Source: Treponema sp. | GTDB lineage: Bacteria > Spirochaetota > Spirochaetia > Treponematales > Breznakiellaceae | DNA length: 64,000 bases | Assembly: GCA_009787835.1 (NCBI GenBank) | Contig: WQSN01000001.1 | Coordinates: 99,072 to 163,071, forward strand | Reading direction: 5' to 3' | In this document: in pieces, positions 1 through 64,000 of the stretch | Layout of the letters: every line of letters begins with the position of its first letter | How positions within the stretch are numbered: position 1 is the stretch's first letter | The notes under the pieces: generated by a model | What the model was told of the DNA's origin: nothing | Seen by the model: only the letters and a program-made list of their open reading frames with translations | Database searches by the model: none | Program-made: the position numbers and the translations under genes

Positions 1-1608
1 CCGCGCCTGTGTGACATTCCTTCGGTAGTCATAAGTTTTTTTCATCCAGTAATCAGAGATGCTTTTTGAATCGATATTGCTTAAAGTTTTACTGAAAATT
101 GAACAGAGAGTCTCCTTATCCTTGCTAAATCCAAAGTGGGAATTTAACGCGTAATTGAAAACCAGATTGGCTTTATAGTCAGGAAGTTCCAGATAATGAG
201 TCAGATATAAAAGCGATTTCTGATGCGCCATTACCATATCAATCTCGCCTCGCTGCAGAGCGCTGAAAGCGTTTTCAAGGCTATCATACTCAACAGTATT
301 CAAATGATTTGGATACCATTTCCTGAAAATCATCTCGTATCCTGTATTTTTAACGAGACCTACTTTCGCATACAGCACTTCATTAACTTTTATATTGGGA
401 TATTCGTTTTTAGAAATTAGCGCGTAATTATCCGCTATTGGCGCTGCGTCCGGCCATAGAAACCGGTCCGCGCGTTCCGGCAATTGAATCATATCGGGGA
501 GCACCGCAATTTCCCTGTTTTCAAGCATATTTAAAACTTCAAACCAGTCATTATTTTCATTATTAATTATGTTAAAAGTTAATCCTGTAAGAATTGATAT
601 TTCATCAAGCAGGTCAATAAAAATGCCTTTCCATTCTTTATCGTGCCTGTCATAAAAAGCGCTGGGATAACCACCCGGATCAACGCCAATTGGTATAACA
701 GGATTTTCAAATAAATATCTGCGCTCTTTTTCAGTAAGCTGCCTGTACAATTTATACCTGAGATATTCATGTTCTCCCTGATTGTACATGGAAACCAGAT
801 AACGCAGGCCGCCGTTTTCCAGAAGTTTTTCCATTACATCAATAATTGGCTTTAACGCGTCATCCTGCGTTGTTAATGAAACAGGACGGTATATTAAAGG
901 ATAAAAATCATTACTCATTACATCGGCGTTTTCTATAAAATTTATCCCGGTTGTGTTACTGTAAAAAAATGAGTCTATCTCCCCGCTTTTGAGCGCGTTG
1001 TATACGAGGCTGACATCGCTTAACATTATTGTTTCAAAAGTGCCTGGAATAAGTTCGGCAGTTACCGTGTTGATTGTAGATGTGCCTTCAATGAAGCCGC
1101 ATTTCAGCTTACGTTCGTTTATTATCTCTGAATGGGAATCGCTTCCGGCAAGATTGAAATATTTTAACTGGCGCAAAGCGATATCAGATGTCATGTGATA
1201 AATATTATTCCGCTCTTGTGTCCATGTTAACTCGCCTGTAAAAGAAACCTCGCATGTCTTAAGTCCATTCAGTAAATCCAGCCATTCATACAGTTTAGGC
1301 CTGAACGGAATTCCAAAAAGCCCTGAGAGCCATTCGCAGAGTAATGCTGAGTACCCTCTAATTTCGCCGTCGTCATTTTCAAACGCTTCAGTGCTTAAAG
1401 GCATACCATAAATAAAATAATTATAATTTTTCTTAATGGCTTCAATTGCCGATATATCAGCTTCTGTAACACCGGGGATGTCTTTATATGATGAGAATAT
1501 GACTATTGGGACAGTTTTGTTTCCGGTATTATTTTTACAGGATGAAAAGGCGGTAATTATCAATAACACAGTTAACAGTAAATATTTTAATTTTATTTTT
1601 AATGCCAA
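1..1608 (-). CDS. Tandem SBP_bac_3-type periplasmic sensor protein (BvgS/EvgS-like input module), C-terminus beyond window edge
   Basis: Open minus-strand frame read by hand from TTG at 1608 (AAGGAG 5 nt upstream) to base 1; lipoprotein-like N-terminus (LALKIKLKYLLLTVLLIITAFSSCKNN) then two SBP_bac_3-like halves (NYNYFIYGMPLSTEAFENDDGEIRGYSALLCEWL; NPVIPIGVDPGGYPSAFYDRHDKEWKGIFIDLLDEIS). Absent from the supplied ORF track. Confidence 0.85.
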   Translation of the reverse strand, partial: MALKIKLKYLLLTVLLIITAFSSCKNNTGNKTVPIVIFSSYKDIPGVTEADISAIEAIKKNYNYFIYGMPLSTEAFENDDGEIRGYSALLCEWLSGLFGIPFRPKLYEWLDLLNGLKTCEVSFTGELTWTQERNNIYHMTSDIALRQLKYFNLAGSDSHSEIINERKLKCGFIEGTSTINTVTAELIPGTFETIMLSDVSLVYNALKSGEIDSFFYSNTTGINFIENADVMSNDFYPLIYRPVSLTTQDDALKPIIDVMEKLLENGGLRYLVSMYNQGEHEYLRYKLYRQLTEKERRYLFENPVIPIGVDPGGYPSAFYDRHDKEWKGIFIDLLDEISILTGLTFNIINNENNDWFEVLNMLENREIAVLPDMIQLPERADRFLWPDAAPIADNYALISKNEYPNIKVNEVLYAKVGLVKNTGYEMIFRKWYPNHLNTVEYDSLENAFSALQRGEIDMVMAHQKSLLYLTHYLELPDYKANLVFNYALNSHFGFSKDKETLCSIFSKTLSNIDSKSISDYWMKKTYDYRRNVTQAR

Positions 1609-1663
1609 AAAAACTCCTTACCCTGACAAATAATGGATTCGCTGTCTGCCTTTAAGGTTTATA

Positions 1664-3514
1664 TTAAATTGGTTCAAAATCTTCAGCGCCGTGTTTACAT
1701 AACGGACATATAAATCCCTGCGGCAGATCGCCTTCGTGAACATATCCGCAAATTTTACAGACATAACCTTTTTTATTCCCTGAATGTATCTGTGGCTTTG
1801 GTTTGATATTATCAAAATAGTACTGGTATGTTACGCTTCTTTCATCCGATAAAACAATTGATTGGGTGACATCAGCGATAAACATGGTATGAGAACCGTA
1901 ATCATGCGAATCTGCGACTTTCCCCGCTATCATGCAGTTTGCATGTTCTTTTACATAAAGTATCCCGTTAGATGCACGGTCTTCATACCCTGAGTCCGCA
2001 AACTTATCCATATCTTTTCCGCTGGAAAAACCAAACTGCTTGAAAATGCGGAAGGGCGCGCTTTCCGATAAAACAGAGATATTAAACGCTCCTGTTTTAA
2101 CAATCATGTCATGGGTATAATTGGCCTTGTTAACAGTGATGGAGATACGGAGAGGAGATGATGTTATCTGAATGGCTGTATTTATTATACAGCCATTGTC
2201 TTTGGCGCCGTCTTTGGCGGTTAATACAAAAAGACCGTATGATATTTTACTCATGGCATTTGCATCAATTGAAGCGGGTTTAATTTCACCGGAAGATGCA
2301 ATACCGGGCTGCGGAAAATCAGATGCAATCGCGCCCGCTATCGCATCAATTTCTGATAACTGATCATTTTTCAGGCTGGATTTCAGGTTGAGGGTCTGTT
2401 CCAGGATTTTTATTTTTTGGCATTCTTTGAGTTTCATCCGGATTAAGGAGCCGCTCGCGGGAGCCCATGAGCCGTTTTCAATGACTGCGACAGTGCGGTT
2501 CTGAATGTTATGCGCAACCAGATCGTTTATCAGATCTTCCATGGAAATAAAAATCCCTGCATTATATGTCGTGGAAGCGAAAACAAGATGACTCCACCTG
2601 AAAACAGAAGCAATTATTTCAGATGCCGGAGTTACAGACACATCGAACATAACAGTTTTTATGCCGTAATCACGAAGTCGGCAGGCGAGTATTTCCGCCG
2701 CATTTTCCGTATTGCCGTATACTGAAGCATAGGCAATCATCACTCCCTTTTCTTCGTACTGGTATCCGCTCCAAAGCGCGTATTTTGAAAGAATGGCGGA
2801 AAAATTATTACGCCATACAAAACCGTGCAGCGGACATATAATTTCAATATCAACATTGGACGCCTTTTGCAAAAGCGACTGAACCTGATCTCCGTACTTG
2901 CCGACAATATTTGCGTAATAACGCCTGTATTCATTTAAATAATCTTTTTCAATATCAACCTCATCAGCGAAAAGCGCGCCGTTCAATGCGCCAAATGTCC
3001 CGAATGCATCCGCAGAAAAAAGTATTTTGTCGGCAGAATCATAGCTGACCATGACTTCCGGCCAGTGAACCATCGGCGCCATGATAAAATGCAAAGTATG
3101 TTTTCCCGTATTCAACGTGTCATTTTCATTTACAATAACCGAGTCCTTTTCAAAGTTAAAATCAAGATTAAAAAATTGTTTTATAAAAGTTAAAGTTTTG
3201 GCATTGCACACAATCTTTACGCCGGGATACTTGCTTATTACATCTTCGAGCGCGGCGCAGTGATCCGGCTCCATGTGCTGCACAACAAGGTAATCAAGTT
3301 TTCTGCCGTTAAGCGCGTATTTAACATTTTCCAAAAATCTATGCTGCACTGCCTTGTCCGCAGTATCAAACAATACGGTTTTTTCATCAGTCAAAAGGTA
3401 TGAGTTGTATGACACACCTCCCGCGACAGAATAGACGCCTTCAAACATGGCTAACCGCCTGTCATTAACCCCTACCCATACAAGATCATCTTTTATTTTT
3501 TTAACACAATGCAT
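1664..3514 (-). CDS. Flavodiiron protein fused to flavin-reductase-like domain and C-terminal rubredoxin
   Basis: Diiron beta-lactamase-fold motif (HMEPDH), flavodoxin motif (ASVYGNTENAAEILA), flavin reductase-like section (ISYGLFVLTAKDGAKDNGCIINTAIQITSSP), rubredoxin CKICGYVHEGD..FICPLCKHG. Start placed at MHCVKK (3514) behind GGAGG; the longer ORF start overlaps a tRNA. Confidence 0.93.
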   Translation of the reverse strand: MHCVKKIKDDLVWVGVNDRRLAMFEGVYSVAGGVSYNSYLLTDEKTVLFDTADKAVQHRFLENVKYALNGRKLDYLVVQHMEPDHCAALEDVISKYPGVKIVCNAKTLTFIKQFFNLDFNFEKDSVIVNENDTLNTGKHTLHFIMAPMVHWPEVMVSYDSADKILFSADAFGTFGALNGALFADEVDIEKDYLNEYRRYYANIVGKYGDQVQSLLQKASNVDIEIICPLHGFVWRNNFSAILSKYALWSGYQYEEKGVMIAYASVYGNTENAAEILACRLRDYGIKTVMFDVSVTPASEIIASVFRWSHLVFASTTYNAGIFISMEDLINDLVAHNIQNRTVAVIENGSWAPASGSLIRMKLKECQKIKILEQTLNLKSSLKNDQLSEIDAIAGAIASDFPQPGIASSGEIKPASIDANAMSKISYGLFVLTAKDGAKDNGCIINTAIQITSSPLRISITVNKANYTHDMIVKTGAFNISVLSESAPFRIFKQFGFSSGKDMDKFADSGYEDRASNGILYVKEHANCMIAGKVADSHDYGSHTMFIADVTQSIVLSDERSVTYQYYFDNIKPKPQIHSGNKKGYVCKICGYVHEGDLPQGFICPLCKHGAEDFEPI

Positions 3515-3534
3515 AATTATCCTCCGTTGGAAAA

Positions 3535-3608
<74 letters not shown>

Positions 3609-3707
3609 TGTTTGGGAACTATCAGAAACTTCAGTTTTTTAAAGTAGTCGCATTTGCGTCAAAGTTTCCAGACCCTATATCAATCTATATTATTATTTAC
3701 TTAAATG

Positions 3708-5168
3708 TCAATTCTCAATTCTCTTTTCAGTGTCAAATACTGTTTCTCCAAGTTGTGAACGGGATAAATCGATTGTCTGCCTGTAATTATTCAGCGCGCG
3801 TTTTTCGCTGTCAAGCTTATTGAATGAGTATAATGTCTTTCCGTTTTCGCCGGTTATTACCTCTGGACTGGAAATCGCGCCGATGTCCTTTATTACCCTG
3901 TCCGCCGCCGCGTCCAAATCCCCGGGACGGCATAAGTCAAGCAAGGGAGCAATGCCGCCCGCGTCAACATTGAAAGGCGATGACCATATTTTACTAAAAC
4001 CAAAACGTTTAAAATTAGAGAGCTTTGTGTTTTCATTTTCTTTTTTCTCCAAAATTCCGCGTACTGCCGGAATCAGCCAGAAAAAAACTGAAAATACAAG
4101 CGGTATAATACCTAACGCAGTTCTTATAATTCCGACAGGATCTGATGTAAAGGTATTAAGCAATAAATGTGTGAAAGCGTAAAGATATGATGACGTCTGA
4201 TATTGTATTTCCGTAACCAAAAGACCTGTGGCGAATGAATTGTATAAAAAATACGAACCAAAGATAAGGTTTACAGCGTTAATCACAATAAACCAGCCGT
4301 TCATTTTTCTGGAATTAACAGAAAATGTTTTAAGCCGTTTCAGAGGAGGAGAAAGCTCCGGAAACCTGGCGGAATCCGCGCGTAATAACAAATCTTCAAA
4401 TCGATAAACAATTGTTCCCTCTGCGGTAACTTCCGGGCTTCCCGCGAAGCGTGAGCAGAATGTTAAAATTGATTCTTCCGCTTCAATGCCTGAAAGCCCT
4501 GTAAAAGCCATGTACTCGGCAAGTGAGATAACTCCCCTGTTCGCCTGAATGTAGGCGATAATAGCCTTACTCTCCTGCCCTTCCCAGTCCCTGTTGGGAT
4601 CTTCCTCACCGAATATAAATGAGAAAATGGCTTTATGCATCGGACGTTTTTCTTTTGATCTTTTAACAACACGGCCGTATTCATACTGAGGCCTTGTTAT
4701 TTCATTTAAAAACCATATACGCCATAACATGCCGAATAAATTGAATCCGCCAAAACCGCCGTCCCTGCCGCCTCTGTCCGATGATTTTCCCGCTACTGAA
4801 ATTACAACGCTCGCTACAGCGAGAGCCAGAAATAAAACAAAATAACCTATCAGCATGACCATGATCCATACTTTGAAAAATGTTACAGAAACAGCCTTAA
4901 TTATTTTCTTACTTTTTTCTGCGATTCTTTTTACTGCGGCTCCCAATCCCCGGTAACGGCTCGTAAATCCGTTCGGGAATGTATACAGAATTTCACCTGA
5001 TTGTGTTACTTTTAAATGGCCTGAAAATTCGTCTGCGGCTCTTGGCAGTAATTCACGAACATCAGACAGAGGCAATGCTGTAACCGAACTGATATCCGCG
5101 ACTGTAGCGCCATTCTTTCGTTTTTTGAGCGATTGGATAATTTTTTGATACGTTTTATCTGACGTCAT
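3708..5168 (-). CDS. Membrane protein with repeated winged-helix-like cytoplasmic modules, unknown function
   Basis: 486 aa; two hydrophobic zones; three modules ending in G-x-I/T-x-Y-x-F (GEILYTF, GTIVYRF, GKTLYSF). Confidence 0.75.
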   Translation of the reverse strand: MTSDKTYQKIIQSLKKRKNGATVADISSVTALPLSDVRELLPRAADEFSGHLKVTQSGEILYTFPNGFTSRYRGLGAAVKRIAEKSKKIIKAVSVTFFKVWIMVMLIGYFVLFLALAVASVVISVAGKSSDRGGRDGGFGGFNLFGMLWRIWFLNEITRPQYEYGRVVKRSKEKRPMHKAIFSFIFGEEDPNRDWEGQESKAIIAYIQANRGVISLAEYMAFTGLSGIEAEESILTFCSRFAGSPEVTAEGTIVYRFEDLLLRADSARFPELSPPLKRLKTFSVNSRKMNGWFIVINAVNLIFGSYFLYNSFATGLLVTEIQYQTSSYLYAFTHLLLNTFTSDPVGIIRTALGIIPLVFSVFFWLIPAVRGILEKKENENTKLSNFKRFGFSKIWSSPFNVDAGGIAPLLDLCRPGDLDAAADRVIKDIGAISSPEVITGENGKTLYSFNKLDSEKRALNNYRQTIDLSRSQLGETVFDTEKRIEN

Positions 5169-5264
5169 TTGATTATGATAATAGTATAAGGCGGAATATT
5201 AATCAATGTTTTATCCTTATTAATTGAGGTTGAAATTACACAGAAAATTTACAATAATAAATAT

Positions 5265-6356
5265 ATGAATGATTTTATTGTTTGCGCGACACGTTCCATG
5301 CACAGTTACGCTTCACAGGTTATAACATGTCTGTCAAAATACCTTAGCTTCAGCAGGATTATTGAACATATTAACGGTCTTGATTTGCTTAATACCGATT
5401 GCTTTGCTGACGGAGAAATAGAGGTTAGTGTAAATTCATCCATTCGCGGTAAAGATGTTGTCCTCTTCTCTTCGAGCGCACGTAATGAAGCAGGAGTTAA
5501 TGTTGATGAAGCCAAGATTGAACTGTATCACGCTGTTGACGCTCTCAAACGCTGTCAGGCTAACAGGATAATTGTCTTTGAGCCTTTCATTTCATGCTCG
5601 CGTTCAGACCGCACTACCCGCCGCAGTTCTGTAGGTTTATGGGTTCATTTAAAAACCCTCCGCAGTCTCGGCGCAAACCATATTGTCACTTTTCAGCTTC
5701 ATTCAGACAAGTCAAAGACAATGCTGGACCCGTCATTATGCGCAATTGACGATATTCCCGCCCTGACCCTTTTAAATAAATATCTCTGCGATACCTATAT
5801 AAAAAGCGCAGAATTTCTTGAACAGGAAGTCATGCGCAACTGGGCTTTTTGTTCAGTAGACGCCGGCGGAGAAAAACTCGCGCGCGTTTTCGCCAATTCA
5901 TTCAGCGCCCCTCTTGTAGTCGCGCATAAACAGCGCGATTACTCAAAAATTAATAAAATAGAATCTACTAACATCCTTTCCGCCGATCCTGTTGAAGGCA
6001 AAAATCTGTGGATTGTAGATGATATGATTGACACCGCAGGCTCCATTGAGACTCTTATCAACGCGCTTTCACCCCTTAAACCAAAAGAGATAAATGTAAT
6101 CGCGGTACATGCGCTTTTTTCCTCTCCGGCGCCGGAGCGTCTGGATGTTCTGTTCCGCAATAATCTTCTGAACCGCATGATAGTAACCGATACTGTATGC
6201 TGTTCAAATTTCATCCAACAGCGCATTCCCAATCTTGAAGTTGTTCATTCCGCGGAACTTGCCGCTAAAATCATTAAAGCGATTATTAACAATGAATCGA
6301 TGAGTAAATTACTCAGGCCATTTAACGCCAGCGTATATCTGTCAAATGAAAATTAA
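5265..6356 (+). CDS. prs: Ribose-phosphate pyrophosphokinase family protein
   Basis: FADGEIEVSVNSSIRGKDVVLFSS, HSDKSKTMLDP, and PRPP-binding loop LWIVDDMIDTAGSI. Confidence 0.88.
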   Translation: MNDFIVCATRSMHSYASQVITCLSKYLSFSRIIEHINGLDLLNTDCFADGEIEVSVNSSIRGKDVVLFSSSARNEAGVNVDEAKIELYHAVDALKRCQANRIIVFEPFISCSRSDRTTRRSSVGLWVHLKTLRSLGANHIVTFQLHSDKSKTMLDPSLCAIDDIPALTLLNKYLCDTYIKSAEFLEQEVMRNWAFCSVDAGGEKLARVFANSFSAPLVVAHKQRDYSKINKIESTNILSADPVEGKNLWIVDDMIDTAGSIETLINALSPLKPKEINVIAVHALFSSPAPERLDVLFRNNLLNRMIVTDTVCCSNFIQQRIPNLEVVHSAELAAKIIKAIINNESMSKLLRPFNASVYLSNEN

Positions 6357-6381
6357 ACGTATCATAAGGGATGTTTAATAT

Positions 6382-6846
6382 ATGCGATCTGTTATTCAGA
6401 GGGTTATTGACGCCTCTGTGTCTGTAGACGGTCTTATTACAGGCCATATTGACAGCGGGCTTCTGGTATACCTTGGCGTTGCGCATAATGACAGCGAAGC
6501 GGAAGCGAACTGGCTTGCGGAGAAAACCGTAAATCTTCGCATATTCAATGACGCTGAAGGAAAGATGAATCTGTCATTAAAAGATATTATTTTAAATGGT
6601 AAGCCATCAGGCGTTCTTGTTATCTCTCAGTTTACACTTCTTGCCGATGCGCGTAAAGGACGCAGACCATCCTGGAACGGCGCTGCTCCTCCTGATAAAG
6701 CGAAACAGCTTTACGAATATTTTTTAAGGGCTGTTAAAGAACACAATATTGTATGCGAAAGCGGCGAATTTCAGGCGCACATGTCAGTTACCTATACCAA
6801 TGATGGACCTGTAACAATAATTCTTGATAGCGGGGATGTATCATGA
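6382..6846 (+). CDS. dtd: D-aminoacyl-tRNA deacylase
   Basis: MRSVIQRVIDASVSVDG, GVLVISQFTLLADARKGRRPSW, and C-terminal MSVTYTNDGPVTIILDS are Dtd hallmarks. Confidence 0.96.
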   Translation: MRSVIQRVIDASVSVDGLITGHIDSGLLVYLGVAHNDSEAEANWLAEKTVNLRIFNDAEGKMNLSLKDIILNGKPSGVLVISQFTLLADARKGRRPSWNGAAPPDKAKQLYEYFLRAVKEHNIVCESGEFQAHMSVTYTNDGPVTIILDSGDVS

Positions 6847-7268
6847 ATATCAATAAATATGTTGATAAAAAATACGAGAAAATGTCACTAAAGCAGCTCG
6901 CAGGCTCTCCTGTTGACGCGTTACAGGGCCTCAGCGAAAAAGACGCCAAACTGCTCCATGACGCCTTTAAAGTAAAAACCATAAGCGATCTGGCTAAACT
7001 AAAATATGTTAAATGGGCCAAGGCAATTTGTCTGCTCGCCGATGGCGAAGACAGATCTATCGGACATTATATGAACATCAATAAAATTATAGACAAAGAA
7101 TATGAAAACTTGTCTTTCGAGCAGCTTAAAACGATTCCTTTTGAAGCGCTCTCGGGCGTAAACTATAACGACGCGATTTTATTCAGGAAAGCTTTTAATA
7201 AAAGAGAACTGTCCAGATATGTTAATATAGCCGGCGCCATCGTCACTCTTGCGGAAGCTGAAGAGTAA
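6843..7268 (+). CDS. Small protein built from two tandem ~68-aa repeats
   Basis: MNINKYVDKKYEKMSLKQL... and MNINKIIDKEYENLSFEQL... halves; ATG overlaps dtd stop (ATGA). Confidence 0.8.
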   Translation: MNINKYVDKKYEKMSLKQLAGSPVDALQGLSEKDAKLLHDAFKVKTISDLAKLKYVKWAKAICLLADGEDRSIGHYMNINKIIDKEYENLSFEQLKTIPFEALSGVNYNDAILFRKAFNKRELSRYVNIAGAIVTLAEAEE

Positions 7269-7407
7269 ATGTCCGCTGATAACACTTGAAATCTGCTTGA
7301 AATTATTTACAACATTATTGATGAACATAGTATTAACGTACTTCATGCAATGAAGTGCAGGAATATTTATTATCACCTGCTTAATACAAGAAGTTGAGAG
7401 GAAAATT

Positions 7408-7641
7408 ATGCCAAGAATGACTGATGATGAAGCTGAAGCCCTGTCTGAACTGGTAATTAAAAACCTGCCTAAAGTTTCCGGAAACGGTAAAAATGGATTT
7501 TTTATGAAGCATAAAAGCAATGTTATTATTTTAAATGACATATCTGCAACATGGCTCCGTGTAACTTCTGAATCTTCTCATAAAACGCCGTCTGATCTTG
7601 TCAGCGAAATGATAAGAGAAAAAATGGCTGTTGTGATTTAA
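7408..7641 (+). CDS. Small putative DNA-binding (ribbon-helix-helix-like) protein
   Basis: 77 aa, GAGAGG ribosome-binding site, C-terminal TPSDLVSEMIREKM helix; two dyads upstream. Confidence 0.5.
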   Translation: MPRMTDDEAEALSELVIKNLPKVSGNGKNGFFMKHKSNVIILNDISATWLRVTSESSHKTPSDLVSEMIREKMAVVI

Positions 7642-7670
7642 TATATTTCTAAATTTTAACCCCTCATCAC

Positions 7671-7967
7671 CTAACCGCCGCTAAGCGCGTTTAAAATATT
7701 GCAGGTAAACGCTCCGTGGCCTCCTCCCCATCTTTCGCTTTCATAAGATAATTCATTACCCTTGCTTGCCGCGAATACAAAGACGTTTGTCTCCATCATG
7801 GCGTGTATCATGCTTTGGTAAAAAGAAGAATTTATTATCCTGAGCGCTGACACAGTGCCTTGCCAGAGACAAAAGCGCTACATCCCTGTCTCCTGCCTGT
7901 TCAAGGAAAGACAGGTTCCGCAAAGCATCCGGGTGTACTTTTATTGAGGTTGAATCGAGCGCGTATT
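7671..7967 (-). pseudogene. Caspase-like (peptidase C14) domain remnant with an internal frameshift
   Basis: Frame 1 reads RLEYALDSTSIKVHPDALRNLSFLEQAGDRDVALLSLARHCVSAQDNKFFFLPKHDT; it continues in another frame as METNVFVFAASKGNELSYESERWGGGHGAFTCNILNALSGG. Both resemble successive parts of caspase-fold proteins. Confidence 0.65.
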
Positions 7968-8276
7968 CTAGTCTGCGGACTCATTAACTATGATAGGCTG
8001 GCGGGTTAAGTGGTTATTAAACAAGTCTATTATACTTTCAATTCCAGCCGCTTCAAAAAGCGGTCTGGGCTTTTTAAATCTACCTGTTGGTATGCCGCTT
8101 TTTTTCCATAATTCAGCTTTAACTTGCGCTTTTATCTTATCAGATTCCCCGGTAGATCTAGCAAACAATTTTATACCATTTTCAGGGTTGATAAATTCAA
8201 CATAGAAAATTCCGTTTTTTCGCTTGTGTAGATAAAATTCCCGCCGCATAATAGCTTCTTCTGAGAAAATTCTCAT
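7968..8276 (-). pseudogene. N-terminal remnant of a tyrosine recombinase/phage integrase
   Basis: FYLHKRKNGIFYVEFINPENGIKLFARSTGESDKIKAQVKAELWKKSG resembles integrase N-terminal arm-binding region; ends at TAG with no catalytic domain; next to tRNA genes. Confidence 0.55.
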
Positions 8277-8344
8277 AGATATTTTCTCATTCTTTTAATA
8301 AGGAGCCTTTACGCCGGTTCTTCCGATGGTAAAGACTATTAGCT

Positions 8345-8367
8345 AAGTCCTTACTACGTAAGGATTT
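8345..8367. repeat. 23-bp palindromic repeat, copy 1
   Basis: AAGTCCTTACTACGTAAGGATTT; arms match copy 2 at 8638. Confidence 0.7.
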
Positions 8368-8374
8368 AAACCAT

Positions 8375-8448
8375 TGCGTCCGGCAGGACTCGAACCTGCT
8401 ACCACCAGATTCGAAGTCTGGTACTCTATCCAGGTGAGCTACGAACGC
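8375..8448 (-). tRNA. tRNA-Arg(TCG)
   Basis: Acceptor GCGTTCG/CGGACGC, anticodon stem ACCAGA/TCTGGT with loop CTTCGAA, T-arm GCAGGTTCGAGTCCTGC. Confidence 0.94.
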
Positions 8449-8476
8449 TTAAAACCAATATATTCAGCTAAGTTCA

Positions 8477-8549
8477 GGTGGATGACGGGTCTCGAACCCG
8501 CGACAACAAGATCCACAATCTTGTACTCTACCCCTGAGCTACATCCACC
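8477..8549 (-). tRNA. tRNA-His(GTG) with encoded G-1:C73
   Basis: Acceptor GTGGATG/CATCCAC with extra G opposite C73, anticodon loop TTGTGGA. Confidence 0.94.
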
Positions 8550-8562
8550 ATGATACTGCATT

Positions 8563-8591
8563 ATAATGGATAAATTGGTTTTTTTTGTCAA
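8563..8591 (-). promoter_or_regulatory. Sigma70-type promoter for the tRNA-His/tRNA-Arg unit
   Basis: Minus strand TTGACA (8591-8586), 17-bp spacer, CATTAT (8568-8563), just upstream of tRNA-His. Confidence 0.65.
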
Positions 8592-8637
8592 GGGAGCGGT
8601 TTTTACCAGGAGAGAGCCATGCCGGGGAAAATATTGT

Positions 8638-8660
8638 AAATCCTTACGCTATAAGGATTT
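8638..8660. repeat. 23-bp palindromic repeat, copy 2
   Basis: AAATCCTTACGCTATAAGGATTT; 18 of 23 positions match copy 1. Confidence 0.7.
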
Positions 8661-8780
8661 ATTTGATAAAATACAACAGAATTAAGGTGTAAAAGCATAA
8701 AAATCAGGTTTTTTTCCAAAGCAGTCATAATATTAGCCGGGGAAGGTTTCCATTTTTGATTTTATTTGTTATTATTAATT

Positions 8781-9230
8781 ATGGAAATTTTAGAGGTAAT
8801 TGAAAATAAAGAACAATACATGGACTTACTGTTACTGGCCGATGAACAGGAAAGTATGATCATGAAATACCTGAACAGGGGTGTTCTGTTTGCTTTATAT
8901 GATGATTATGATTTAAAAACCGTAGCTGTTGTTACAAAAGAGAATGAAGATACATACGAAATTAAAAACATTGCGACGCTTAAGATATATCAAAGCAAGG
9001 GATATGGCAGAAAAATGATCAAACATATTATCCAGTACTGTGAAAAAAAATGTAAATCTTTAATTGTAGGCACAGGAGAAATTGAAAAAGCGTTGCTTTT
9101 TTATGAAAAATGCGGATTTACTTTTTCGCATACTGTCGAAGATTTTTTTATTAAAAATTATGATCATAAAATTTTTGATAATGGCATACAGCTAAAAGAC
9201 ATGATTTATTATAAGTACAAATTCAGTTAA
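8781..9230 (+). CDS. GNAT-family N-acetyltransferase
   Basis: IKNIATLKIYQSKGYGRKMIKHIIQYCEKK (acetyl-CoA loop) and ALLFYEKCGFTFSHT. Confidence 0.85.
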   Translation: MEILEVIENKEQYMDLLLLADEQESMIMKYLNRGVLFALYDDYDLKTVAVVTKENEDTYEIKNIATLKIYQSKGYGRKMIKHIIQYCEKKCKSLIVGTGEIEKALLFYEKCGFTFSHTVEDFFIKNYDHKIFDNGIQLKDMIYYKYKFS

Positions 9231-9232
9231 TA

Positions 9233-10084
9233 TTATAATTCAGACAGGGCTTTTTGTCCGTCAGAAGCAATTGCTGAAATTATATTTACATCCCTTTGCG
9301 GATACGGGATGTGAAGTCCGGCTTCTTCTATTTTCTCTTTTAAGTTCCTCATTTGACGCCAATATACATCCCAGTAATTTTGATTATAAGCCCATGCCCG
9401 GATAACAAGGTTTACTGAACTGTCCTGCATGGATTGGAGGAGCACCTGGGGAGCGGGTTCCGGTAAAAAGTTAGGCTCAGATTCCGCTATATTTTTTAAC
9501 ACTTTAAAGGCTGTTTCAAGCGAATCAGAATAGGAAATCCTGACGGAAAGTTCCATTCGCCTTTTTAAATTCCTTGAATAATTTCTTAACGGGCTGCCCC
9601 AGATGCTTGAATTTGGAGCTGAAATAAAGATGCCGTCAGGTGTTTCAAGTATTGTTGTAAAAAGACTGATTTCCTTTACGGTTCCGCTGAAAGATCCGAA
9701 CTCAATAAATTCTCCACGGCGGTAGCTTCCCAAAAAAATCATTACAAAACCCGCAGCGATATTTCCAAGAGTGTCTTTCAGCGCAAGACCGATCGCAACG
9801 CCTGCCGCTCCAAGGATAGCGATAAAGCTTGTTGTGTTAATTCCGAAGATGTTAAGGATCATTATTATGCAAACAATCAATACCAAATACCGGATAATGC
9901 GGCATAAAATAATATTGACATGCTCATCTACGTTTTTTTTACCTGTAGTTATTTTTTTTATCAGTTTATTAAATCCCTTGACAATCATCATGCCGGTTAT
10001 CGCAATGATAATTGATACAATTATATCCTTGCTTAAATCCAGTAAATTACCGCCGAGATTATCCCACTGACTAAAAAATTCCAT
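9233..10084 (-). CDS. mscS: Small-conductance mechanosensitive channel, MscS family
   Basis: FIAILGAAGVAIGLALKDTLGNIAAGFVMIFLGSYRRGEFIEF pore helix and beta domain. Confidence 0.95.
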   Translation of the reverse strand: MEFFSQWDNLGGNLLDLSKDIIVSIIIAITGMMIVKGFNKLIKKITTGKKNVDEHVNIILCRIIRYLVLIVCIIMILNIFGINTTSFIAILGAAGVAIGLALKDTLGNIAAGFVMIFLGSYRRGEFIEFGSFSGTVKEISLFTTILETPDGIFISAPNSSIWGSPLRNYSRNLKRRMELSVRISYSDSLETAFKVLKNIAESEPNFLPEPAPQVLLQSMQDSSVNLVIRAWAYNQNYWDVYWRQMRNLKEKIEEAGLHIPYPQRDVNIISAIASDGQKALSEL

Positions 10085-10117
10085 ACTTATCCGCTTCTCT
10101 GCCTGATTTATATTACA

Positions 10118-11734
10118 TTATCTGACATGTCTGACAAATGCGTCCATGTATCCAATGCTTTTAAAACGCTGCAATACCGCCGCGCTTTCACCCTGATTAA
10201 GCGGTCCCAAAAGAATACGGTACAGGTTACCGCTGTCATTGTATATAACAGGCCCGTAATGGTAATCGATCATGCCTTTGGTTTTCTCGGCGGTTTCAGG
10301 AGAATCAACCGCAGCGATTTGCACATAATACGATCCGCGGTTAAGTTCTGACATGCTTGGGTATGAAACAACTTTTTTCTCCTCAGGCGCAGAGGTAACA
10401 GCCGGTATTGTATTTTGTATCTGCGTCTGTTTTACAGATTCAACTTCAGGCATTAGTACTATTTGTGATGCAGCAGCTGCCGCAGCAGACGGCTGTCTTA
10501 TTGGCTCAACTTCGGGCATTAGTACAACCGCAGCTGTATCATTTACCTGAGTTGCAGGCTGATGTCTTATTGGTTCAATCTCATTCATTAATATACTCAG
10601 AGCAGCATCAGGCTGAGCATTTTCTCTTGCAGGTACAGCGCTAATGCGGGTAATCCCGGGAATTATATCAGATGGATCAATTCCGTAAATTGTTCCAGGC
10701 GGCGACGGAGGACGTTCCTGTGCAGGCACTATATTGTACTGCGCCGCTTCACCGGCGGATTCAATTGTTACAGGAGTATCTGTAGTTTTCTCTTCAGGAA
10801 TTAATTCTGCTATTTCTATAACGGCTTCTTCTTCAGGAACCAATTCAGCAATTTCTTCGACAGCTTCCTCTTCGGGAATGTGTTCCGCTACTTCCACAAT
10901 AGTTTGTTCTTCAGGAATTAATTCGGCAATTTCTTCGACAACTTCCTCTTCGGGAATTATTTCCGCTACTTCCACAACAGTTTGTTCTTCAGGAACTAAT
11001 TCAGCAATTTCTTCGACAACTTCCTCTTCGGGAATGTGTTCCGCCACTTCCACAACAGTTTGTTCTTCAGGAATTAATTCGGCTATTTCTTCGACTGTTG
11101 TTTCTTCGGGAATGTTATCCACGATCTCCGATGCATCAAATAATGCTGAATGCGGAGGATCTCCTGATACAATATATTCAGGAAGATCCACGATACCCAT
11201 CCTTCTTCCGCCCCATTCAGTTTCTAAAAGATAACCCGGCGCTCCTGAGCCTGTTGTAATTTCAGGAGGCGTTTCCTGCCTTACAGGAGGAGATGCAGCC
11301 ACGGCGGTTTCCATTCTTTCAATCTCTTCCTGATAATTTTCTTCTGTAATTATATTTCCGGAATCAAAATCATGAATTCCTGCGGCCAGACTTTCTGTAA
11401 ACCGCAAATAGGCAATTGGATCTGATGGCTGAGACATTCTTATTCTGCTTATGGAACCGGAACGCATTCCTATTAACTCCGCTGCTTCACGGGAAACAAT
11501 CGCGAGAAGGCCCGGACTGTCGAGGCTGTTTGCGACAATTACGCGGGTGCTCCTGTTTGTTTCAATATTGGTAATGTCTACCACTGTATTTCTGGGAAAA
11601 GAATTTGTCGCTATATAGCGTCCTGTTGACGGTAATTCACCGTCAGGCGCGGTTGCCGCGGCTCCTTCCCAGGCGATTAAGCCTGAAACTGCAATAAGAG
11701 CCAGACCAATTATAATAATTATTTTTAATCTCAT
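10118..11734 (-). CDS. RlpA-like/SPOR-domain envelope protein with acidic tandem repeats
   Basis: Signal/anchor, LPSTGRYIATNSFPRNTVVDITNIETNRSTRVIVAN (double-psi barrel-like), IPEE repeats, C-terminal SYYVQIAAVDSPETAEKTK...YRILLGPLNQGE SPOR domain. Confidence 0.85.
   Translation of the reverse strand: MRLKIIIIIGLALIAVSGLIAWEGAAATAPDGELPSTGRYIATNSFPRNTVVDITNIETNRSTRVIVANSLDSPGLLAIVSREAAELIGMRSGSISRIRMSQPSDPIAYLRFTESLAAGIHDFDSGNIITEENYQEEIERMETAVAASPPVRQETPPEITTGSGAPGYLLETEWGGRRMGIVDLPEYIVSGDPPHSALFDASEIVDNIPEETTVEEIAELIPEEQTVVEVAEHIPEEEVVEEIAELVPEEQTVVEVAEIIPEEEVVEEIAELIPEEQTIVEVAEHIPEEEAVEEIAELVPEEEAVIEIAELIPEEKTTDTPVTIESAGEAAQYNIVPAQERPPSPPGTIYGIDPSDIIPGITRISAVPARENAQPDAALSILMNEIEPIRHQPATQVNDTAAVVLMPEVEPIRQPSAAAAAASQIVLMPEVESVKQTQIQNTIPAVTSAPEEKKVVSYPSMSELNRGSYYVQIAAVDSPETAEKTKGMIDYHYGPVIYNDSGNLYRILLGPLNQGESAAVLQRFKSIGYMDAFVRHVR
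10802..11113 (-). repeat. Eight 39-bp (13-aa) coding repeats arranged as alternating 78-bp pairs
   Basis: Units IPEETTVEEIAEL / IPEEQTVVEVAEH / IPEEEVVEEIAEL / VPEEQTVVEVAEI and so on; 8 x 39 = 312 bp. Confidence 0.93.
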
Positions 11735-11742
11735 TTTAACCT

Positions 11743-12225
11743 CTACTGTGCGTTAATATGGGGAATCAATCCCCTCGCGATTATTTTAAGCGCGTCAACT
11801 TCTTCTCTTGTTGTCCTGTATGTTCTTCCGGACATTTGATTTTCAAAAATTTTTTTATTCGGATTTGTACTGAACAGGACAAGCGTAATTTCAAGCGGCA
11901 TTTGAGAACCGGTAGAATAATCCAGCTGAGCTATAATAAAATAATTCGCTCCGGTGTTCCCTGCTTCTGTGATATCCGCTTCAAATATTTTTTGTATTTC
12001 GCCTGACGGCTTTGAATCAAGACGCAAGGTAACCGCGTTGCTGACAATATACCCTTCATCAAAAAAAACATCCAAAAGTGTATTTTCCCATTGCATTGAA
12101 TGCTGCCTTCTTGTTCCTTCCGCAGGCACACCGGTTTCAATAATAAAAAACGAAACCATTGTTGCCTCGATGTTTAGGCAAATAAACAGACCCAAACACA
12201 TTGTAATGGCGGTTTTTCTTATCAT
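11743..12225 (-). CDS. Secreted/envelope protein of unknown function
   Basis: Start at MIRKTAITMCLGLFICLNI (12225) with GGAGGAGT upstream; signal-peptide-like N-terminus. Confidence 0.65.
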   Translation of the reverse strand: MIRKTAITMCLGLFICLNIEATMVSFFIIETGVPAEGTRRQHSMQWENTLLDVFFDEGYIVSNAVTLRLDSKPSGEIQKIFEADITEAGNTGANYFIIAQLDYSTGSQMPLEITLVLFSTNPNKKIFENQMSGRTYRTTREEVDALKIIARGLIPHINAQ

Positions 12226-12292
12226 ACACTCCTCCGTCTCCATTATCGGCACTATCTGTAAATATCTGGAGCCTTGAGAATTAAGAGCTTTG

Positions 12293-12322
12293 TGGACAGA
12301 CACTATCCAAAATGTCTATAAT
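12293..12322 (+). promoter_or_regulatory. Candidate sigma70 promoter for the NusG paralog
   Basis: TGGACA-N18-TATAAT ending 11 nt before ATG 12334; AGACA-N10-TGTCT dyad in the spacer. Confidence 0.5.
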
Positions 12323-12333
12323 GCATAATTACA

Positions 12334-12879
12334 ATGAATTATTATGCAATACAGGTAAAAAGCAAGGGTGAAAAACAATTTATAAAACGTTTTAAATCTT
12401 TAAATCCGGAAATTACTCTTCCCATGCATTTCCTTCAGAGAACTCTGAACATCAGAAGGAGCGGAAAAATTAAACCTTCAACATCCGCGATTTTTCCGGG
12501 TTATATTTTTATAGAAGCGGAATCTGATGATGTAATTATTGCGTATCAATGGGAGTTCAGGCGCACTGATGGTTTCTACCGCTTCCTGAGATCCAATCAA
12601 CAGATAACCCCGCTTACTGACCGCGATTTGGAACTTGTGCTTCACTTTATTAATAACGCAGGACCCGTCGCGGGAAGGTCTAAAGTTTACTTTAACGAGA
12701 ATTCGCGCATTGTTGTTGTCGAAGGTCCTCTTTTAGGTCTTGAGGGAAGGATTGTCAAGGTCGATAAAAGAAAGGAAAGGGTAAAAGTTTTACTTGATTT
12801 GTATAACGACTCTTTCGCCATTGATCTGGGTTTTGAAGTAATCGGATCATTGGAACCTGTCAATAAAGGGGCAAGATAA
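12334..12879 (+). CDS. NusG paralog, specialised processive antiterminator (RfaH/LoaP/UpxY type)
   Basis: MNYYAIQVKSKGEKQFIKRF NGN start, IFPGYIFIEAESDD, KOW-like VVEGPLLGLEGRIVKVDKRKERVKVLLDL; first gene of the glycan locus. Confidence 0.88.
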   Translation: MNYYAIQVKSKGEKQFIKRFKSLNPEITLPMHFLQRTLNIRRSGKIKPSTSAIFPGYIFIEAESDDVIIAYQWEFRRTDGFYRFLRSNQQITPLTDRDLELVLHFINNAGPVAGRSKVYFNENSRIVVVEGPLLGLEGRIVKVDKRKERVKVLLDLYNDSFAIDLGFEVIGSLEPVNKGAR

Positions 12880-14333
12880 CGCAAAAGCTTAAACGTATAT
12901 ATATTATTGGCGCAGGTTTCGCAGGACGCGCGTTAGCCGGTGAAATAAAGGCAAAAGCCGTATTCGGCGAAGTTGTAGCTTTTCTCGATGATGATCCGCA
13001 AAAGATTGGCCATAAAATCGACGGGATACCTGTTCTTGGCCCCATCAAGGATGTAGCGATTCTGCTCAGGATGAATCCGGCGGATGAGGCAATCATCGCA
13101 ATTCCCGGCGCCAGCAGGGAGTACCTGAAAGAACTCTATGCCATTCTAAAAAAAGCTCAATTCCAGCAAATCCGCATTCTGCCGGGAATATCGCAAATTA
13201 TCGAAGAAGACGCTCGTTTTATTCAAACCCGCTCTATCGATCTCCAGGATCTTTTGGGCAGAAACCCGGTTGTAATCAAATTAAAACAAAGCCTTTCCTA
13301 TCTTCGCGGCAAGCGCGTTCTTGTTACAGGCGCGGGCGGTTCTATCGGCAGTGAGTTATGCCGTCAACTGCTATCAGGCGGAGCTTCCCGCCTTTACCTT
13401 TTCGGTCATGGTGAAAATTCCATTTACCAGATTGACAGGGAATTAAGACTGCTCCAGGAAGAAGGCGTTGGCGAAAAAGCCGCTCTTGTTCCGGTTATTG
13501 GCGATCTTAAAGATGCGGATTATGTAAACTATATTTTAAGCAATTTAAAGGCAGATATTATCTTTCATACAGCGGCATATAAACATGTTCCCATGATGGA
13601 GGAAAATCCTGTTGCGGCAATAGAAAATAATGTCCTTGGCACTGAAAATCTGATTAATGCCGCTGTTAAAAATAATATTAAAAGATTCGTTCACATCACT
13701 ACCGACAAGGCTGTCGAACCTGTTTCAGTGTACGGAGCGTCAAAATTCATCTGTGAACAGATGGTGCTGGAAGCCGCCAGCAGAAACGGTCCTAATTTTA
13801 TGGTAGTCCGCTTTGGCAATGTGCTGGGTTCCCGAGGCTCAATTGTGCCTCTTTTTCAGCAGCAGATCGAAAAAGGCGGCCCTGTTACAGTAACTCATCC
13901 TGATATACGCCGCTGGTTTATGACAATCAGCGAAGCATGTTCTTTGGTACTCAAGGCAGGAGGCGTTGGCGAAAACGGATGTCTGTATCTTCTTGATATG
14001 GGAGAGCCTGTACGTATCCGCGACCTGGCGGAACAGTTAATACGTTTCCACGGCTTTGAACCTGAAACAGACATTAAAATCGTATACACAGGGATGCGGC
14101 CTGGTGAGCGTATGGATGAACTTCTCTGGTCATCAGACGAAGATCCTGTTGAAACTGAACACAATCGTATACTCAGGGTCAACCGCAAAAAGCCGCTGCC
14201 CGTTGACATTAAATCACTAATTGAGGAACTCCGTCCAGTTTGCCGCCTTGATCCTGAAAAACCGCAAGCGTACCGCAATTCCAAAATGTTATTGAGTGTC
14301 CTGAAAGACAAAGGTATATGCCACGCGGAATAG
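12876..14333 (+). CDS. Nucleotide-sugar epimerase/dehydratase (FlaA1/CapD family) with N-terminal CoA-binding-like Rossmann domain; apparent ATA start
   Basis: GKRVLVTGAGGSIGSELCRQL and HVPMMEENPVAAIENNVLGT. Frame stays open upstream of the first ATG (13071) and encodes KRIYIIGAGFAGRALAGEIKAKAVFGEVVAFLDDDPQKIG. Confidence 0.85.
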   Translation: MTQKLKRIYIIGAGFAGRALAGEIKAKAVFGEVVAFLDDDPQKIGHKIDGIPVLGPIKDVAILLRMNPADEAIIAIPGASREYLKELYAILKKAQFQQIRILPGISQIIEEDARFIQTRSIDLQDLLGRNPVVIKLKQSLSYLRGKRVLVTGAGGSIGSELCRQLLSGGASRLYLFGHGENSIYQIDRELRLLQEEGVGEKAALVPVIGDLKDADYVNYILSNLKADIIFHTAAYKHVPMMEENPVAAIENNVLGTENLINAAVKNNIKRFVHITTDKAVEPVSVYGASKFICEQMVLEAASRNGPNFMVVRFGNVLGSRGSIVPLFQQQIEKGGPVTVTHPDIRRWFMTISEACSLVLKAGGVGENGCLYLLDMGEPVRIRDLAEQLIRFHGFEPETDIKIVYTGMRPGERMDELLWSSDEDPVETEHNRILRVNRKKPLPVDIKSLIEELRPVCRLDPEKPQAYRNSKMLLSVLKDKGICHAE

Positions 14334-14358
14334 AAACCAGTACTGAAGAAAACCTCAA

Positions 14359-14387
14359 TTGATAACATTTATAAAATCAAATAAAAT
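14359..14387 (+). promoter_or_regulatory. Candidate sigma70 promoter for the Mo-hydroxylase genes
   Basis: TTGATA-N17-TAAAAT ending 9 nt before ATG 14397. Confidence 0.5.
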
Positions 14388-14396
14388 ACTCTCTAC

Positions 14397-16718
14397 ATGG
14401 AAGAATTCGTTTATCTGGAAGATATTTATCCGCCCAATTCATTATACGCGGCCATTATAAGATCTCCCATCGCTAAAGGCTCCCTGAAATCAATTTTATT
14501 GCCCGTATTACCTGAAAATTATTTTTTTATTACAGCCGCGAATATCCCCGGTGAAAACAGACTGGAAGATACAAACATCCCAATTCTCGCAGACAGAATA
14601 CTTTCATATATCGGAGAGCCAATTGCTCTGCTGGTGGGACAGGATAAAACGGTACTGGAAGAATTTATCAGCCTCTGTAAAATTGAAACAGACGAAGAAA
14701 AACCGGTCTTTTCATACGAGCAAAACAGTAGTGATGATTTATCAAACATAACCGCGGTAAGGGAAATAAAATCAGGAGAGCCTGAAAAATATTTTTCGCA
14801 TCTTCGGCCTGAAACTTCGCAAACCGGAGAGGCTCCGCAGGAGGCTGCAGAAAGCGCGGCAAAAATAATAAGCGGCAATTATGTTACAGGAATTCAGGAT
14901 CACTGGTACGCTGAACCGGGAGGAGCTGTAACATGGTATGAAAATGTCAGTAATAATAAACCGGAAGAGAATATAAAAAACATTAAAAAAAGCACAGATA
15001 AGGATTTAAAAAACAAAAAAACATCTGACACGCCGCAGGCGAATAAATTAATTGTTAAAACCGCGACTCAATGGCCTTATCATGTAAAACGTTCTGTTTC
15101 CCGCACATTGGGAATTGATCCATCATTAGTTTCTGTCGAGCCGACTTCCCTAAGTTTACACATGGACGGTAAACTGGTCTTTTCATCACTGATTGCCTGC
15201 CGCGCGGCGCTGGGAACATATATTGCTAAAAAACCTGTTCGATTAATCCTTGACAGGGAAGAGGATTTTCTTTATTCCCCCAAACGTTTCAAATCAAATA
15301 TTGATATTAAAACTGCCATTGATGAAAACGGAAAAATTTTGGCCGCCGATATAGTCATTTGTGTTAACCTTGGCGCATTCGGGATTAACAGCGATGAGAT
15401 ACTTGACCAGGTTTGTATTGGCGTTCTTGGGTATTACAATATAAAAAATATAAAATTGACAGCAAAGGCATTCAGGACAAATATTCCGCCGCAAGGGCCG
15501 TTTTCCGGTTTCGGATTGGCTCAGGGGCTATTTGCCATGGAATGCCATGTTTCGCATATCGCAGATTCATTGCATCTTGATCCTGCTCAATGGCGAAAAC
15601 CTCATCTGGATTATTCGCGTTTTACGCACTTGTACTGGAACACAAAACGTGAAGGCGACAATGACAGGAAGTCCTCTCAAGGATCGCAAAAAAACCAGGG
15701 ACCGATTGAAGATCTAATCGACAGAACCGCTTTAATGAGCGACTATAACAGAAAATGGGCTTCAAATGAACTATTGCGGAAATACAGGAAAGACAATTCA
15801 TTAGTGATTGAAAAAGGAGAAAATCCCAGAGGCATCGGAATTGCGCTTGGTTTTCAGGGCAGCGGCCTGTTGTACAATGGTGATGATAAAGGAAACTACA
15901 GCGTTGAAATTACGCTGACCAAGGAAAGCATTCTGGAAATTAGGGCAAGCATTACAAGCAATGACGGAAACTATGAAAAAATATGGGCGAAAGTCGCGTC
16001 GCAGATAATTTCCATAGAGCCTGAAAATGTACGGGTTATCTCAAACAATGCGCCTGACTGCGGCCCTTCATGCGCTTCAAGAAATATAACATCTGTTACC
16101 AGATTGATAGAAAAATGCTGCCAGGTAATACGCAAACAGCGTTTTCACGATCCTCTGCCAATAACGGTACGCCGCGCCATGAAATCCCAGAGCGGATTAT
16201 TATGGAACGGGCTTATCACGCCGCCAGCCGGAAAAGTTATAAACGCTGCAAGCTTTTCTAAATTTGGGTTAGCCTGCGCGGTTGTAGAAGTAACAATAGA
16301 CATGATTGAGTGCATTCCAAAAATCCGCGGTATCTGGCTTGGAATTGACGGCGGAAAGATTATTTCAATTAACAGATCGAAAAGAAGCCTTGTCCGAGGA
16401 GCCACTCAGGCGCTTGGCTGGGCTTATACAGAAAATATTGAATATGTAAACGGGATTCTGTCCAAAAGCTGTTATGAAAATTACACAATACCGACAGCGG
16501 AGGATATTCCTCCGATTTATCCTGATTTTGTACCCAATGATACAGGCGAATCAAGAGGAATAGGAGAGCTTCCGTTTACCTGTATACCGGCGGCTTTTAT
16601 ACAGGCAGTCTCGCAGGCGCTTGATTATAATTTTAAATCCATTCCCCTGAACAGAAAAGAAATCTGGAACATTATTCATAATAAAAAAAATGAAACGCCC
16701 GCGCAGGGGGCAAAATGA
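14397..16718 (+). CDS. Xanthine-dehydrogenase-type molybdenum-binding subunit
   Basis: RTNIPPQGPFSGFGLAQGLFAMECHVSHIADSL, GESRGIGELPFTCIPAAFIQAVSQAL; followed by FeS and FAD subunits. Confidence 0.88.
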   Translation: MEEFVYLEDIYPPNSLYAAIIRSPIAKGSLKSILLPVLPENYFFITAANIPGENRLEDTNIPILADRILSYIGEPIALLVGQDKTVLEEFISLCKIETDEEKPVFSYEQNSSDDLSNITAVREIKSGEPEKYFSHLRPETSQTGEAPQEAAESAAKIISGNYVTGIQDHWYAEPGGAVTWYENVSNNKPEENIKNIKKSTDKDLKNKKTSDTPQANKLIVKTATQWPYHVKRSVSRTLGIDPSLVSVEPTSLSLHMDGKLVFSSLIACRAALGTYIAKKPVRLILDREEDFLYSPKRFKSNIDIKTAIDENGKILAADIVICVNLGAFGINSDEILDQVCIGVLGYYNIKNIKLTAKAFRTNIPPQGPFSGFGLAQGLFAMECHVSHIADSLHLDPAQWRKPHLDYSRFTHLYWNTKREGDNDRKSSQGSQKNQGPIEDLIDRTALMSDYNRKWASNELLRKYRKDNSLVIEKGENPRGIGIALGFQGSGLLYNGDDKGNYSVEITLTKESILEIRASITSNDGNYEKIWAKVASQIISIEPENVRVISNNAPDCGPSCASRNITSVTRLIEKCCQVIRKQRFHDPLPITVRRAMKSQSGLLWNGLITPPAGKVINAASFSKFGLACAVVEVTIDMIECIPKIRGIWLGIDGGKIISINRSKRSLVRGATQALGWAYTENIEYVNGILSKSCYENYTIPTAEDIPPIYPDFVPNDTGESRGIGELPFTCIPAAFIQAVSQALDYNFKSIPLNRKEIWNIIHNKKNETPAQGAK

Positions 16719-17200
16719 CAATCAATTTTATTTTAAACGGCGATGATGTTGTTGTACGCTGCGAGCCATGTGAAAGGCTGATCGATATCCTGCGTGGGAA
16801 TTTTGGTTTATTGGGATCCAAATCAGGATGCCTTACAGGACAATGCGGCGCATGTACGGTAATTTTAAACGGTCAGGTAAGTAATGCCTGCCTGGTTCCC
16901 GCGTTTAAATTAACCGGCAGTGAAATTATCACAATAGAGGGATTTTCCCAGACCATTGAATATCAGGAAATTTTAACAGGGTATAAGCAGGTGCATTTGG
17001 GAAATTGCGGTTATTGTGAATCCGGAAAAATTCTCTGTACAGAAACCCTTCTTGACAGAATCCCAATCCCGTCCAGAGAGGAAATACTGATAGGATTTTC
17101 AGGCATAAAGTGCCGCTGTACAAGCCCTGAAAGAATGATTGAAGCTGTCAATCTTATCGCAGGCGAACGCCAGAGGAGGCTTTATGGACGCTCCTCATAA
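16715..17200 (+). CDS. Xanthine-dehydrogenase-type [2Fe-2S] subunit
   Basis: KSGCLTGQCGACTVILNGQ and NCGYCESGKI...GIKCRCTSPERMIEAV cysteine clusters; ATGA overlap with upstream CDS. Confidence 0.93.
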   Translation: MTINFILNGDDVVVRCEPCERLIDILRGNFGLLGSKSGCLTGQCGACTVILNGQVSNACLVPAFKLTGSEIITIEGFSQTIEYQEILTGYKQVHLGNCGYCESGKILCTETLLDRIPIPSREEILIGFSGIKCRCTSPERMIEAVNLIAGERQRRLYGRSS

Positions 17201-18017
17201 TCATATTTTTTTTCCGGACACGTTAAGCGATCTTTTTTCTGATTGGAATCATTTTCCGGAAGCGGTTCTTTTTGCAGGCGGCACTGATTTTATATGGAGG
17301 CAGGGTAAGAATATTTTAAATCTGCCGCCCGTTATCATCTGTCTTGATAAACTTAAAGAACTTCACCGCATTACAAGGACAGAACATTATCTGGAAATCG
17401 GTTCAATGGTAAAGCTGAATAAAATAATCTGGCTTGGAAAAATAGTCCCGGATGTTTTATGCAGGTGTCTGGAAACCGTTGGCGGCGTACAGCTCAGAAA
17501 TATTGCGACCATTGGCGGAAATATCTGCTGTTCCGGGCGTATGCTTGACGCTTCGGCTCCGCTTGTGGCTCTTGACGCGCAGTATGAACTTCGTAATGCC
17601 TATAATTCCAGATGGGTAGCCGCAGCCCGTTTTCATGCAATCGAAAAGTATCCTGTTATGGATTACCATGAATTTATTACCCGGATTAGGCTGCCCCTGC
17701 ACCAGTGGGATTATTCGATGTTCAAAAAGTTTAACTCAAATAATATTTATAACTCCAAAACACTTGTATTTTTGGCAAAAACCCAGAAAAATACCCTTTC
17801 TGACATCAGAATAATTTATAAAGACAGATCAATTTTACGCAATAAGAATGGAGAAAGCCTTTTAGCCGGTAAAACTTTGCCCTTAAACCGTAAATCCGCC
17901 ACTGATTTTATTGAAAATTGGAATGAATTCCTGAATAATAACAATGAAATTGATGAATTTTCAAAAAATGAGATTATTGACTATATCAGAATAAACGTAC
18001 ATAACTTACTGGAATAA
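17184..18017 (+). CDS. Xanthine-dehydrogenase-type FAD-binding subunit
   Basis: FAGGTDFIW and GGVQLRNIATIGGNICCSGRMLDASAPLVALDAQYEL; start at 17184 behind AGGAGG. Confidence 0.9.
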   Translation: MDAPHNHIFFPDTLSDLFSDWNHFPEAVLFAGGTDFIWRQGKNILNLPPVIICLDKLKELHRITRTEHYLEIGSMVKLNKIIWLGKIVPDVLCRCLETVGGVQLRNIATIGGNICCSGRMLDASAPLVALDAQYELRNAYNSRWVAAARFHAIEKYPVMDYHEFITRIRLPLHQWDYSMFKKFNSNNIYNSKTLVFLAKTQKNTLSDIRIIYKDRSILRNKNGESLLAGKTLPLNRKSATDFIENWNEFLNNNNEIDEFSKNEIIDYIRINVHNLLE

Positions 18018-18235
18018 TCATCACTTGAAAAAACCGCTGTTGTGTGGTATATTATTAATCAGACAGGTAAAGAACAGAGTTCTTTTCTGCATAAAATCGC
18101 CGGTTTCATTGAGCGTGTTTCGGCCGCTGGTGCTGCCCGCGGCCGCCATCCTGGCAGGTTATTTCCATTCTCTTTTTTTCCGCTTTACAGGCGGAAATGG
18201 GTTGTTTTGCTCAAAATTTCAAAAAACAAATATTA

Positions 18236-19801
18236 ATGAATAGATACTATAATTTTTTTTTACCCATTTTATTATGTTTTATATTTTATCCAGTCTATTC
18301 ACAGGAGGAAAACAATTATACAGACAATAATCAGCATTCAGAAAAATCCGTCAAAAGCGATTCTGTATATATAATAAACTCTTTTATTTTTAACATAGAA
18401 GGTTTTACCCGTCCTAATGCGCTGATTAATCACGCTAAGTTTATTAAAGGAGAGGAAATAACAGGTTTTATTAACCTGGAAAAATATATCAGTGATAAAA
18501 CCCAAATTCTTATTAATCAAAGGGTTTTAGACAGCGCCAGTATAGAATACATTACATTTCCGCCGCAGGAAGACGGAAAGATTCCCGTTGAACTGATTAT
18601 TAATACAAAAGATACATGGAATATTGTGGCTATACCAAGACCCAGGTACAGTTCCAATTCCGGTTTTGATATTACTTTGAAAGCCAGAGATTATAATTTC
18701 CTGGGCACAATGAGTCCTCTCAGGCTGGATTTGGGATACATGTATGACGAAAACAAGGAACATTTTATTATGTTTATGCTTGATTCCGACATTCCGCTTC
18801 GGATTTTTAACCTGAACTGGAATTTGAATTTTGATAACTTTTTTGATTACCGTCCCGATATGGAGCAGCTTTTTTATTATAAAAATGTTACAGGATTATC
18901 CGTAGAGCTGCCTGTAAAATCCACAACTGTTACATTGGGTTTTAATGAATCATTTATCATTAACGAAGAAAATAATGATGATGATAAAATTCCATTCGGT
19001 AATTTTCAGGACGGATTCTATATATCATCAAGTCCGTTTATATCATGGAGAATTCCGACAGGTATTGAGGCCGGCCTCTGGGGTGAACTTGTATACACAG
19101 CGGGAGTATCCGCGCTTTTTAATCATGAACTTCCGCAGTGGCCTCTTGATGAAATAAGAAAAGGGCCTTTTTTGTCCTTCAGCCACAATCTGGGTTTTAA
19201 CCGTATTGACTGGATTGGCAATTTTCTAAGGGGTTATGATGTCAGCGTATCCAATTCCTTTAGTTATAATTTTTATAATTACAGGAATGACATTGAACCA
19301 TGGGATAGTCACTTAAATGTCACAGGCATTGCGCATTTAGTTTTTGATGATATATTTGGAATTTCATCGCGTTTTATGTACCGCCACTGGTTTTTTACTG
19401 AAAAGGGCGCAAGCGGAGCGGGGGATGTTATGCGCGGAATCCTTGACAGGGATGTAAGCGCGGAATTCATGATTTCAGCCAACTTTGATTTGCCTGTAAG
19501 CATTTTAAAATTCAGGCTGTCTGAATGGCTGAACAATGATAAATACAGATTCTTCAATTTTGATCTTCATTTGGTTCCAATATTGGATATCGCTTTTTAC
19601 AGAAGTCCTGAAAATGAAGCTCTTTACAGCGGCGCTGATTTCACCTATAAAAACATGCTTGTTTCAGGCGGTATCGAAGCCATAATTTTTCCTGAATTTT
19701 TCCGCAGTTTATTTTTGCGCATTTCTTTGGGTTTTAATTTATCTGCGTTTATTACAAACAGCAGATATGAATTATTTATAGGAACCGATCTTCATTATTA
19801 G
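18236..19801 (+). CDS. Outer-membrane protein with POTRA-like N-terminus and beta-barrel
   Basis: Signal peptide; INSFIFNIEGFTRPNALINHAKFIKGEEI...INQRVLDSASIEYITFPPQEDGKIPVELIINTKDTW; alternating aromatic strands to the end. Confidence 0.7.
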   Translation: MNRYYNFFLPILLCFIFYPVYSQEENNYTDNNQHSEKSVKSDSVYIINSFIFNIEGFTRPNALINHAKFIKGEEITGFINLEKYISDKTQILINQRVLDSASIEYITFPPQEDGKIPVELIINTKDTWNIVAIPRPRYSSNSGFDITLKARDYNFLGTMSPLRLDLGYMYDENKEHFIMFMLDSDIPLRIFNLNWNLNFDNFFDYRPDMEQLFYYKNVTGLSVELPVKSTTVTLGFNESFIINEENNDDDKIPFGNFQDGFYISSSPFISWRIPTGIEAGLWGELVYTAGVSALFNHELPQWPLDEIRKGPFLSFSHNLGFNRIDWIGNFLRGYDVSVSNSFSYNFYNYRNDIEPWDSHLNVTGIAHLVFDDIFGISSRFMYRHWFFTEKGASGAGDVMRGILDRDVSAEFMISANFDLPVSILKFRLSEWLNNDKYRFFNFDLHLVPILDIAFYRSPENEALYSGADFTYKNMLVSGGIEAIIFPEFFRSLFLRISLGFNLSAFITNSRYELFIGTDLHY

Positions 19802-19812
19802 GGGAAATAATA

Positions 19813-21138
19813 ATGGCTAAAATAGCAGTAATTGGAACAGGTTATGTAGGTTCAGTCTCAGGCGCATGCCTCGCCGATTTTGGCCATAATGTTATCTGTG
19901 TGGATAACAATCCGGAGAAAATTGAATCCCTTAAAAAAGGAATAATCCCGATATTTGAACCCGGTCTTGATACGGTAGTAGAAAGAAACAGCCGCTGCGG
20001 AAGGCTTTCGTTTACAGGCGATCTCGCTTTCGCGTTAAATGAAAGCAATGTGGTTTTTATCGCTGTCGGCACTCCGCCGGCGGATGACGGCGGCGCAGAC
20101 CTTGTGTATGTAGAAACCGCAGCCCGGCAGATAGGCGCGCTTATTGATAAATATACGGTTGTTGTGGACAAGAGTACTGTTCCAATCGGAACAGGAAAAA
20201 AGGTAACATTATGGATTTCCGAAGAACTTGCAAAACGCGGAAAACAAATTGAATTTGATGTTGTATCCAATCCTGAATTCCTGAGGGAAGGCTCCGCTGT
20301 ATATGATTTCACGCATCCTGATCGTGTTGTAATCGGAAGCGGCAGTAAACGCGCAAGGGAAATCATGAAAGATGTTTACCGCTCTCTTTACCTCAATGAT
20401 ACACCATATATCGAAACCAATCTTGAATCCGCAGAAATGATCAAGTACGCTTCAAACGCTTTTCTCGCTGTAAAAATAACTTTTATAAATGAAATCGCAA
20501 ATTTATGCGAAAAAACCGGCGCGGATGTACGTGATGTCGCCAAGGCTATGGGAAAGGACGGAAGAATTGGATCTAAATTTTTACATCCCGGACCTGGTTA
20601 CGGAGGTTCATGTTTTCCCAAGGACACAAGAGCGCTTGCGAAAACCGGAAGGGATAATAATGAGATACTGAATATTGTAGAGACAACTATAGAAACAAAT
20701 GAAAAACAAAAGATTCGCGCGGCGAAAAACATCGAAAATGTCATGGAGAAGCTGGACGGAAAAACACTCGCAATGCTGGGACTCGCGTTTAAACCGAATA
20801 CGGACGATATGCGGGAATCACCTGCAATCTCTATTTGTGAATACTTGATCTCGCGCGGCGCGAAAATGCGGCTGTATGATCCTGCCGCGATGAAAGAAGC
20901 CCTGTGGCGTTTAACATCAATGAAAGATTCTGTTTATTTTGCAGCGGATGAGTATGACGCAATGAAAGGAGCTGATGCCCTGATAATCGCCACAGAATGG
21001 AATCAGTTCAGAAACATTGATCTGATTAAGGTAAAACAATTAATCACATCGCCTATGTTCTTTGATCTGCGCAATATTTATAAACCTCAGGAAGTTACAT
21101 CCGCGGGATTACAGTACTTTGGAATTGGAAGCAAATAA
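19813..21138 (+). CDS. ugd: UDP-glucose 6-dehydrogenase
   Basis: MAKIAVIGTGYVGSVSGACLADFGHNV; GPGYGGSCFPKDTRAL active-site Cys. Confidence 0.96.
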   Translation: MAKIAVIGTGYVGSVSGACLADFGHNVICVDNNPEKIESLKKGIIPIFEPGLDTVVERNSRCGRLSFTGDLAFALNESNVVFIAVGTPPADDGGADLVYVETAARQIGALIDKYTVVVDKSTVPIGTGKKVTLWISEELAKRGKQIEFDVVSNPEFLREGSAVYDFTHPDRVVIGSGSKRAREIMKDVYRSLYLNDTPYIETNLESAEMIKYASNAFLAVKITFINEIANLCEKTGADVRDVAKAMGKDGRIGSKFLHPGPGYGGSCFPKDTRALAKTGRDNNEILNIVETTIETNEKQKIRAAKNIENVMEKLDGKTLAMLGLAFKPNTDDMRESPAISICEYLISRGAKMRLYDPAAMKEALWRLTSMKDSVYFAADEYDAMKGADALIIATEWNQFRNIDLIKVKQLITSPMFFDLRNIYKPQEVTSAGLQYFGIGSK

Positions 21139-21151
21139 TGGCGGAAAAAAA

Positions 21152-22279
21152 TTGAACATTTTAGTAACAGGCGCCGCCGGGTTTATTGGTTTTTTTCTCG
21201 CGGAAAAACTTGCTGCGCTTGGACATAATGTTACAGGCATTGACAATATAAATGATTATTACGATGTTAATTTAAAATACGCGCGACTTGCGCATTCAGG
21301 AATAAATCAGAAAGAAATTGAATATGGCAAAAAAGCTCAGAGCAAAGCTCAGAGCAAAGCTCAGAGCAAAGCTCAGAGCAAAGCTCAGAGCAAAGCTCAG
21401 AGCACTACCCTGCCCTGTTACAGTTTCATAAAACTTGATTTAACCGACCGGGAAAAACTTTTTTCGGCTTTCAGGGATGAATGCTTTGACTGTGTATGTA
21501 ATCTTGCGGCTCAGGCCGGAGTCCGCTATAGCCTGGAAAATCCATACGCGTATACAGAAAGCAATATAAGCGGTTTTATTAATATTCTTGAAGCATGCAG
21601 ACAATTTTCTGTTAAACATCTTGTATTCGCTTCCAGTTCTTCTGTATACGGATTGAATGGAAAAACGCCGTTTTCAGTTACAGATACAACGGATCATCCT
21701 GTCAGCCTTTACGCGGCGACAAAAAAAGCCAATGAAGTAATGGCGCACACATATTCCAGTATATTTAACATACCATCCACAGGTTTGCGTTTCTTTACCG
21801 TATACGGTCCATGGGGAAGACCTGATATGGCATATTATAAATTCGCGAGCGCGATAATTAACAGTAAACCAATTGAAATTTACAATAAAGGCAATATGTT
21901 ACGCGATTTCACATATATTGACGATATAGTTGACGGTATTATCGCCGCCATCAATCATATACCTGCCGTAAATCCTGACTTTAACGCAAAAGAGCCTGTT
22001 CCATGTCTATCAAGCGCGCCATTTGCAATTTACAATCTTGGCAACAACAAACCGGAAAAATTATCTGATTTCATTGAAATTCTGGAAAATACAATGGGGC
22101 GGAAAGCGGAAAAAATCCATCTTGAAATGCAGGCAGGCGACGTGCCTGTAACAATGGCAGATATTGATATTACGCGGCATGATTTGAACTGGGAACCGAA
22201 AACTGTCATAAAAGACGGGTTAAAATTGTTTGTTGACTGGTTTACGCAATACGGGAAACATAATGACTCTGCTGAATAA
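21152..22279 (+). CDS. NAD-dependent nucleotide-sugar epimerase, UDP-glucuronate 4-epimerase type
   Basis: LNILVTGAAGFIGFFLAEKLAALGHNVTGIDNINDYYDVNLKYARL; SVYGLNGKTPFSVTD; TTG start. Confidence 0.88.
   Translation: MNILVTGAAGFIGFFLAEKLAALGHNVTGIDNINDYYDVNLKYARLAHSGINQKEIEYGKKAQSKAQSKAQSKAQSKAQSKAQSTTLPCYSFIKLDLTDREKLFSAFRDECFDCVCNLAAQAGVRYSLENPYAYTESNISGFINILEACRQFSVKHLVFASSSSVYGLNGKTPFSVTDTTDHPVSLYAATKKANEVMAHTYSSIFNIPSTGLRFFTVYGPWGRPDMAYYKFASAIINSKPIEIYNKGNMLRDFTYIDDIVDGIIAAINHIPAVNPDFNAKEPVPCLSSAPFAIYNLGNNKPEKLSDFIEILENTMGRKAEKIHLEMQAGDVPVTMADIDITRHDLNWEPKTVIKDGLKLFVDWFTQYGKHNDSAE
21332..21403 (+). repeat. Perfect in-frame tandem repeat (AAAGCTCAGAGC)x6 encoding (KAQS)6
   Basis: Read directly; 6 x 12 bp inside the epimerase CDS. 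Confidence 0.98.
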
Positions 22280-23984
22280 ATTATTATTTTTAAAACCAGT
22301 TCTCAGCAGGCTTTCGCGTTTGTTAAACCGCAGGCAGAAGATTTTAATGTTATTTATGCTGTTTTTTATTCTGAGCTTTTCTCTTGTTGAAACAATCGGA
22401 ATTTCGGCGATAATGCCGTTTATTTCCGTTGTGTCCGATACAAGTCTGCTGGAAGACGGTTTATATAAAAAAGCTTTTGATCTTTTTAATTTTAAATCTC
22501 CTGAAAGTTTTATTATTTTATTTGGAATCTGTATTCTGATATTTTATATATTCCGCGGCATTTATTCCATTTTTCTTACTTATTCCACAAAGCGTTATTC
22601 CAACTCTATATATAAATATTATTCAAAGAAGGCGTTTAAAATAAATTTATCAATTCCATATAGAGTATACGCTCAAAAAAATTCCGCAGAACTGATGCAT
22701 TCAATTTTTAATGAAACCAGCGACATAGGCAATACAGTTTTCAGTTTTCTTCATATCTGCACGGAATTATTCACAATACTGATGGTTTATATATTAATTG
22801 TCGTTTTAAACTGGAAAATGACATTGGTAATAACAGTAATTTTATTGGTAATTATTATAATAATTCTTTCATATTTAACAAGAATAAATTCAATACAGGG
22901 AAAAATAAAATTTACCACAAGCAGGAAAATGCACCGCATATTAAAAGAATCCCTTGGCAACATAAAATTTGTAAAACTAAAGGGCAATGAAGATGATATT
23001 ATTAAAACTTATAATAATGTTCTTGAATTAAATACCAAATCGGAGCTTATTACCAATGTTCTGGGAGCAATGCCAAAAAGCATTCTTGAAAGCCTTGGAT
23101 TTTCCTTTCTGGTAGGCGTTGTTGTATTTATTGTATTTTTATTTAACGACGCCAGCATGGTTATTCCCATAATTTCAATGTACGCTCTTGCTTTATACCG
23201 TATTTTGCCTTCCATACACAGGATGCTTCAGGAAATAAATAAAATAATTTATGTTGAGGAAACAATTAAAAAAGTATATGAAAACATGAATCAATCCTAT
23301 GATATTGAAGGATCAGAACTTGTAAATTTCAATAAAAATATTCGTCTTGAAAATATCAGTTTCAGGTATATAACAGGCGGAGATGTTATCAATAATATTT
23401 CTTTGGAAATAAACAGGGGTGAAAAAATAGCTTTTACCGGAGAAAGCGGAGGCGGGAAATCCACTTTAATTGATATCATTACAGGCATCCACAAGCCTGA
23501 TTCTGGAACTGTCTATATAGATGATGTTTCTCTTAGTAATGATAATATAAGATGCTGGAGAAAAAAAATCGGTTACATTCCGCAGAGTATATATCTTTTT
23601 GACGGTACGGTAGCAGAAAATGTATCATTTGGATCTGAATACAATGAGGAAAAACTTAAAACCGCTCTTGTTAAAGCCAATATATGGGATTTCCTTGCGC
23701 AAAAGGAAGGAATTAATACAAAAGTCGGAGACGGCGGCATTCAATTGAGCGGCGGTCAGCAGCAGCGTATATGTATAGCCCGCGCCATTTACGATGATCC
23801 TGAAATACTTGTTCTTGACGAAGCTACATCCGCGCTTGACAATGACACCGAACAAAAAATAATGGATGAAATATACAGTGTAAGCGCCAATAAAACATTG
23901 ATAGTTATAGCGCATCGTTTAAGTACTGTAGAACGCTGCGACAGAAGAATAATTATTGAGAAAGGCAGAATTCTAGAAAAATAA
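22263..23984 (+). CDS. ABC exporter/flippase (fused TMD-NBD; PglK/MsbA-like)
   Basis: Six-TM N-terminus; GESGGGKSTLIDIITG, LSGGQQQRICIARAIYDDPEILVLDEATSALD. Confidence 0.9.
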   Translation: MTLLNKLLFLKPVLSRLSRLLNRRQKILMLFMLFFILSFSLVETIGISAIMPFISVVSDTSLLEDGLYKKAFDLFNFKSPESFIILFGICILIFYIFRGIYSIFLTYSTKRYSNSIYKYYSKKAFKINLSIPYRVYAQKNSAELMHSIFNETSDIGNTVFSFLHICTELFTILMVYILIVVLNWKMTLVITVILLVIIIIILSYLTRINSIQGKIKFTTSRKMHRILKESLGNIKFVKLKGNEDDIIKTYNNVLELNTKSELITNVLGAMPKSILESLGFSFLVGVVVFIVFLFNDASMVIPIISMYALALYRILPSIHRMLQEINKIIYVEETIKKVYENMNQSYDIEGSELVNFNKNIRLENISFRYITGGDVINNISLEINRGEKIAFTGESGGGKSTLIDIITGIHKPDSGTVYIDDVSLSNDNIRCWRKKIGYIPQSIYLFDGTVAENVSFGSEYNEEKLKTALVKANIWDFLAQKEGINTKVGDGGIQLSGGQQQRICIARAIYDDPEILVLDEATSALDNDTEQKIMDEIYSVSANKTLIVIAHRLSTVERCDRRIIIEKGRILEK

Positions 23985-24003
23985 TGTGTAAGGAAAAGGT
24001 TTT

Positions 24004-24225
24004 ATGGGACCAGGATATTTAGGATTATTTATACCGATGATGGCATTGTCCATTCCGATTGTGGCAATTGTACTTTCACATAAACAAAGCGGCCAGAAAA
24101 ATAAAATCAGGGAAATGGAATTGCAAAAAGAAATATTGGAGCTTGAAATAAAAAAGCAAAACAGCCAGATTAAATTACTGGAAGAAGAAAACAAAAAACT
24201 GGACAGGATTATTAACGAAAATTAA
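24004..24225 (+). CDS. Small membrane protein with one TM segment and a coiled coil
   Basis: 73 aa: LFIPMMALSIPIVAIVLSHK then EMELQKEILELEIKKQNSQIKLLEEENKKL; TAATG overlap with downstream CDS. Confidence 0.7.
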   Translation: MGPGYLGLFIPMMALSIPIVAIVLSHKQSGQKNKIREMELQKEILELEIKKQNSQIKLLEEENKKLDRIINEN

Positions 24226-25898
24226 TGAATACTTACAACTTATCTTTAAAGAAAAGAAATTTATTAATATTTATCTTTATAATATTTTCTGTCAGTCTCT
24301 CCGCCCAGGAAGCCCTAAAGTCAATTGAGGAAGAATATTATGATTTTCTCGCTCTTCAGGGATTGACAGAACGCCCCACGTTAAATTATCGGACCTTTTC
24401 TGATTCAAAGTGGTTTGTAAATGAAGAGTCTTCGCATCCATGGCAGAATCAAAATCTTGGAACATGGCGCAATTTATTCGGCGATTTTAAAATGCGCATT
24501 TACGGTCCTGAATTGTTCATGTCAGGTAACACAGCGGCTCCTTACGGACAGAATGACGGCGTTCTGTGGCAGGGACGCGGATTTAACGCATCTTTAAAAG
24601 CCGGCGTCCGTTTTGAAGGATACGGCATTGAATTGACACTGCTGCCCCACTTCGCGTTTTCACAAAATGCAGAGTTTGAAATAATGCCCTCAGCCTATGA
24701 AAGCGAATATGGTTATTTTTGGGGATATGGGAATAATGCAGGAGCCGATTCACCGCAGCGTTTTGGAAATGAACCGTTCTTTGACTGGGATTTCGGTGAT
24801 TCTGAAATTCGCTATTCATGGAGAACACTAACCGTTGGTTTTGGCACACAAGCAATCTGGCTGGGGCCTTCATACCTTAATTCTATCCTTCATTCAAATA
24901 ACGCTCCGGCATATCCAAAATTTGATATTGGATTACGGCGTCAGGAAATTATAATCCCGTGGCTTAACTGGTATATAGGAGACTTTGAAGCAAGATTATG
25001 GGTAGGCCGGCTTTCAGAATCAGATTATTTTGACAGTGATCCTGACAACAATCATACAATGATTCATGGTCTTGCATTTGCATATTCTCCGTCTTTTTTA
25101 CCGGGGCTAACGTTATTTGCAAATCGGATATGCCTTGTTCCATGGGACTGGGAAAATTTAAAATATATTTTCCCTTCCAAAGAAAATACCATAGAAGATC
25201 AGAAAGCGTCTTTTGGTTTTTCATGGATTTTCCCCCAGATTGGATTTGAAGTATATGGGGAATTAGGTGTTGATGATTATACTATGTGGTCTCTTGACCA
25301 GATATTGCCAAGATGGGCTACATTATTGCGTAATACATATCATACAATGGTCTTTACTCTTGGCACAAAGAAAACACTATTAATTTCTGAGAAAAATAAT
25401 TTATTTTGTCAATTAATATTTGAGTGGAGTCATATGGAAATGTCACAAACATTTCAATTTCAATGGCCATATTCATTTTATTTTCATCATCAAATAAATC
25501 ATGGATACACTAATAAAGGTCAATGGTTAGGAAATGGATTCATTCCTGGCGGTAACGCTCAATATTTTGAGTTTAAACTATTTTATCCTAAAGGAACGTC
25601 ATCTTTCTATATTCACCGTTATAATCCTGATAATAACTATATCTATCAGTTTGCAATATGGGGGACTCAGGATCCTGATGATTATGATGGCAGTAAATAT
25701 ATAATGGGTATGAAAGCGAATTTAATAATTGGTATTTCTACTTATTATAAACTTACAGATAATCTTGATATTGGAAGCACATTTGTCTATAATTTAATTA
25801 TTAATCCAATTTATTTTCATGACAGAATATCTCCGTATTCAAATGATGTATTGTATAATAATTACCATTTTTCATTTACAATTAAATGTATATTTTGA
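24225..25898 (+). CDS. Capsule assembly Wzi-family outer-membrane barrel protein
   Basis: Signal peptide; WQGRGFNASLKAGVRFEGYGIELTLLPHFAFSQNAEF...RFGNEPFFDWDFGDSEIRYSWRTLTVGFGTQAIWLGPSYLNSILHSNNAPAYPKFDIGLR. Confidence 0.82.
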   Translation: MNTYNLSLKKRNLLIFIFIIFSVSLSAQEALKSIEEEYYDFLALQGLTERPTLNYRTFSDSKWFVNEESSHPWQNQNLGTWRNLFGDFKMRIYGPELFMSGNTAAPYGQNDGVLWQGRGFNASLKAGVRFEGYGIELTLLPHFAFSQNAEFEIMPSAYESEYGYFWGYGNNAGADSPQRFGNEPFFDWDFGDSEIRYSWRTLTVGFGTQAIWLGPSYLNSILHSNNAPAYPKFDIGLRRQEIIIPWLNWYIGDFEARLWVGRLSESDYFDSDPDNNHTMIHGLAFAYSPSFLPGLTLFANRICLVPWDWENLKYIFPSKENTIEDQKASFGFSWIFPQIGFEVYGELGVDDYTMWSLDQILPRWATLLRNTYHTMVFTLGTKKTLLISEKNNLFCQLIFEWSHMEMSQTFQFQWPYSFYFHHQINHGYTNKGQWLGNGFIPGGNAQYFEFKLFYPKGTSSFYIHRYNPDNNYIYQFAIWGTQDPDDYDGSKYIMGMKANLIIGISTYYKLTDNLDIGSTFVYNLIINPIYFHDRISPYSNDVLYNNYHFSFTIKCIF

Positions 25899-25946
25899 AT
25901 GTTTTTGTATTTAATATACATATTTTTATATTATTAATTTTTATTT

Positions 25947-26759
25947 ATGCCAATACCTAAAATAATTCATTATTGTTGGTTATCTAATGATCCGATTCCC
26001 AATAATTTTGATAAGAATATTGTTTCCTGGAAAAAATATTTATTCGATTATGAATTTATTTTATGGAACTTTAATCGCTTTAATATAGATAATTCATTAT
26101 GGGTAAAACAGGCATCTTATTCGAAAAAATACGCTTTTGCATCTGATTATATTAGATTATTTGCTATATATCATTATGGAGGAATTTATCTTGATTTAGA
26201 TGTTGAGATATTAAAATCATTTAATGATTTATTAAATAATAATATAATGATGGGATATGAAAATGAAAAAAAGGAAATTGCATCTGCCTGTTTTGGTGCT
26301 GAGAAAAATCATCCATTTATATTACAATGTTTAAATTATTATAATAATCGCTTATTCATTAAATCTAATGGTGATTATGAAACAACGCCTTTACCATATA
26401 TTCTAAAATATATTTATAATAATTACAGTAAAAATTCAAGCATTTCTTTTCTTCCATCAACTTTTTTTTCTCCAAAAGATTTCTCAACAGGATTGATATC
26501 TATAGATAAAAATACATATTCAATTCATCATTTTTCAGGAAGTTGGTTATCTGATGTTGAACAAAATTTTGTTAAGGAAAGATGGAATTTTTATAGTAAA
26601 TATGGTAATGATTCATATCTTGTAAACTTATATAAGAAGTTAGTTGATTATGAAGAAAAAGATGTCTATAAAATTCCAATAAAATCTCTGTATAAAATTG
26701 CCATAAAAAGAACTTTTACTAGAATTACAGAAAAATGTAAAAAATTGTTAAAGAAATAA
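25947..26759 (+). CDS. Glycosyltransferase, DXD sugar-binding family (GT32-like)
   Basis: MPIPKIIHYCWLSNDPIPNN; ASDYIRLFAIYHYGGIYLDLDVEILKSF. Confidence 0.88.
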   Translation: MPIPKIIHYCWLSNDPIPNNFDKNIVSWKKYLFDYEFILWNFNRFNIDNSLWVKQASYSKKYAFASDYIRLFAIYHYGGIYLDLDVEILKSFNDLLNNNIMMGYENEKKEIASACFGAEKNHPFILQCLNYYNNRLFIKSNGDYETTPLPYILKYIYNNYSKNSSISFLPSTFFSPKDFSTGLISIDKNTYSIHHFSGSWLSDVEQNFVKERWNFYSKYGNDSYLVNLYKKLVDYEEKDVYKIPIKSLYKIAIKRTFTRITEKCKKLLKK

Positions 26760-26810
26760 CTTATATAAAAATAAGATAATTAATTACTGATAAATATTAA
26801 TATATATAAT

Positions 26811-27812
26811 ATGTGTTCAATAAGTCCAATATTTTCAATTATTATTCCAGTTTATAACGTTGAAGATTATCTTTCTGAATGTATAGAAAGTGTAATTAAT
26901 CAAACATTTAATAATTATGAATGTATTTTAATAGATGATGGTTCAACTGATAAAAGTTCCATAATATGTGATTTCTTTGCTTTAAAAAATAACAAATTAA
27001 AAGTTATTCATAAGAATAATAGCGGTTTATCAGAAACAAGAAATATTGGTATTTTGAATTCCAGTGGGGTATACATTATTTTTCTAGATAGTGATGATAT
27101 GTTTTCCAATAATGAAGCATTATTTCATTTAAATAATATTATTATAAATACAAACGCCCCTGTTGTTTTTAACAGTAATTTAATTTTTATTAATAAAAAA
27201 ACAAATGACTATTTATCTAATGAACAATTTAATGGATACAATGTAAGTTATGATTCAATTATTTTTTTTAGAATTATAATGAAAAATAAAAATATTATAT
27301 TAGCCGGCTGGCTTTTTACAGTACAACGAGAATATTTAATAGAAAATAATTTACTTTTCAAACATGGCATATTACATGAAGACGAACTTTGGATGCCATT
27401 TATTATCTGCAATTCTAATATAATAGCAATAAATCATAATCCATTTTATTCATATAGAATTAACAGAGAAAATTCTATAATGTCAGTTATAAAGCCTAAA
27501 ATGCTACTTGATAAGCAATTAATAATTAACGAAATTCAATTAAAAAAAAATATTATTTCCAAAAGTAAACATTTCATTTTAAATGCTCGTTGCATTATGT
27601 TATGGAACACAATCTTTGATGTTGTATTTTATCTTGATAATCAATATAATGAAGAAAAAGAATTAATAATAAAAAATCTTATCAAACAAAAAACAGTTCT
27701 AATACATGGGCAAAAAATAATATATTTTATATATTATTTTTCAATAATATTATTTGGATTAAAAAATACATTTTTACTTAGAAAATTAAAAAGAAAATAT
27801 TTACATGTCTGA
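26811..27812 (+). CDS. Glycosyltransferase family 2
   Basis: FSIIIPVYNVEDYLSECIESVINQTFNNYECILIDDGSTDKS. Confidence 0.93.
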   Translation: MCSISPIFSIIIPVYNVEDYLSECIESVINQTFNNYECILIDDGSTDKSSIICDFFALKNNKLKVIHKNNSGLSETRNIGILNSSGVYIIFLDSDDMFSNNEALFHLNNIIINTNAPVVFNSNLIFINKKTNDYLSNEQFNGYNVSYDSIIFFRIIMKNKNIILAGWLFTVQREYLIENNLLFKHGILHEDELWMPFIICNSNIIAINHNPFYSYRINRENSIMSVIKPKMLLDKQLIINEIQLKKNIISKSKHFILNARCIMLWNTIFDVVFYLDNQYNEEKELIIKNLIKQKTVLIHGQKIIYFIYYFSIILFGLKNTFLLRKLKRKYLHV

Positions 27813-28767
27813 TACATCATTTTCATTCATTATTCCGGTTTATAATGATGAAACTAATATTTCACGCTGTCTTGACAGTATTCTTAAACAAACTTTATCG
27901 GATTTCGAATGTATTGTTATAGATGATGGTTCAACAGACAACTCTTTATCTATATGTTATTCTTATAATAAGAATGATTCAAGGGTACGTGTCTTTCATA
28001 AAGAAAACGAAGGAATCAGTAAAACCCGCCAATTTGGATTGAATAATGCTTTTGGAGAATATATATATTTTGTAGACAGTGATGACTGGATAGAGCCATT
28101 TCTCCTTGAAAAATTTAAAAATGATATAAAAAATAATACAGACATAACTTTTCTGGATTTTTTTGAAGAAAATAAAAAGTGTAAAGAAGAATATCATTCC
28201 CAAAAAATTACTGTTTATAATACAGAAAAAGTGCTTCGTAAAATTTTAGAAGGAAAATTATACAGCTGTTTATGGAATGTTATTATTAAAAAAGATTTCT
28301 ATAATAAAAATAATATATTTTTCTATGAAAATATAAACTATGGTGAAGATTCACTTTATATTATTGAGTTACTTTTAAATAATCCGAGAATTAAATATTT
28401 ACAAGGTGGTTTTTATCATCATTCCATTAATAATAATTCTTATACAAGAACAGACAAAAAACAAAAATATATAGAAAGGGTTAATTTTCTAAATGAGCTT
28501 CCATGTCTTTTAACAAAATACAACCGCCCGGAACTCTTAGAAATTAATTTTTTTCCATTAAACGATAAATTTGAAATTTTTAATAGTTTTACATTAACAA
28601 AAAGAGAATATCAATTTCTTTATAAAATTTCATTAACTTCATATTATCGTTATTGTTATGGTTTTTATAGATACTTTCTGCTGTTAACCGCAGAATCTTT
28701 TTTATTTTATCCATTAAAATATTCGATATATCTTTTAAAATTAATAAAAAACAAACTAGGTAAATAA
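27805..28767 (+). CDS. Glycosyltransferase family 2
   Basis: FSFIIPVYNDETNISRCLDSILKQTLSDFECIVIDDGSTDNS; FVDSDDW. Confidence 0.93.
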   Translation: MSDTSFSFIIPVYNDETNISRCLDSILKQTLSDFECIVIDDGSTDNSLSICYSYNKNDSRVRVFHKENEGISKTRQFGLNNAFGEYIYFVDSDDWIEPFLLEKFKNDIKNNTDITFLDFFEENKKCKEEYHSQKITVYNTEKVLRKILEGKLYSCLWNVIIKKDFYNKNNIFFYENINYGEDSLYIIELLLNNPRIKYLQGGFYHHSINNNSYTRTDKKQKYIERVNFLNELPCLLTKYNRPELLEINFFPLNDKFEIFNSFTLTKREYQFLYKISLTSYYRYCYGFYRYFLLLTAESFLFYPLKYSIYLLKLIKNKLGK

Positions 28768-28769
28768 AA

Positions 28770-29825
28770 ATGATATTAATTAATGGCGATTTCTTCTGCA
28801 GAAGACTTACAGGAATTGAACGATATGCGTATGAAATTACAATCCGCCTGGATAAATTATGTAAACCGGGAGAAATTGCTATTGTTATTCCTTCTTATAT
28901 TAAAAACCTTCCTGAATATAAAAATTTAAAAGTAATCAGATTAAAGAAAAAAGGGAAAAATATAATATGGCAAATGATGACATTACAATATTTTTTATTA
29001 ATACATAAAAAATACACAGTTCTTGAATTCGGTAATAATTGTCTGCCATTTACTCCAGGAATTGTTTTTTTACATGATATTTACTGTGAATTATTCCCAA
29101 AGGATTTTACCAGCATAAGAGACAAATTCACAATGCTTTACAGCAGAATACAATACCGCTTTATTTCCTATTTGGCAAAAAGAATAATTACAGTATCTGA
29201 AAGCAGCAAAAAAGAAATTATTAATAAATTCAGAATTAATCAGGACAAGATTGATGTTATCTACAGCAATGCGGATCACATGAAAAAAATTAAATCAGAT
29301 ACTTCTGTGTTTACTGATTTTCCGATTCTAAATAATAAACAATATTACTATTTCCTTGGCAGTCTGTCAAAAAGAAAAAATCTGCAATGGATAATTAAAT
29401 ACGCAAAAAAAAATCCTGAAGACTATTTCGCCATATCAGGAACAAGTCTATTAACTGTAAAAATAAAAGAGCTTGACGCTGAAATACCAAAGAATATAAT
29501 TCTTCTGGGGTATCTTAATGATTCAAAAGTAAAAGCGTTGATGGAAAAATGCAAAGCTTTTATTCTGCCGTCTTATTATGAAGGATTCGGACTTACTCCT
29601 CTTGAAGCGTTATCCTGCGGCGTACCAATAATAATTTCAAACGCGTCAAGCCTGCCTGAAATTTACGGAAATACAGCGCATTATATCGATCCATTCAACA
29701 CAGATGTTGACCTTAATCAACTTCTGAAGGAACCGGTTGATAATCCGGATGAAATTCTATCCAAATATTCCAGTGATAAAGCTGCTACTATGTTGTATGA
29801 TGTGTTAAAAGAGTATATAAATTAG
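28770..29825 (+). CDS. Glycosyltransferase family 4
   Basis: RRLTGIERYAYEI; ILPSYYEGFGLTPLEALSCGVPIIISNASSLPEIYG. Confidence 0.92.
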   Translation: MILINGDFFCRRLTGIERYAYEITIRLDKLCKPGEIAIVIPSYIKNLPEYKNLKVIRLKKKGKNIIWQMMTLQYFLLIHKKYTVLEFGNNCLPFTPGIVFLHDIYCELFPKDFTSIRDKFTMLYSRIQYRFISYLAKRIITVSESSKKEIINKFRINQDKIDVIYSNADHMKKIKSDTSVFTDFPILNNKQYYYFLGSLSKRKNLQWIIKYAKKNPEDYFAISGTSLLTVKIKELDAEIPKNIILLGYLNDSKVKALMEKCKAFILPSYYEGFGLTPLEALSCGVPIIISNASSLPEIYGNTAHYIDPFNTDVDLNQLLKEPVDNPDEILSKYSSDKAATMLYDVLKEYIN

Positions 29826-29899
29826 TTATATATTTCTATGAAGGGTATATGGCAAAAGGAAACAAGTCCTGAAGAAAATAGCATTATTACAGTTTTTAG

Positions 29900-30922
29900 G
29901 TGTTGATGGATAATATCATGGAAAAATCAGATATTCCCATAGTTTTTGCAGCTAATAATTATTATGTACCCTATATGGCTACAATGATTCAGTCTGTTAT
30001 GGAAACCGCAGGTCATGAAAAACAATATGTTTTTTATATACTACATCAAGAAATAGATGATAATAACATGGAATTACTAAAAAAACAAATTTCTAATTTC
30101 CATCAATTTTCAATAAAGTTTATAAATGTAAGTTCGTACATCAGTAAATATAATTTATATGTTTCAAGACATATCACAGTTGAGTCATATTTCAGATTAT
30201 TGATTCCTGAATTATTGCCTGAATATAAAAAAGCTGTCTATCTTGACGGGGATATGATCTGCTGTACGGATATTGCCGAATTATTTAATATTAATATTGA
30301 AAAATATTTACTTGCTTCTGTTCGTGATACGGCGGTTGCTTTATATTACAGTAAAAAAGAGGAGAATTATTTAAAAAGCAGGCATCAGATATTATTAAAA
30401 CTAAAAAATCCTGATGAATATTTTAATGGCGGTATGTGTCTTTTTAATATCGAGTTATTCCGCAATACAATATCTACGAAAGAACTTATTGAACTTGCGG
30501 CATCACGACAATGGCCGGTTCATGATCAGGATGTACTCAATTATCTGGCAGACAGCAAAGTCCTTCTTTTACCGTATCATTGGAATTGTATGACAATGCC
30601 TCTAGCAGAATATCTGCCGAAACATTTATTTGATAATTATTGTGATGCTAAAAATAATCCTAAAATAATTCATTTTAATGCCGTTAAACCGTGGAATTGT
30701 TATACATATATTACAAACTTTGAATTGTTCTGGAAGCATGCGACACGAACACCTTTCTCTGGCGCTGTTATTGATCGCATGAAGTTAAAAGGATTTACAT
30801 CTGATAAATCGTTAAAAGACATGGTTATCTCTAATATCATAAAAAGAAATGGTATTGGAATACGATTTATTTTATTTGATTGCATTAAGGCCTGGCTTTC
30901 CCGAAAAAAAACCAAAAAATGA
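29900..30922 (+). CDS. Glycosyltransferase family 8
   Basis: IPIVFAANNYYVPYMATMIQSVM; AVYLDGDMICCTDIAELF; YFNGGMCLFNIELFR. Confidence 0.92.
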   Translation: MLMDNIMEKSDIPIVFAANNYYVPYMATMIQSVMETAGHEKQYVFYILHQEIDDNNMELLKKQISNFHQFSIKFINVSSYISKYNLYVSRHITVESYFRLLIPELLPEYKKAVYLDGDMICCTDIAELFNINIEKYLLASVRDTAVALYYSKKEENYLKSRHQILLKLKNPDEYFNGGMCLFNIELFRNTISTKELIELAASRQWPVHDQDVLNYLADSKVLLLPYHWNCMTMPLAEYLPKHLFDNYCDAKNNPKIIHFNAVKPWNCYTYITNFELFWKHATRTPFSGAVIDRMKLKGFTSDKSLKDMVISNIIKRNGIGIRFILFDCIKAWLSRKKTKK

Positions 30923-31947
30923 ATATTTTATTTCACAGTAATCAAATTAGCGAGCGGGGTACAGAAGTCGCGCTCATTGATTATGCACTTGGCAATCAGA
31001 ATATATTAAAAAATAATTCCTTTATTGCATCTCCCAGGAACAGGATATTTGATAATAATGTACTGAAAAAATTTACGCAGAATTTCCCTGTTTTTTTTTA
31101 TGTATCACAAAAGGAATTACATGATTTTGCAGATAAAAATAAAATAGATTTAATATATAAAATTGATGGCGGCGGAAGAGAAACAGAAATATTTCATGAA
31201 AAAATACCGCATTTTATACATTGTGTTTTTTCAACCAAAGCAAAACACGGAACATTTTACTGTCCAATATCGCCTTTTCTTAACAAATGGTTCAGAACAT
31301 CATATCCTGTTTTACCGCATATAGTAAGAAAATTTCCAGGAAACACTGTTACTCTCCGTGAAAGCTTAAATATTCCTCCTGGCGCAGTAGTTTTTGGCGG
31401 ATACGGCGGTGAAGGCTGTTTTAATATTCCGTTTGTTCAAAAAACAATTATCAATGTCTTGTATAAAAGAAAAGATATTTATTTTCTTTTTATGAATTTT
31501 AAACCATTTATTGAAATCTCTGACATGGGAAAAAATATTATTTTCCTTCCCAGAAATACCGATGTTAATTTCAAAGAAATATTTATTAATACTTGTGACG
31601 CCATGATACATGCTCGTAGTGACGGTGAAACATTTGGACTTTCTATTGCTGAATTTTCAATTAAAAATAAACCGGTTATTACATGGGCGCCAAAATTATT
31701 GCATAATACGAAATTTTGTTTGAAAACTATTTGTCTGTTTATCCTTAATCGGGGTTATACTTATGCAACTGCGCACCTTGATTTTTTGGGAAAAAAGGCA
31801 ATTCGTTATACATCGGAAAAAGACCTTACTGATATTTTTCTTAATTTTAGGGAAAAATACCTGCAAGATATAAATTACGATTGTTATTCCGAGCCTTTCT
31901 GCGAAGAAAAAATAATGCGTATTTTTGAAAACATTTATAGTAAATGA
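30919..31947 (+). CDS. Glycosyltransferase, GT-B-like
   Basis: ISERGTEVALIDYA start; DAMIHARSDGETFGLSIAEFSIKNKPVITW donor-site-like motif; ATGA overlaps at both ends. Confidence 0.7.
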   Translation: MNILFHSNQISERGTEVALIDYALGNQNILKNNSFIASPRNRIFDNNVLKKFTQNFPVFFYVSQKELHDFADKNKIDLIYKIDGGGRETEIFHEKIPHFIHCVFSTKAKHGTFYCPISPFLNKWFRTSYPVLPHIVRKFPGNTVTLRESLNIPPGAVVFGGYGGEGCFNIPFVQKTIINVLYKRKDIYFLFMNFKPFIEISDMGKNIIFLPRNTDVNFKEIFINTCDAMIHARSDGETFGLSIAEFSIKNKPVITWAPKLLHNTKFCLKTICLFILNRGYTYATAHLDFLGKKAIRYTSEKDLTDIFLNFREKYLQDINYDCYSEPFCEEKIMRIFENIYSK

Positions 31948-32180
31948 AAGCTTACAATAATAAACCTTTAACTATTGCCTATGTTTCCAGAGACAATGCT
32001 AAAGATTTGAATAGCTGGTCTGGATTGGTATACTTTATAGCAGAAGCGCTGAAAAGACAGGGAATAAATCTTTTTTATATCGACAATTTAATAAAAAAGC
32101 AAAACATTTTCCTGCGCATCATTAATTTTGTTTATTCAGGGTTTATAAGTATTTTTACAAATAAACAATTAACTACATAA
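31944..32180 (+). pseudogene. N-terminal remnant of a GT-B glycosyltransferase
   Basis: 78 aa: LTIAYVSRDNAKDLNSWSGLVYFIAEALKRQGINLFYID, then stop; no donor-binding domain. Confidence 0.55.
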
Positions 32181-32201
32181 GAGAAATATTTTTTATATAA
32201 C

Positions 32202-33053
32202 ATGGCAAATAACAAACTGGATATAACATTTGAGACAAAATGTTACGAAAATGACTGGGAATACTTGTTGAAAACACAACACTTAAATAAAATGATTAAT
32301 AATTGCAATGTTAATTTTCAATGTAAACAGTTGATAATAAATAATGTAAACGATTTTAAAATGGTTGAAAGATATGCTAAATTAAAAATAGAAGAAAATA
32401 TAATTGATTCCTATTATTATGTTGATGATTTTATTTCTGACGCATTAATATATTTTGACATTAATAAAGATTCTTTTGGAAAAGGCTATTATTACTCATC
32501 TGCTGAATTGGTAGGTTTGTATCTGTCTAAAACAAAATATCATCTTCATTTTTCGAGCGATACATTTCTGCCCCAAAAAGGCAACTGGATTGAAAATGCC
32601 TGTAACATTCTTGAAAATAATTCTATCTTTGCAGTAGCAAATCCAACATGGAATTTTGATTATAAAGTTGTAAAAAAAGAATCTACAGGAGAAATAAATG
32701 ATTTTTATATTTGCCGTGGTTTTTCTGACCAATGTTATTTGGTGAAAACAGATACATTTAAACAAAAAATTTACAATTACAAACATCCTGCTTCAGATCG
32801 TTATCCTGTTTATGCCGGAGAATTATTTGAAAAGAGGGTAGATTCTTTTATGATGGTGAAAGATCTGTATAGAATTACATCATCAAAAACAAGCTATATT
32901 CATTATAATTTTCCAAAAAAAAATAAAAATGTTTTTTTTATTTTAATATTAAACAGCAATTTATATTTTTATTATTGTTATTTATCCTTAAAGTGTCGAT
33001 ATGTCATTAATCTTATAAAAAAAATAATAAAAAGAATTATTAGATATGAATGA
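32202..33053 (+). CDS. Putative GT-A-like glycosyltransferase
   Basis: 283 aa; KYHLHFSSDTFLP pseudo-DXD region; overlaps flanking GT genes. Confidence 0.55.
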   Translation: MANNKLDITFETKCYENDWEYLLKTQHLNKMINNCNVNFQCKQLIINNVNDFKMVERYAKLKIEENIIDSYYYVDDFISDALIYFDINKDSFGKGYYYSSAELVGLYLSKTKYHLHFSSDTFLPQKGNWIENACNILENNSIFAVANPTWNFDYKVVKKESTGEINDFYICRGFSDQCYLVKTDTFKQKIYNYKHPASDRYPVYAGELFEKRVDSFMMVKDLYRITSSKTSYIHYNFPKKNKNVFFILILNSNLYFYYCYLSLKCRYVINLIKKIIKRIIRYE

Positions 33054-34047
33054 AACAATTTCAGTACTAATGTGTGTCTATAATGGCGAGCGATATCTTA
33101 TTGAACAGTTAGAAAGTATTCGTAATCAGACATATCAGCCAAACGAAGTTATTATTTATGATGACTGTTCCTCAGATTCTTCAGTAAAAATTATAAGAAC
33201 TTATATTATAAAATATAATCTTGAATTAACATGGAAGTTAATTATTAATCAATCCAGAAAAGGCTGGAAAAAGAATTTTTTTGATGCAATTATAGAATGT
33301 AACAGTGATTATATATTTTTTTGTGATCAGGATGATATATGGAATTTAGACAAACTATCAATAATGATTGATACAATGAAAAAAAATAAGGACATCCTCG
33401 TATTAAATGGATTGGTTGAAACAATCGATGCCAATGGAAATCCTGTTAATTACTTCAATCATACCAAGACATTTTATGATAAAAAAACAATTAAATTGAA
33501 TTTATATGATACTGTGTATAATTGGAGGGGGAAGATTGCTTGCGCTATGGCCATACATAAAACTATTAAAGAGCAGCTAAAATATTTTGAATGCAATGAA
33601 TGGTTTGCACATGATATTTGGTCAAATAACATTGGCGCATTACTTAATGGTTGTTATAAAATAAATTATCCAGTTATAAAATATAGAATACATGAGAATA
33701 ACGCTACAGCGAAAACTACAATTAAAATGATTACAAGGAAGAAAGAAAGAATACAACGATTAGAGGAAAAATCAAATGGTTTTAATAATCTCTACAATGG
33801 TGTTAAAAAAATAAATTCTGACATAATAGATAAGTATGAATATAAATGTTTTCTTCATTCAATTGCTTACAATAATTTTATTTTAAACTCAATGAAAAAT
33901 TTTAATTTATTGAATATTTTTTATTTAGTTAAGTACATTAAGATATATCTTTTTTATTTAAAGTATAAATATTTTTTACTTGATATATTGGAAATTTTAA
34001 ATCTTCGAGATATAGTAATAAAAATTAAATATTCTTTATATAAATAA
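33046..34047 (+). CDS. Glycosyltransferase family 2 (rhamnosyltransferase-like)
   Basis: ISVLMCVYNGERYLIEQLESIRNQTYQPNEVIIYDDCSSDSS; FFCDQDDIW. Confidence 0.92.
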   Translation: MNETISVLMCVYNGERYLIEQLESIRNQTYQPNEVIIYDDCSSDSSVKIIRTYIIKYNLELTWKLIINQSRKGWKKNFFDAIIECNSDYIFFCDQDDIWNLDKLSIMIDTMKKNKDILVLNGLVETIDANGNPVNYFNHTKTFYDKKTIKLNLYDTVYNWRGKIACAMAIHKTIKEQLKYFECNEWFAHDIWSNNIGALLNGCYKINYPVIKYRIHENNATAKTTIKMITRKKERIQRLEEKSNGFNNLYNGVKKINSDIIDKYEYKCFLHSIAYNNFILNSMKNFNLLNIFYLVKYIKIYLFYLKYKYFLLDILEILNLRDIVIKIKYSLYK

Positions 34048-34060
34048 TAAAAAAAAATAT

Positions 34061-34843
34061 ATGAAACTTTATATATATTATCGAATATCTGACAAAAGCA
34101 GACCAAAAGAAAAACTGTTAAACGGAGACAGATTTTCCTGCTTAAGAAACGCAATTAAAGAATTTGGCGCGGAAAATATTCATGTTATTGCCGACAACTG
34201 TGAAAAGCAAACTGTTGATTTTATCAGATCCTTTGAAAAAGACGGTCTTACCCATGAAGAAATTACGCTGGGAAATTCTGGTTCTTTTGTTTTTATGCTG
34301 GATAAAATAATAAAAACTCGTAAACCGGATGATTATGTATATCTTCTTGAAGACGATTATTTACATAAGTCTGGTTCAAAGAAAGTTATTCTTGAAGGGC
34401 TTGAAATTGCCGATTATGTTACTCTTTATGATCACCCTGATAAATATAAACTTACAATAGACGGTGGAAATTATTTTAATATAAAAAATTTGCAAAAAAC
34501 CAGAATATATCTTACAAAAAGCACACATTGGCGGGAATGTAATTCCACGACTATGACTTTTTCCTGCAAAGTACAAACATTAATTGATAATTATCATATA
34601 TGGAAAAAATATACTAAAACATTTATTCCAAAAGATAATCTGGTATTTTGTGAAATAAGCCAGAGTTCCATTTCCGATTTGTTTATGTTTTTCATTAAAA
34701 TGCAAAAAACAAGATTTTTAATTCTTCTTCGTAATCAATTTAAAAAAAATAAAATGAAAAATATTATTTCCGCAATACCTTCCTTTTCAACACATACTGA
34801 ACTTGCATCCATAGCGCCGATTATTAACTGGGATGTTATATAA
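34061..34843 (+). CDS. Putative GT-A-like glycosyltransferase
   Basis: DDYVYLLEDDYLH acidic motif; position among GT genes. Confidence 0.6.
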   Translation: MKLYIYYRISDKSRPKEKLLNGDRFSCLRNAIKEFGAENIHVIADNCEKQTVDFIRSFEKDGLTHEEITLGNSGSFVFMLDKIIKTRKPDDYVYLLEDDYLHKSGSKKVILEGLEIADYVTLYDHPDKYKLTIDGGNYFNIKNLQKTRIYLTKSTHWRECNSTTMTFSCKVQTLIDNYHIWKKYTKTFIPKDNLVFCEISQSSISDLFMFFIKMQKTRFLILLRNQFKKNKMKNIISAIPSFSTHTELASIAPIINWDVI

Positions 34844-34887
34844 TTAAAACATCACTGTATAAATTTTCATAATTTAAAGGATAAATA

Positions 34888-35775
34888 ATGGTTTACGACT
34901 GTTTTCCATTTTTTAATGAATTAGATTTATTGGAAATTCGCTTGAATATATTATCACCAGTAGTCGATAAATTTGTGTTAATAGAAGCAGACAGGACATT
35001 TTCAAATGAAAAAAAAATATTTTTTTTTGAGAAAAATATATCAAGATACAAAACATTTCTGGAAAAAATCATACATATAAAAATTACTGAATATGATTTT
35101 GAATATAAATCCGCCTGGGATATGGAATTTTATCAAAGAAATAAGATTCATGATGGTATCCAACAATGTCGTAATGAAGATGTTATAATTATTTCTGATG
35201 TAGATGAAATACCAAATACAAATGAGATTTTAAAATATAAAAATATGGAATATGGACCAGGACTCTTTTGCTTTAGACAAAAATTCTTTTATTACTTTTT
35301 AAATTATCAAAATATTATAGAAAAATATTTTTGTATGGCTAAAATACTGACATTTACTGAATACAAGAGCAGAAATTGTACACCGCAAGAAATTCGTGAT
35401 GTAAAAAAAACCGGAATAATCAAGGATGGAGGCTGGCATTTTTCATTTCTTGGCGGATATGAAATGATACTATATAAAGTAAAATCTTTTGCCCATCAAG
35501 AATATAACAATGATACATTTTTAAACAATAAAATTATTACTAAAATAAATAAAGGCTATGATATTTTTAACAGAAAAAATTATCGTTTTATTCCTGTAAA
35601 AATTACTAATAAATCTTTTCCGCAATACATTGTCAATAACCAGAAAAAATATATTCATTTAGTATATAAACAAATTAATTATTTTCATAATTTGTTTGTT
35701 TATTTTACTGTTGGTTTTTACTGTTTTTTTCGTTTTTTAAAATCAAGATTGAAATGTTTCTATAAATATCATTAA
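34888..35775 (+). CDS. Glycosyltransferase family 17-like
   Basis: MVYDCFPFFNELDLLEIRLNILSPVVDKFVLIEADRTFS; DVIIISDVDEIPN. Confidence 0.88.
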   Translation: MVYDCFPFFNELDLLEIRLNILSPVVDKFVLIEADRTFSNEKKIFFFEKNISRYKTFLEKIIHIKITEYDFEYKSAWDMEFYQRNKIHDGIQQCRNEDVIIISDVDEIPNTNEILKYKNMEYGPGLFCFRQKFFYYFLNYQNIIEKYFCMAKILTFTEYKSRNCTPQEIRDVKKTGIIKDGGWHFSFLGGYEMILYKVKSFAHQEYNNDTFLNNKIITKINKGYDIFNRKNYRFIPVKITNKSFPQYIVNNQKKYIHLVYKQINYFHNLFVYFTVGFYCFFRFLKSRLKCFYKYH

Positions 35776-35777
35776 TA

Positions 35778-36950
35778 ATGGGTATTAAATTATTACTAGA
35801 ATCTTTTATTCCTCACGGCTTGCATGAACTATCAAGGAAACATTTAACAAAAAATATATTTAATGCTTTTCGTATAAAATTCTTCAAAAAAATTATTACT
35901 CGCGAAAATTCCTGTTGTATAATAGAGTTTACCCCTTTTCATGGTGAAAATTTCCCCAGTCTTACAAAATATCTTTTGGATTTAGGTTATAATGTTGATG
36001 TCGTCTATAGAAAACCATTAAAGAAAAAATCGCATTCAAACAGAAATGATTTGAGCCTGTTTTCATGTTTTTCAGGTAATATAAAGGTTAGAATTTATAC
36101 ACTTTCAAGCATGGATATGAATTTGTTGTTACGATCTTCGGCAGCGGTCCTTTATAAGCATATTTTAATTGTTACTTATTCCGATTATATGAAAAACAGT
36201 CATTTTTACGGAGTTGATTTCACTAAATTAAACCCTGTTTGCATGATGCACTATCCCGATATTAGCAATGACTATTTTAAAACAAATAAAATAATATCTC
36301 CTGTAAAAATGGACTGTTATGACAGAAAGCCGCCATTTATGGTTAGTATGCATTATTTCGGTAATTTCCTAAAAAAAGATAAATTTAAAACTACAACTTT
36401 TGTAACACTCAATGCAATTGATCTGCCAAGACGGAATTTATATTTACTTTTCTTCGCATGTGACAAATTATATAAAAAGGGTATAACAAATTTTACAGTA
36501 AAGGTTTTGGGTGATGGTCTTCCGGTACCTGAACGCTTTCATAATAACTTTGAAGTTTTTGGATTTCTGGAATATCTAAATATGTTCAAGGAAATATCCG
36601 ATTCCAATTTCTTTTTGGCTCTTATAGATCAGGCAAGTGTTGAATATACAAATAGAGCAAGCGGATCTTATGGCTTAAGTTATGGTCTTAAAAAACCAAT
36701 AATATTACACCGTAAATTTTCCTACGCGCCAAGTTTTAACGATGAAAACAGTATATTGTATAATGATAACGATGAATTATCAGATGCGATGGAAAAATGT
36801 ATTAATATGTCAAACGATGATTATTTATCATTGGTTTCCTCACTTGAAATTTCAGAAAGAAAGTTATATGAAACTTCCGTAAATAATCTCAGAGAAGCAT
36901 TGGAAGCGCCTGTTCAATATGTTTCTTATAATAAACTAATCAATATATAA
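35778..36950 (+). CDS. Putative GT-B-like glycosyltransferase
   Basis: KVLGDGLPVPERFHNNFEVFGFLEYLNMFKEISDSNFFLALID...GSYGLSYGLKKPIILH. Confidence 0.6.
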   Translation: MGIKLLLESFIPHGLHELSRKHLTKNIFNAFRIKFFKKIITRENSCCIIEFTPFHGENFPSLTKYLLDLGYNVDVVYRKPLKKKSHSNRNDLSLFSCFSGNIKVRIYTLSSMDMNLLLRSSAAVLYKHILIVTYSDYMKNSHFYGVDFTKLNPVCMMHYPDISNDYFKTNKIISPVKMDCYDRKPPFMVSMHYFGNFLKKDKFKTTTFVTLNAIDLPRRNLYLLFFACDKLYKKGITNFTVKVLGDGLPVPERFHNNFEVFGFLEYLNMFKEISDSNFFLALIDQASVEYTNRASGSYGLSYGLKKPIILHRKFSYAPSFNDENSILYNDNDELSDAMEKCINMSNDDYLSLVSSLEISERKLYETSVNNLREALEAPVQYVSYNKLINI

Positions 36951-36954
36951 AAAT

Positions 36955-38019
36955 ATGTGCGTTTCCTGCCAAAATATATATCAGGACATAAATAATTTTT
37001 CCGCATTAGAAGAAAATGATACTGAACTGATAAGAGGCAGTTTAGACAGTATCTCAAATCCGCTTGTTTCAATAATTATAACCGTATACAAACGAAAAGA
37101 ATATATTCATGAAGCGATCAATAGCGCTTTAGATCAAAAAAACATTGATTTTAATTATGAGATTTTAATCTTTTGCGACGATCCGCAAACGGATATATCA
37201 GAATTTAATAAATATAATAATATTAAAAATATTTTGATTTACCGTAATCGCCGTAATTTAGGTTTATATAACAGTACAAATCTTGGAGTAAAAGTTGCGC
37301 AAGGAAAATATGTCGCATTCCTGCATGATGATGACATTTTGTATCCGCAATATTTATCTGAAGTTTATAAATTCCTGAATAAAAAAAAACAAAATGCAAA
37401 ATGCGTTTTAATAAATCGTGATGTTTTAAGCCTTTCTACAAAGAAACCCGTAAAAATATTAATAAAATTTATTTTAAAATTTTTTCTTTTTCCATTTTTT
37501 CTTCTCCGTGTTTTTTTCAAAAAATTTTATAAAAAAATAACCCTTAAGGAAGGTTTAACGTATATTTTAAGCAATCTTTACAAAGCTCCTTCCTGCGGGA
37601 CTTTATTTGATAAAAAGGCTTTTTTAGCCTCAGGAGGATTTAATCAAAATTTTTGGCCTGTAAGCGATTACTATTTTTTTCTGAAATTTAATAAAGATAA
37701 TCCTGTTTATATACTGCGAAAAAAACTAGCATGTTATCGCTGGTTTGATAATCTATCCCAAAATAAAACGGTACAGTATACAGGGTTTGAGCATCTTTAT
37801 GTATTTTTTAAATCAGCGCAGCCTGTAAATTCTGTCAATAGGTATTATTCTTTTTTCCATAATGAGGTGCTTTATGCCAAGTTCATTATGATAAACAAAG
37901 AATACCGAAGTGAGATTATTGATAAGTATCCTGAATTAAAACATCATAATAAAACAAAATGGTTTATATTTAAACTATATAATTTTGTTTTTCGTTTTTA
38001 TCATGATCTTGTCATTTAA
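36955..38019 (+). CDS. Glycosyltransferase family 2
   Basis: NPLVSIIITVYKRKEYIHEAINSALDQ; VAFLHDDDILYPQYL. Confidence 0.88.
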   Translation: MCVSCQNIYQDINNFSALEENDTELIRGSLDSISNPLVSIIITVYKRKEYIHEAINSALDQKNIDFNYEILIFCDDPQTDISEFNKYNNIKNILIYRNRRNLGLYNSTNLGVKVAQGKYVAFLHDDDILYPQYLSEVYKFLNKKKQNAKCVLINRDVLSLSTKKPVKILIKFILKFFLFPFFLLRVFFKKFYKKITLKEGLTYILSNLYKAPSCGTLFDKKAFLASGGFNQNFWPVSDYYFFLKFNKDNPVYILRKKLACYRWFDNLSQNKTVQYTGFEHLYVFFKSAQPVNSVNRYYSFFHNEVLYAKFIMINKEYRSEIIDKYPELKHHNKTKWFIFKLYNFVFRFYHDLVI

Positions 38020-38055
38020 CATGTTACTTAAAGCGCAGCTTTCAGAATTAGCAGT

Positions 38056-39258
38056 ATGAAAATACTTTTTGATTTATCATCAACACAACCCATGTCTTCT
38101 TCAGGCACTGATTTTCACGGAGGAGGAGAATACGCAAAAACTCTTTTTTTAAGGCTCTGCGAACTGCTTCCGGAAGAAAAAACATTGGAAGTCTTTTATG
38201 ATCCTAACAGAAAATTTGATAAATCCATTCTCGAAGTTTGTCATAAAAGCCTTGTTACAGTACACTATTGTAAAAACAACACAGAATTAAGCAAATTGTT
38301 ATGTGACAATATTTATGATGTTTTCTATTCAGCACTGCCCTACTCTTACACTGATATTGTTATTCCTAAAAAAACAAAATTTATATATACAATTCACGGA
38401 CTGCGCGATTTGGAATATCCTTCAGACAGATATGAATTAAAATATAAAAAGTTAAATTTAAAAATCGCAATTAAACATTTGTTTTTTTTACTCTTTCCGG
38501 TATGGTGGATATCAAACCGCTTAAAAAGCAGAATAAATAATTATAATAAATTATTTTCACTTACGTCGATTCAGTCCATTATTACGGTTTCCAATCATTC
38601 AAAGTACGCTCTTCTTTATTTTTTTCCGCAATTAAACAATTCGCAAATAAAATTTTATTATTCACCAGCAAAGCAGCATGATCCTATAGACTTAACAAAT
38701 AACAATATTTTGAAATCCTTATCCCTGGAACCGGAAAAATACATTCTTCTTATCACCGCAGACAGAAGTGAAAAAGGCGCTTACCGAGCATGTAAAGTAC
38801 TGTATGAACTTATAATAAATAATAAAATCCCTGAAAATATCAGGATACTTGTTCTTGGTGCGTCATATAAAAAGCATTACCTGAAGTTAACCGGAAACAG
38901 CCGCAGATTTGAATGGGGAAGTTATGTCTCTTCTTTGGATCTGGAAATCCTGTATATGAACGCGCATCTTTTTATATATCCCACGTTAAATGAAGGTTTT
39001 GGATATCCGCCGCTTGAAGCCATGAAATACGGAACATTATGCGCTTGTTCCGCAAATTCCGCAGTAACCGAAGTATGCGGCGACTGTGTGCTTTATTTTA
39101 ATCCTTTTGATGAAATAGAAATGAGTATAAGAATATTACAAAGTTTTGATAGTGAAATTAAAAATGATAAAATGGAAAAGATGGCTAATAGATATAAACT
39201 TATAAGTGATAAACAGAAATCATGTTTAGATATGCTTGTTAATGAGATTATTCAATGA
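38056..39258 (+). CDS. Glycosyltransferase family 4
   Basis: HLFIYPTLNEGFGYPPLEAMKYGTLCACSANSAVTEVCGD. Confidence 0.9.
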   Translation: MKILFDLSSTQPMSSSGTDFHGGGEYAKTLFLRLCELLPEEKTLEVFYDPNRKFDKSILEVCHKSLVTVHYCKNNTELSKLLCDNIYDVFYSALPYSYTDIVIPKKTKFIYTIHGLRDLEYPSDRYELKYKKLNLKIAIKHLFFLLFPVWWISNRLKSRINNYNKLFSLTSIQSIITVSNHSKYALLYFFPQLNNSQIKFYYSPAKQHDPIDLTNNNILKSLSLEPEKYILLITADRSEKGAYRACKVLYELIINNKIPENIRILVLGASYKKHYLKLTGNSRRFEWGSYVSSLDLEILYMNAHLFIYPTLNEGFGYPPLEAMKYGTLCACSANSAVTEVCGDCVLYFNPFDEIEMSIRILQSFDSEIKNDKMEKMANRYKLISDKQKSCLDMLVNEIIQ

Positions 39259-40226
39259 AAATAGTCTATGTATTAACCAGTTCACAAGACGATCACTACT
39301 ATGAACAATTTTTCCTTTCAGTAGTGTCTCTTCGTTTATATAATCCCGGATCTCACGTTATCGCGCTTATTGATTCTATAACAAAGGAAAATCTGAAAGG
39401 AAAACGATCAGGATATGAACAGTATGTCACTGAAACAATTATAATTACAGCACCCGGGGAATTATCGCAGAAAGAAGTATCACGCTGGATTAAAACATCT
39501 ATTAATAATTATGTTTCAGGTGATTTTCTCTATATTGATTGTGACACTGTTATTTCAGGCGTGATTGAGTATGATTTTCCCTCTGAAATAAATATAGGAG
39601 CAATTCTGGATACCCATGTCCCTCTTTCAAAACATCATTTGGCTTTGCATTTTGAAGATGAGGATAAGAAATTAAAATTCACATCTTCTTTTGAAACAGG
39701 AAAACGATATAATGGCGGTGTAATTTTCTGCCGGTACTCGCAGGAATGCAATGAGTTTTTCTCAAGATGGCATTCCCTGTGGATGTATAGCAATAAAAAC
39801 GGAAATCATCATGATATGCCGGCTTTAAATCAGGCTAACCATGAAATGGGCGGAATAATTAAGGAACTGTACGGTGAATGGAATTGCCAAATTACACATA
39901 ACGGACTTCCTTTTTTATACAATGCCCGCATAATTCATTATTACGCAACAGCGTTTAATTTTATTGAATGTCCGTATCTTCCGGGATCAAGGGCGGTGCT
40001 TTCTTCAGTAAAAGACGCCGGATACATTTCTCCTCAGGTAATGGAGTTACTAAAAAATCCTAAAACCGCTTTTGAGCCGGGATCAAGAATAATTTCGGGA
40101 GCGGCCGAGCTTGACGCGGTTAACAGTAAATATTTTTCACTTATTTTGCGCATAAGAAAAAAAACGCCAAAATTTTTTAAAGCTGTAAATTCATTCTTTT
40201 TCCGTATCTTGTCATTTTTAAATTAA
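39255..40226 (+). CDS. Putative GT8-like/nucleotide-diphospho-sugar transferase
   Basis: FLYIDCDTVISGVIEYDFP DXD motif; YNGGVIFCRYS; ATGA overlap with upstream GT4. Confidence 0.72.
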   Translation: MKIVYVLTSSQDDHYYEQFFLSVVSLRLYNPGSHVIALIDSITKENLKGKRSGYEQYVTETIIITAPGELSQKEVSRWIKTSINNYVSGDFLYIDCDTVISGVIEYDFPSEINIGAILDTHVPLSKHHLALHFEDEDKKLKFTSSFETGKRYNGGVIFCRYSQECNEFFSRWHSLWMYSNKNGNHHDMPALNQANHEMGGIIKELYGEWNCQITHNGLPFLYNARIIHYYATAFNFIECPYLPGSRAVLSSVKDAGYISPQVMELLKNPKTAFEPGSRIISGAAELDAVNSKYFSLILRIRKKTPKFFKAVNSFFFRILSFLN

Positions 40227-40246
40227 ATTTAATTAAAATAACCTTT

Positions 40247-41473
40247 ATGTTTTTATTTCCATTATACATTGATCCTGGTACCGGGAGCGCGATTTTCTCA
40301 ATTGCAATCGGCATAACTGCTACTGTTTACTTTCTTGCGCGCGGACTTTTTCTGAAACTTGGAATAGTTGTTTTTAAAAACAGGAAAAATTCTGAACCTC
40401 TGAATAAATTTGTAATATACGCTGAAGATAAAAGATACTGGCCGTTCTTTGAAAATATACTCGATGAATTTGAAGAACGAAAGATTGAAATCCTGTACCT
40501 TACAACATCAGAGGATGATCCTGTATTTTTATCGAAATACAATTTTATTAAAGGGAAATTCATAGGTCAGGGAAATAAGGCTTACGCCTATCTTAATTTT
40601 ATTTCAGCGGAATTTCTTTTAACAACTACCCCCAATATTGATGTTTTTCAATGGAAACGATCAAAAAATGTAAAACATTACTGTCACATGATTCACGGCG
40701 CGGGCGGTTCTGTATTTTACCGTCTTTATTCATTTGATTATTTTGATTCTGTACTTGTTCCAAATGAAAAAGAAATTCCTGAACTCCGCATGCTTGAACA
40801 AGTCAGAAATACAAAAGAAAAACAGCTAATTGTTGTCGGTAATACTTTTTTTGACAGATGCAATAAAAAAATAAATCAGATACAAAAAGAAGAATCGCAT
40901 ATTTTCACTGTTCTTGTATCTCCCTCATGGGGAAATTCCGCATTGCTCAGCGTATTTGGAGAAAAATTAATTGAACCTCTCTTGGTAACAGGATGGCGAA
41001 TAATTATCCGTCCTCATCCGCAGTCATTAATAACAGAAAAAAATCTTATAAACTCATTAATGGATAAATACAAAGAAAACACAAACATCGAATGGGATTA
41101 TAATCATGAAAATATATATTCACTTTCTAAATCCGATATAATGATTTCTGATTTTTCAGGAATCATTTTTGATTATGTATTTCTGTTTAACAAACCTGTA
41201 ATTGTTAACATTCAGGATTTGGATTTTAACCGTCTTGACGCGCAGGATTTACAGCATGAACCATATTTTTTGCAGGCGATAAAAAAAATCGGAACGCAAA
41301 TTGATGTCAATACGTTTGGTAATATAAAAGAAATAATATCAAACATTTCCCATGATTCCCGTATGCAGCTAATTCGTGAAGAAATAAAGAACATTATGTG
41401 GCAGTATCGCGGAGAATCCAGTAAACGAGTGGCGGATTTTATGATTCAAACTGTTGAAAAAGGAAACGTATAA
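40247..41473 (+). CDS. CDP-glycerol glycerophosphotransferase (TagF/TagB)-like protein
   Basis: MIHGAGGSVFYRLYSFDYFDSVLVPNEKE; GWRIIIRPHPQ; DIMISDFSGIIFDYVFLFNKPVIV. Confidence 0.8.
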   Translation: MFLFPLYIDPGTGSAIFSIAIGITATVYFLARGLFLKLGIVVFKNRKNSEPLNKFVIYAEDKRYWPFFENILDEFEERKIEILYLTTSEDDPVFLSKYNFIKGKFIGQGNKAYAYLNFISAEFLLTTTPNIDVFQWKRSKNVKHYCHMIHGAGGSVFYRLYSFDYFDSVLVPNEKEIPELRMLEQVRNTKEKQLIVVGNTFFDRCNKKINQIQKEESHIFTVLVSPSWGNSALLSVFGEKLIEPLLVTGWRIIIRPHPQSLITEKNLINSLMDKYKENTNIEWDYNHENIYSLSKSDIMISDFSGIIFDYVFLFNKPVIVNIQDLDFNRLDAQDLQHEPYFLQAIKKIGTQIDVNTFGNIKEIISNISHDSRMQLIREEIKNIMWQYRGESSKRVADFMIQTVEKGNV

Positions 41474-41507
41474 AAGTGCTGTATAAATATTCAGGAAAAG
41501 TAATTAA

Positions 41508-43334
41508 ATGCAGGCGATAATTTTAGCCGCAGGCATGGGCAGGCGTTTGGGAGAATTAACAAGTGAGAACACTAAATGCCAGGTTGTTGCTTGCGGAAAA
41601 ACATTGATAGAAAGAATACTGGATCAAATCTGTGAACATGATTTTAACCAAATTGTTTTGGTTATTGGATATTATGGCAATAAACTAAAAGACTTTATCG
41701 GAGATAAATACAAAGACATACCTGTAAAATATGTCATTAACAATGATTATAAAACAACTAACAATATTTATTCCTTATTTCTTGCAAAAGATTATCTTTT
41801 AAATGATGATACAATACTTTTTGAAAGCGATCTGATGTTTGATAATTCTATTCTAAATGATTTAATCGCCAATCCGTATCCAAACCTCGCGTCTGTTGCC
41901 AAATATGAAAACTGGATGGACGGAACTGTTGTAACAATTGATGATGAAAATAATATTTTAAGCTTCATTCCCAAAAAAGATTTTATTTTTTCCAATTCGA
42001 ATAATTATTATAAAACTGTCAATATTTATAAATTCAGTAAGTATTTTTCCGCAAATCAATATCTGCCGTTTCTGGAAGCTTATTCCCGCACAATGGGAAA
42101 TAATGAGTACTATGAAGATGTGTTAAGGGTTATTGCGTTTTTAAACCACTCTTCTTTAAAGGCGCATGTAATAAATCAAAATCAAAAATGGTATGAAATC
42201 GATGACATTCAGGATGTTGACATCGCTGAGACATTATTCGCAAATAATGAGAATATTCTTTATAATTATCAGAAACGATACGGCGGTTACTGGCGTTTTC
42301 CGGGACTTCTGGATTTCTGTTATCTTGTAAATCCTTTTTTTCCTGCACAAAAAATGAAAGACGAATTAAAATCCAATTTTGATACATTACTTTGTGAATA
42401 TCCATCCGGTCTTGATATTAATTGCCTTCTCGCGTCAAAATTTTTTGGAATCAAGAAAAATTATCTTTCTGTTGGAAACGGCGCGGCGGAGTTGATCAGG
42501 GAACTGATGTGTTTATTGTCCGGAAAGACTGGCATTATTCTTCCTACATTCGATGAATATTACAACAGAAAGGATTCTGAAAATTTTGTCACATATATTT
42601 CCGAAGATGATTCGTATCAATATAAAGCAAAAGAACTATTATCTTTCTTTTCTGATAAAAATATTAATACGCTTTTACTGATTAATCCCGACAATCCATC
42701 AGGCAATTTTATACCGGTAAATGATGTTTTGGATATAGCATTATGGACCAATAAAAATAAAATTACGTTTATATTAGACGAATCATTTGTGGATTTTTCT
42801 GAAGATTCCGTTTCTAATTCATTATTAAAAAATGAAGTACTGGAACAATATCCAAATATGATCATTGTTAAAAGCATTTCAAAATCATACGGTGTCCCAG
42901 GTCTGCGGCTCGGTATAATGGCTTCAAGTAATTCTCAACTGACAGAACAGATAAAAAAGAAACTTCCTGTCTGGAATATTAATTCATTCGCAGAAAATTT
43001 TATGCAAATATTCAATAAGTACGAGAAAGAATATTTTTCCGCCTGTAAAAAAATTATTGCGGTAAGAACCAGCTTATTCAATGATATTTCCTGTATTAAA
43101 TATTTACGCGTCATTCCGTCAATGGCAAACTACTTTCTCTGTGAAGTTATGGCTCCCTTTACAGCAAAGGAATTATCAATTTTATTATTAAGTAAATTTA
43201 ATATATTAATCAAAGATTGCAGCGCCAAATTAGCTTTTAAAGGCAAAGAATTTGTCCGTATTGCGATTAGATCCGAAGATGATAACAATAAATTAATGGA
43301 AGCTTTAAAATTTCTTGAAGTCTCAAACAAGTAG
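41508..43334 (+). CDS. Nucleotidyltransferase (LicC/PntC-like) fused to class I/II PLP-dependent enzyme (HisC/CobD-like)
   Basis: N-terminus MQAIILAAGMGRRLGELTSENTKCQVVACGKTLIERIL...KWYEIDDIQDVDIAE; C-terminus INPDNPSGNFIPV, DESFVDFSED, SISKSYGVPGLRLGIMAS. Confidence 0.9.
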   Translation: MQAIILAAGMGRRLGELTSENTKCQVVACGKTLIERILDQICEHDFNQIVLVIGYYGNKLKDFIGDKYKDIPVKYVINNDYKTTNNIYSLFLAKDYLLNDDTILFESDLMFDNSILNDLIANPYPNLASVAKYENWMDGTVVTIDDENNILSFIPKKDFIFSNSNNYYKTVNIYKFSKYFSANQYLPFLEAYSRTMGNNEYYEDVLRVIAFLNHSSLKAHVINQNQKWYEIDDIQDVDIAETLFANNENILYNYQKRYGGYWRFPGLLDFCYLVNPFFPAQKMKDELKSNFDTLLCEYPSGLDINCLLASKFFGIKKNYLSVGNGAAELIRELMCLLSGKTGIILPTFDEYYNRKDSENFVTYISEDDSYQYKAKELLSFFSDKNINTLLLINPDNPSGNFIPVNDVLDIALWTNKNKITFILDESFVDFSEDSVSNSLLKNEVLEQYPNMIIVKSISKSYGVPGLRLGIMASSNSQLTEQIKKKLPVWNINSFAENFMQIFNKYEKEYFSACKKIIAVRTSLFNDISCIKYLRVIPSMANYFLCEVMAPFTAKELSILLLSKFNILIKDCSAKLAFKGKEFVRIAIRSEDDNNKLMEALKFLEVSNK

Positions 43335-43358
43335 ATAAAACATTTAACGTAAAATACA

Positions 43359-46025
43359 ATGACAGAAATATTATTTAATATTATTATATTTCCAATAATA
43401 CAGATACTTGAAATATCTTTTACGCTTTCCCAAAAATTATTCAGGGAAACCGGCATTTCCGTTATCTTTATTGGTATTGTAATAAGTGTATTATGTTTGC
43501 CTTTATATGCTGTCGCAGAAAGATGGCAGCAAATTGAACGCGATACTGTAAAAAAATTAAAACCAAAAGTTGACTTATTTAAAAAAACATTTAAGGGCGA
43601 TAAACGATATATGATACTGTCTACATATTACAGACAGAATAACTATCATCCAATTTATGCGCTTCGAAGCAGCTTTGGTCTCCTTATTCAAATACCGTTT
43701 TTTATAGCTGCATATTACTATCTTTCTCATCTTGAACTTTTAAATGGCGTAAATTTCACTTTTATTGATGATCTAAGCTCTCCTGACGCGTTATTCTCAA
43801 TAGGTGGTTTTACAATTAATGTTCTTCCGCTTGCAATGACTTTTATTACATGTATTTCCAGTTTTATTTATACAAAAGGCCTTTGTACAAGAGATAAAAT
43901 CCAGTTGTACGGAATGGCAGCGGTATTTTTAATTTTGCTTTATAATTCGCCTTCTGCCCTTGTCCTGTATTGGACAATGAATAATGTATTTTCATTATTA
44001 AAAAATATTTATTACAGAATTAATAGTAAATATAAACATTACTTTTTAATAGGTTTATTTTCTTTCCTATGTATTTTTTTTTCGGTATTTTGCTCAATTA
44101 ATTTTTATTATATTGATAAAGCAAGATTACTTTCATCAATTTTGATTTTTTATGCATTTTTTCCCTGGATTTTTTTAATAGTAAAATTTATTTATATAAA
44201 AACTAATATAAAACTTCATCTTGAGAAATCCAATATAATCTTTTTTCTTTCTATTACATTAATCTGGCTGCTCTTTGGACTTTTTATTCCCTCTCAATTA
44301 ATTGCTTCATCTCCTCAGGAATTTTCATTTATTGACAATTATACAAATCCTCTATATTTTATTTTGAACACATCATTTCAGATTTTCGGACTGTTTATTT
44401 TTTATCCAGTTTGTTTATATTTTCTTTTTTCTAATAATGTAAAAAAAATATTCACAATAATATTTTTTATTATATCTGTATGTATGATTATTAATGTATT
44501 CGCTTTCTCAGGAAATTATGGTGTATTATCTATTAATTTTACATTTGATGACAATTTAAAACATTCCAGAGAGGATATTCTTATTAATATAGTATTTCTT
44601 CTTTTTATATTCGCTATTTCTTTAATAATATATATATTAAAATTAAGAAAAATTATCCCCTTTATTATTTCTTTTTGTATGATTTCCTTATTTGGATTAT
44701 CAATATATAATATTTTTATAATAAATGCTTCATATAAACAATTAAGCAAAAATTATATTAAAAATGAAATTATACTTAATGAAATTACGCCAATATTCAC
44801 AATTTCACAAAAAAGTAAAAATATTGTTATTATAATGCTTGACCGGGCTATCAGCGGTTTTCTGCCATATATTTTGGAAGAATCTCCTGAGTTAAAAAAT
44901 ATCTATTCAGGCTTTGTTTTCTATCCCAATACTGTTTCATTTAGCGGTTTTACAGCCATGGGTTCTCCTCCTATATTTGGCGGTTATGAATATACACCCG
45001 AAGAAATGAATAAACGAAATAATGTATTTCTTGTTGAAAAACACAACCAATCTCTATTAATGCTTCCCAGAATATACAGTGAAAATAAATTTAATGTTAC
45101 TGTCACAGATCCGCCGTATGCCAATTATTTTCAAAAATGTGACATAAGTATTTTTGATGAATATCCTGAAATTAAAGCTTATGTAACAAATTCCATATAT
45201 ACTGATTTTTGGTTAAATGAAAATAATATGAAGTTTCAGTCAACAAGTGAAATAATAAAGCGTAATATGTTCTGGTACTCTATTTTAAAAGGTATTCCGC
45301 TTAATTTACGCAATGCAGTTTATATGGATGGTACGTGGTGTTCTCCTGTTTCTGACCAGAGATTGCGTTTAACTCTTGACGGTTATTCAGTTCTTGATTT
45401 TCTCCCCAGATTAACAAAAATTACATCTGATGAGCGTAACAATTTATTAATAATGACAAATCTTACAACCCATGAAGGTTCTTTCTTACAGGCTCCAGAT
45501 TATACTCCCGCACTTTCGATAACAAATTATGGCACATCTCCTTTTTCAAAAGAACATGCTTATCATATTAACGCTGCCGCTATTAAGCGTATCGCAGATT
45601 GGATTATATATTTAAAAAATCATAACGCGTATGATAATACAAGAATAATACTTGTTGCAGATCATGGACCCAAACCTAATTTTATTACAAAAAATGATTT
45701 GCCATTCAATGTTGATCAATTCAATCCGCTCTTACTGGTTAAAGATTTTAATGAATCAGGAGAAATGAAAGCTAATTATTCTTTTATGTCCAATGCCGAT
45801 GTGCCGTATTTATCTTTAAAAGATGTTATTGAAAATCCGGTAAATCCATTTACTGGTAACACTATTTCCAATGAAAGAAAGAATTTACCATTATATATTG
45901 CTATTTCAGGTTCAAACCATGTTTCTGTAAATACCACACAATATATGTTAAATCCTGATATTGATCATTATGTCCATGACAACATCTTTATTAAAGAAAA
46001 CTGGATAAAAGCAGGTGAGAAATGA
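43359..46025 (+). CDS. YidC/Oxa1-like domain fused through further TM helices to a sulfatase/alkaline-phosphatase-superfamily domain
   Basis: YidC-like: [59 protein letters not shown]...[25 protein letters not shown] superfamily: [17 protein letters not shown]...[20 protein letters not shown]...[14 protein letters not shown]. Confidence 0.88.
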
Positions 46026-47047
46026 TAATAAGATCAAAAGCTCCATTGCGCCTGGGGCTTGCCGGTGGAGGGACTGATATCGCCGATTATTACAATCTTT
46101 TCGGCGGTTATGTGCTTAATGCCACTATTGATATGTACGCTTATTGTACTATCGAGCCAAATGATTCAAAGAGAATAGAATTTTATGCGGCTGATATTGA
46201 TAAACAGGAACAGTATCAGTCATGTGAATCATTACCATTGTCTTCTTCTCTGCCTCTGCATACCGGTATTTATAACAGAATTATTAAAGATTTTGTTAAT
46301 AGGCCACTATCTTTTAAAATGACTACATATTCAGACGCGCCAGCGGGTTCAGGTCTTGGATCATCTTCAACAATGGTTGTTACTATAATAAAAGCTTTTG
46401 TTGAATGGTTAAATATTCCTCTTGGCGAATATGACATCGCGGCGTTATCGTATAAAATTGAACGTGAAGATATTGGCTTCGCGGGGGGCAGGCAGGATCA
46501 ATATGCCGCTACATTCGGAGGCTTTAACTTTATGGAGTTTTATGAAAATGACAGGGTTATTGTAAATCCATTGCGATTAAAACGCTGGATTAGAAATGAA
46601 ATTGAAGCGTCATTAGTTTTATTTTATACGGGAATTTCCAGAGAAAGTGCGAATATTATAAGTGAACAGATACAACATGCAAAAGATGGTAATAAAAAAA
46701 ATATAGAAAGCATGCATGAAATGAAAAAACAGGCTGTATTAATGAAAGAAGCGTTATTAAAAGGAGACTTTAATAATTTTTCCAAATGTTTGTCACATGG
46801 ATGGCTTGCAAAAAAAAACGCGGCGTCTTCAATATCCAATTCTTTTCTTGATGAATTATATCAATATGTTCTGGATAATGGCGCTGAATCCGCGAAAATA
46901 TCAGGAGCGGGCGGCGGCGGATTTATGATGATATACTGCAATCCCTGCAAAAAAGTCGCACTAATCCGCGCGTTAAAAGAAAAACAGGGAATGGTGATGA
47001 CGCCGGGTTTTACCGAGACCGGAACACAGGGATGGCGGCTGCCATAA
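46022..47047 (+). CDS. hddA: GHMP kinase, D-glycero-D-manno-heptose 7-phosphate kinase type
   Basis: [70 protein letters not shown]. Confidence 0.88.
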
Positions 47048-47061
47048 CATAAGGAAATAAT

Positions 47062-47688
47062 ATGGAACATATAAATCAGCTTGTAGTCCGTTATCCGCAG
47101 CTTGAATCAATTAAAAAAAATATTAACGCTTCTTTTGAGATTATAAAACAATCTTTCATTAACGGCGGAAAACTTCTTATTGCAGGTAACGGCGGAAGCG
47201 CGTCTGACGCAGAACACATAGCGGGCGAGTTAATGAAAACTTTTACCAAAAAAAGAACGCTCCCCGATTCATTTATTTCTGATATAAGTAAAATTGATCA
47301 TGAAATTTCAAATTACCTTATTCCCCGTCTTCAGCCCGGATTACCGGCCATAGCGCTTTCTGGACATGGTTCCCTAAATACCGCGTGTATTAATGATATT
47401 GACGGCAACATTACTTTTGCCCAGCAGGTTTACGGTTATGGAAAAAGCGATGATGTTCTTCTTGCCATTTCAACATCCGGTAATTCCAAAAATATATTAT
47501 ATGCGTCCGCAGTAGCAAAAGCAAAAAAAATAAAAATAATCGGCCTTACAGGAGAGAGCGGCGGCAGGTTAAAAGAATACACAGATATATGTATTCGCGT
47601 TCCCGAAACAGAAACTTATAAGATTCAAGAACTGCACTTGCCTGTTTATCATATAATTTGCATGATGCTTGAAGATTATTTTTTTTAA
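47062..47688 (+). CDS. gmhA: Phosphoheptose isomerase
   Basis: GKLLIAGNGGSASDAEHIAGELMKTF; DVLLAISTSGNSKNIL. Confidence 0.92.
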   Translation: MEHINQLVVRYPQLESIKKNINASFEIIKQSFINGGKLLIAGNGGSASDAEHIAGELMKTFTKKRTLPDSFISDISKIDHEISNYLIPRLQPGLPAIALSGHGSLNTACINDIDGNITFAQQVYGYGKSDDVLLAISTSGNSKNILYASAVAKAKKIKIIGLTGESGGRLKEYTDICIRVPETETYKIQELHLPVYHIICMMLEDYFF

Positions 47689-47694
47689 TAATGG

Positions 47695-49002
47695 TTGTAT
47701 AAATTGAAAACTGTAATAATGGCAGGCGGAAAAGGTACACGGGCGGCTTCTATAGCCAGCGATATACCAAAGCCGATGATCCCGGTTTGCGGAAAGCCCA
47801 TTCTGGAATACCAGATTGACTGTTTAATTAAAAATAAACTTACTGATATAATCATTGTTGTCGGTCACCTTGGCAATCATATAAAAGAACATTTCACAGA
47901 CGGCAGCCGTTTTAATTGTAATATTTCATACTATACAGAAACTGAACCATTGGGCACCGCAGGCGCTTTATTTAAAATCAATAACCTGTCTGATAATTTT
48001 ATTTTATTAAACGGCGATGTAATTCTGGACATGAACTTTAAACGAATGATTTCCTTTCATAAAGAAAAGAAAGCGGATGTTACTCTTGCGGTTCATCCTA
48101 ACAGCCATCCTTTTGACAGCGCTTTAATTATAAGCGATACAAACAACAAAATTACAGGTTGGATTAACAGGGAAGATGAGCGCTCATATTATAAAAACAC
48201 TGTAAACGCTGGCGTTCATATTTTATCCTTGAATTTTTTGAAAAAATGCACGCAGCCAAAAGTAAAGATCGATCTTGATCGTGATATTTTGAAACCAAAT
48301 ATTTTAACTAGCGAAATATATGCCTACTGTACTCCTGAATATATCAAAGACATGGGAACTCCCGAACGTTATGCGCAAGTAACGACCGATATAGAAAAAG
48401 GAATTGTGCACAGTAAAAATTTAAGTGTTAAACAAAAAGCAGTATTTCTTGACAGGGATGGAACAATAAATATCTACAATTGTTTTATCAGAAAGCCGGA
48501 AGAGTTTGAACTTATTGAAGGAGCGGCTGAAGCAATAAAGATTATGAACCGTCTGGGCTATCTTGTTATATTAATTACCAATCAGCCTGTTATCGCGCGC
48601 GGAGAAATTGATTTTCAAACCCTGGATTTAATTCACATGAAAATGGAAACTGATTTGGGAAAACAGGGAGCATATCTGGATGATATTTTTTACTGTCCTC
48701 ATCATCCAGATAAAGGTTTTGAAGGAGAGAGGCCGGAATACAAGATTGACTGCGATTGCAGAAAGCCAAAACCCGGTATGATTTTAAAAGCGTCTGAAAA
48801 ATTTAATATTGATCTTTCAAAATCATATATGGCAGGAGATCACAACCGTGACATGCAAACTGCTATAAATGCCGGATGTAAACCAGTCTTTATCTCCGGC
48901 GGTGAAGGTAATATAAATGATATTACCAGTGCTAATGTTCTGAATTTCCCATCACTTATTGAATTTGCGTATTTTTTAAATAGAAATGACAATTACTGTT
49001 GA
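47695..49002 (+). CDS. Fused heptose 1-phosphate guanylyltransferase (HddC-like) and heptose 1,7-bisphosphatase (GmhB-like)
   Basis: VIMAGGKGTRAASIASDIPKPMIPVCGKPILEYQI; AVFLDRDGTINIYNCFIRKPEEFELIEGAAEAI and CPHHPD...CDCRKPKPGMI. TTG start (47695 or 47704). Confidence 0.9.
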   Translation: MYKLKTVIMAGGKGTRAASIASDIPKPMIPVCGKPILEYQIDCLIKNKLTDIIIVVGHLGNHIKEHFTDGSRFNCNISYYTETEPLGTAGALFKINNLSDNFILLNGDVILDMNFKRMISFHKEKKADVTLAVHPNSHPFDSALIISDTNNKITGWINREDERSYYKNTVNAGVHILSLNFLKKCTQPKVKIDLDRDILKPNILTSEIYAYCTPEYIKDMGTPERYAQVTTDIEKGIVHSKNLSVKQKAVFLDRDGTINIYNCFIRKPEEFELIEGAAEAIKIMNRLGYLVILITNQPVIARGEIDFQTLDLIHMKMETDLGKQGAYLDDIFYCPHHPDKGFEGERPEYKIDCDCRKPKPGMILKASEKFNIDLSKSYMAGDHNRDMQTAINAGCKPVFISGGEGNINDITSANVLNFPSLIEFAYFLNRNDNYC

Positions 49003-50059
49003 CTGCAGGATGATTAACGCAAGCGGTATCGGCGTATACCTCCGCGGATGTCTTCCGTCTTTTTTATTAACACGGAATAATTTCAATCTTATAGGTGAAT
49101 CAGACAAGCTAACATCATTTCTGCATTATTCAAATGTAAAAGTAATTGAATGCAATGTTAAACCATTTTCTGTAAAAGAACTTTTGTTTTTTCCTGCTAA
49201 AATACTAAAGAATATTAATAATTCAAATATATTTTATTCACCATTTTTCAATATACCTCGCGGTATAAAAATACCGGTATATATAACTATTCATGATATT
49301 ATTTTTCTTGACATTCCTGAAATTGCATCAAAAGCAGGAGTTGCAGTTCGAAAATGGTTTTTCCGCAGAGCATATAATAAATCAAAAATAATTTTTACAG
49401 TTTCTAATTTTTCCAAAGCAAGAATTGAACATCATCTTGGCGCATGTAAAAATATAATTGTTACTCATTCAGCAGTTCGCCCTTTGTTTCTGGAATACAG
49501 AAAAAATAATAAAATTATTCAAAAAGAACAAACAATTGTTTTTCTTGGCAATATAAAAAAACATAAAGGACTGGATACCCTTCTTGATGCTTTTAAACTT
49601 GCCAAAGAAGAAGGACTGCATCATAAACTCCTTATTATAGGTTCAAAGGAAAAATTTCGCACTACTGATAATGCGATAATAAAAAAATTAGAAACTTTTG
49701 AGGACGATTCGGTTTCTTTCACTGGTTTTATTTCAGATGATAAATTGATGGAGCTTCTTTCAAAAGCTTCGCTGCTTGTTCAGCCTTCAGTTTATGAAGG
49801 TTTCTGCCTTCCTCCTTTGGAAGCAATGGTACTTGGCACTCATGCGCTTATTTCAGATATTGCTGTATTAAAGGAAATATATTCAAATTTCCCAGTTACA
49901 TATTTTAAAGAAGGCGATATCCTTGATTTAAAAGAAAATATCATAAAATTACTTTACAACAAACCAATTATAACTTTAAACCTTTCTGATGAATTACGCG
50001 ATAAATATGCCTTTGAGAAAACCGCTTCAGTAATACTGGAAAATATTTTATACAAATGA
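48986..50059 (+). CDS. Glycosyltransferase family 4
   Basis: SLLVQPSVYEGFCLPPLEAMVLGTHALISDIAVLKEIYS. Confidence 0.9.
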   Translation: MTITVDCRMINASGIGVYLRGCLPSFLLTRNNFNLIGESDKLTSFLHYSNVKVIECNVKPFSVKELLFFPAKILKNINNSNIFYSPFFNIPRGIKIPVYITIHDIIFLDIPEIASKAGVAVRKWFFRRAYNKSKIIFTVSNFSKARIEHHLGACKNIIVTHSAVRPLFLEYRKNNKIIQKEQTIVFLGNIKKHKGLDTLLDAFKLAKEEGLHHKLLIIGSKEKFRTTDNAIIKKLETFEDDSVSFTGFISDDKLMELLSKASLLVQPSVYEGFCLPPLEAMVLGTHALISDIAVLKEIYSNFPVTYFKEGDILDLKENIIKLLYNKPIITLNLSDELRDKYAFEKTASVILENILYK

Positions 50060-51153
50060 AAACCGCAATCGTCCACTATTGGCTAATAAACATGCGCGGC
50101 GGAGAAAAAATGCTTGAGGCTTTGCTTGAAATGTTTCCGCAGGCGGATATCTACACGCATGTCTACAATTCCAAAGCCGTTTCTTCAATAATTAATAACC
50201 ACAGAATTTTCACATCACGGATAAACCGTCTGCCTTTTGCGAAAAAACTTTACCAGCTTTACATGCCTCTCATGCCTAACGCCCTTATGGACTTTAACCT
50301 GCAGGATTACGATCTTATTATATCAAGCGAAGCCGGCCCCGCGAAAGGAATAGTTCCAAATCCAAACGCGTATCATTTATGTTATTGCCACAGTCCCATG
50401 CGTTATATATGGGAATTATATCATGATTATTCAGCCAGAAGTAATCCATTAATACGTTTTTTTATGAAGCAAATTATTCCATCAATCAGATTATGGGACA
50501 TAACTTCCGCTAATCTTGTAGATCGGTTTGTGACAAATTCGCAATATGTCGCCAAAAGGATACGCCGTATTTATAACCGCGAAGCGGAAGTAGTATTTGG
50601 TCCCGCTCCCATAGAACAATTTTTAAGTCTGGAACGAAAGCCCGCAGATTACTATTTATTCTTCGGTCAAATCACAGGTTATAAACGCCTTGATATCGCC
50701 ATTGAAGCTTGCGTTAAATCAGGCAGAAAGTTAATTATTGCAGGAGCGGGAGCAAAGAAAAAAGATATTATAAAATATACTAAAACAGGATTAATAACAT
50801 TTAAAGGCAAAGTAACAGACGATGAAGTTAAGTCTTTATTTTCAGGAGCACGCGCGCTTCTCTTTCCCGGAATTGAAGATTTAGGACTTGTTCCGATAGA
50901 AGCAAACGCGGCGGGCTGCCCTGTTATCGCTTACAGGGACGGAGGCGCTCTTGAAACCATTAAAGAAAATGTTACCGGAATTTTCTTTAACAATCAGACT
51001 CCTGATTCACTGATTGAGGCGATGGACTATTTTGAAAATAATGAAAAATTATTTCAGAACAGGAATGTTTTTTCTGATCACGTGCGGCAATTTTCAAAGT
51101 CGGCCTTCATTGAACGGATGTTTTGTATTCTTGATAAAAAAAAGAGATTATAA
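50056..51153 (+). CDS. Glycosyltransferase family 4 (WbaZ-like mannosyltransferase)
   Basis: MKTAIVHYWLINMRGGEKMLEALLEMFP; CHSPMRYIWELYHDY; ALLFPGIEDLGLVPIEANAAGCPVIAYRDGG. Confidence 0.9.
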   Translation: MKTAIVHYWLINMRGGEKMLEALLEMFPQADIYTHVYNSKAVSSIINNHRIFTSRINRLPFAKKLYQLYMPLMPNALMDFNLQDYDLIISSEAGPAKGIVPNPNAYHLCYCHSPMRYIWELYHDYSARSNPLIRFFMKQIIPSIRLWDITSANLVDRFVTNSQYVAKRIRRIYNREAEVVFGPAPIEQFLSLERKPADYYLFFGQITGYKRLDIAIEACVKSGRKLIIAGAGAKKKDIIKYTKTGLITFKGKVTDDEVKSLFSGARALLFPGIEDLGLVPIEANAAGCPVIAYRDGGALETIKENVTGIFFNNQTPDSLIEAMDYFENNEKLFQNRNVFSDHVRQFSKSAFIERMFCILDKKKRL

Positions 51154-51165
51154 TAATCTATAGTT

Positions 51166-52635
51166 ATGACCCTGAATGAATTTGATATCTGGTACAGGAC
51201 AAGATTTCGGCGTACCAGTTCAGCCCTTACTTATACAGCTTTCATCTTATCCGACTTGCTGGCTGTCATGATATCATTCGGATGGGGATTTTTTTGGGTC
51301 AGAATTTATGGATTTTATTATATAGAAATTGATCCAAATTATGACCCCATCAATTTTAAGTCATTTATTACTTACTGGCAGTATCTGCCTGTTTTCATAT
51401 TGATTTTTCAAATATCAAGTCTGTATCCGGGCGTTTCACTTGCTCCTTCCGAAGAAATGAAACGGTTTATTATCGCTTCAGTTCTGGCTTTCGGCGGCAT
51501 TATTATGTCACGTTATATTGAAAACGGGGTCTGGAGTAAAATTAATAACGCGTTTATTATCAGTTGTATTTTTTCCACATTTTTTATTCTTATCGCGAGG
51601 AGTATTACTCACTGGGTTTTATATAAAACAAAACTGGGAGGCATTCCCGCTGTAATTTACGGATCGGGCGAAACAGGAAAGCTGGTCGCCGATTGTCTTT
51701 TGGGCAGTATCAGAAGCGGTTATACTCCCGTTCTTTTCCTTGACGATGATTATCCCGGCGAAGATGAATATAAAGGCATTCCGGTCATTCATGATACATC
51801 AGCCGGTTATGAAATTGTAAAAAAATATAATATTAAAATGGCGATAATCGCGATGCCTGAGCTAGACACTGACAAATTAAAACATCTTACAAGATCATCC
51901 GTTTCCGCATTCCGGTATAATGTTATAATTCCAAATTTTTACAATATTTCAAATATCTGGATGTCAGTCCGTGATTTTAACGGAGTACTGGGTCTTGATA
52001 CAAGCAATAAACTTAGAATTTCATGGAATGTCATAATAAAGCGTTTTATGGATATTTCAATGGTTCTCTTTGGCGGAATAATAATTCTCCCCTTTCTTCT
52101 TGTTTTTGCGCTGTTGATAAAATTAACTTCGCCGGGTCCGGTTCTTTATAAACACAAACGATTGGGCATGAACGGAAAACATTTTATCGCGTATAAGTTC
52201 CGTTCCATGGTAATTGATTCCGATGTACAATTAAATAAATTACTTGAATCAGATCCTGCCATAAAAGCTGAATGGGAAATAAATCATAAAATTCACAATG
52301 ACCCCAGAGTAACCAAATTCGGTAATTTTATACGGCGTACAAGTATAGATGAATTTCCTCAGCTTTTAAATATTCTAAAAGGCGAGATGTCTTTAGTCGG
52401 TCCGCGTCCCATTGTCGACGCAGAAGTGGAAAAATACGGAGACGATTACGGGCGCATTTTTTCAATAAGGCCGGGGTTAACAGGTCTGTGGCAGGTTTCG
52501 GGAAGATCGGATACAAATTATACAGAAAGGGTTACATACGACTCGTATTATCTGCAAAGCTGGTCTGTGTGGCTTGATCTATGGATTATTTTTAAGACAT
52601 TCGGAGTTGTAATAATGGGAAAGGGAGCGTATTAA
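51166..52635 (+). CDS. wbaP: Undecaprenyl-phosphate hexose-1-phosphate transferase (WbaP-type polyprenyl-P transferase)
   Basis: YKHKRLGMNGKHFIAYKFRSMVIDSD; RRTSIDEFPQLLNILKGEMSLVGPRPIVDAEVEKYGDDY; GLTGLWQVSGRSDTNYTERV. Confidence 0.93.
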   Translation: MTLNEFDIWYRTRFRRTSSALTYTAFILSDLLAVMISFGWGFFWVRIYGFYYIEIDPNYDPINFKSFITYWQYLPVFILIFQISSLYPGVSLAPSEEMKRFIIASVLAFGGIIMSRYIENGVWSKINNAFIISCIFSTFFILIARSITHWVLYKTKLGGIPAVIYGSGETGKLVADCLLGSIRSGYTPVLFLDDDYPGEDEYKGIPVIHDTSAGYEIVKKYNIKMAIIAMPELDTDKLKHLTRSSVSAFRYNVIIPNFYNISNIWMSVRDFNGVLGLDTSNKLRISWNVIIKRFMDISMVLFGGIIILPFLLVFALLIKLTSPGPVLYKHKRLGMNGKHFIAYKFRSMVIDSDVQLNKLLESDPAIKAEWEINHKIHNDPRVTKFGNFIRRTSIDEFPQLLNILKGEMSLVGPRPIVDAEVEKYGDDYGRIFSIRPGLTGLWQVSGRSDTNYTERVTYDSYYLQSWSVWLDLWIIFKTFGVVIMGKGAY

Positions 52636-52638
52636 ATA

Positions 52639-53436
52639 ATGAAGAAAACAGCAATTATTCTATTATTCAATATGTTATGCGTCATTAATCTGTCCGCGCA
52701 GCTGCGCTCCTTTGACGATATATTCTCCGGTATGAGTTCAAACATCAGAAAAGAAGTGTTTACCGAAGCCGGTTATATAAGAACAATTGAAAAATCCAGC
52801 GGAATTAGTTTCGTATCCAGCAGCCCGGCTACAGATTCAGGAATATCAGGGCAAATCATTAATACCGTTATTAAAAATAACCCGGGTTATATAGTGGAAT
52901 CAATTCTTGTGGTTTCCGCTGAACAAGGGTCTTTAACCCTGTTAAATGTATATAACGCTCTCGGAAATGTCCGCGGTTTAAAGGGAAGACTTTACAACTC
53001 CGCTACAAGAAACCAGGAAATTCCGCTTTTTGAGGATGCAACCCGCATAAGAAGCGAAAGGCAAACCACCGCGATTGCGGATCCCGCGCCGGCAAAAAGC
53101 CTTCCCCGTTCTGAAACAGTTTATATCAGGCTGAAAGACATTAACTTCGGAAATACATATTATCGCGGAGAAATGTCACTCATACAGAGCGGTCTGTGTT
53201 ACAGCTTATCCAATTTCAGGAATATGACCTATTTTTTAATTCCTGTAATCAGGGAGGGAAATTTTATAGCTCAGCTATATTTTGAACCAATCAGGGAAGG
53301 CGTTTTAATTTACAGTATTGCAGGAGCAGATGTTTCAGATTTTGTCTCTTCCAGAGTTCATATAAGTTCCGCCATTGCAAAACGGCTTGAAGTAATTATT
53401 GCTTGGGCTGTAGAAGGCATTTTACAAAGAAAATAG
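52639..53436 (+). CDS. Exported protein of unknown function
   Basis: 265 aa with signal peptide (KKTAIILLFNMLCVINLSAQ), 3 bp after wbaP. Confidence 0.65.
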   Translation: MKKTAIILLFNMLCVINLSAQLRSFDDIFSGMSSNIRKEVFTEAGYIRTIEKSSGISFVSSSPATDSGISGQIINTVIKNNPGYIVESILVVSAEQGSLTLLNVYNALGNVRGLKGRLYNSATRNQEIPLFEDATRIRSERQTTAIADPAPAKSLPRSETVYIRLKDINFGNTYYRGEMSLIQSGLCYSLSNFRNMTYFLIPVIREGNFIAQLYFEPIREGVLIYSIAGADVSDFVSSRVHISSAIAKRLEVIIAWAVEGILQRK

Positions 53437-53542
53437 ATCTGTATAAAATTTATTTTTAAATTTAATCTTCTTCTCAAAATAAAATTTAAAACAACGCTTC
53501 TTAATTATTCCCCATAAAAAATAACCGGTCTCGCTTGTGTTT

Positions 53543-56212
53543 TTACGCGGTAAAACTGTCCGCTATAACGGCGGCTTTGTCAAATTCACTGTGTAATAAT
53601 TGAACTGTAATTTCATCAAGAATATTATTTATGTAATCAGGCCATATTTTTTGCTTCAAATCATTAATAGCGTCTTTTGCTGTTTTTTTATTGAGTTCAA
53701 AGCATGCGGTCTTTATATATTGCAGTTTGTCACGCAGATAAACCGAATCTTCGTCTGATATTTCCTCTTTTTGGTTTTTACTTTTAGGTTTAAATTTCGC
53801 AATAAGTGATTTTAAATTATTTATCAATGCGGGAGTTTCAATTAGAATCAACTCAAGATTACGCTCTTTTCCTGCCTGTTCAAGTTTTCCTGCGGTGTCA
53901 GATAACTCAATCTCGCCAATATTCGCAAGAGCGCTTTTAATGCCATGAATTGTAATAATAAACAGTTCAATGTTTTTGATGTCGCATATTTCAGAAGAGC
54001 CGTTTTTATATAAAAATATGTTATTCATGATATCTAAGGTGTTTTCAGCGTCACGAATAAAAAACTTTTTTAATTCTGAACTAAAGGTGCTGTTTCTGCC
54101 GCTTACAGCTTTTTCGCGCTGTGTAAGCCTCGCCGCTTCCACAACTTCAGGCGGTTTTTTATTCCTGATAAATTCATTTAACACCAGGTTTAATTCCCGC
54201 GAGTCAACCGGTTTTGATACAAAGCCGTCAAAACCATTTTTTAAGAATATTTCAGCCTGTCCTACAATGGCATTTGCCGTTAGCGCGATGATGTAATTCC
54301 CATATTCCATATCACGCAGTATTTTTACAGCCTCCATGCCGTCCATTACAGGCATCATGTGATCCATAAATATTATATCATATACAGCGCCCATCCTGAT
54401 TTTTTCAATCGCTTCAAACGCGCTGTTTGCCGAATCAATTTTCAATCCGTAAGGAATGAGCATTCCTTTGGTAACATAAATATTAGTTTCCACATCATCA
54501 ACAATCAGTACGCTTCCATAGGGCATATATTCGCGCATAAACTGGTTCTTTTTTGTAATTGTAGAACTTTGAAAACAAAAATCGTGCAATCTGCCTGTTA
54601 GCTCCCTGCCGCAGACTTCAGTTCCCGTTTGTTTCTGCGGAATGCGAACATTTATCACTGAGCCTTTACCAGGTTCGCTTTGAACAGTAATGCTTCCTTT
54701 TAATAAATCAATAAAACGTTTTGTGATGTTCATACCAAGTCCCGCGCCGACAGTCGTGCGGTTGGCCTCAATGTTAAAGCGGGTGTACTCATCGAAAATT
54801 TTATTTATCTGTTCTTCTGTCATACCCTGCCCTGTATCGCTTACAGTGAAAACAAGCGTAACATTTTCATCATTTAATTCCCTTTCGCAGGAAATCTGAA
54901 GATCCACTTTGCCTTCGTCGGTATATTTAAATGCATTGGAAAGAATGTTATTTAACACCTGTTTAATGCGCAGCTCATCGCCGTATAAATTATAGGGAGT
55001 ATTCTCGTCAATATTAAGAGAAAAAGTTATAGGCTTGCTTTCAAACCGGAGGCAGTTCAACTGTACGGTATCATTTATCAGACTCGGGATATTGTATTTT
55101 ACCGGAATCAGCTCCAGCTTTCCCGCTTCAATTTTTGATAAATCAAGAATATCATTTATTATATTCAGCAATAATTCACCTGACTCGTAAATTTTTAGGA
55201 AAGCTTCCTTATTGCTGGGCGAAAGAATTTTATTCTGAAGTTGAATTTCTGCAATTCCCAAAATCGCGTTCATTGGCGTGCGTATTTCATGGCTCATGTT
55301 GGCAAGAAATGCGCTTTTGTAACGGTTGCTTTTTTCAGCGAATTCCTTCGCGGCGATCAGTTCCGTCATGTCAACACAGTGCTGCATGTGAACAATTTTT
55401 CCGTTTGGCCAGTCAATGTATCTGTCGCTGTTTCTGTAAATTTTGTTTGTCAATGTGCTGTGCTCTTCCCATGTAATAACTTTTTCAGGATTATTGTCCA
55501 GCTGTATACACGGACAGAATTCGCATCTTTCGTCACGGTTTTTCTGCAGAATTTTATAGCATAATTTTCCTTCATACTCGCCTGTTATATCATAATGCTT
55601 TTTCATGCAATCATTAATGAAAAGTATTTCTCCTGTTTCAGGATCGGATACATAGATCATTGAATCAAGACTGTTTAGGATTCTTTGCATGGAAGTAATG
55701 GAAACATTTTTCTGCCTGTTAGCCTCGTTTGCTTCCTTTAGCAGAAGCTTTAAATCGCTCATATCACGTATAATTCCGATTAAGCCGATGATCTTGTCAT
55801 CATGAACCAATGGGGCCTTTATGGTCTCTACAAATTTTTTTGATCCATCAGGGAATGTAATCCATTCCTTTATTTTGATGGTAGCGCCTTCCTGCAGCAC
55901 TTTCCTGTCTGTTTCTTCTACATCATCGGGAATTCTGCTGCAAAGCTCCTTATTACTCAATGTTGTCTTTCCTAATAATTGCGCTTCGCTGCATCCTGCG
56001 AATTTTTCAAAACCCGGGTTACAGCTTGTGTATCTGCCGTTTATATCCTTGCATAGAACCATGTCAGGCATGGACCTGTAAATTGCTGAAAAAGCTATCA
56101 TTTGATTTTTATAATGTATTTTTAACGCATTGTTTTTTATCAGATGCAGGATCAGGGTGAATATCAGCGATAAGGAGAGACTTGCCGCCAATATTATAAT
56201 TATTGTTTTCAT
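53543..56212 (-). CDS. Hybrid sensor histidine kinase (TM, PAS domains, HisKA, HATPase, receiver, C-terminal Hpt-like)
   Basis: FLANMSHEIRTPMNAILGIAEIQL; GAGLGMNITKRFIDLLKGSITVQSEPGKGS; DIIFMDHMMPVMDGMEAVKILR; IHGIKSALANIGEIELSDTAGKLE. Confidence 0.93.
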   Translation of the reverse strand: MKTIIIILAASLSLSLIFTLILHLIKNNALKIHYKNQMIAFSAIYRSMPDMVLCKDINGRYTSCNPGFEKFAGCSEAQLLGKTTLSNKELCSRIPDDVEETDRKVLQEGATIKIKEWITFPDGSKKFVETIKAPLVHDDKIIGLIGIIRDMSDLKLLLKEANEANRQKNVSITSMQRILNSLDSMIYVSDPETGEILFINDCMKKHYDITGEYEGKLCYKILQKNRDERCEFCPCIQLDNNPEKVITWEEHSTLTNKIYRNSDRYIDWPNGKIVHMQHCVDMTELIAAKEFAEKSNRYKSAFLANMSHEIRTPMNAILGIAEIQLQNKILSPSNKEAFLKIYESGELLLNIINDILDLSKIEAGKLELIPVKYNIPSLINDTVQLNCLRFESKPITFSLNIDENTPYNLYGDELRIKQVLNNILSNAFKYTDEGKVDLQISCERELNDENVTLVFTVSDTGQGMTEEQINKIFDEYTRFNIEANRTTVGAGLGMNITKRFIDLLKGSITVQSEPGKGSVINVRIPQKQTGTEVCGRELTGRLHDFCFQSSTITKKNQFMREYMPYGSVLIVDDVETNIYVTKGMLIPYGLKIDSANSAFEAIEKIRMGAVYDIIFMDHMMPVMDGMEAVKILRDMEYGNYIIALTANAIVGQAEIFLKNGFDGFVSKPVDSRELNLVLNEFIRNKKPPEVVEAARLTQREKAVSGRNSTFSSELKKFFIRDAENTLDIMNNIFLYKNGSSEICDIKNIELFIITIHGIKSALANIGEIELSDTAGKLEQAGKERNLELILIETPALINNLKSLIAKFKPKSKNQKEEISDEDSVYLRDKLQYIKTACFELNKKTAKDAINDLKQKIWPDYINNILDEITVQLLHSEFDKAAVIADSFTA

Positions 56213-56333
56213 TAATTTATTTTAATATTAAAGAAAGTTATGTGCAATAAAAAATAAAAATCAGATATAATATAGGAGTAATATTATTTTTCACTGAATT
56301 GATTTAAATGTATGTATTAATGCAAAGAGCATG

Positions 56334-56373
56334 AAAAAAGCGGTATATTTAGAAAATATACCGCTTTTTTTTT
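56334..56373 (-). terminator. Rho-independent terminator downstream of the sugar ABC operon
   Basis: GCGGTATATTT/AAATATACCGC stem with T runs on both strands. Confidence 0.85.
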
Positions 56374-56379
56374 AAGATT

Positions 56380-56420
56380 GGACTTACCCTGTAACCATCA
56401 TGGTTGTCGGGATTAAGTCC
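56380..56420 (-). other. Long structured hairpin after the SBP stop codon
   Basis: GGACTTA...TAAGTCC outer arms, CCC/GGG and AACCA/TGGTT inner arms. Confidence 0.6.
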
Positions 56421-56434
56421 TGCGCGTTAGCTGA

Positions 56435-57778
56435 TTATCTTGTCAGTCTTGTAATCAGATCCATTACCTGCTGCGAGGCCGCGGCATTGGTAATCCGTCC
56501 GTACGCCGCCTGCTGATAAATAAGGAAGAGTCCTGAGTTCCATTCCGTGTCGCCTGGCATATTGGGATTGGGAGGAGACGCGTTCTTTCCAGCGACATCA
56601 AGATACGCGACTATCTTCTTTGTAATATCATTCGCTTTAGCTGCAACCGCGGCCCTGGTAGCCGGTGTTACCGGTACTCCGGGATCTGCGCCCATTTGCT
56701 CCCATACTCTTGGGTCATTCACCCTGAAGTTAATATACTTGGCGGCGGCTTCTGCATTCTTTGAATTGACGTTAATAGCCATCATCTGGCTCATCTGGGC
56801 CCAAAGACCTTTGGTTACAGAAGCGTTGGGGAGCATAATAAGATCAAGTTCATCTTCTATTGCTCCCTGATAACCGTTAAGCTGATTTGACCATATAAAG
56901 GAAAGAGCGGTTTTCCCTGCAATAAGGGATGATGTTGATTCATTGGTTTCCGCGTAATCCGCAGCGGTCGCCGCAGGAGGAATTACTCCGGCCTGACGCC
57001 AGCCTGACCACAGATCAAAATATCTTTGAATAATGGCCGCAGTCAGATGAGTTTTAGAGCCGTCCCACATCGGAGTCTGGTTATCGCCAGCCCAGTAACC
57101 AAAGAAAACTGAACCAGTTGTTGTTGAGCCGTTATCTGTCATGGCATAGGTGCCTGCCGGAAGCCTTGCCTGAACAGCTTTAAGCCATGTATCAAATTCC
57201 GCCCAGTTCATGTCAACTTTTGGAAGCGGAGCGCCGACCCTTTGCAGCATGGATTTATTATAAACCAATGCCGGCATATTGGTGCCCGCGGAAATTGCGT
57301 AAAGGGTTCCGTTTCTTGTTCCGGCGTTAATGGCCGCCTGATCAACATTTGATATATTCAGAACTCCGCTAGCCACAAACGGATCCAAAGGAAGGAGCAT
57401 ATCCTTTAATTCCGGCACATTCCTGCCGTCATCATTAATATTTCCCAGATTTGAAAAATAGCCGCCAAGCTGAATAATATCCGCAGCTCCGCCTCCGCGG
57501 AATGTTGTCAGGAACTTGTTAAAATGCTGATCTGTTCCCGGCGCGGGTTCGCCTGCGATAATAATTCCTGTTTCTGCCAGGAAAATGTCATTGGTTAGCT
57601 GATAATTTCTAATCCGAGCTTCACCTCCCCAGAACGACCAGCGTACAACCGATGTAGACGATGCGGCCGCGGCCGGCGCTGCTGCTGACGATGATGATGA
57701 CTGCTGCCGGTTTCCGCCCGCAAAAATCATGCCGCCTGCCAAAATAATCAACGCTAAAATCATAATTACCTTTTTCAT
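56435..57778 (-). CDS. Carbohydrate ABC transporter substrate-binding protein
   Basis: Exported N-terminus; SVVRWSFWGGEARIRNYQLTNDIF; AADIIQLGGYFSNL; downstream of matching permease genes. Confidence 0.9.
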   Translation of the reverse strand: MKKVIMILALIILAGGMIFAGGNRQQSSSSSAAAPAAAASSTSVVRWSFWGGEARIRNYQLTNDIFLAETGIIIAGEPAPGTDQHFNKFLTTFRGGGAADIIQLGGYFSNLGNINDDGRNVPELKDMLLPLDPFVASGVLNISNVDQAAINAGTRNGTLYAISAGTNMPALVYNKSMLQRVGAPLPKVDMNWAEFDTWLKAVQARLPAGTYAMTDNGSTTTGSVFFGYWAGDNQTPMWDGSKTHLTAAIIQRYFDLWSGWRQAGVIPPAATAADYAETNESTSSLIAGKTALSFIWSNQLNGYQGAIEDELDLIMLPNASVTKGLWAQMSQMMAINVNSKNAEAAAKYINFRVNDPRVWEQMGADPGVPVTPATRAAVAAKANDITKKIVAYLDVAGKNASPPNPNMPGDTEWNSGLFLIYQQAAYGRITNAAASQQVMDLITRLTR

Positions 57779-57811
57779 GATTTCCTCCTAAAAATTTTTA
57801 TTAAGGGTAAA

Positions 57812-58657
57812 CTACCCTTTAATACCCGTGGTTGTAATACCCTGCACAAAGTATCTCTGCAAACTGAAAAACAGAATAAAGCAGGGAATAAGCGATAATA
57901 CAGACATCGCGAACATGGAACCCCATGATGAAACGCCCGTTGAATCCAAAAAGAGCCGTAATCCTAACGGAACTGTATATAGTTCAGGTGAATTTAAAAA
58001 TATCATCTGGCTGAAAAAGTCATCCCATGTCCACAGGAATTTAAAAAGCAATGTTGTAATAACGGCTGGAATGCTTAGGGGAAGAATAATTCTGAAATAA
58101 ATTCCGAATTTATTACAGCCGTCAATAACAGCCGATTCGTCCATATCTTTCGGAAGGCTTCGTATAAACTGCACCATCAGGAAAATAAAGAACGCCTCTC
58201 CGCCGAAAAAAGACGGGATGATAAAGGGATAAAAAGTATCTACCCATCCGAACATGCGGAAAATCACATAACGCGGCAGGGTTGTAACATGACCGGGAAG
58301 CATCAATGTTACCATCATTATGGCAAACCAGAATTTCTTTCCGATAAAATTTAATCTTGCGAAGGCATACGCTGTAACGGAACAGGCTACCGCGTTTATT
58401 AAAGTGCATGTAACGCTGATAAAAAAGGAATTGGTAAAAAAAGTGCCGAATGAAACAATGTGAATGCCCTTCCAGCCATTAATGTAATTCTGTAAAGTCC
58501 AGACTTCAGGCAGCAGTTTTGGATTGCTGAATATCTGGTTTGCTTCCTTAAACGAAGCCATAATAAGCCAGATAATCGGATAAAGCATACTGATGCCAAG
58601 AATAATAATTATAAGATGAGTAATAATGGCGGATAAAATTGAGCGTTCTCTTTTCAT
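57812..58657 (-). CDS. Carbohydrate ABC transporter permease (MalG-like)
   Basis: ESAVIDGCNKFGIYFRIILPLSIPAVITTLLFKFLWTWDDFFSQMIF (EAA motif). Confidence 0.93.
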   Translation of the reverse strand: MKRERSILSAIITHLIIIILGISMLYPIIWLIMASFKEANQIFSNPKLLPEVWTLQNYINGWKGIHIVSFGTFFTNSFFISVTCTLINAVACSVTAYAFARLNFIGKKFWFAIMMVTLMLPGHVTTLPRYVIFRMFGWVDTFYPFIIPSFFGGEAFFIFLMVQFIRSLPKDMDESAVIDGCNKFGIYFRIILPLSIPAVITTLLFKFLWTWDDFFSQMIFLNSPELYTVPLGLRLFLDSTGVSSWGSMFAMSVLSLIPCFILFFSLQRYFVQGITTTGIKG

Positions 58658-59622
58658 TCGCCGCTCCCGTAACTCACAAGTCTGCCAGAAAATTTAAACG
58701 CTATAAAGGTAAAAAAGGCGATAATCACAAGCAGTACCCAGGCCATTGCCGAAGCGTACCCCATGTGTCCGTAGGCAAATCCGCGCAGGTAAAGATAAAG
58801 GCTGTAGAACATTGTAGAATCTATCGGTCCGCCTGTACCGCCTGAAATAATAAACGCCTGGGTAAATGCCTGGAACGCGCCAATCATCTGCATAATGAAA
58901 TTAAAGAAAATAATCGGAGAAAGACAGGGTAAAGTAATTGAAATGAACTGCCTGACCTTCCCTGCCCCATCAACACTGGCGGCTTCGTAATACTCGGCAG
59001 GAATTTGCTTTAGCCCCGCCAGAAAAATTATCATGGGAGAACCAAACTGCCACACCGATAAAATGACAAGCGTATAGAGGGCGTATTCAGGACTGGAAAT
59101 CCACGACGGAGGATTAATCGAACCGTTGGAAACAGCCCTAATCATCATATTAATGGCGCCGTCACCCGCAAAAAGCCTCCGCCATAAAACGGCAATAGCC
59201 ACAGAACCGCCAAGAAGAGTCGGAATATAATAAATTGTCCTGTATAAAGGTATACCCTTCAGTTTTTGGCTCATCATCATGGCAACAGCCAGAGCAAAAA
59301 TCAATTTGGATGGAACTGAAATAAAAACATACTTTAATGTAACCATGAGAGAATTCATAAACCGTTCATCTCTGGGGAAATCATCGCTTCCAACGAACAT
59401 GACAAAGTAATTTCGCATACCAATCCATTTAGGATCCTGAATCATATTGAACTGGGTAAAGGAAAGGTAAAGCGAATAAATCATCGGGTAGATTATCAGG
59501 AGAAAGAAACCAAGAAGCCAGGGAATCATAAAAACATAGGATGATAGATTATCTTTTATTACGCTGTTTAAGGATCTGCCCGACTTTAAATAAATTTTCT
59601 GTTTGGCGGTATTACCTTTCAT
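58654..59622 (-). CDS. Carbohydrate ABC transporter permease (MalF/UgpA-like)
   Basis: EYYEAASVDGAGKVRQFISITLPCLSPIIFFNFIMQMI (EAA motif). Confidence 0.93.
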   Translation of the reverse strand: MKGNTAKQKIYLKSGRSLNSVIKDNLSSYVFMIPWLLGFFLLIIYPMIYSLYLSFTQFNMIQDPKWIGMRNYFVMFVGSDDFPRDERFMNSLMVTLKYVFISVPSKLIFALAVAMMMSQKLKGIPLYRTIYYIPTLLGGSVAIAVLWRRLFAGDGAINMMIRAVSNGSINPPSWISSPEYALYTLVILSVWQFGSPMIIFLAGLKQIPAEYYEAASVDGAGKVRQFISITLPCLSPIIFFNFIMQMIGAFQAFTQAFIISGGTGGPIDSTMFYSLYLYLRGFAYGHMGYASAMAWVLLVIIAFFTFIAFKFSGRLVSYGSGE

Positions 59623-59692
59623 TATTTGTCCTTAAATATAATAGCATGGATGAAAATATTAGTATATACACTTCAAAAAAATAATGATGCTA

Positions 59693-60616
59693 TCAAGTCT
59701 TGGGTGACAGGTTATTCGCTCTTATTAAACCGTTTTCTTCAATCATTTCTATAAAGACAGGTCTTTCATTGGGACTGTTATTTGGGCTGTGAATTGCAAG
59801 ATATAATTTCCCTTCAATTGAGTGAAACAGCATACCATGTCCTCCGTCCGCGCTGTACAATGGTTCATTCTGCTGTTTCCATGGGCCTTCAATGCGGGAT
59901 GATTCAGATACCGCAAGCCCTATTCTGTATTTTCCGTCAGGTCCGAATGACGACCACAGCATAAGCAGGTTTCCGTTTTTTGCTGTATAGAGAAACGGAC
60001 CGTCTGTCACAAAACCAGTAACTCGGCCTTTAAACTCGCTTGCCCACGGCGCTTCACTGGCTTTGAAAAGCAGATGCGGACTGCCTGATGCTTTTTTTAA
60101 ATCATCGGTAAGAGGCATAATACAGATTTCCCCGTCTGTCACCTGCTGCCATTCATGGCAAAAAATCATCCAGGGTTTTTGCTGTTCATCGACATATAAA
60201 GTGCCGTCAAGGCATTCCCAGTCAGGCGGAGTTACAGGCCCGTCGCTCCATGGTAAAAAATATTTATCAAGAGACTGTGTCTTTAATACTGCAGTTCCCC
60301 TGCGCCCCTGTACAGGTTTGAATGTTGCGAACATATAGTATTCATTATTGTACCTGTAAACCTCAGGCGCCCAGAAATTTATCTTGGACCAAAAATTTTC
60401 CTGCGGGCGAAAACAGGGAAAGGGGCCGTCAAATTCTTCCAAACCAGCTTGCAGGTAACCCGCGTGTGGGCGGCTTATATACATATCAAAACCCACGCCT
60501 GCGGATTTCCAAATATCTTTATCAGTGGAGCCGAAAAGATAATAACTGTCATTCTCCAAAAGAATGAAAGGATCCCTTATTTGTATATCTCTGATATGCG
60601 GCATAATTATATACAA
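59693..60616 (-). CDS. Glycoside hydrolase family 43 protein
   Basis: IQIRDPFILLENDSYYLFGS; FWAPEVYRYNNEYYMFATF; DGTLYVDEQQKPWMIFCHEWQQ; GGHGMLFHSIEGKLYLAIHSPN. Confidence 0.9.
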   Translation of the reverse strand: MYIIMPHIRDIQIRDPFILLENDSYYLFGSTDKDIWKSAGVGFDMYISRPHAGYLQAGLEEFDGPFPCFRPQENFWSKINFWAPEVYRYNNEYYMFATFKPVQGRRGTAVLKTQSLDKYFLPWSDGPVTPPDWECLDGTLYVDEQQKPWMIFCHEWQQVTDGEICIMPLTDDLKKASGSPHLLFKASEAPWASEFKGRVTGFVTDGPFLYTAKNGNLLMLWSSFGPDGKYRIGLAVSESSRIEGPWKQQNEPLYSADGGHGMLFHSIEGKLYLAIHSPNNSPNERPVFIEMIEENGLIRANNLSPKT

Positions 60617-60674
60617 CTTATCATGTTCAAAACGATTTTTTCAATAGAGTTACATCAAAGGCTGCTGTTCCAAA

Positions 60675-60701
60675 AACTGAGGTAATGGAACAGCCTCAGT
60701 T
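60675..60701 (-). terminator. Terminator of the LRR gene, overlapping a competing hairpin
   Basis: Minus strand AACTGAGG-N11-CCTCAGTT followed by TTT, beginning within the stop codon. Confidence 0.65.
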
Positions 60702-62679
60702 ATTCAGCATTATTCCCGATTCCCCGTATATATTCCTTATGAGTTTTTATCATATATTCATCCCTTAATTTTAACGGGACGCAGTCAATGCCTTCTGTTG
60801 TCCCTTCTTTCGCTCCGGCGGAAAAATTCAGTTCTTCTCCGGCTTTGCCTGTCTGCACTGTGAGAAGGCATAAATCATAGCTGCGCATAGGCTCTGGAAT
60901 GTCACGTAATAACGCTCCTTTTTTTACTGAATAATGGCAGAGTTCCGGAGACGGATCGTGTACCGCGCTTATCGCGTTATAACTGCGGTTTATGGCGACA
61001 CGGCAGATTAGTTCATAATCCTCACGGCTTAAGCGATCTGGTTTTATAAATTCCAAACCGCAGTGCCAGTAATCGCTTTGCAGTACCGCTTCAAGGCAAA
61101 CCTGAAGGTATTCTTTTTCTGATAACAGATCGTCGCGGATTATTTTAAGCCTGTTATCTATTTTTTTCCGGTTCTCCGAACATTTCGCGGCTGCCCTGCA
61201 TACATTAAAATAATACGCGCCGAGTTTTTCCGGATTGACGTCTTCTATCGCATAACTGCTTTTTTTAACAGCCTCTTCGCAAATATTATAGTATTGATAG
61301 TCGGATATACTTAATTTCACATGTTTTACCGCGTGGGGATACTCGTTTACCGCCGCAAGGCATTGCCTGATATAAACATCATAATACGCCGCGTTACTGC
61401 CTGCTTGATCAAAGCTGCTGTTCATCGCAATCAATTTTTTATATTCTTTCTGATGCCCCTGATTGCTTGCCATGAAGTTGATTTTATTCTTAAAATTTTT
61501 GCGTATCCTGGAGATTTCTTTTCTAATAAAATTATTACATCCTATATCAAGAGTATTCAGGCAGGGCAGGCTGAAAATAGATTCCGGCAGCGATGTGAAT
61601 AAATTATCAAACAGAAGTATCTTCTCCAGTTTTTGCAGATTTCCGATATTTTCACCTAACGCTGAAATTCCAGTGCCGTATATCCTTATTTCTGTCAGAT
61701 TGGCAAGACTATAAAACGAAGGCGGAATATTCTGCACTAAGTTCCCTACAAAGGTAAATTTGCGCAAATCGCCCATATTGCCAAATATATCAGGAATTTC
61801 TGTTAAATTAAATTTTGTGCCGTATATTTCAAGCTTTTCAAGTTTACGCATCCCGGATACGGCTTTCAGCGGATTGATCTCTGTTGCGTTTTTTCCGTTA
61901 TCCGCTGTTTGCAGATGACGAAGGGAGAGTTTTTTTAGATTAACAAGGCGCGAAAGATAATCGTATCCATTATCGATTACCAAAGTATCAAGAGAAAGGG
62001 ATTCAAATGCGGGACAGGAAGCAAGAATTTTTGTTAACCTTTCCATATCCAAAACCTTGCCTTCATTATACCTGAACAGGGATTTAATCTTAATTTTTTT
62101 TAAAGATTTGTGTCCTGAAAAAGATCCAGGGAAGTTTACAAAATTTATTGTATCTGAGAGAAAAGATACATTGAGCGTCTTTAGGTTTTTTAAATTACAC
62201 AAAGTTTCAGGAAGCGAAATATCAGCATTGATGCAGACAGTCAATTTTTGCAATTTTTTTAAAGCGCATATTTCCTGCGGGAATTTATCATCCCTGTTTA
62301 TCCAGAAATTCAGTTCATCAAGATTTACAGCGTTGACAATGTCTGCGGGAGGGCAGACAGATGTTTTTATATAACGCAGCGCGGGAAGTGAAAAAATATA
62401 ACCGGGGATTTCAGAGACTTCAGTATTGGAAATATCAAGTTCTTCAAGATTTCTGCACTCCCCTATTACATCAGGTATTTCCGTCAAAACATTCTGATTG
62501 TTTAAATTAATTTTCTTTACTGTGTTTTTTACAGCGGCAATTCGGGCGGTAATATCATCCATGTTGATGCAATATATGCCGCCTTGCGGAAAACCAAATC
62601 CGGGCGCTTCATCTTCATAATGCAGATCAAGCGTTTCCAGATTGACAGTCCGCTGCATATCAGAATTTCTTTTAATCAT
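60700..62679 (-). CDS. Leucine-rich-repeat protein with C-terminal alpha-helical repeats
   Basis: LRR units (NLEELDISNTEVSEIPGYIFSLPALRYI; NLTEIRIYGTGISALGENIGNLQKLEKILLFDN); C-terminal repeats of Y...C..A+..s..ai..v. Start at MIKRN (62679) with AGGGG 6 nt upstream. Confidence 0.85.
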   Translation of the reverse strand: MIKRNSDMQRTVNLETLDLHYEDEAPGFGFPQGGIYCINMDDITARIAAVKNTVKKINLNNQNVLTEIPDVIGECRNLEELDISNTEVSEIPGYIFSLPALRYIKTSVCPPADIVNAVNLDELNFWINRDDKFPQEICALKKLQKLTVCINADISLPETLCNLKNLKTLNVSFLSDTINFVNFPGSFSGHKSLKKIKIKSLFRYNEGKVLDMERLTKILASCPAFESLSLDTLVIDNGYDYLSRLVNLKKLSLRHLQTADNGKNATEINPLKAVSGMRKLEKLEIYGTKFNLTEIPDIFGNMGDLRKFTFVGNLVQNIPPSFYSLANLTEIRIYGTGISALGENIGNLQKLEKILLFDNLFTSLPESIFSLPCLNTLDIGCNNFIRKEISRIRKNFKNKINFMASNQGHQKEYKKLIAMNSSFDQAGSNAAYYDVYIRQCLAAVNEYPHAVKHVKLSISDYQYYNICEEAVKKSSYAIEDVNPEKLGAYYFNVCRAAAKCSENRKKIDNRLKIIRDDLLSEKEYLQVCLEAVLQSDYWHCGLEFIKPDRLSREDYELICRVAINRSYNAISAVHDPSPELCHYSVKKGALLRDIPEPMRSYDLCLLTVQTGKAGEELNFSAGAKEGTTEGIDCVPLKLRDEYMIKTHKEYIRGIGNNAE

Positions 62680-62835
62680 TTTCATCCCCTGTTTAATAAT
62701 TTTAAACCATAAATCAGAAAATATAAATAAAAAAAACATGCGTCTGTTTTGCCGAAATAAATCTGTTTCTTATTGAATATTTTTTGGAATTATGGCATAA
62801 TTAGTAAAATTTTCTTTTTAATACGGAGGTAATTA

Positions 62836-63876
62836 ATGAAAAAAGGAATCGTTCTTATTTTATGTTTACTTATTGCGGGATCGCTTTTCGCTCTGGGTCA
62901 ATCGGATTTTTCATCAGGACCGTCATCCACTCAAGGTACGCTTTCCGCTTATACAACGCTGGAAGAACCACTGGCAAAGGAACTTTTTGAGCGTTTTGAG
63001 GCAGAGACAGGCATAAAGGTAAATTTTGTCCGGCTATCAGGCGGCGAGGCTGTAGCCCGCATGGAAGCTGAAAGCGCTAACCCTCAGGCTTCAATATGGG
63101 TAGGAGGCGTCGGCCTTGATCATATCACCGCTAAAGGAAAAAATCTGACCACTCCATATAATTCACGGGAAGCAACTCATACAAAGGCTGAGTTCAGGGA
63201 TCCCCAGAATTACTGGGTCGGTCTTTATGTCGGCCCTCTTGTAATATCCACTAACCTTGACCGTGCAAGAACCCTCGGCCTTACTCCGCCAAAAAGCTGG
63301 GCGGATCTTACAAAACCCGAGTACAGAGGCCATATCCGTATGGCTAATCCCAACACATCCGGCACCGCATACAATGTGCTTACAACAATCAGATATGTAA
63401 ACAATGGCAATGAAAACCAGGCTTTCGATTATTTAAGAAGGCTTGACGCCAATATTGATCAGTACACCCGTTCAGGATCGTCTCCGGGACAGAGCCTTGC
63501 GATAGGTGAAATCCCCGTCGCCATTGGTTATGCCCACGATCATGTAAGGCTTAAAGCAAACGGCGCCAATATCGAAATTAACGCTCCGTCGGAAGGAGCC
63601 GGTTATGAGCTCGCATCCATGTCTCTTATCAGGGGAGGAAGAGAACAGGTAGAGGCAAGGCGGCTTTATGACTGGATTTTAAGTTCATCATCAGCGCAAA
63701 GGATATTTACCGAATGGTATCTCGTGCTTGTCCGCGACGGCGCCGCGACTCATCCGCTTGCCCTGACATTGGATCAAATAAAAACAGTTAATCAGGATAT
63801 GGCATGGGACGGAGATCCTGCGAACAGAAAAAGACTGCTTGATCGCTGGACAGCGGAAATTGAATCTAGACGCTAA
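62836..63876 (+). CDS. ABC transporter substrate-binding protein, iron/polyamine type (FbpA/AfuA-like)
   Basis: LSAYTTLEEPLAKELFERFEAETGIKVNFVRLSGGEAVARMEAE; PPKSWADLTKPEYRGHIRMANPNTSGTAYNVLTTI. Confidence 0.9.
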   Translation: MKKGIVLILCLLIAGSLFALGQSDFSSGPSSTQGTLSAYTTLEEPLAKELFERFEAETGIKVNFVRLSGGEAVARMEAESANPQASIWVGGVGLDHITAKGKNLTTPYNSREATHTKAEFRDPQNYWVGLYVGPLVISTNLDRARTLGLTPPKSWADLTKPEYRGHIRMANPNTSGTAYNVLTTIRYVNNGNENQAFDYLRRLDANIDQYTRSGSSPGQSLAIGEIPVAIGYAHDHVRLKANGANIEINAPSEGAGYELASMSLIRGGREQVEARRLYDWILSSSSAQRIFTEWYLVLVRDGAATHPLALTLDQIKTVNQDMAWDGDPANRKRLLDRWTAEIESRR

Positions 63877-63892
63877 ATACTGATTAAAGAAA

Positions 63893-63923
63893 CCTGCCGT
63901 ATTTTTCATTCAAATGCGGCAGG
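63893..63923 (+). promoter_or_regulatory. Intercistronic hairpin between SBP and next gene
   Basis: CCTGCCGTATTT-loop-AAATGCGGCAGG (one T.G pair), no following T run, 12 nt before ATG 63935. Confidence 0.65.
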
Positions 63924-63934
63924 AACAGGATAAA

Positions 63935-64000
63935 ATGATTATCAAAAAAAAGGGGATAATAAAGCTGGTAGCGGCTTCTCTAGTTTTCGCCGCTTTTGGC
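63935..64000 (+). CDS. N-terminal fragment of a membrane protein, probably the cognate ABC permease (cut by window edge)
   Basis: AGGA site then MIIKKKGIIKLVAASLVFAAFG, open to the window end. Confidence 0.5.
   Translation, partial: MIIKKKGIIKLVAASLVFAAFG

Follow-up and report, generated by a model that had tools for sequence, protein, structure and literature searches.

A cytidylyltransferase fused to a serine-phosphate-decarboxylase-like enzyme in Treponema and its predicted role in CDP-ethanolamine synthesis

A 608-amino acid protein of Treponema sp., in which a cytidylyltransferase is joined to a PLP-dependent enzyme, is probably a two-step enzyme that would convert O-phosphoserine to phosphoethanolamine and then to CDP-ethanolamine, for transfer to a surface glycan by a PF04464 protein. 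Its gene lies in a stretch of 64,000 nucleotides (contig WQSN01000001.1, positions 99,072 to 163,071), below called the window. The CDP-ethanolamine reading is based on the identity of the domains, the catalytic residues, phylogeny, the lack of a phosphonate pathway, the presence of SerA/SerC and the gene neighbourhood. In the proposed route O-phospho-L-serine would be decarboxylated by the C-terminal PLP domain, and the N-terminal domain would react the resulting phosphoethanolamine with CTP, forming CDP-ethanolamine and releasing pyrophosphate. Phosphoethanolamine would then be placed onto a surface glycan by the membrane-associated PF04464 transferase encoded next to the fusion (40247-41473); the acceptor is probably the heptose-containing glycan of the same cluster. 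Both activities, their order, the acceptor and the transferase are inferred, and cytidylylation may come first. The three genes of the module are:

40247-41473, + strand: PF04464 CDP-glycerol glycerophosphotransferase-like protein with a partial domain match (residues 248-398, Pfam), candidate user of the CDP-conjugate
41508-43334, + strand: fusion gene, N-terminal cytidylyltransferase and C-terminal serine-phosphate-decarboxylase-like PLP enzyme, proposed CDP-ethanolamine synthase (ORF, domain matches, 41-member alignment, AlphaFold2 model)
43359-46025, + strand: YidC-like (YidC/60KD_IMP) and sulfatase-like fusion of 888 amino acids, which travels with PF04464 partners (domain matches, neighbourhoods)

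Domains and catalytic residues of the fusion

The fusion is encoded by a single open frame with no interruption. An earlier note on this DNA had described it as a nucleotidyltransferase fused to a CobD/HisC-like PLP enzyme, and the intact ORF, the quoted motifs (NPDNPSGN, DESFVDF and SKSYGVPGLRLG, all found in the translation) and the domain matches agree with this description. Pfam places NTP_transferase/NTP_transf_3 at residues 3-133 and Aminotran_1_2 (class I/II) at residues 311-600 (E=2e-25). The PLP half had also been judged closer to CobD/HisC than to PhnW. This was confirmed by NCBIfam, where TIGR01140 (CobD, E=1e-45) and TIGR01141 (HisC, E=1e-35) lead and no PhnW/AEP-transaminase model appears among the best 25 matches. 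The fusion is not an assembly artefact, since 41 full-length relatives align with it end to end, K459, R13 and K23 are invariant, and AlphaFold2 modelled the full chain with confidence throughout (mean pLDDT 91.7). Residues invariant in the 41 aligned fusions are R13, K23, E106, D108, E203 and E230 and, in the PLP half, N396, D424, K459, K574 and R584. The closest named relative, 77% identical, is from a Treponema MAG rated as the same genus (G023). Features of the PLP half are:

42294-43331, + strand: PLP domain, approximately residues 263-608, fold type I class I/II, nearest to SMUL_1544 (6oux) by structure and profile comparison and by tree
42882-42884, + strand: K459, the PLP Schiff-base lysine (SISKSYG), which falls on the SLSK/LTK motif when aligned to 6oux and CobD
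42972-42983, + strand: WNIN motif, residues 489-492; W-x-[VI]-N occurs also in 6oux, 3ftb and CobD, while the HisC compared has YNVS (alignment)
43212-43229, + strand: K569-K574; CobD R323 has a basic counterpart here, and K574 is common to 6oux (ADKIG) and absent from CobD (alignment)
43257-43259, + strand: R584, counterpart of CobD R337, a conserved active-site arginine (alignment)

A PDB profile search with the PLP half returned 6oux with 232 bits, followed by 3ftb (171), Salmonella CobD (142), Porphyromonas CobD (124) and HisC (120). The 6oux structure is that of SMUL_1544, a decarboxylase of Sulfurospirillum multivorans, which is 26–28% identical to the window PLP half and superimposes on it with a TM score of 0.85 in Foldseek. 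A sequence identical to SMUL_1544 in Sulfurospirillum sp. 'SP' is annotated as serine-O-phosphate decarboxylase of norcobamide biosynthesis and is encoded between cbiB and cobU. A maximum-likelihood tree united all fusions, SMUL_1544 and unfused rhizobial homologues in a single clade (100/99) that excluded CobD-like structures and HisC; the branch of SMUL_1544 is long, and support for where it attaches, within the fusions or next to them, is weak (84/71). Besides WNIN and the extra lysine at K574, the two share a CYL-NP motif that CobD does not have. They differ in that SMUL_1544 is a stand-alone protein from a cobamide operon, whereas the window enzyme is fused. By these sequence criteria the PLP half is of the SMUL_1544 type, apart from CobD and HisC, with active-site residues kept, and decarboxylation is its predicted reaction. 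The HisC of the source genome is encoded by a separate gene (L002, 277 bits). That a decarboxylase and a cytidylyltransferase together would make CDP-ethanolamine or CDP-aminopropanol, as the earlier note had proposed, is the best supported reading, and the grouping with SMUL_1544 narrows it to the serine-phosphate branch. A precedent is the PLP enzyme Cj1436 of Campylobacter jejuni, which converts serine phosphate to ethanolamine phosphate for the capsule (PMC12409886). Compared by its described function, Cj1436 resembles the fusion in providing ethanolamine phosphate for a surface polysaccharide; in its pathway, however, ethanolamine phosphate is attached to glucuronic acid as an amide, and CDP activation plays no part (PMC12409886).

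Features of the N-terminal half are:

41508-42245, + strand: cytidylyltransferase domain, residues 1-246; in the PDB, LicC (1jyk) and PntC (6pd1) come closest to it
41532-41576, + strand: nucleotidyltransferase motif GMGRRLGELTSENTK, residues 9-23, with K23 where Tde-PntC has its catalytic K25 (alignment)
41823-41825, + strand: E106, counterpart of the amine-binding E104 of Tde-PntC and D105 of LicC (direct alignment)
42114-42116, + strand: E203, aligned with the YE of the AEP-transaminase fusion and read from the alignment as the counterpart of Tde-PntC E196 and LicC D192

The top PDB match of this half is LicC, a CTP:phosphocholine cytidylyltransferase, which is itself unfused. In Tde-PntC, Glu104 and Glu196 point towards the primary amine of AEP, while LicC has Asp105 and Asp192 and a larger pocket (Rice et al., PMC6697681) and prefers phosphocholine 2700-fold over phosphoethanolamine (PMC6697681). 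Since E106 and E203 are invariant, the pocket of the fusion is predicted to be of the small primary-amine kind; it fits phosphoethanolamine or AEP alike and argues against choline. Assignment of this half as a LicC phosphocholine enzyme was rejected because Glu replaces Asp at both pocket positions.

The two steps may also proceed in reverse, CTP being joined to O-phosphoserine first and the CMP-conjugate decarboxylated afterwards. The product would be the same, and this order is a sub-case of the main reading that does not exclude it. FrbH of FR-900098 biosynthesis is reportedly a cytidylyltransferase fused to a PLP decarboxylase in which a CMP-conjugate is decarboxylated, and its substrate in this antibiotic pathway is said to be 2-amino-4-phosphonobutyrate. 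By that description its pair of domains equals that of the window fusion, and fusion would favour channelling. The cytidylyltransferase of FrbH acts on an amino-acid phosphonate (PMC6697681). The annotation of SMUL_1544, the nearest relative, is nevertheless for free serine-O-phosphate, and basic residues by the phosphate-binding place (K569, K574) are kept, so that we assign cytidylylation-first a low though appreciable probability.

Phosphoserine, phosphonate and other possible substrates

The source genome encodes SerC (464 bits, cut-off 444) next to a SerA-like gene and therefore can make phosphoserine. Two models of PEP mutase gave no match in the whole source genome (3.08 Mb, completeness 96%, contamination 8%), window included, which extends to the genome the absence of PepM that the earlier note had remarked on for the window. 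PepM/Ppd, which that note would have taken as support for the known AEP route, occur in a minority of relatives. No AEP transaminase/PhnW was found in the source genome either; its class V enzymes are chiefly SerC and a pair of NifS-like proteins.

An architectural parallel to be weighed is the PntC-AEPT fusion Tde1415 of Treponema denticola (6pd1/6pd2), which the earlier note had named as the alternative. The two proteins have in common the NTP-PLP layout, a LicC-like N-terminal half, the two amine-binding glutamates and use in surface tailoring. They differ in the PLP half, which in Tde1415 is a class V AEP transaminase, and whole-chain superposition is poor (TM 0.35). Among 199 related genomes PepM is present in 38 of the 39 that carry a class V PntC-AEPT fusion (p=3e-33). 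For the window-type fusion the corresponding figures are 6/35 relatives with and 38/164 without it (Fisher p=0.51), and of a further 40 genomes or records that carry it only 4 have PepM. With a different PLP subclass, no PepM or AEPT in the genome and no association with PepM in relatives, the PntC-AEPT alternative is rejected as the main reading. The C-terminal half was likewise rejected as a class V AEP transaminase (TIGR03301/TIGR02326), being class I/II and CobD-like instead. The fusion is predicted to be a synthase of CMP-conjugates for surface tailoring, with an enzyme of the serine-phosphate-decarboxylase type in place of the transaminase.

Both fusions occur together at a sister locus, L042, which is 77% identical. 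The gene order there is PF04464(1), fusion, PepM, Ppd, PntC/AEPT, PF04464(2), YidC(2), YidC(1), compared to PF04464, fusion, YidC in the window, and its class V fusion scores 385 bits on TIGR03301. The window PF04464 protein is 75% identical to copy 1 of L042 and 52% to copy 2; for the YidC-like protein the values are 65–67% and 51%, respectively. The flanks of the L042 cassette are 64–85% identical to the window, and past YidC(1) both loci share HddA, GmhA and HddC (75–85% identity). These copy-specific identities and shared flanks indicate that the window and L042 differ by a single phosphonate cassette, inserted or lost. In L042 (8744-21802) the cassette is nested inside the fusion module. 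It carries its own cytidylyltransferase, transferase and YidC-like protein, and the window fusion module stands without it.

We kept as a rival a second kind of AEP enzyme, in which the PLP half would make 2-aminoethylphosphonate by transamination of phosphonoacetaldehyde or decarboxylation of phosphonoalanine and the NTP half would make CMP-AEP. The glutamates of the NTP domain match those of PntC, and in four Treponema-type genomes (G023, G101, G049 and, at locus L111, G199) PepM-Ppd directly follows the fusion. Two of these, G049 and G199, lack a detectable class V AEP transaminase fusion, an absence that alone is not decisive because some PepM genomes among the relatives lack the class V fusion and the window-type fusion as well. 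At such loci either the modules are merely neighbours or these copies of the fusion serve AEP. Phosphonoalanine is a phosphonate isosteric with phosphoserine. In Bradyrhizobium p187_1 a PLP enzyme of the fusion clade is encoded beside aepX, a separate cytidylyltransferase and a CDP-alcohol transferase (L035, 4753-8737). This hints that phosphonoalanine may be the substrate of the Bradyrhizobium enzyme, and the set could represent a phosphonolipid route via phosphonoalanine decarboxylation. For the window enzyme, however, AEP synthesis is unlikely, given a source genome with neither PepM nor AEPT, the distribution of PepM described above, and an L042 phosphonate cassette equipped with its own PntC-AEPT, PF04464 and YidC.

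Two other products were weighed. If the PLP half were an aminotransferase for a small phosphorylated ketone or aldehyde, such as DHAP, from which it would form serinol phosphate, the final product would be CDP-serinol. The HisC-like fold of the PLP half is compatible with this, and Cj1437, from the same Campylobacter capsule pathway as Cj1436, makes serinol phosphate; yet the closest characterised relative in our tree of fusions, SMUL_1544, rhizobial homologues, CobD-like structures and HisC is a decarboxylase, and CDP-serinol is very unlikely. A threonine-phosphate decarboxylase yielding CDP-1-aminopropan-2-ol is likewise very unlikely: although TIGR01140 is the top NCBIfam match, the score of 156 bits is far under the CobD cut-off of 291, and in the tree the PLP half joins the serine-phosphate enzyme, apart from the CobD proteins of Salmonella and Porphyromonas. 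The score and the tree also rejected a true CobD; the fold and the W-x-[VI]-N motif are shared with CobD (1lc5), which lies outside the fusion clade. A true HisC was rejected on the same grounds (123 bits on TIGR01141, cut-off 277; outside the HisC clade).

Gene neighbourhoods and spread of the family

Neighbours of the fusion were tallied over approximately 10 kb around it in 84 loci, which are related samples with many Bacteroidales and so not independent counts. At least one kind of phospho-group transferase was present in 62 of them (LicD in 44, PF04464 in 18 and CDP-alcohol transferase in 2). PepM-labelled neighbours were seen in four loci and SAM methyltransferases in nine. Opine dehydrogenase (PF02317) was found in 28 loci and OCD/mu-crystallin (PF02423) in 13, never together. 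A reductase of one of these families directly adjoins the fusion in 38 of the 84 loci (for example L044, 11830-12849, and L052, 11815-12774, with 36 more); 37 of the 38 lie downstream of the fusion and 37 share its strand, while 34 are separated from it by at most 50 bases. Of 12 whole genomes inspected for opine dehydrogenases, 9 have a single one. Enzymes of the opine dehydrogenase/OCD type couple an amine to a keto acid. The adjacent reductases would make N-(1-carboxyethyl)ethanolamine phosphate, known as a group of Proteus O-polysaccharide (PMC9630907), from phosphoethanolamine and pyruvate. Transfer of phosphoethanolamine from CDP-ethanolamine has been shown for a LicD-family enzyme (PMC11982090).

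We lean slightly towards a broader reading for the family. One polypeptide would lead from O-phosphoserine to CDP-ethanolamine independently of phospholipids and phosphonates and feed LicD/PF04464 transferases; in about half of the loci examined a dedicated opine dehydrogenase or OCD-family reductase would N-alkylate the amine with a keto acid, giving glycans with groups such as N-(1-carboxyethyl)phosphoethanolamine, and other branches would lead to methylated or N-hydroxy-N-acetyl (fosfoxacin-like) products. The donor usually assumed for the phosphoethanolamine of bacterial glycans is phosphatidylethanolamine. A soluble CDP-ethanolamine synthase starting from phosphoserine would be a second, lipid-independent source, available to Prevotella, Bacteroides, Clostridia, Fusobacterium and Treponema, many of them host-associated. 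If this is correct, the fusion would be a genetic marker for zwitterionic surface groups and suggest an origin of N-carboxyalkyl ethanolamine phosphates, and it could serve as a one-pot enzyme for CDP-ethanolamine analogues. It would also keep fusion-bearing genomes from being misread as those of phosphonate producers.

On plasmid pBM700 of Priestia megaterium (L036, 5954-11638) the fusion adjoins a Lys/Orn-type N-monooxygenase-like protein, an AAC(3)-like N-acetyltransferase and a CDP-alcohol transferase, with a second DXP reductoisomerase nearby; no PEP mutase was found on pBM700. This set resembles a fosfoxacin-type pathway, fosfoxacin being a phosphate analogue of FR-900098, with a resistant copy of the target. 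The settings in Rahnella (L039) and Erwinia (L034) are similar.

YidC-sulfatase-like homologues of the window protein adjoin PF04464 enzymes in several phyla. The L042/L192 region holds two or three copies, and L117 encodes a protein of 642 amino acids in which YidC is fused to PF04464. The YidC-sulfatase-like protein looks like a membrane partner of phospho-group transfer. Downstream of it in the window (46022-49002) are genes for an HddA kinase, a GmhA isomerase and an HddC-GmhB fusion (435 amino acids, TTG start); they constitute a GDP-D-glycero-D-manno-heptose set with the nucleotidyltransferase and the phosphatase on one protein.

Strong matches to the fusion, full-length or fragmentary, were found in 35 of the 199 related genomes. 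In a collection of species representatives at least 304 fusion relatives were confirmed among the matches listed, which include Prevotella, Bacteroides, Parabacteroides, Clostridia, Coriobacteria, Fibrobacter, Elusimicrobia and others. A literature search found no paper describing the family, which is widespread in gut bacteria and apparently undescribed. Further members come from Fusobacterium, Gloeothece, Rahnella, Erwinia, Priestia and Pseudonocardia. The Fusobacterium vincentii record (L033, NZ_CP084075.1) is labelled plasmid pSB055A; at 2.1 Mb it is probably the chromosome.
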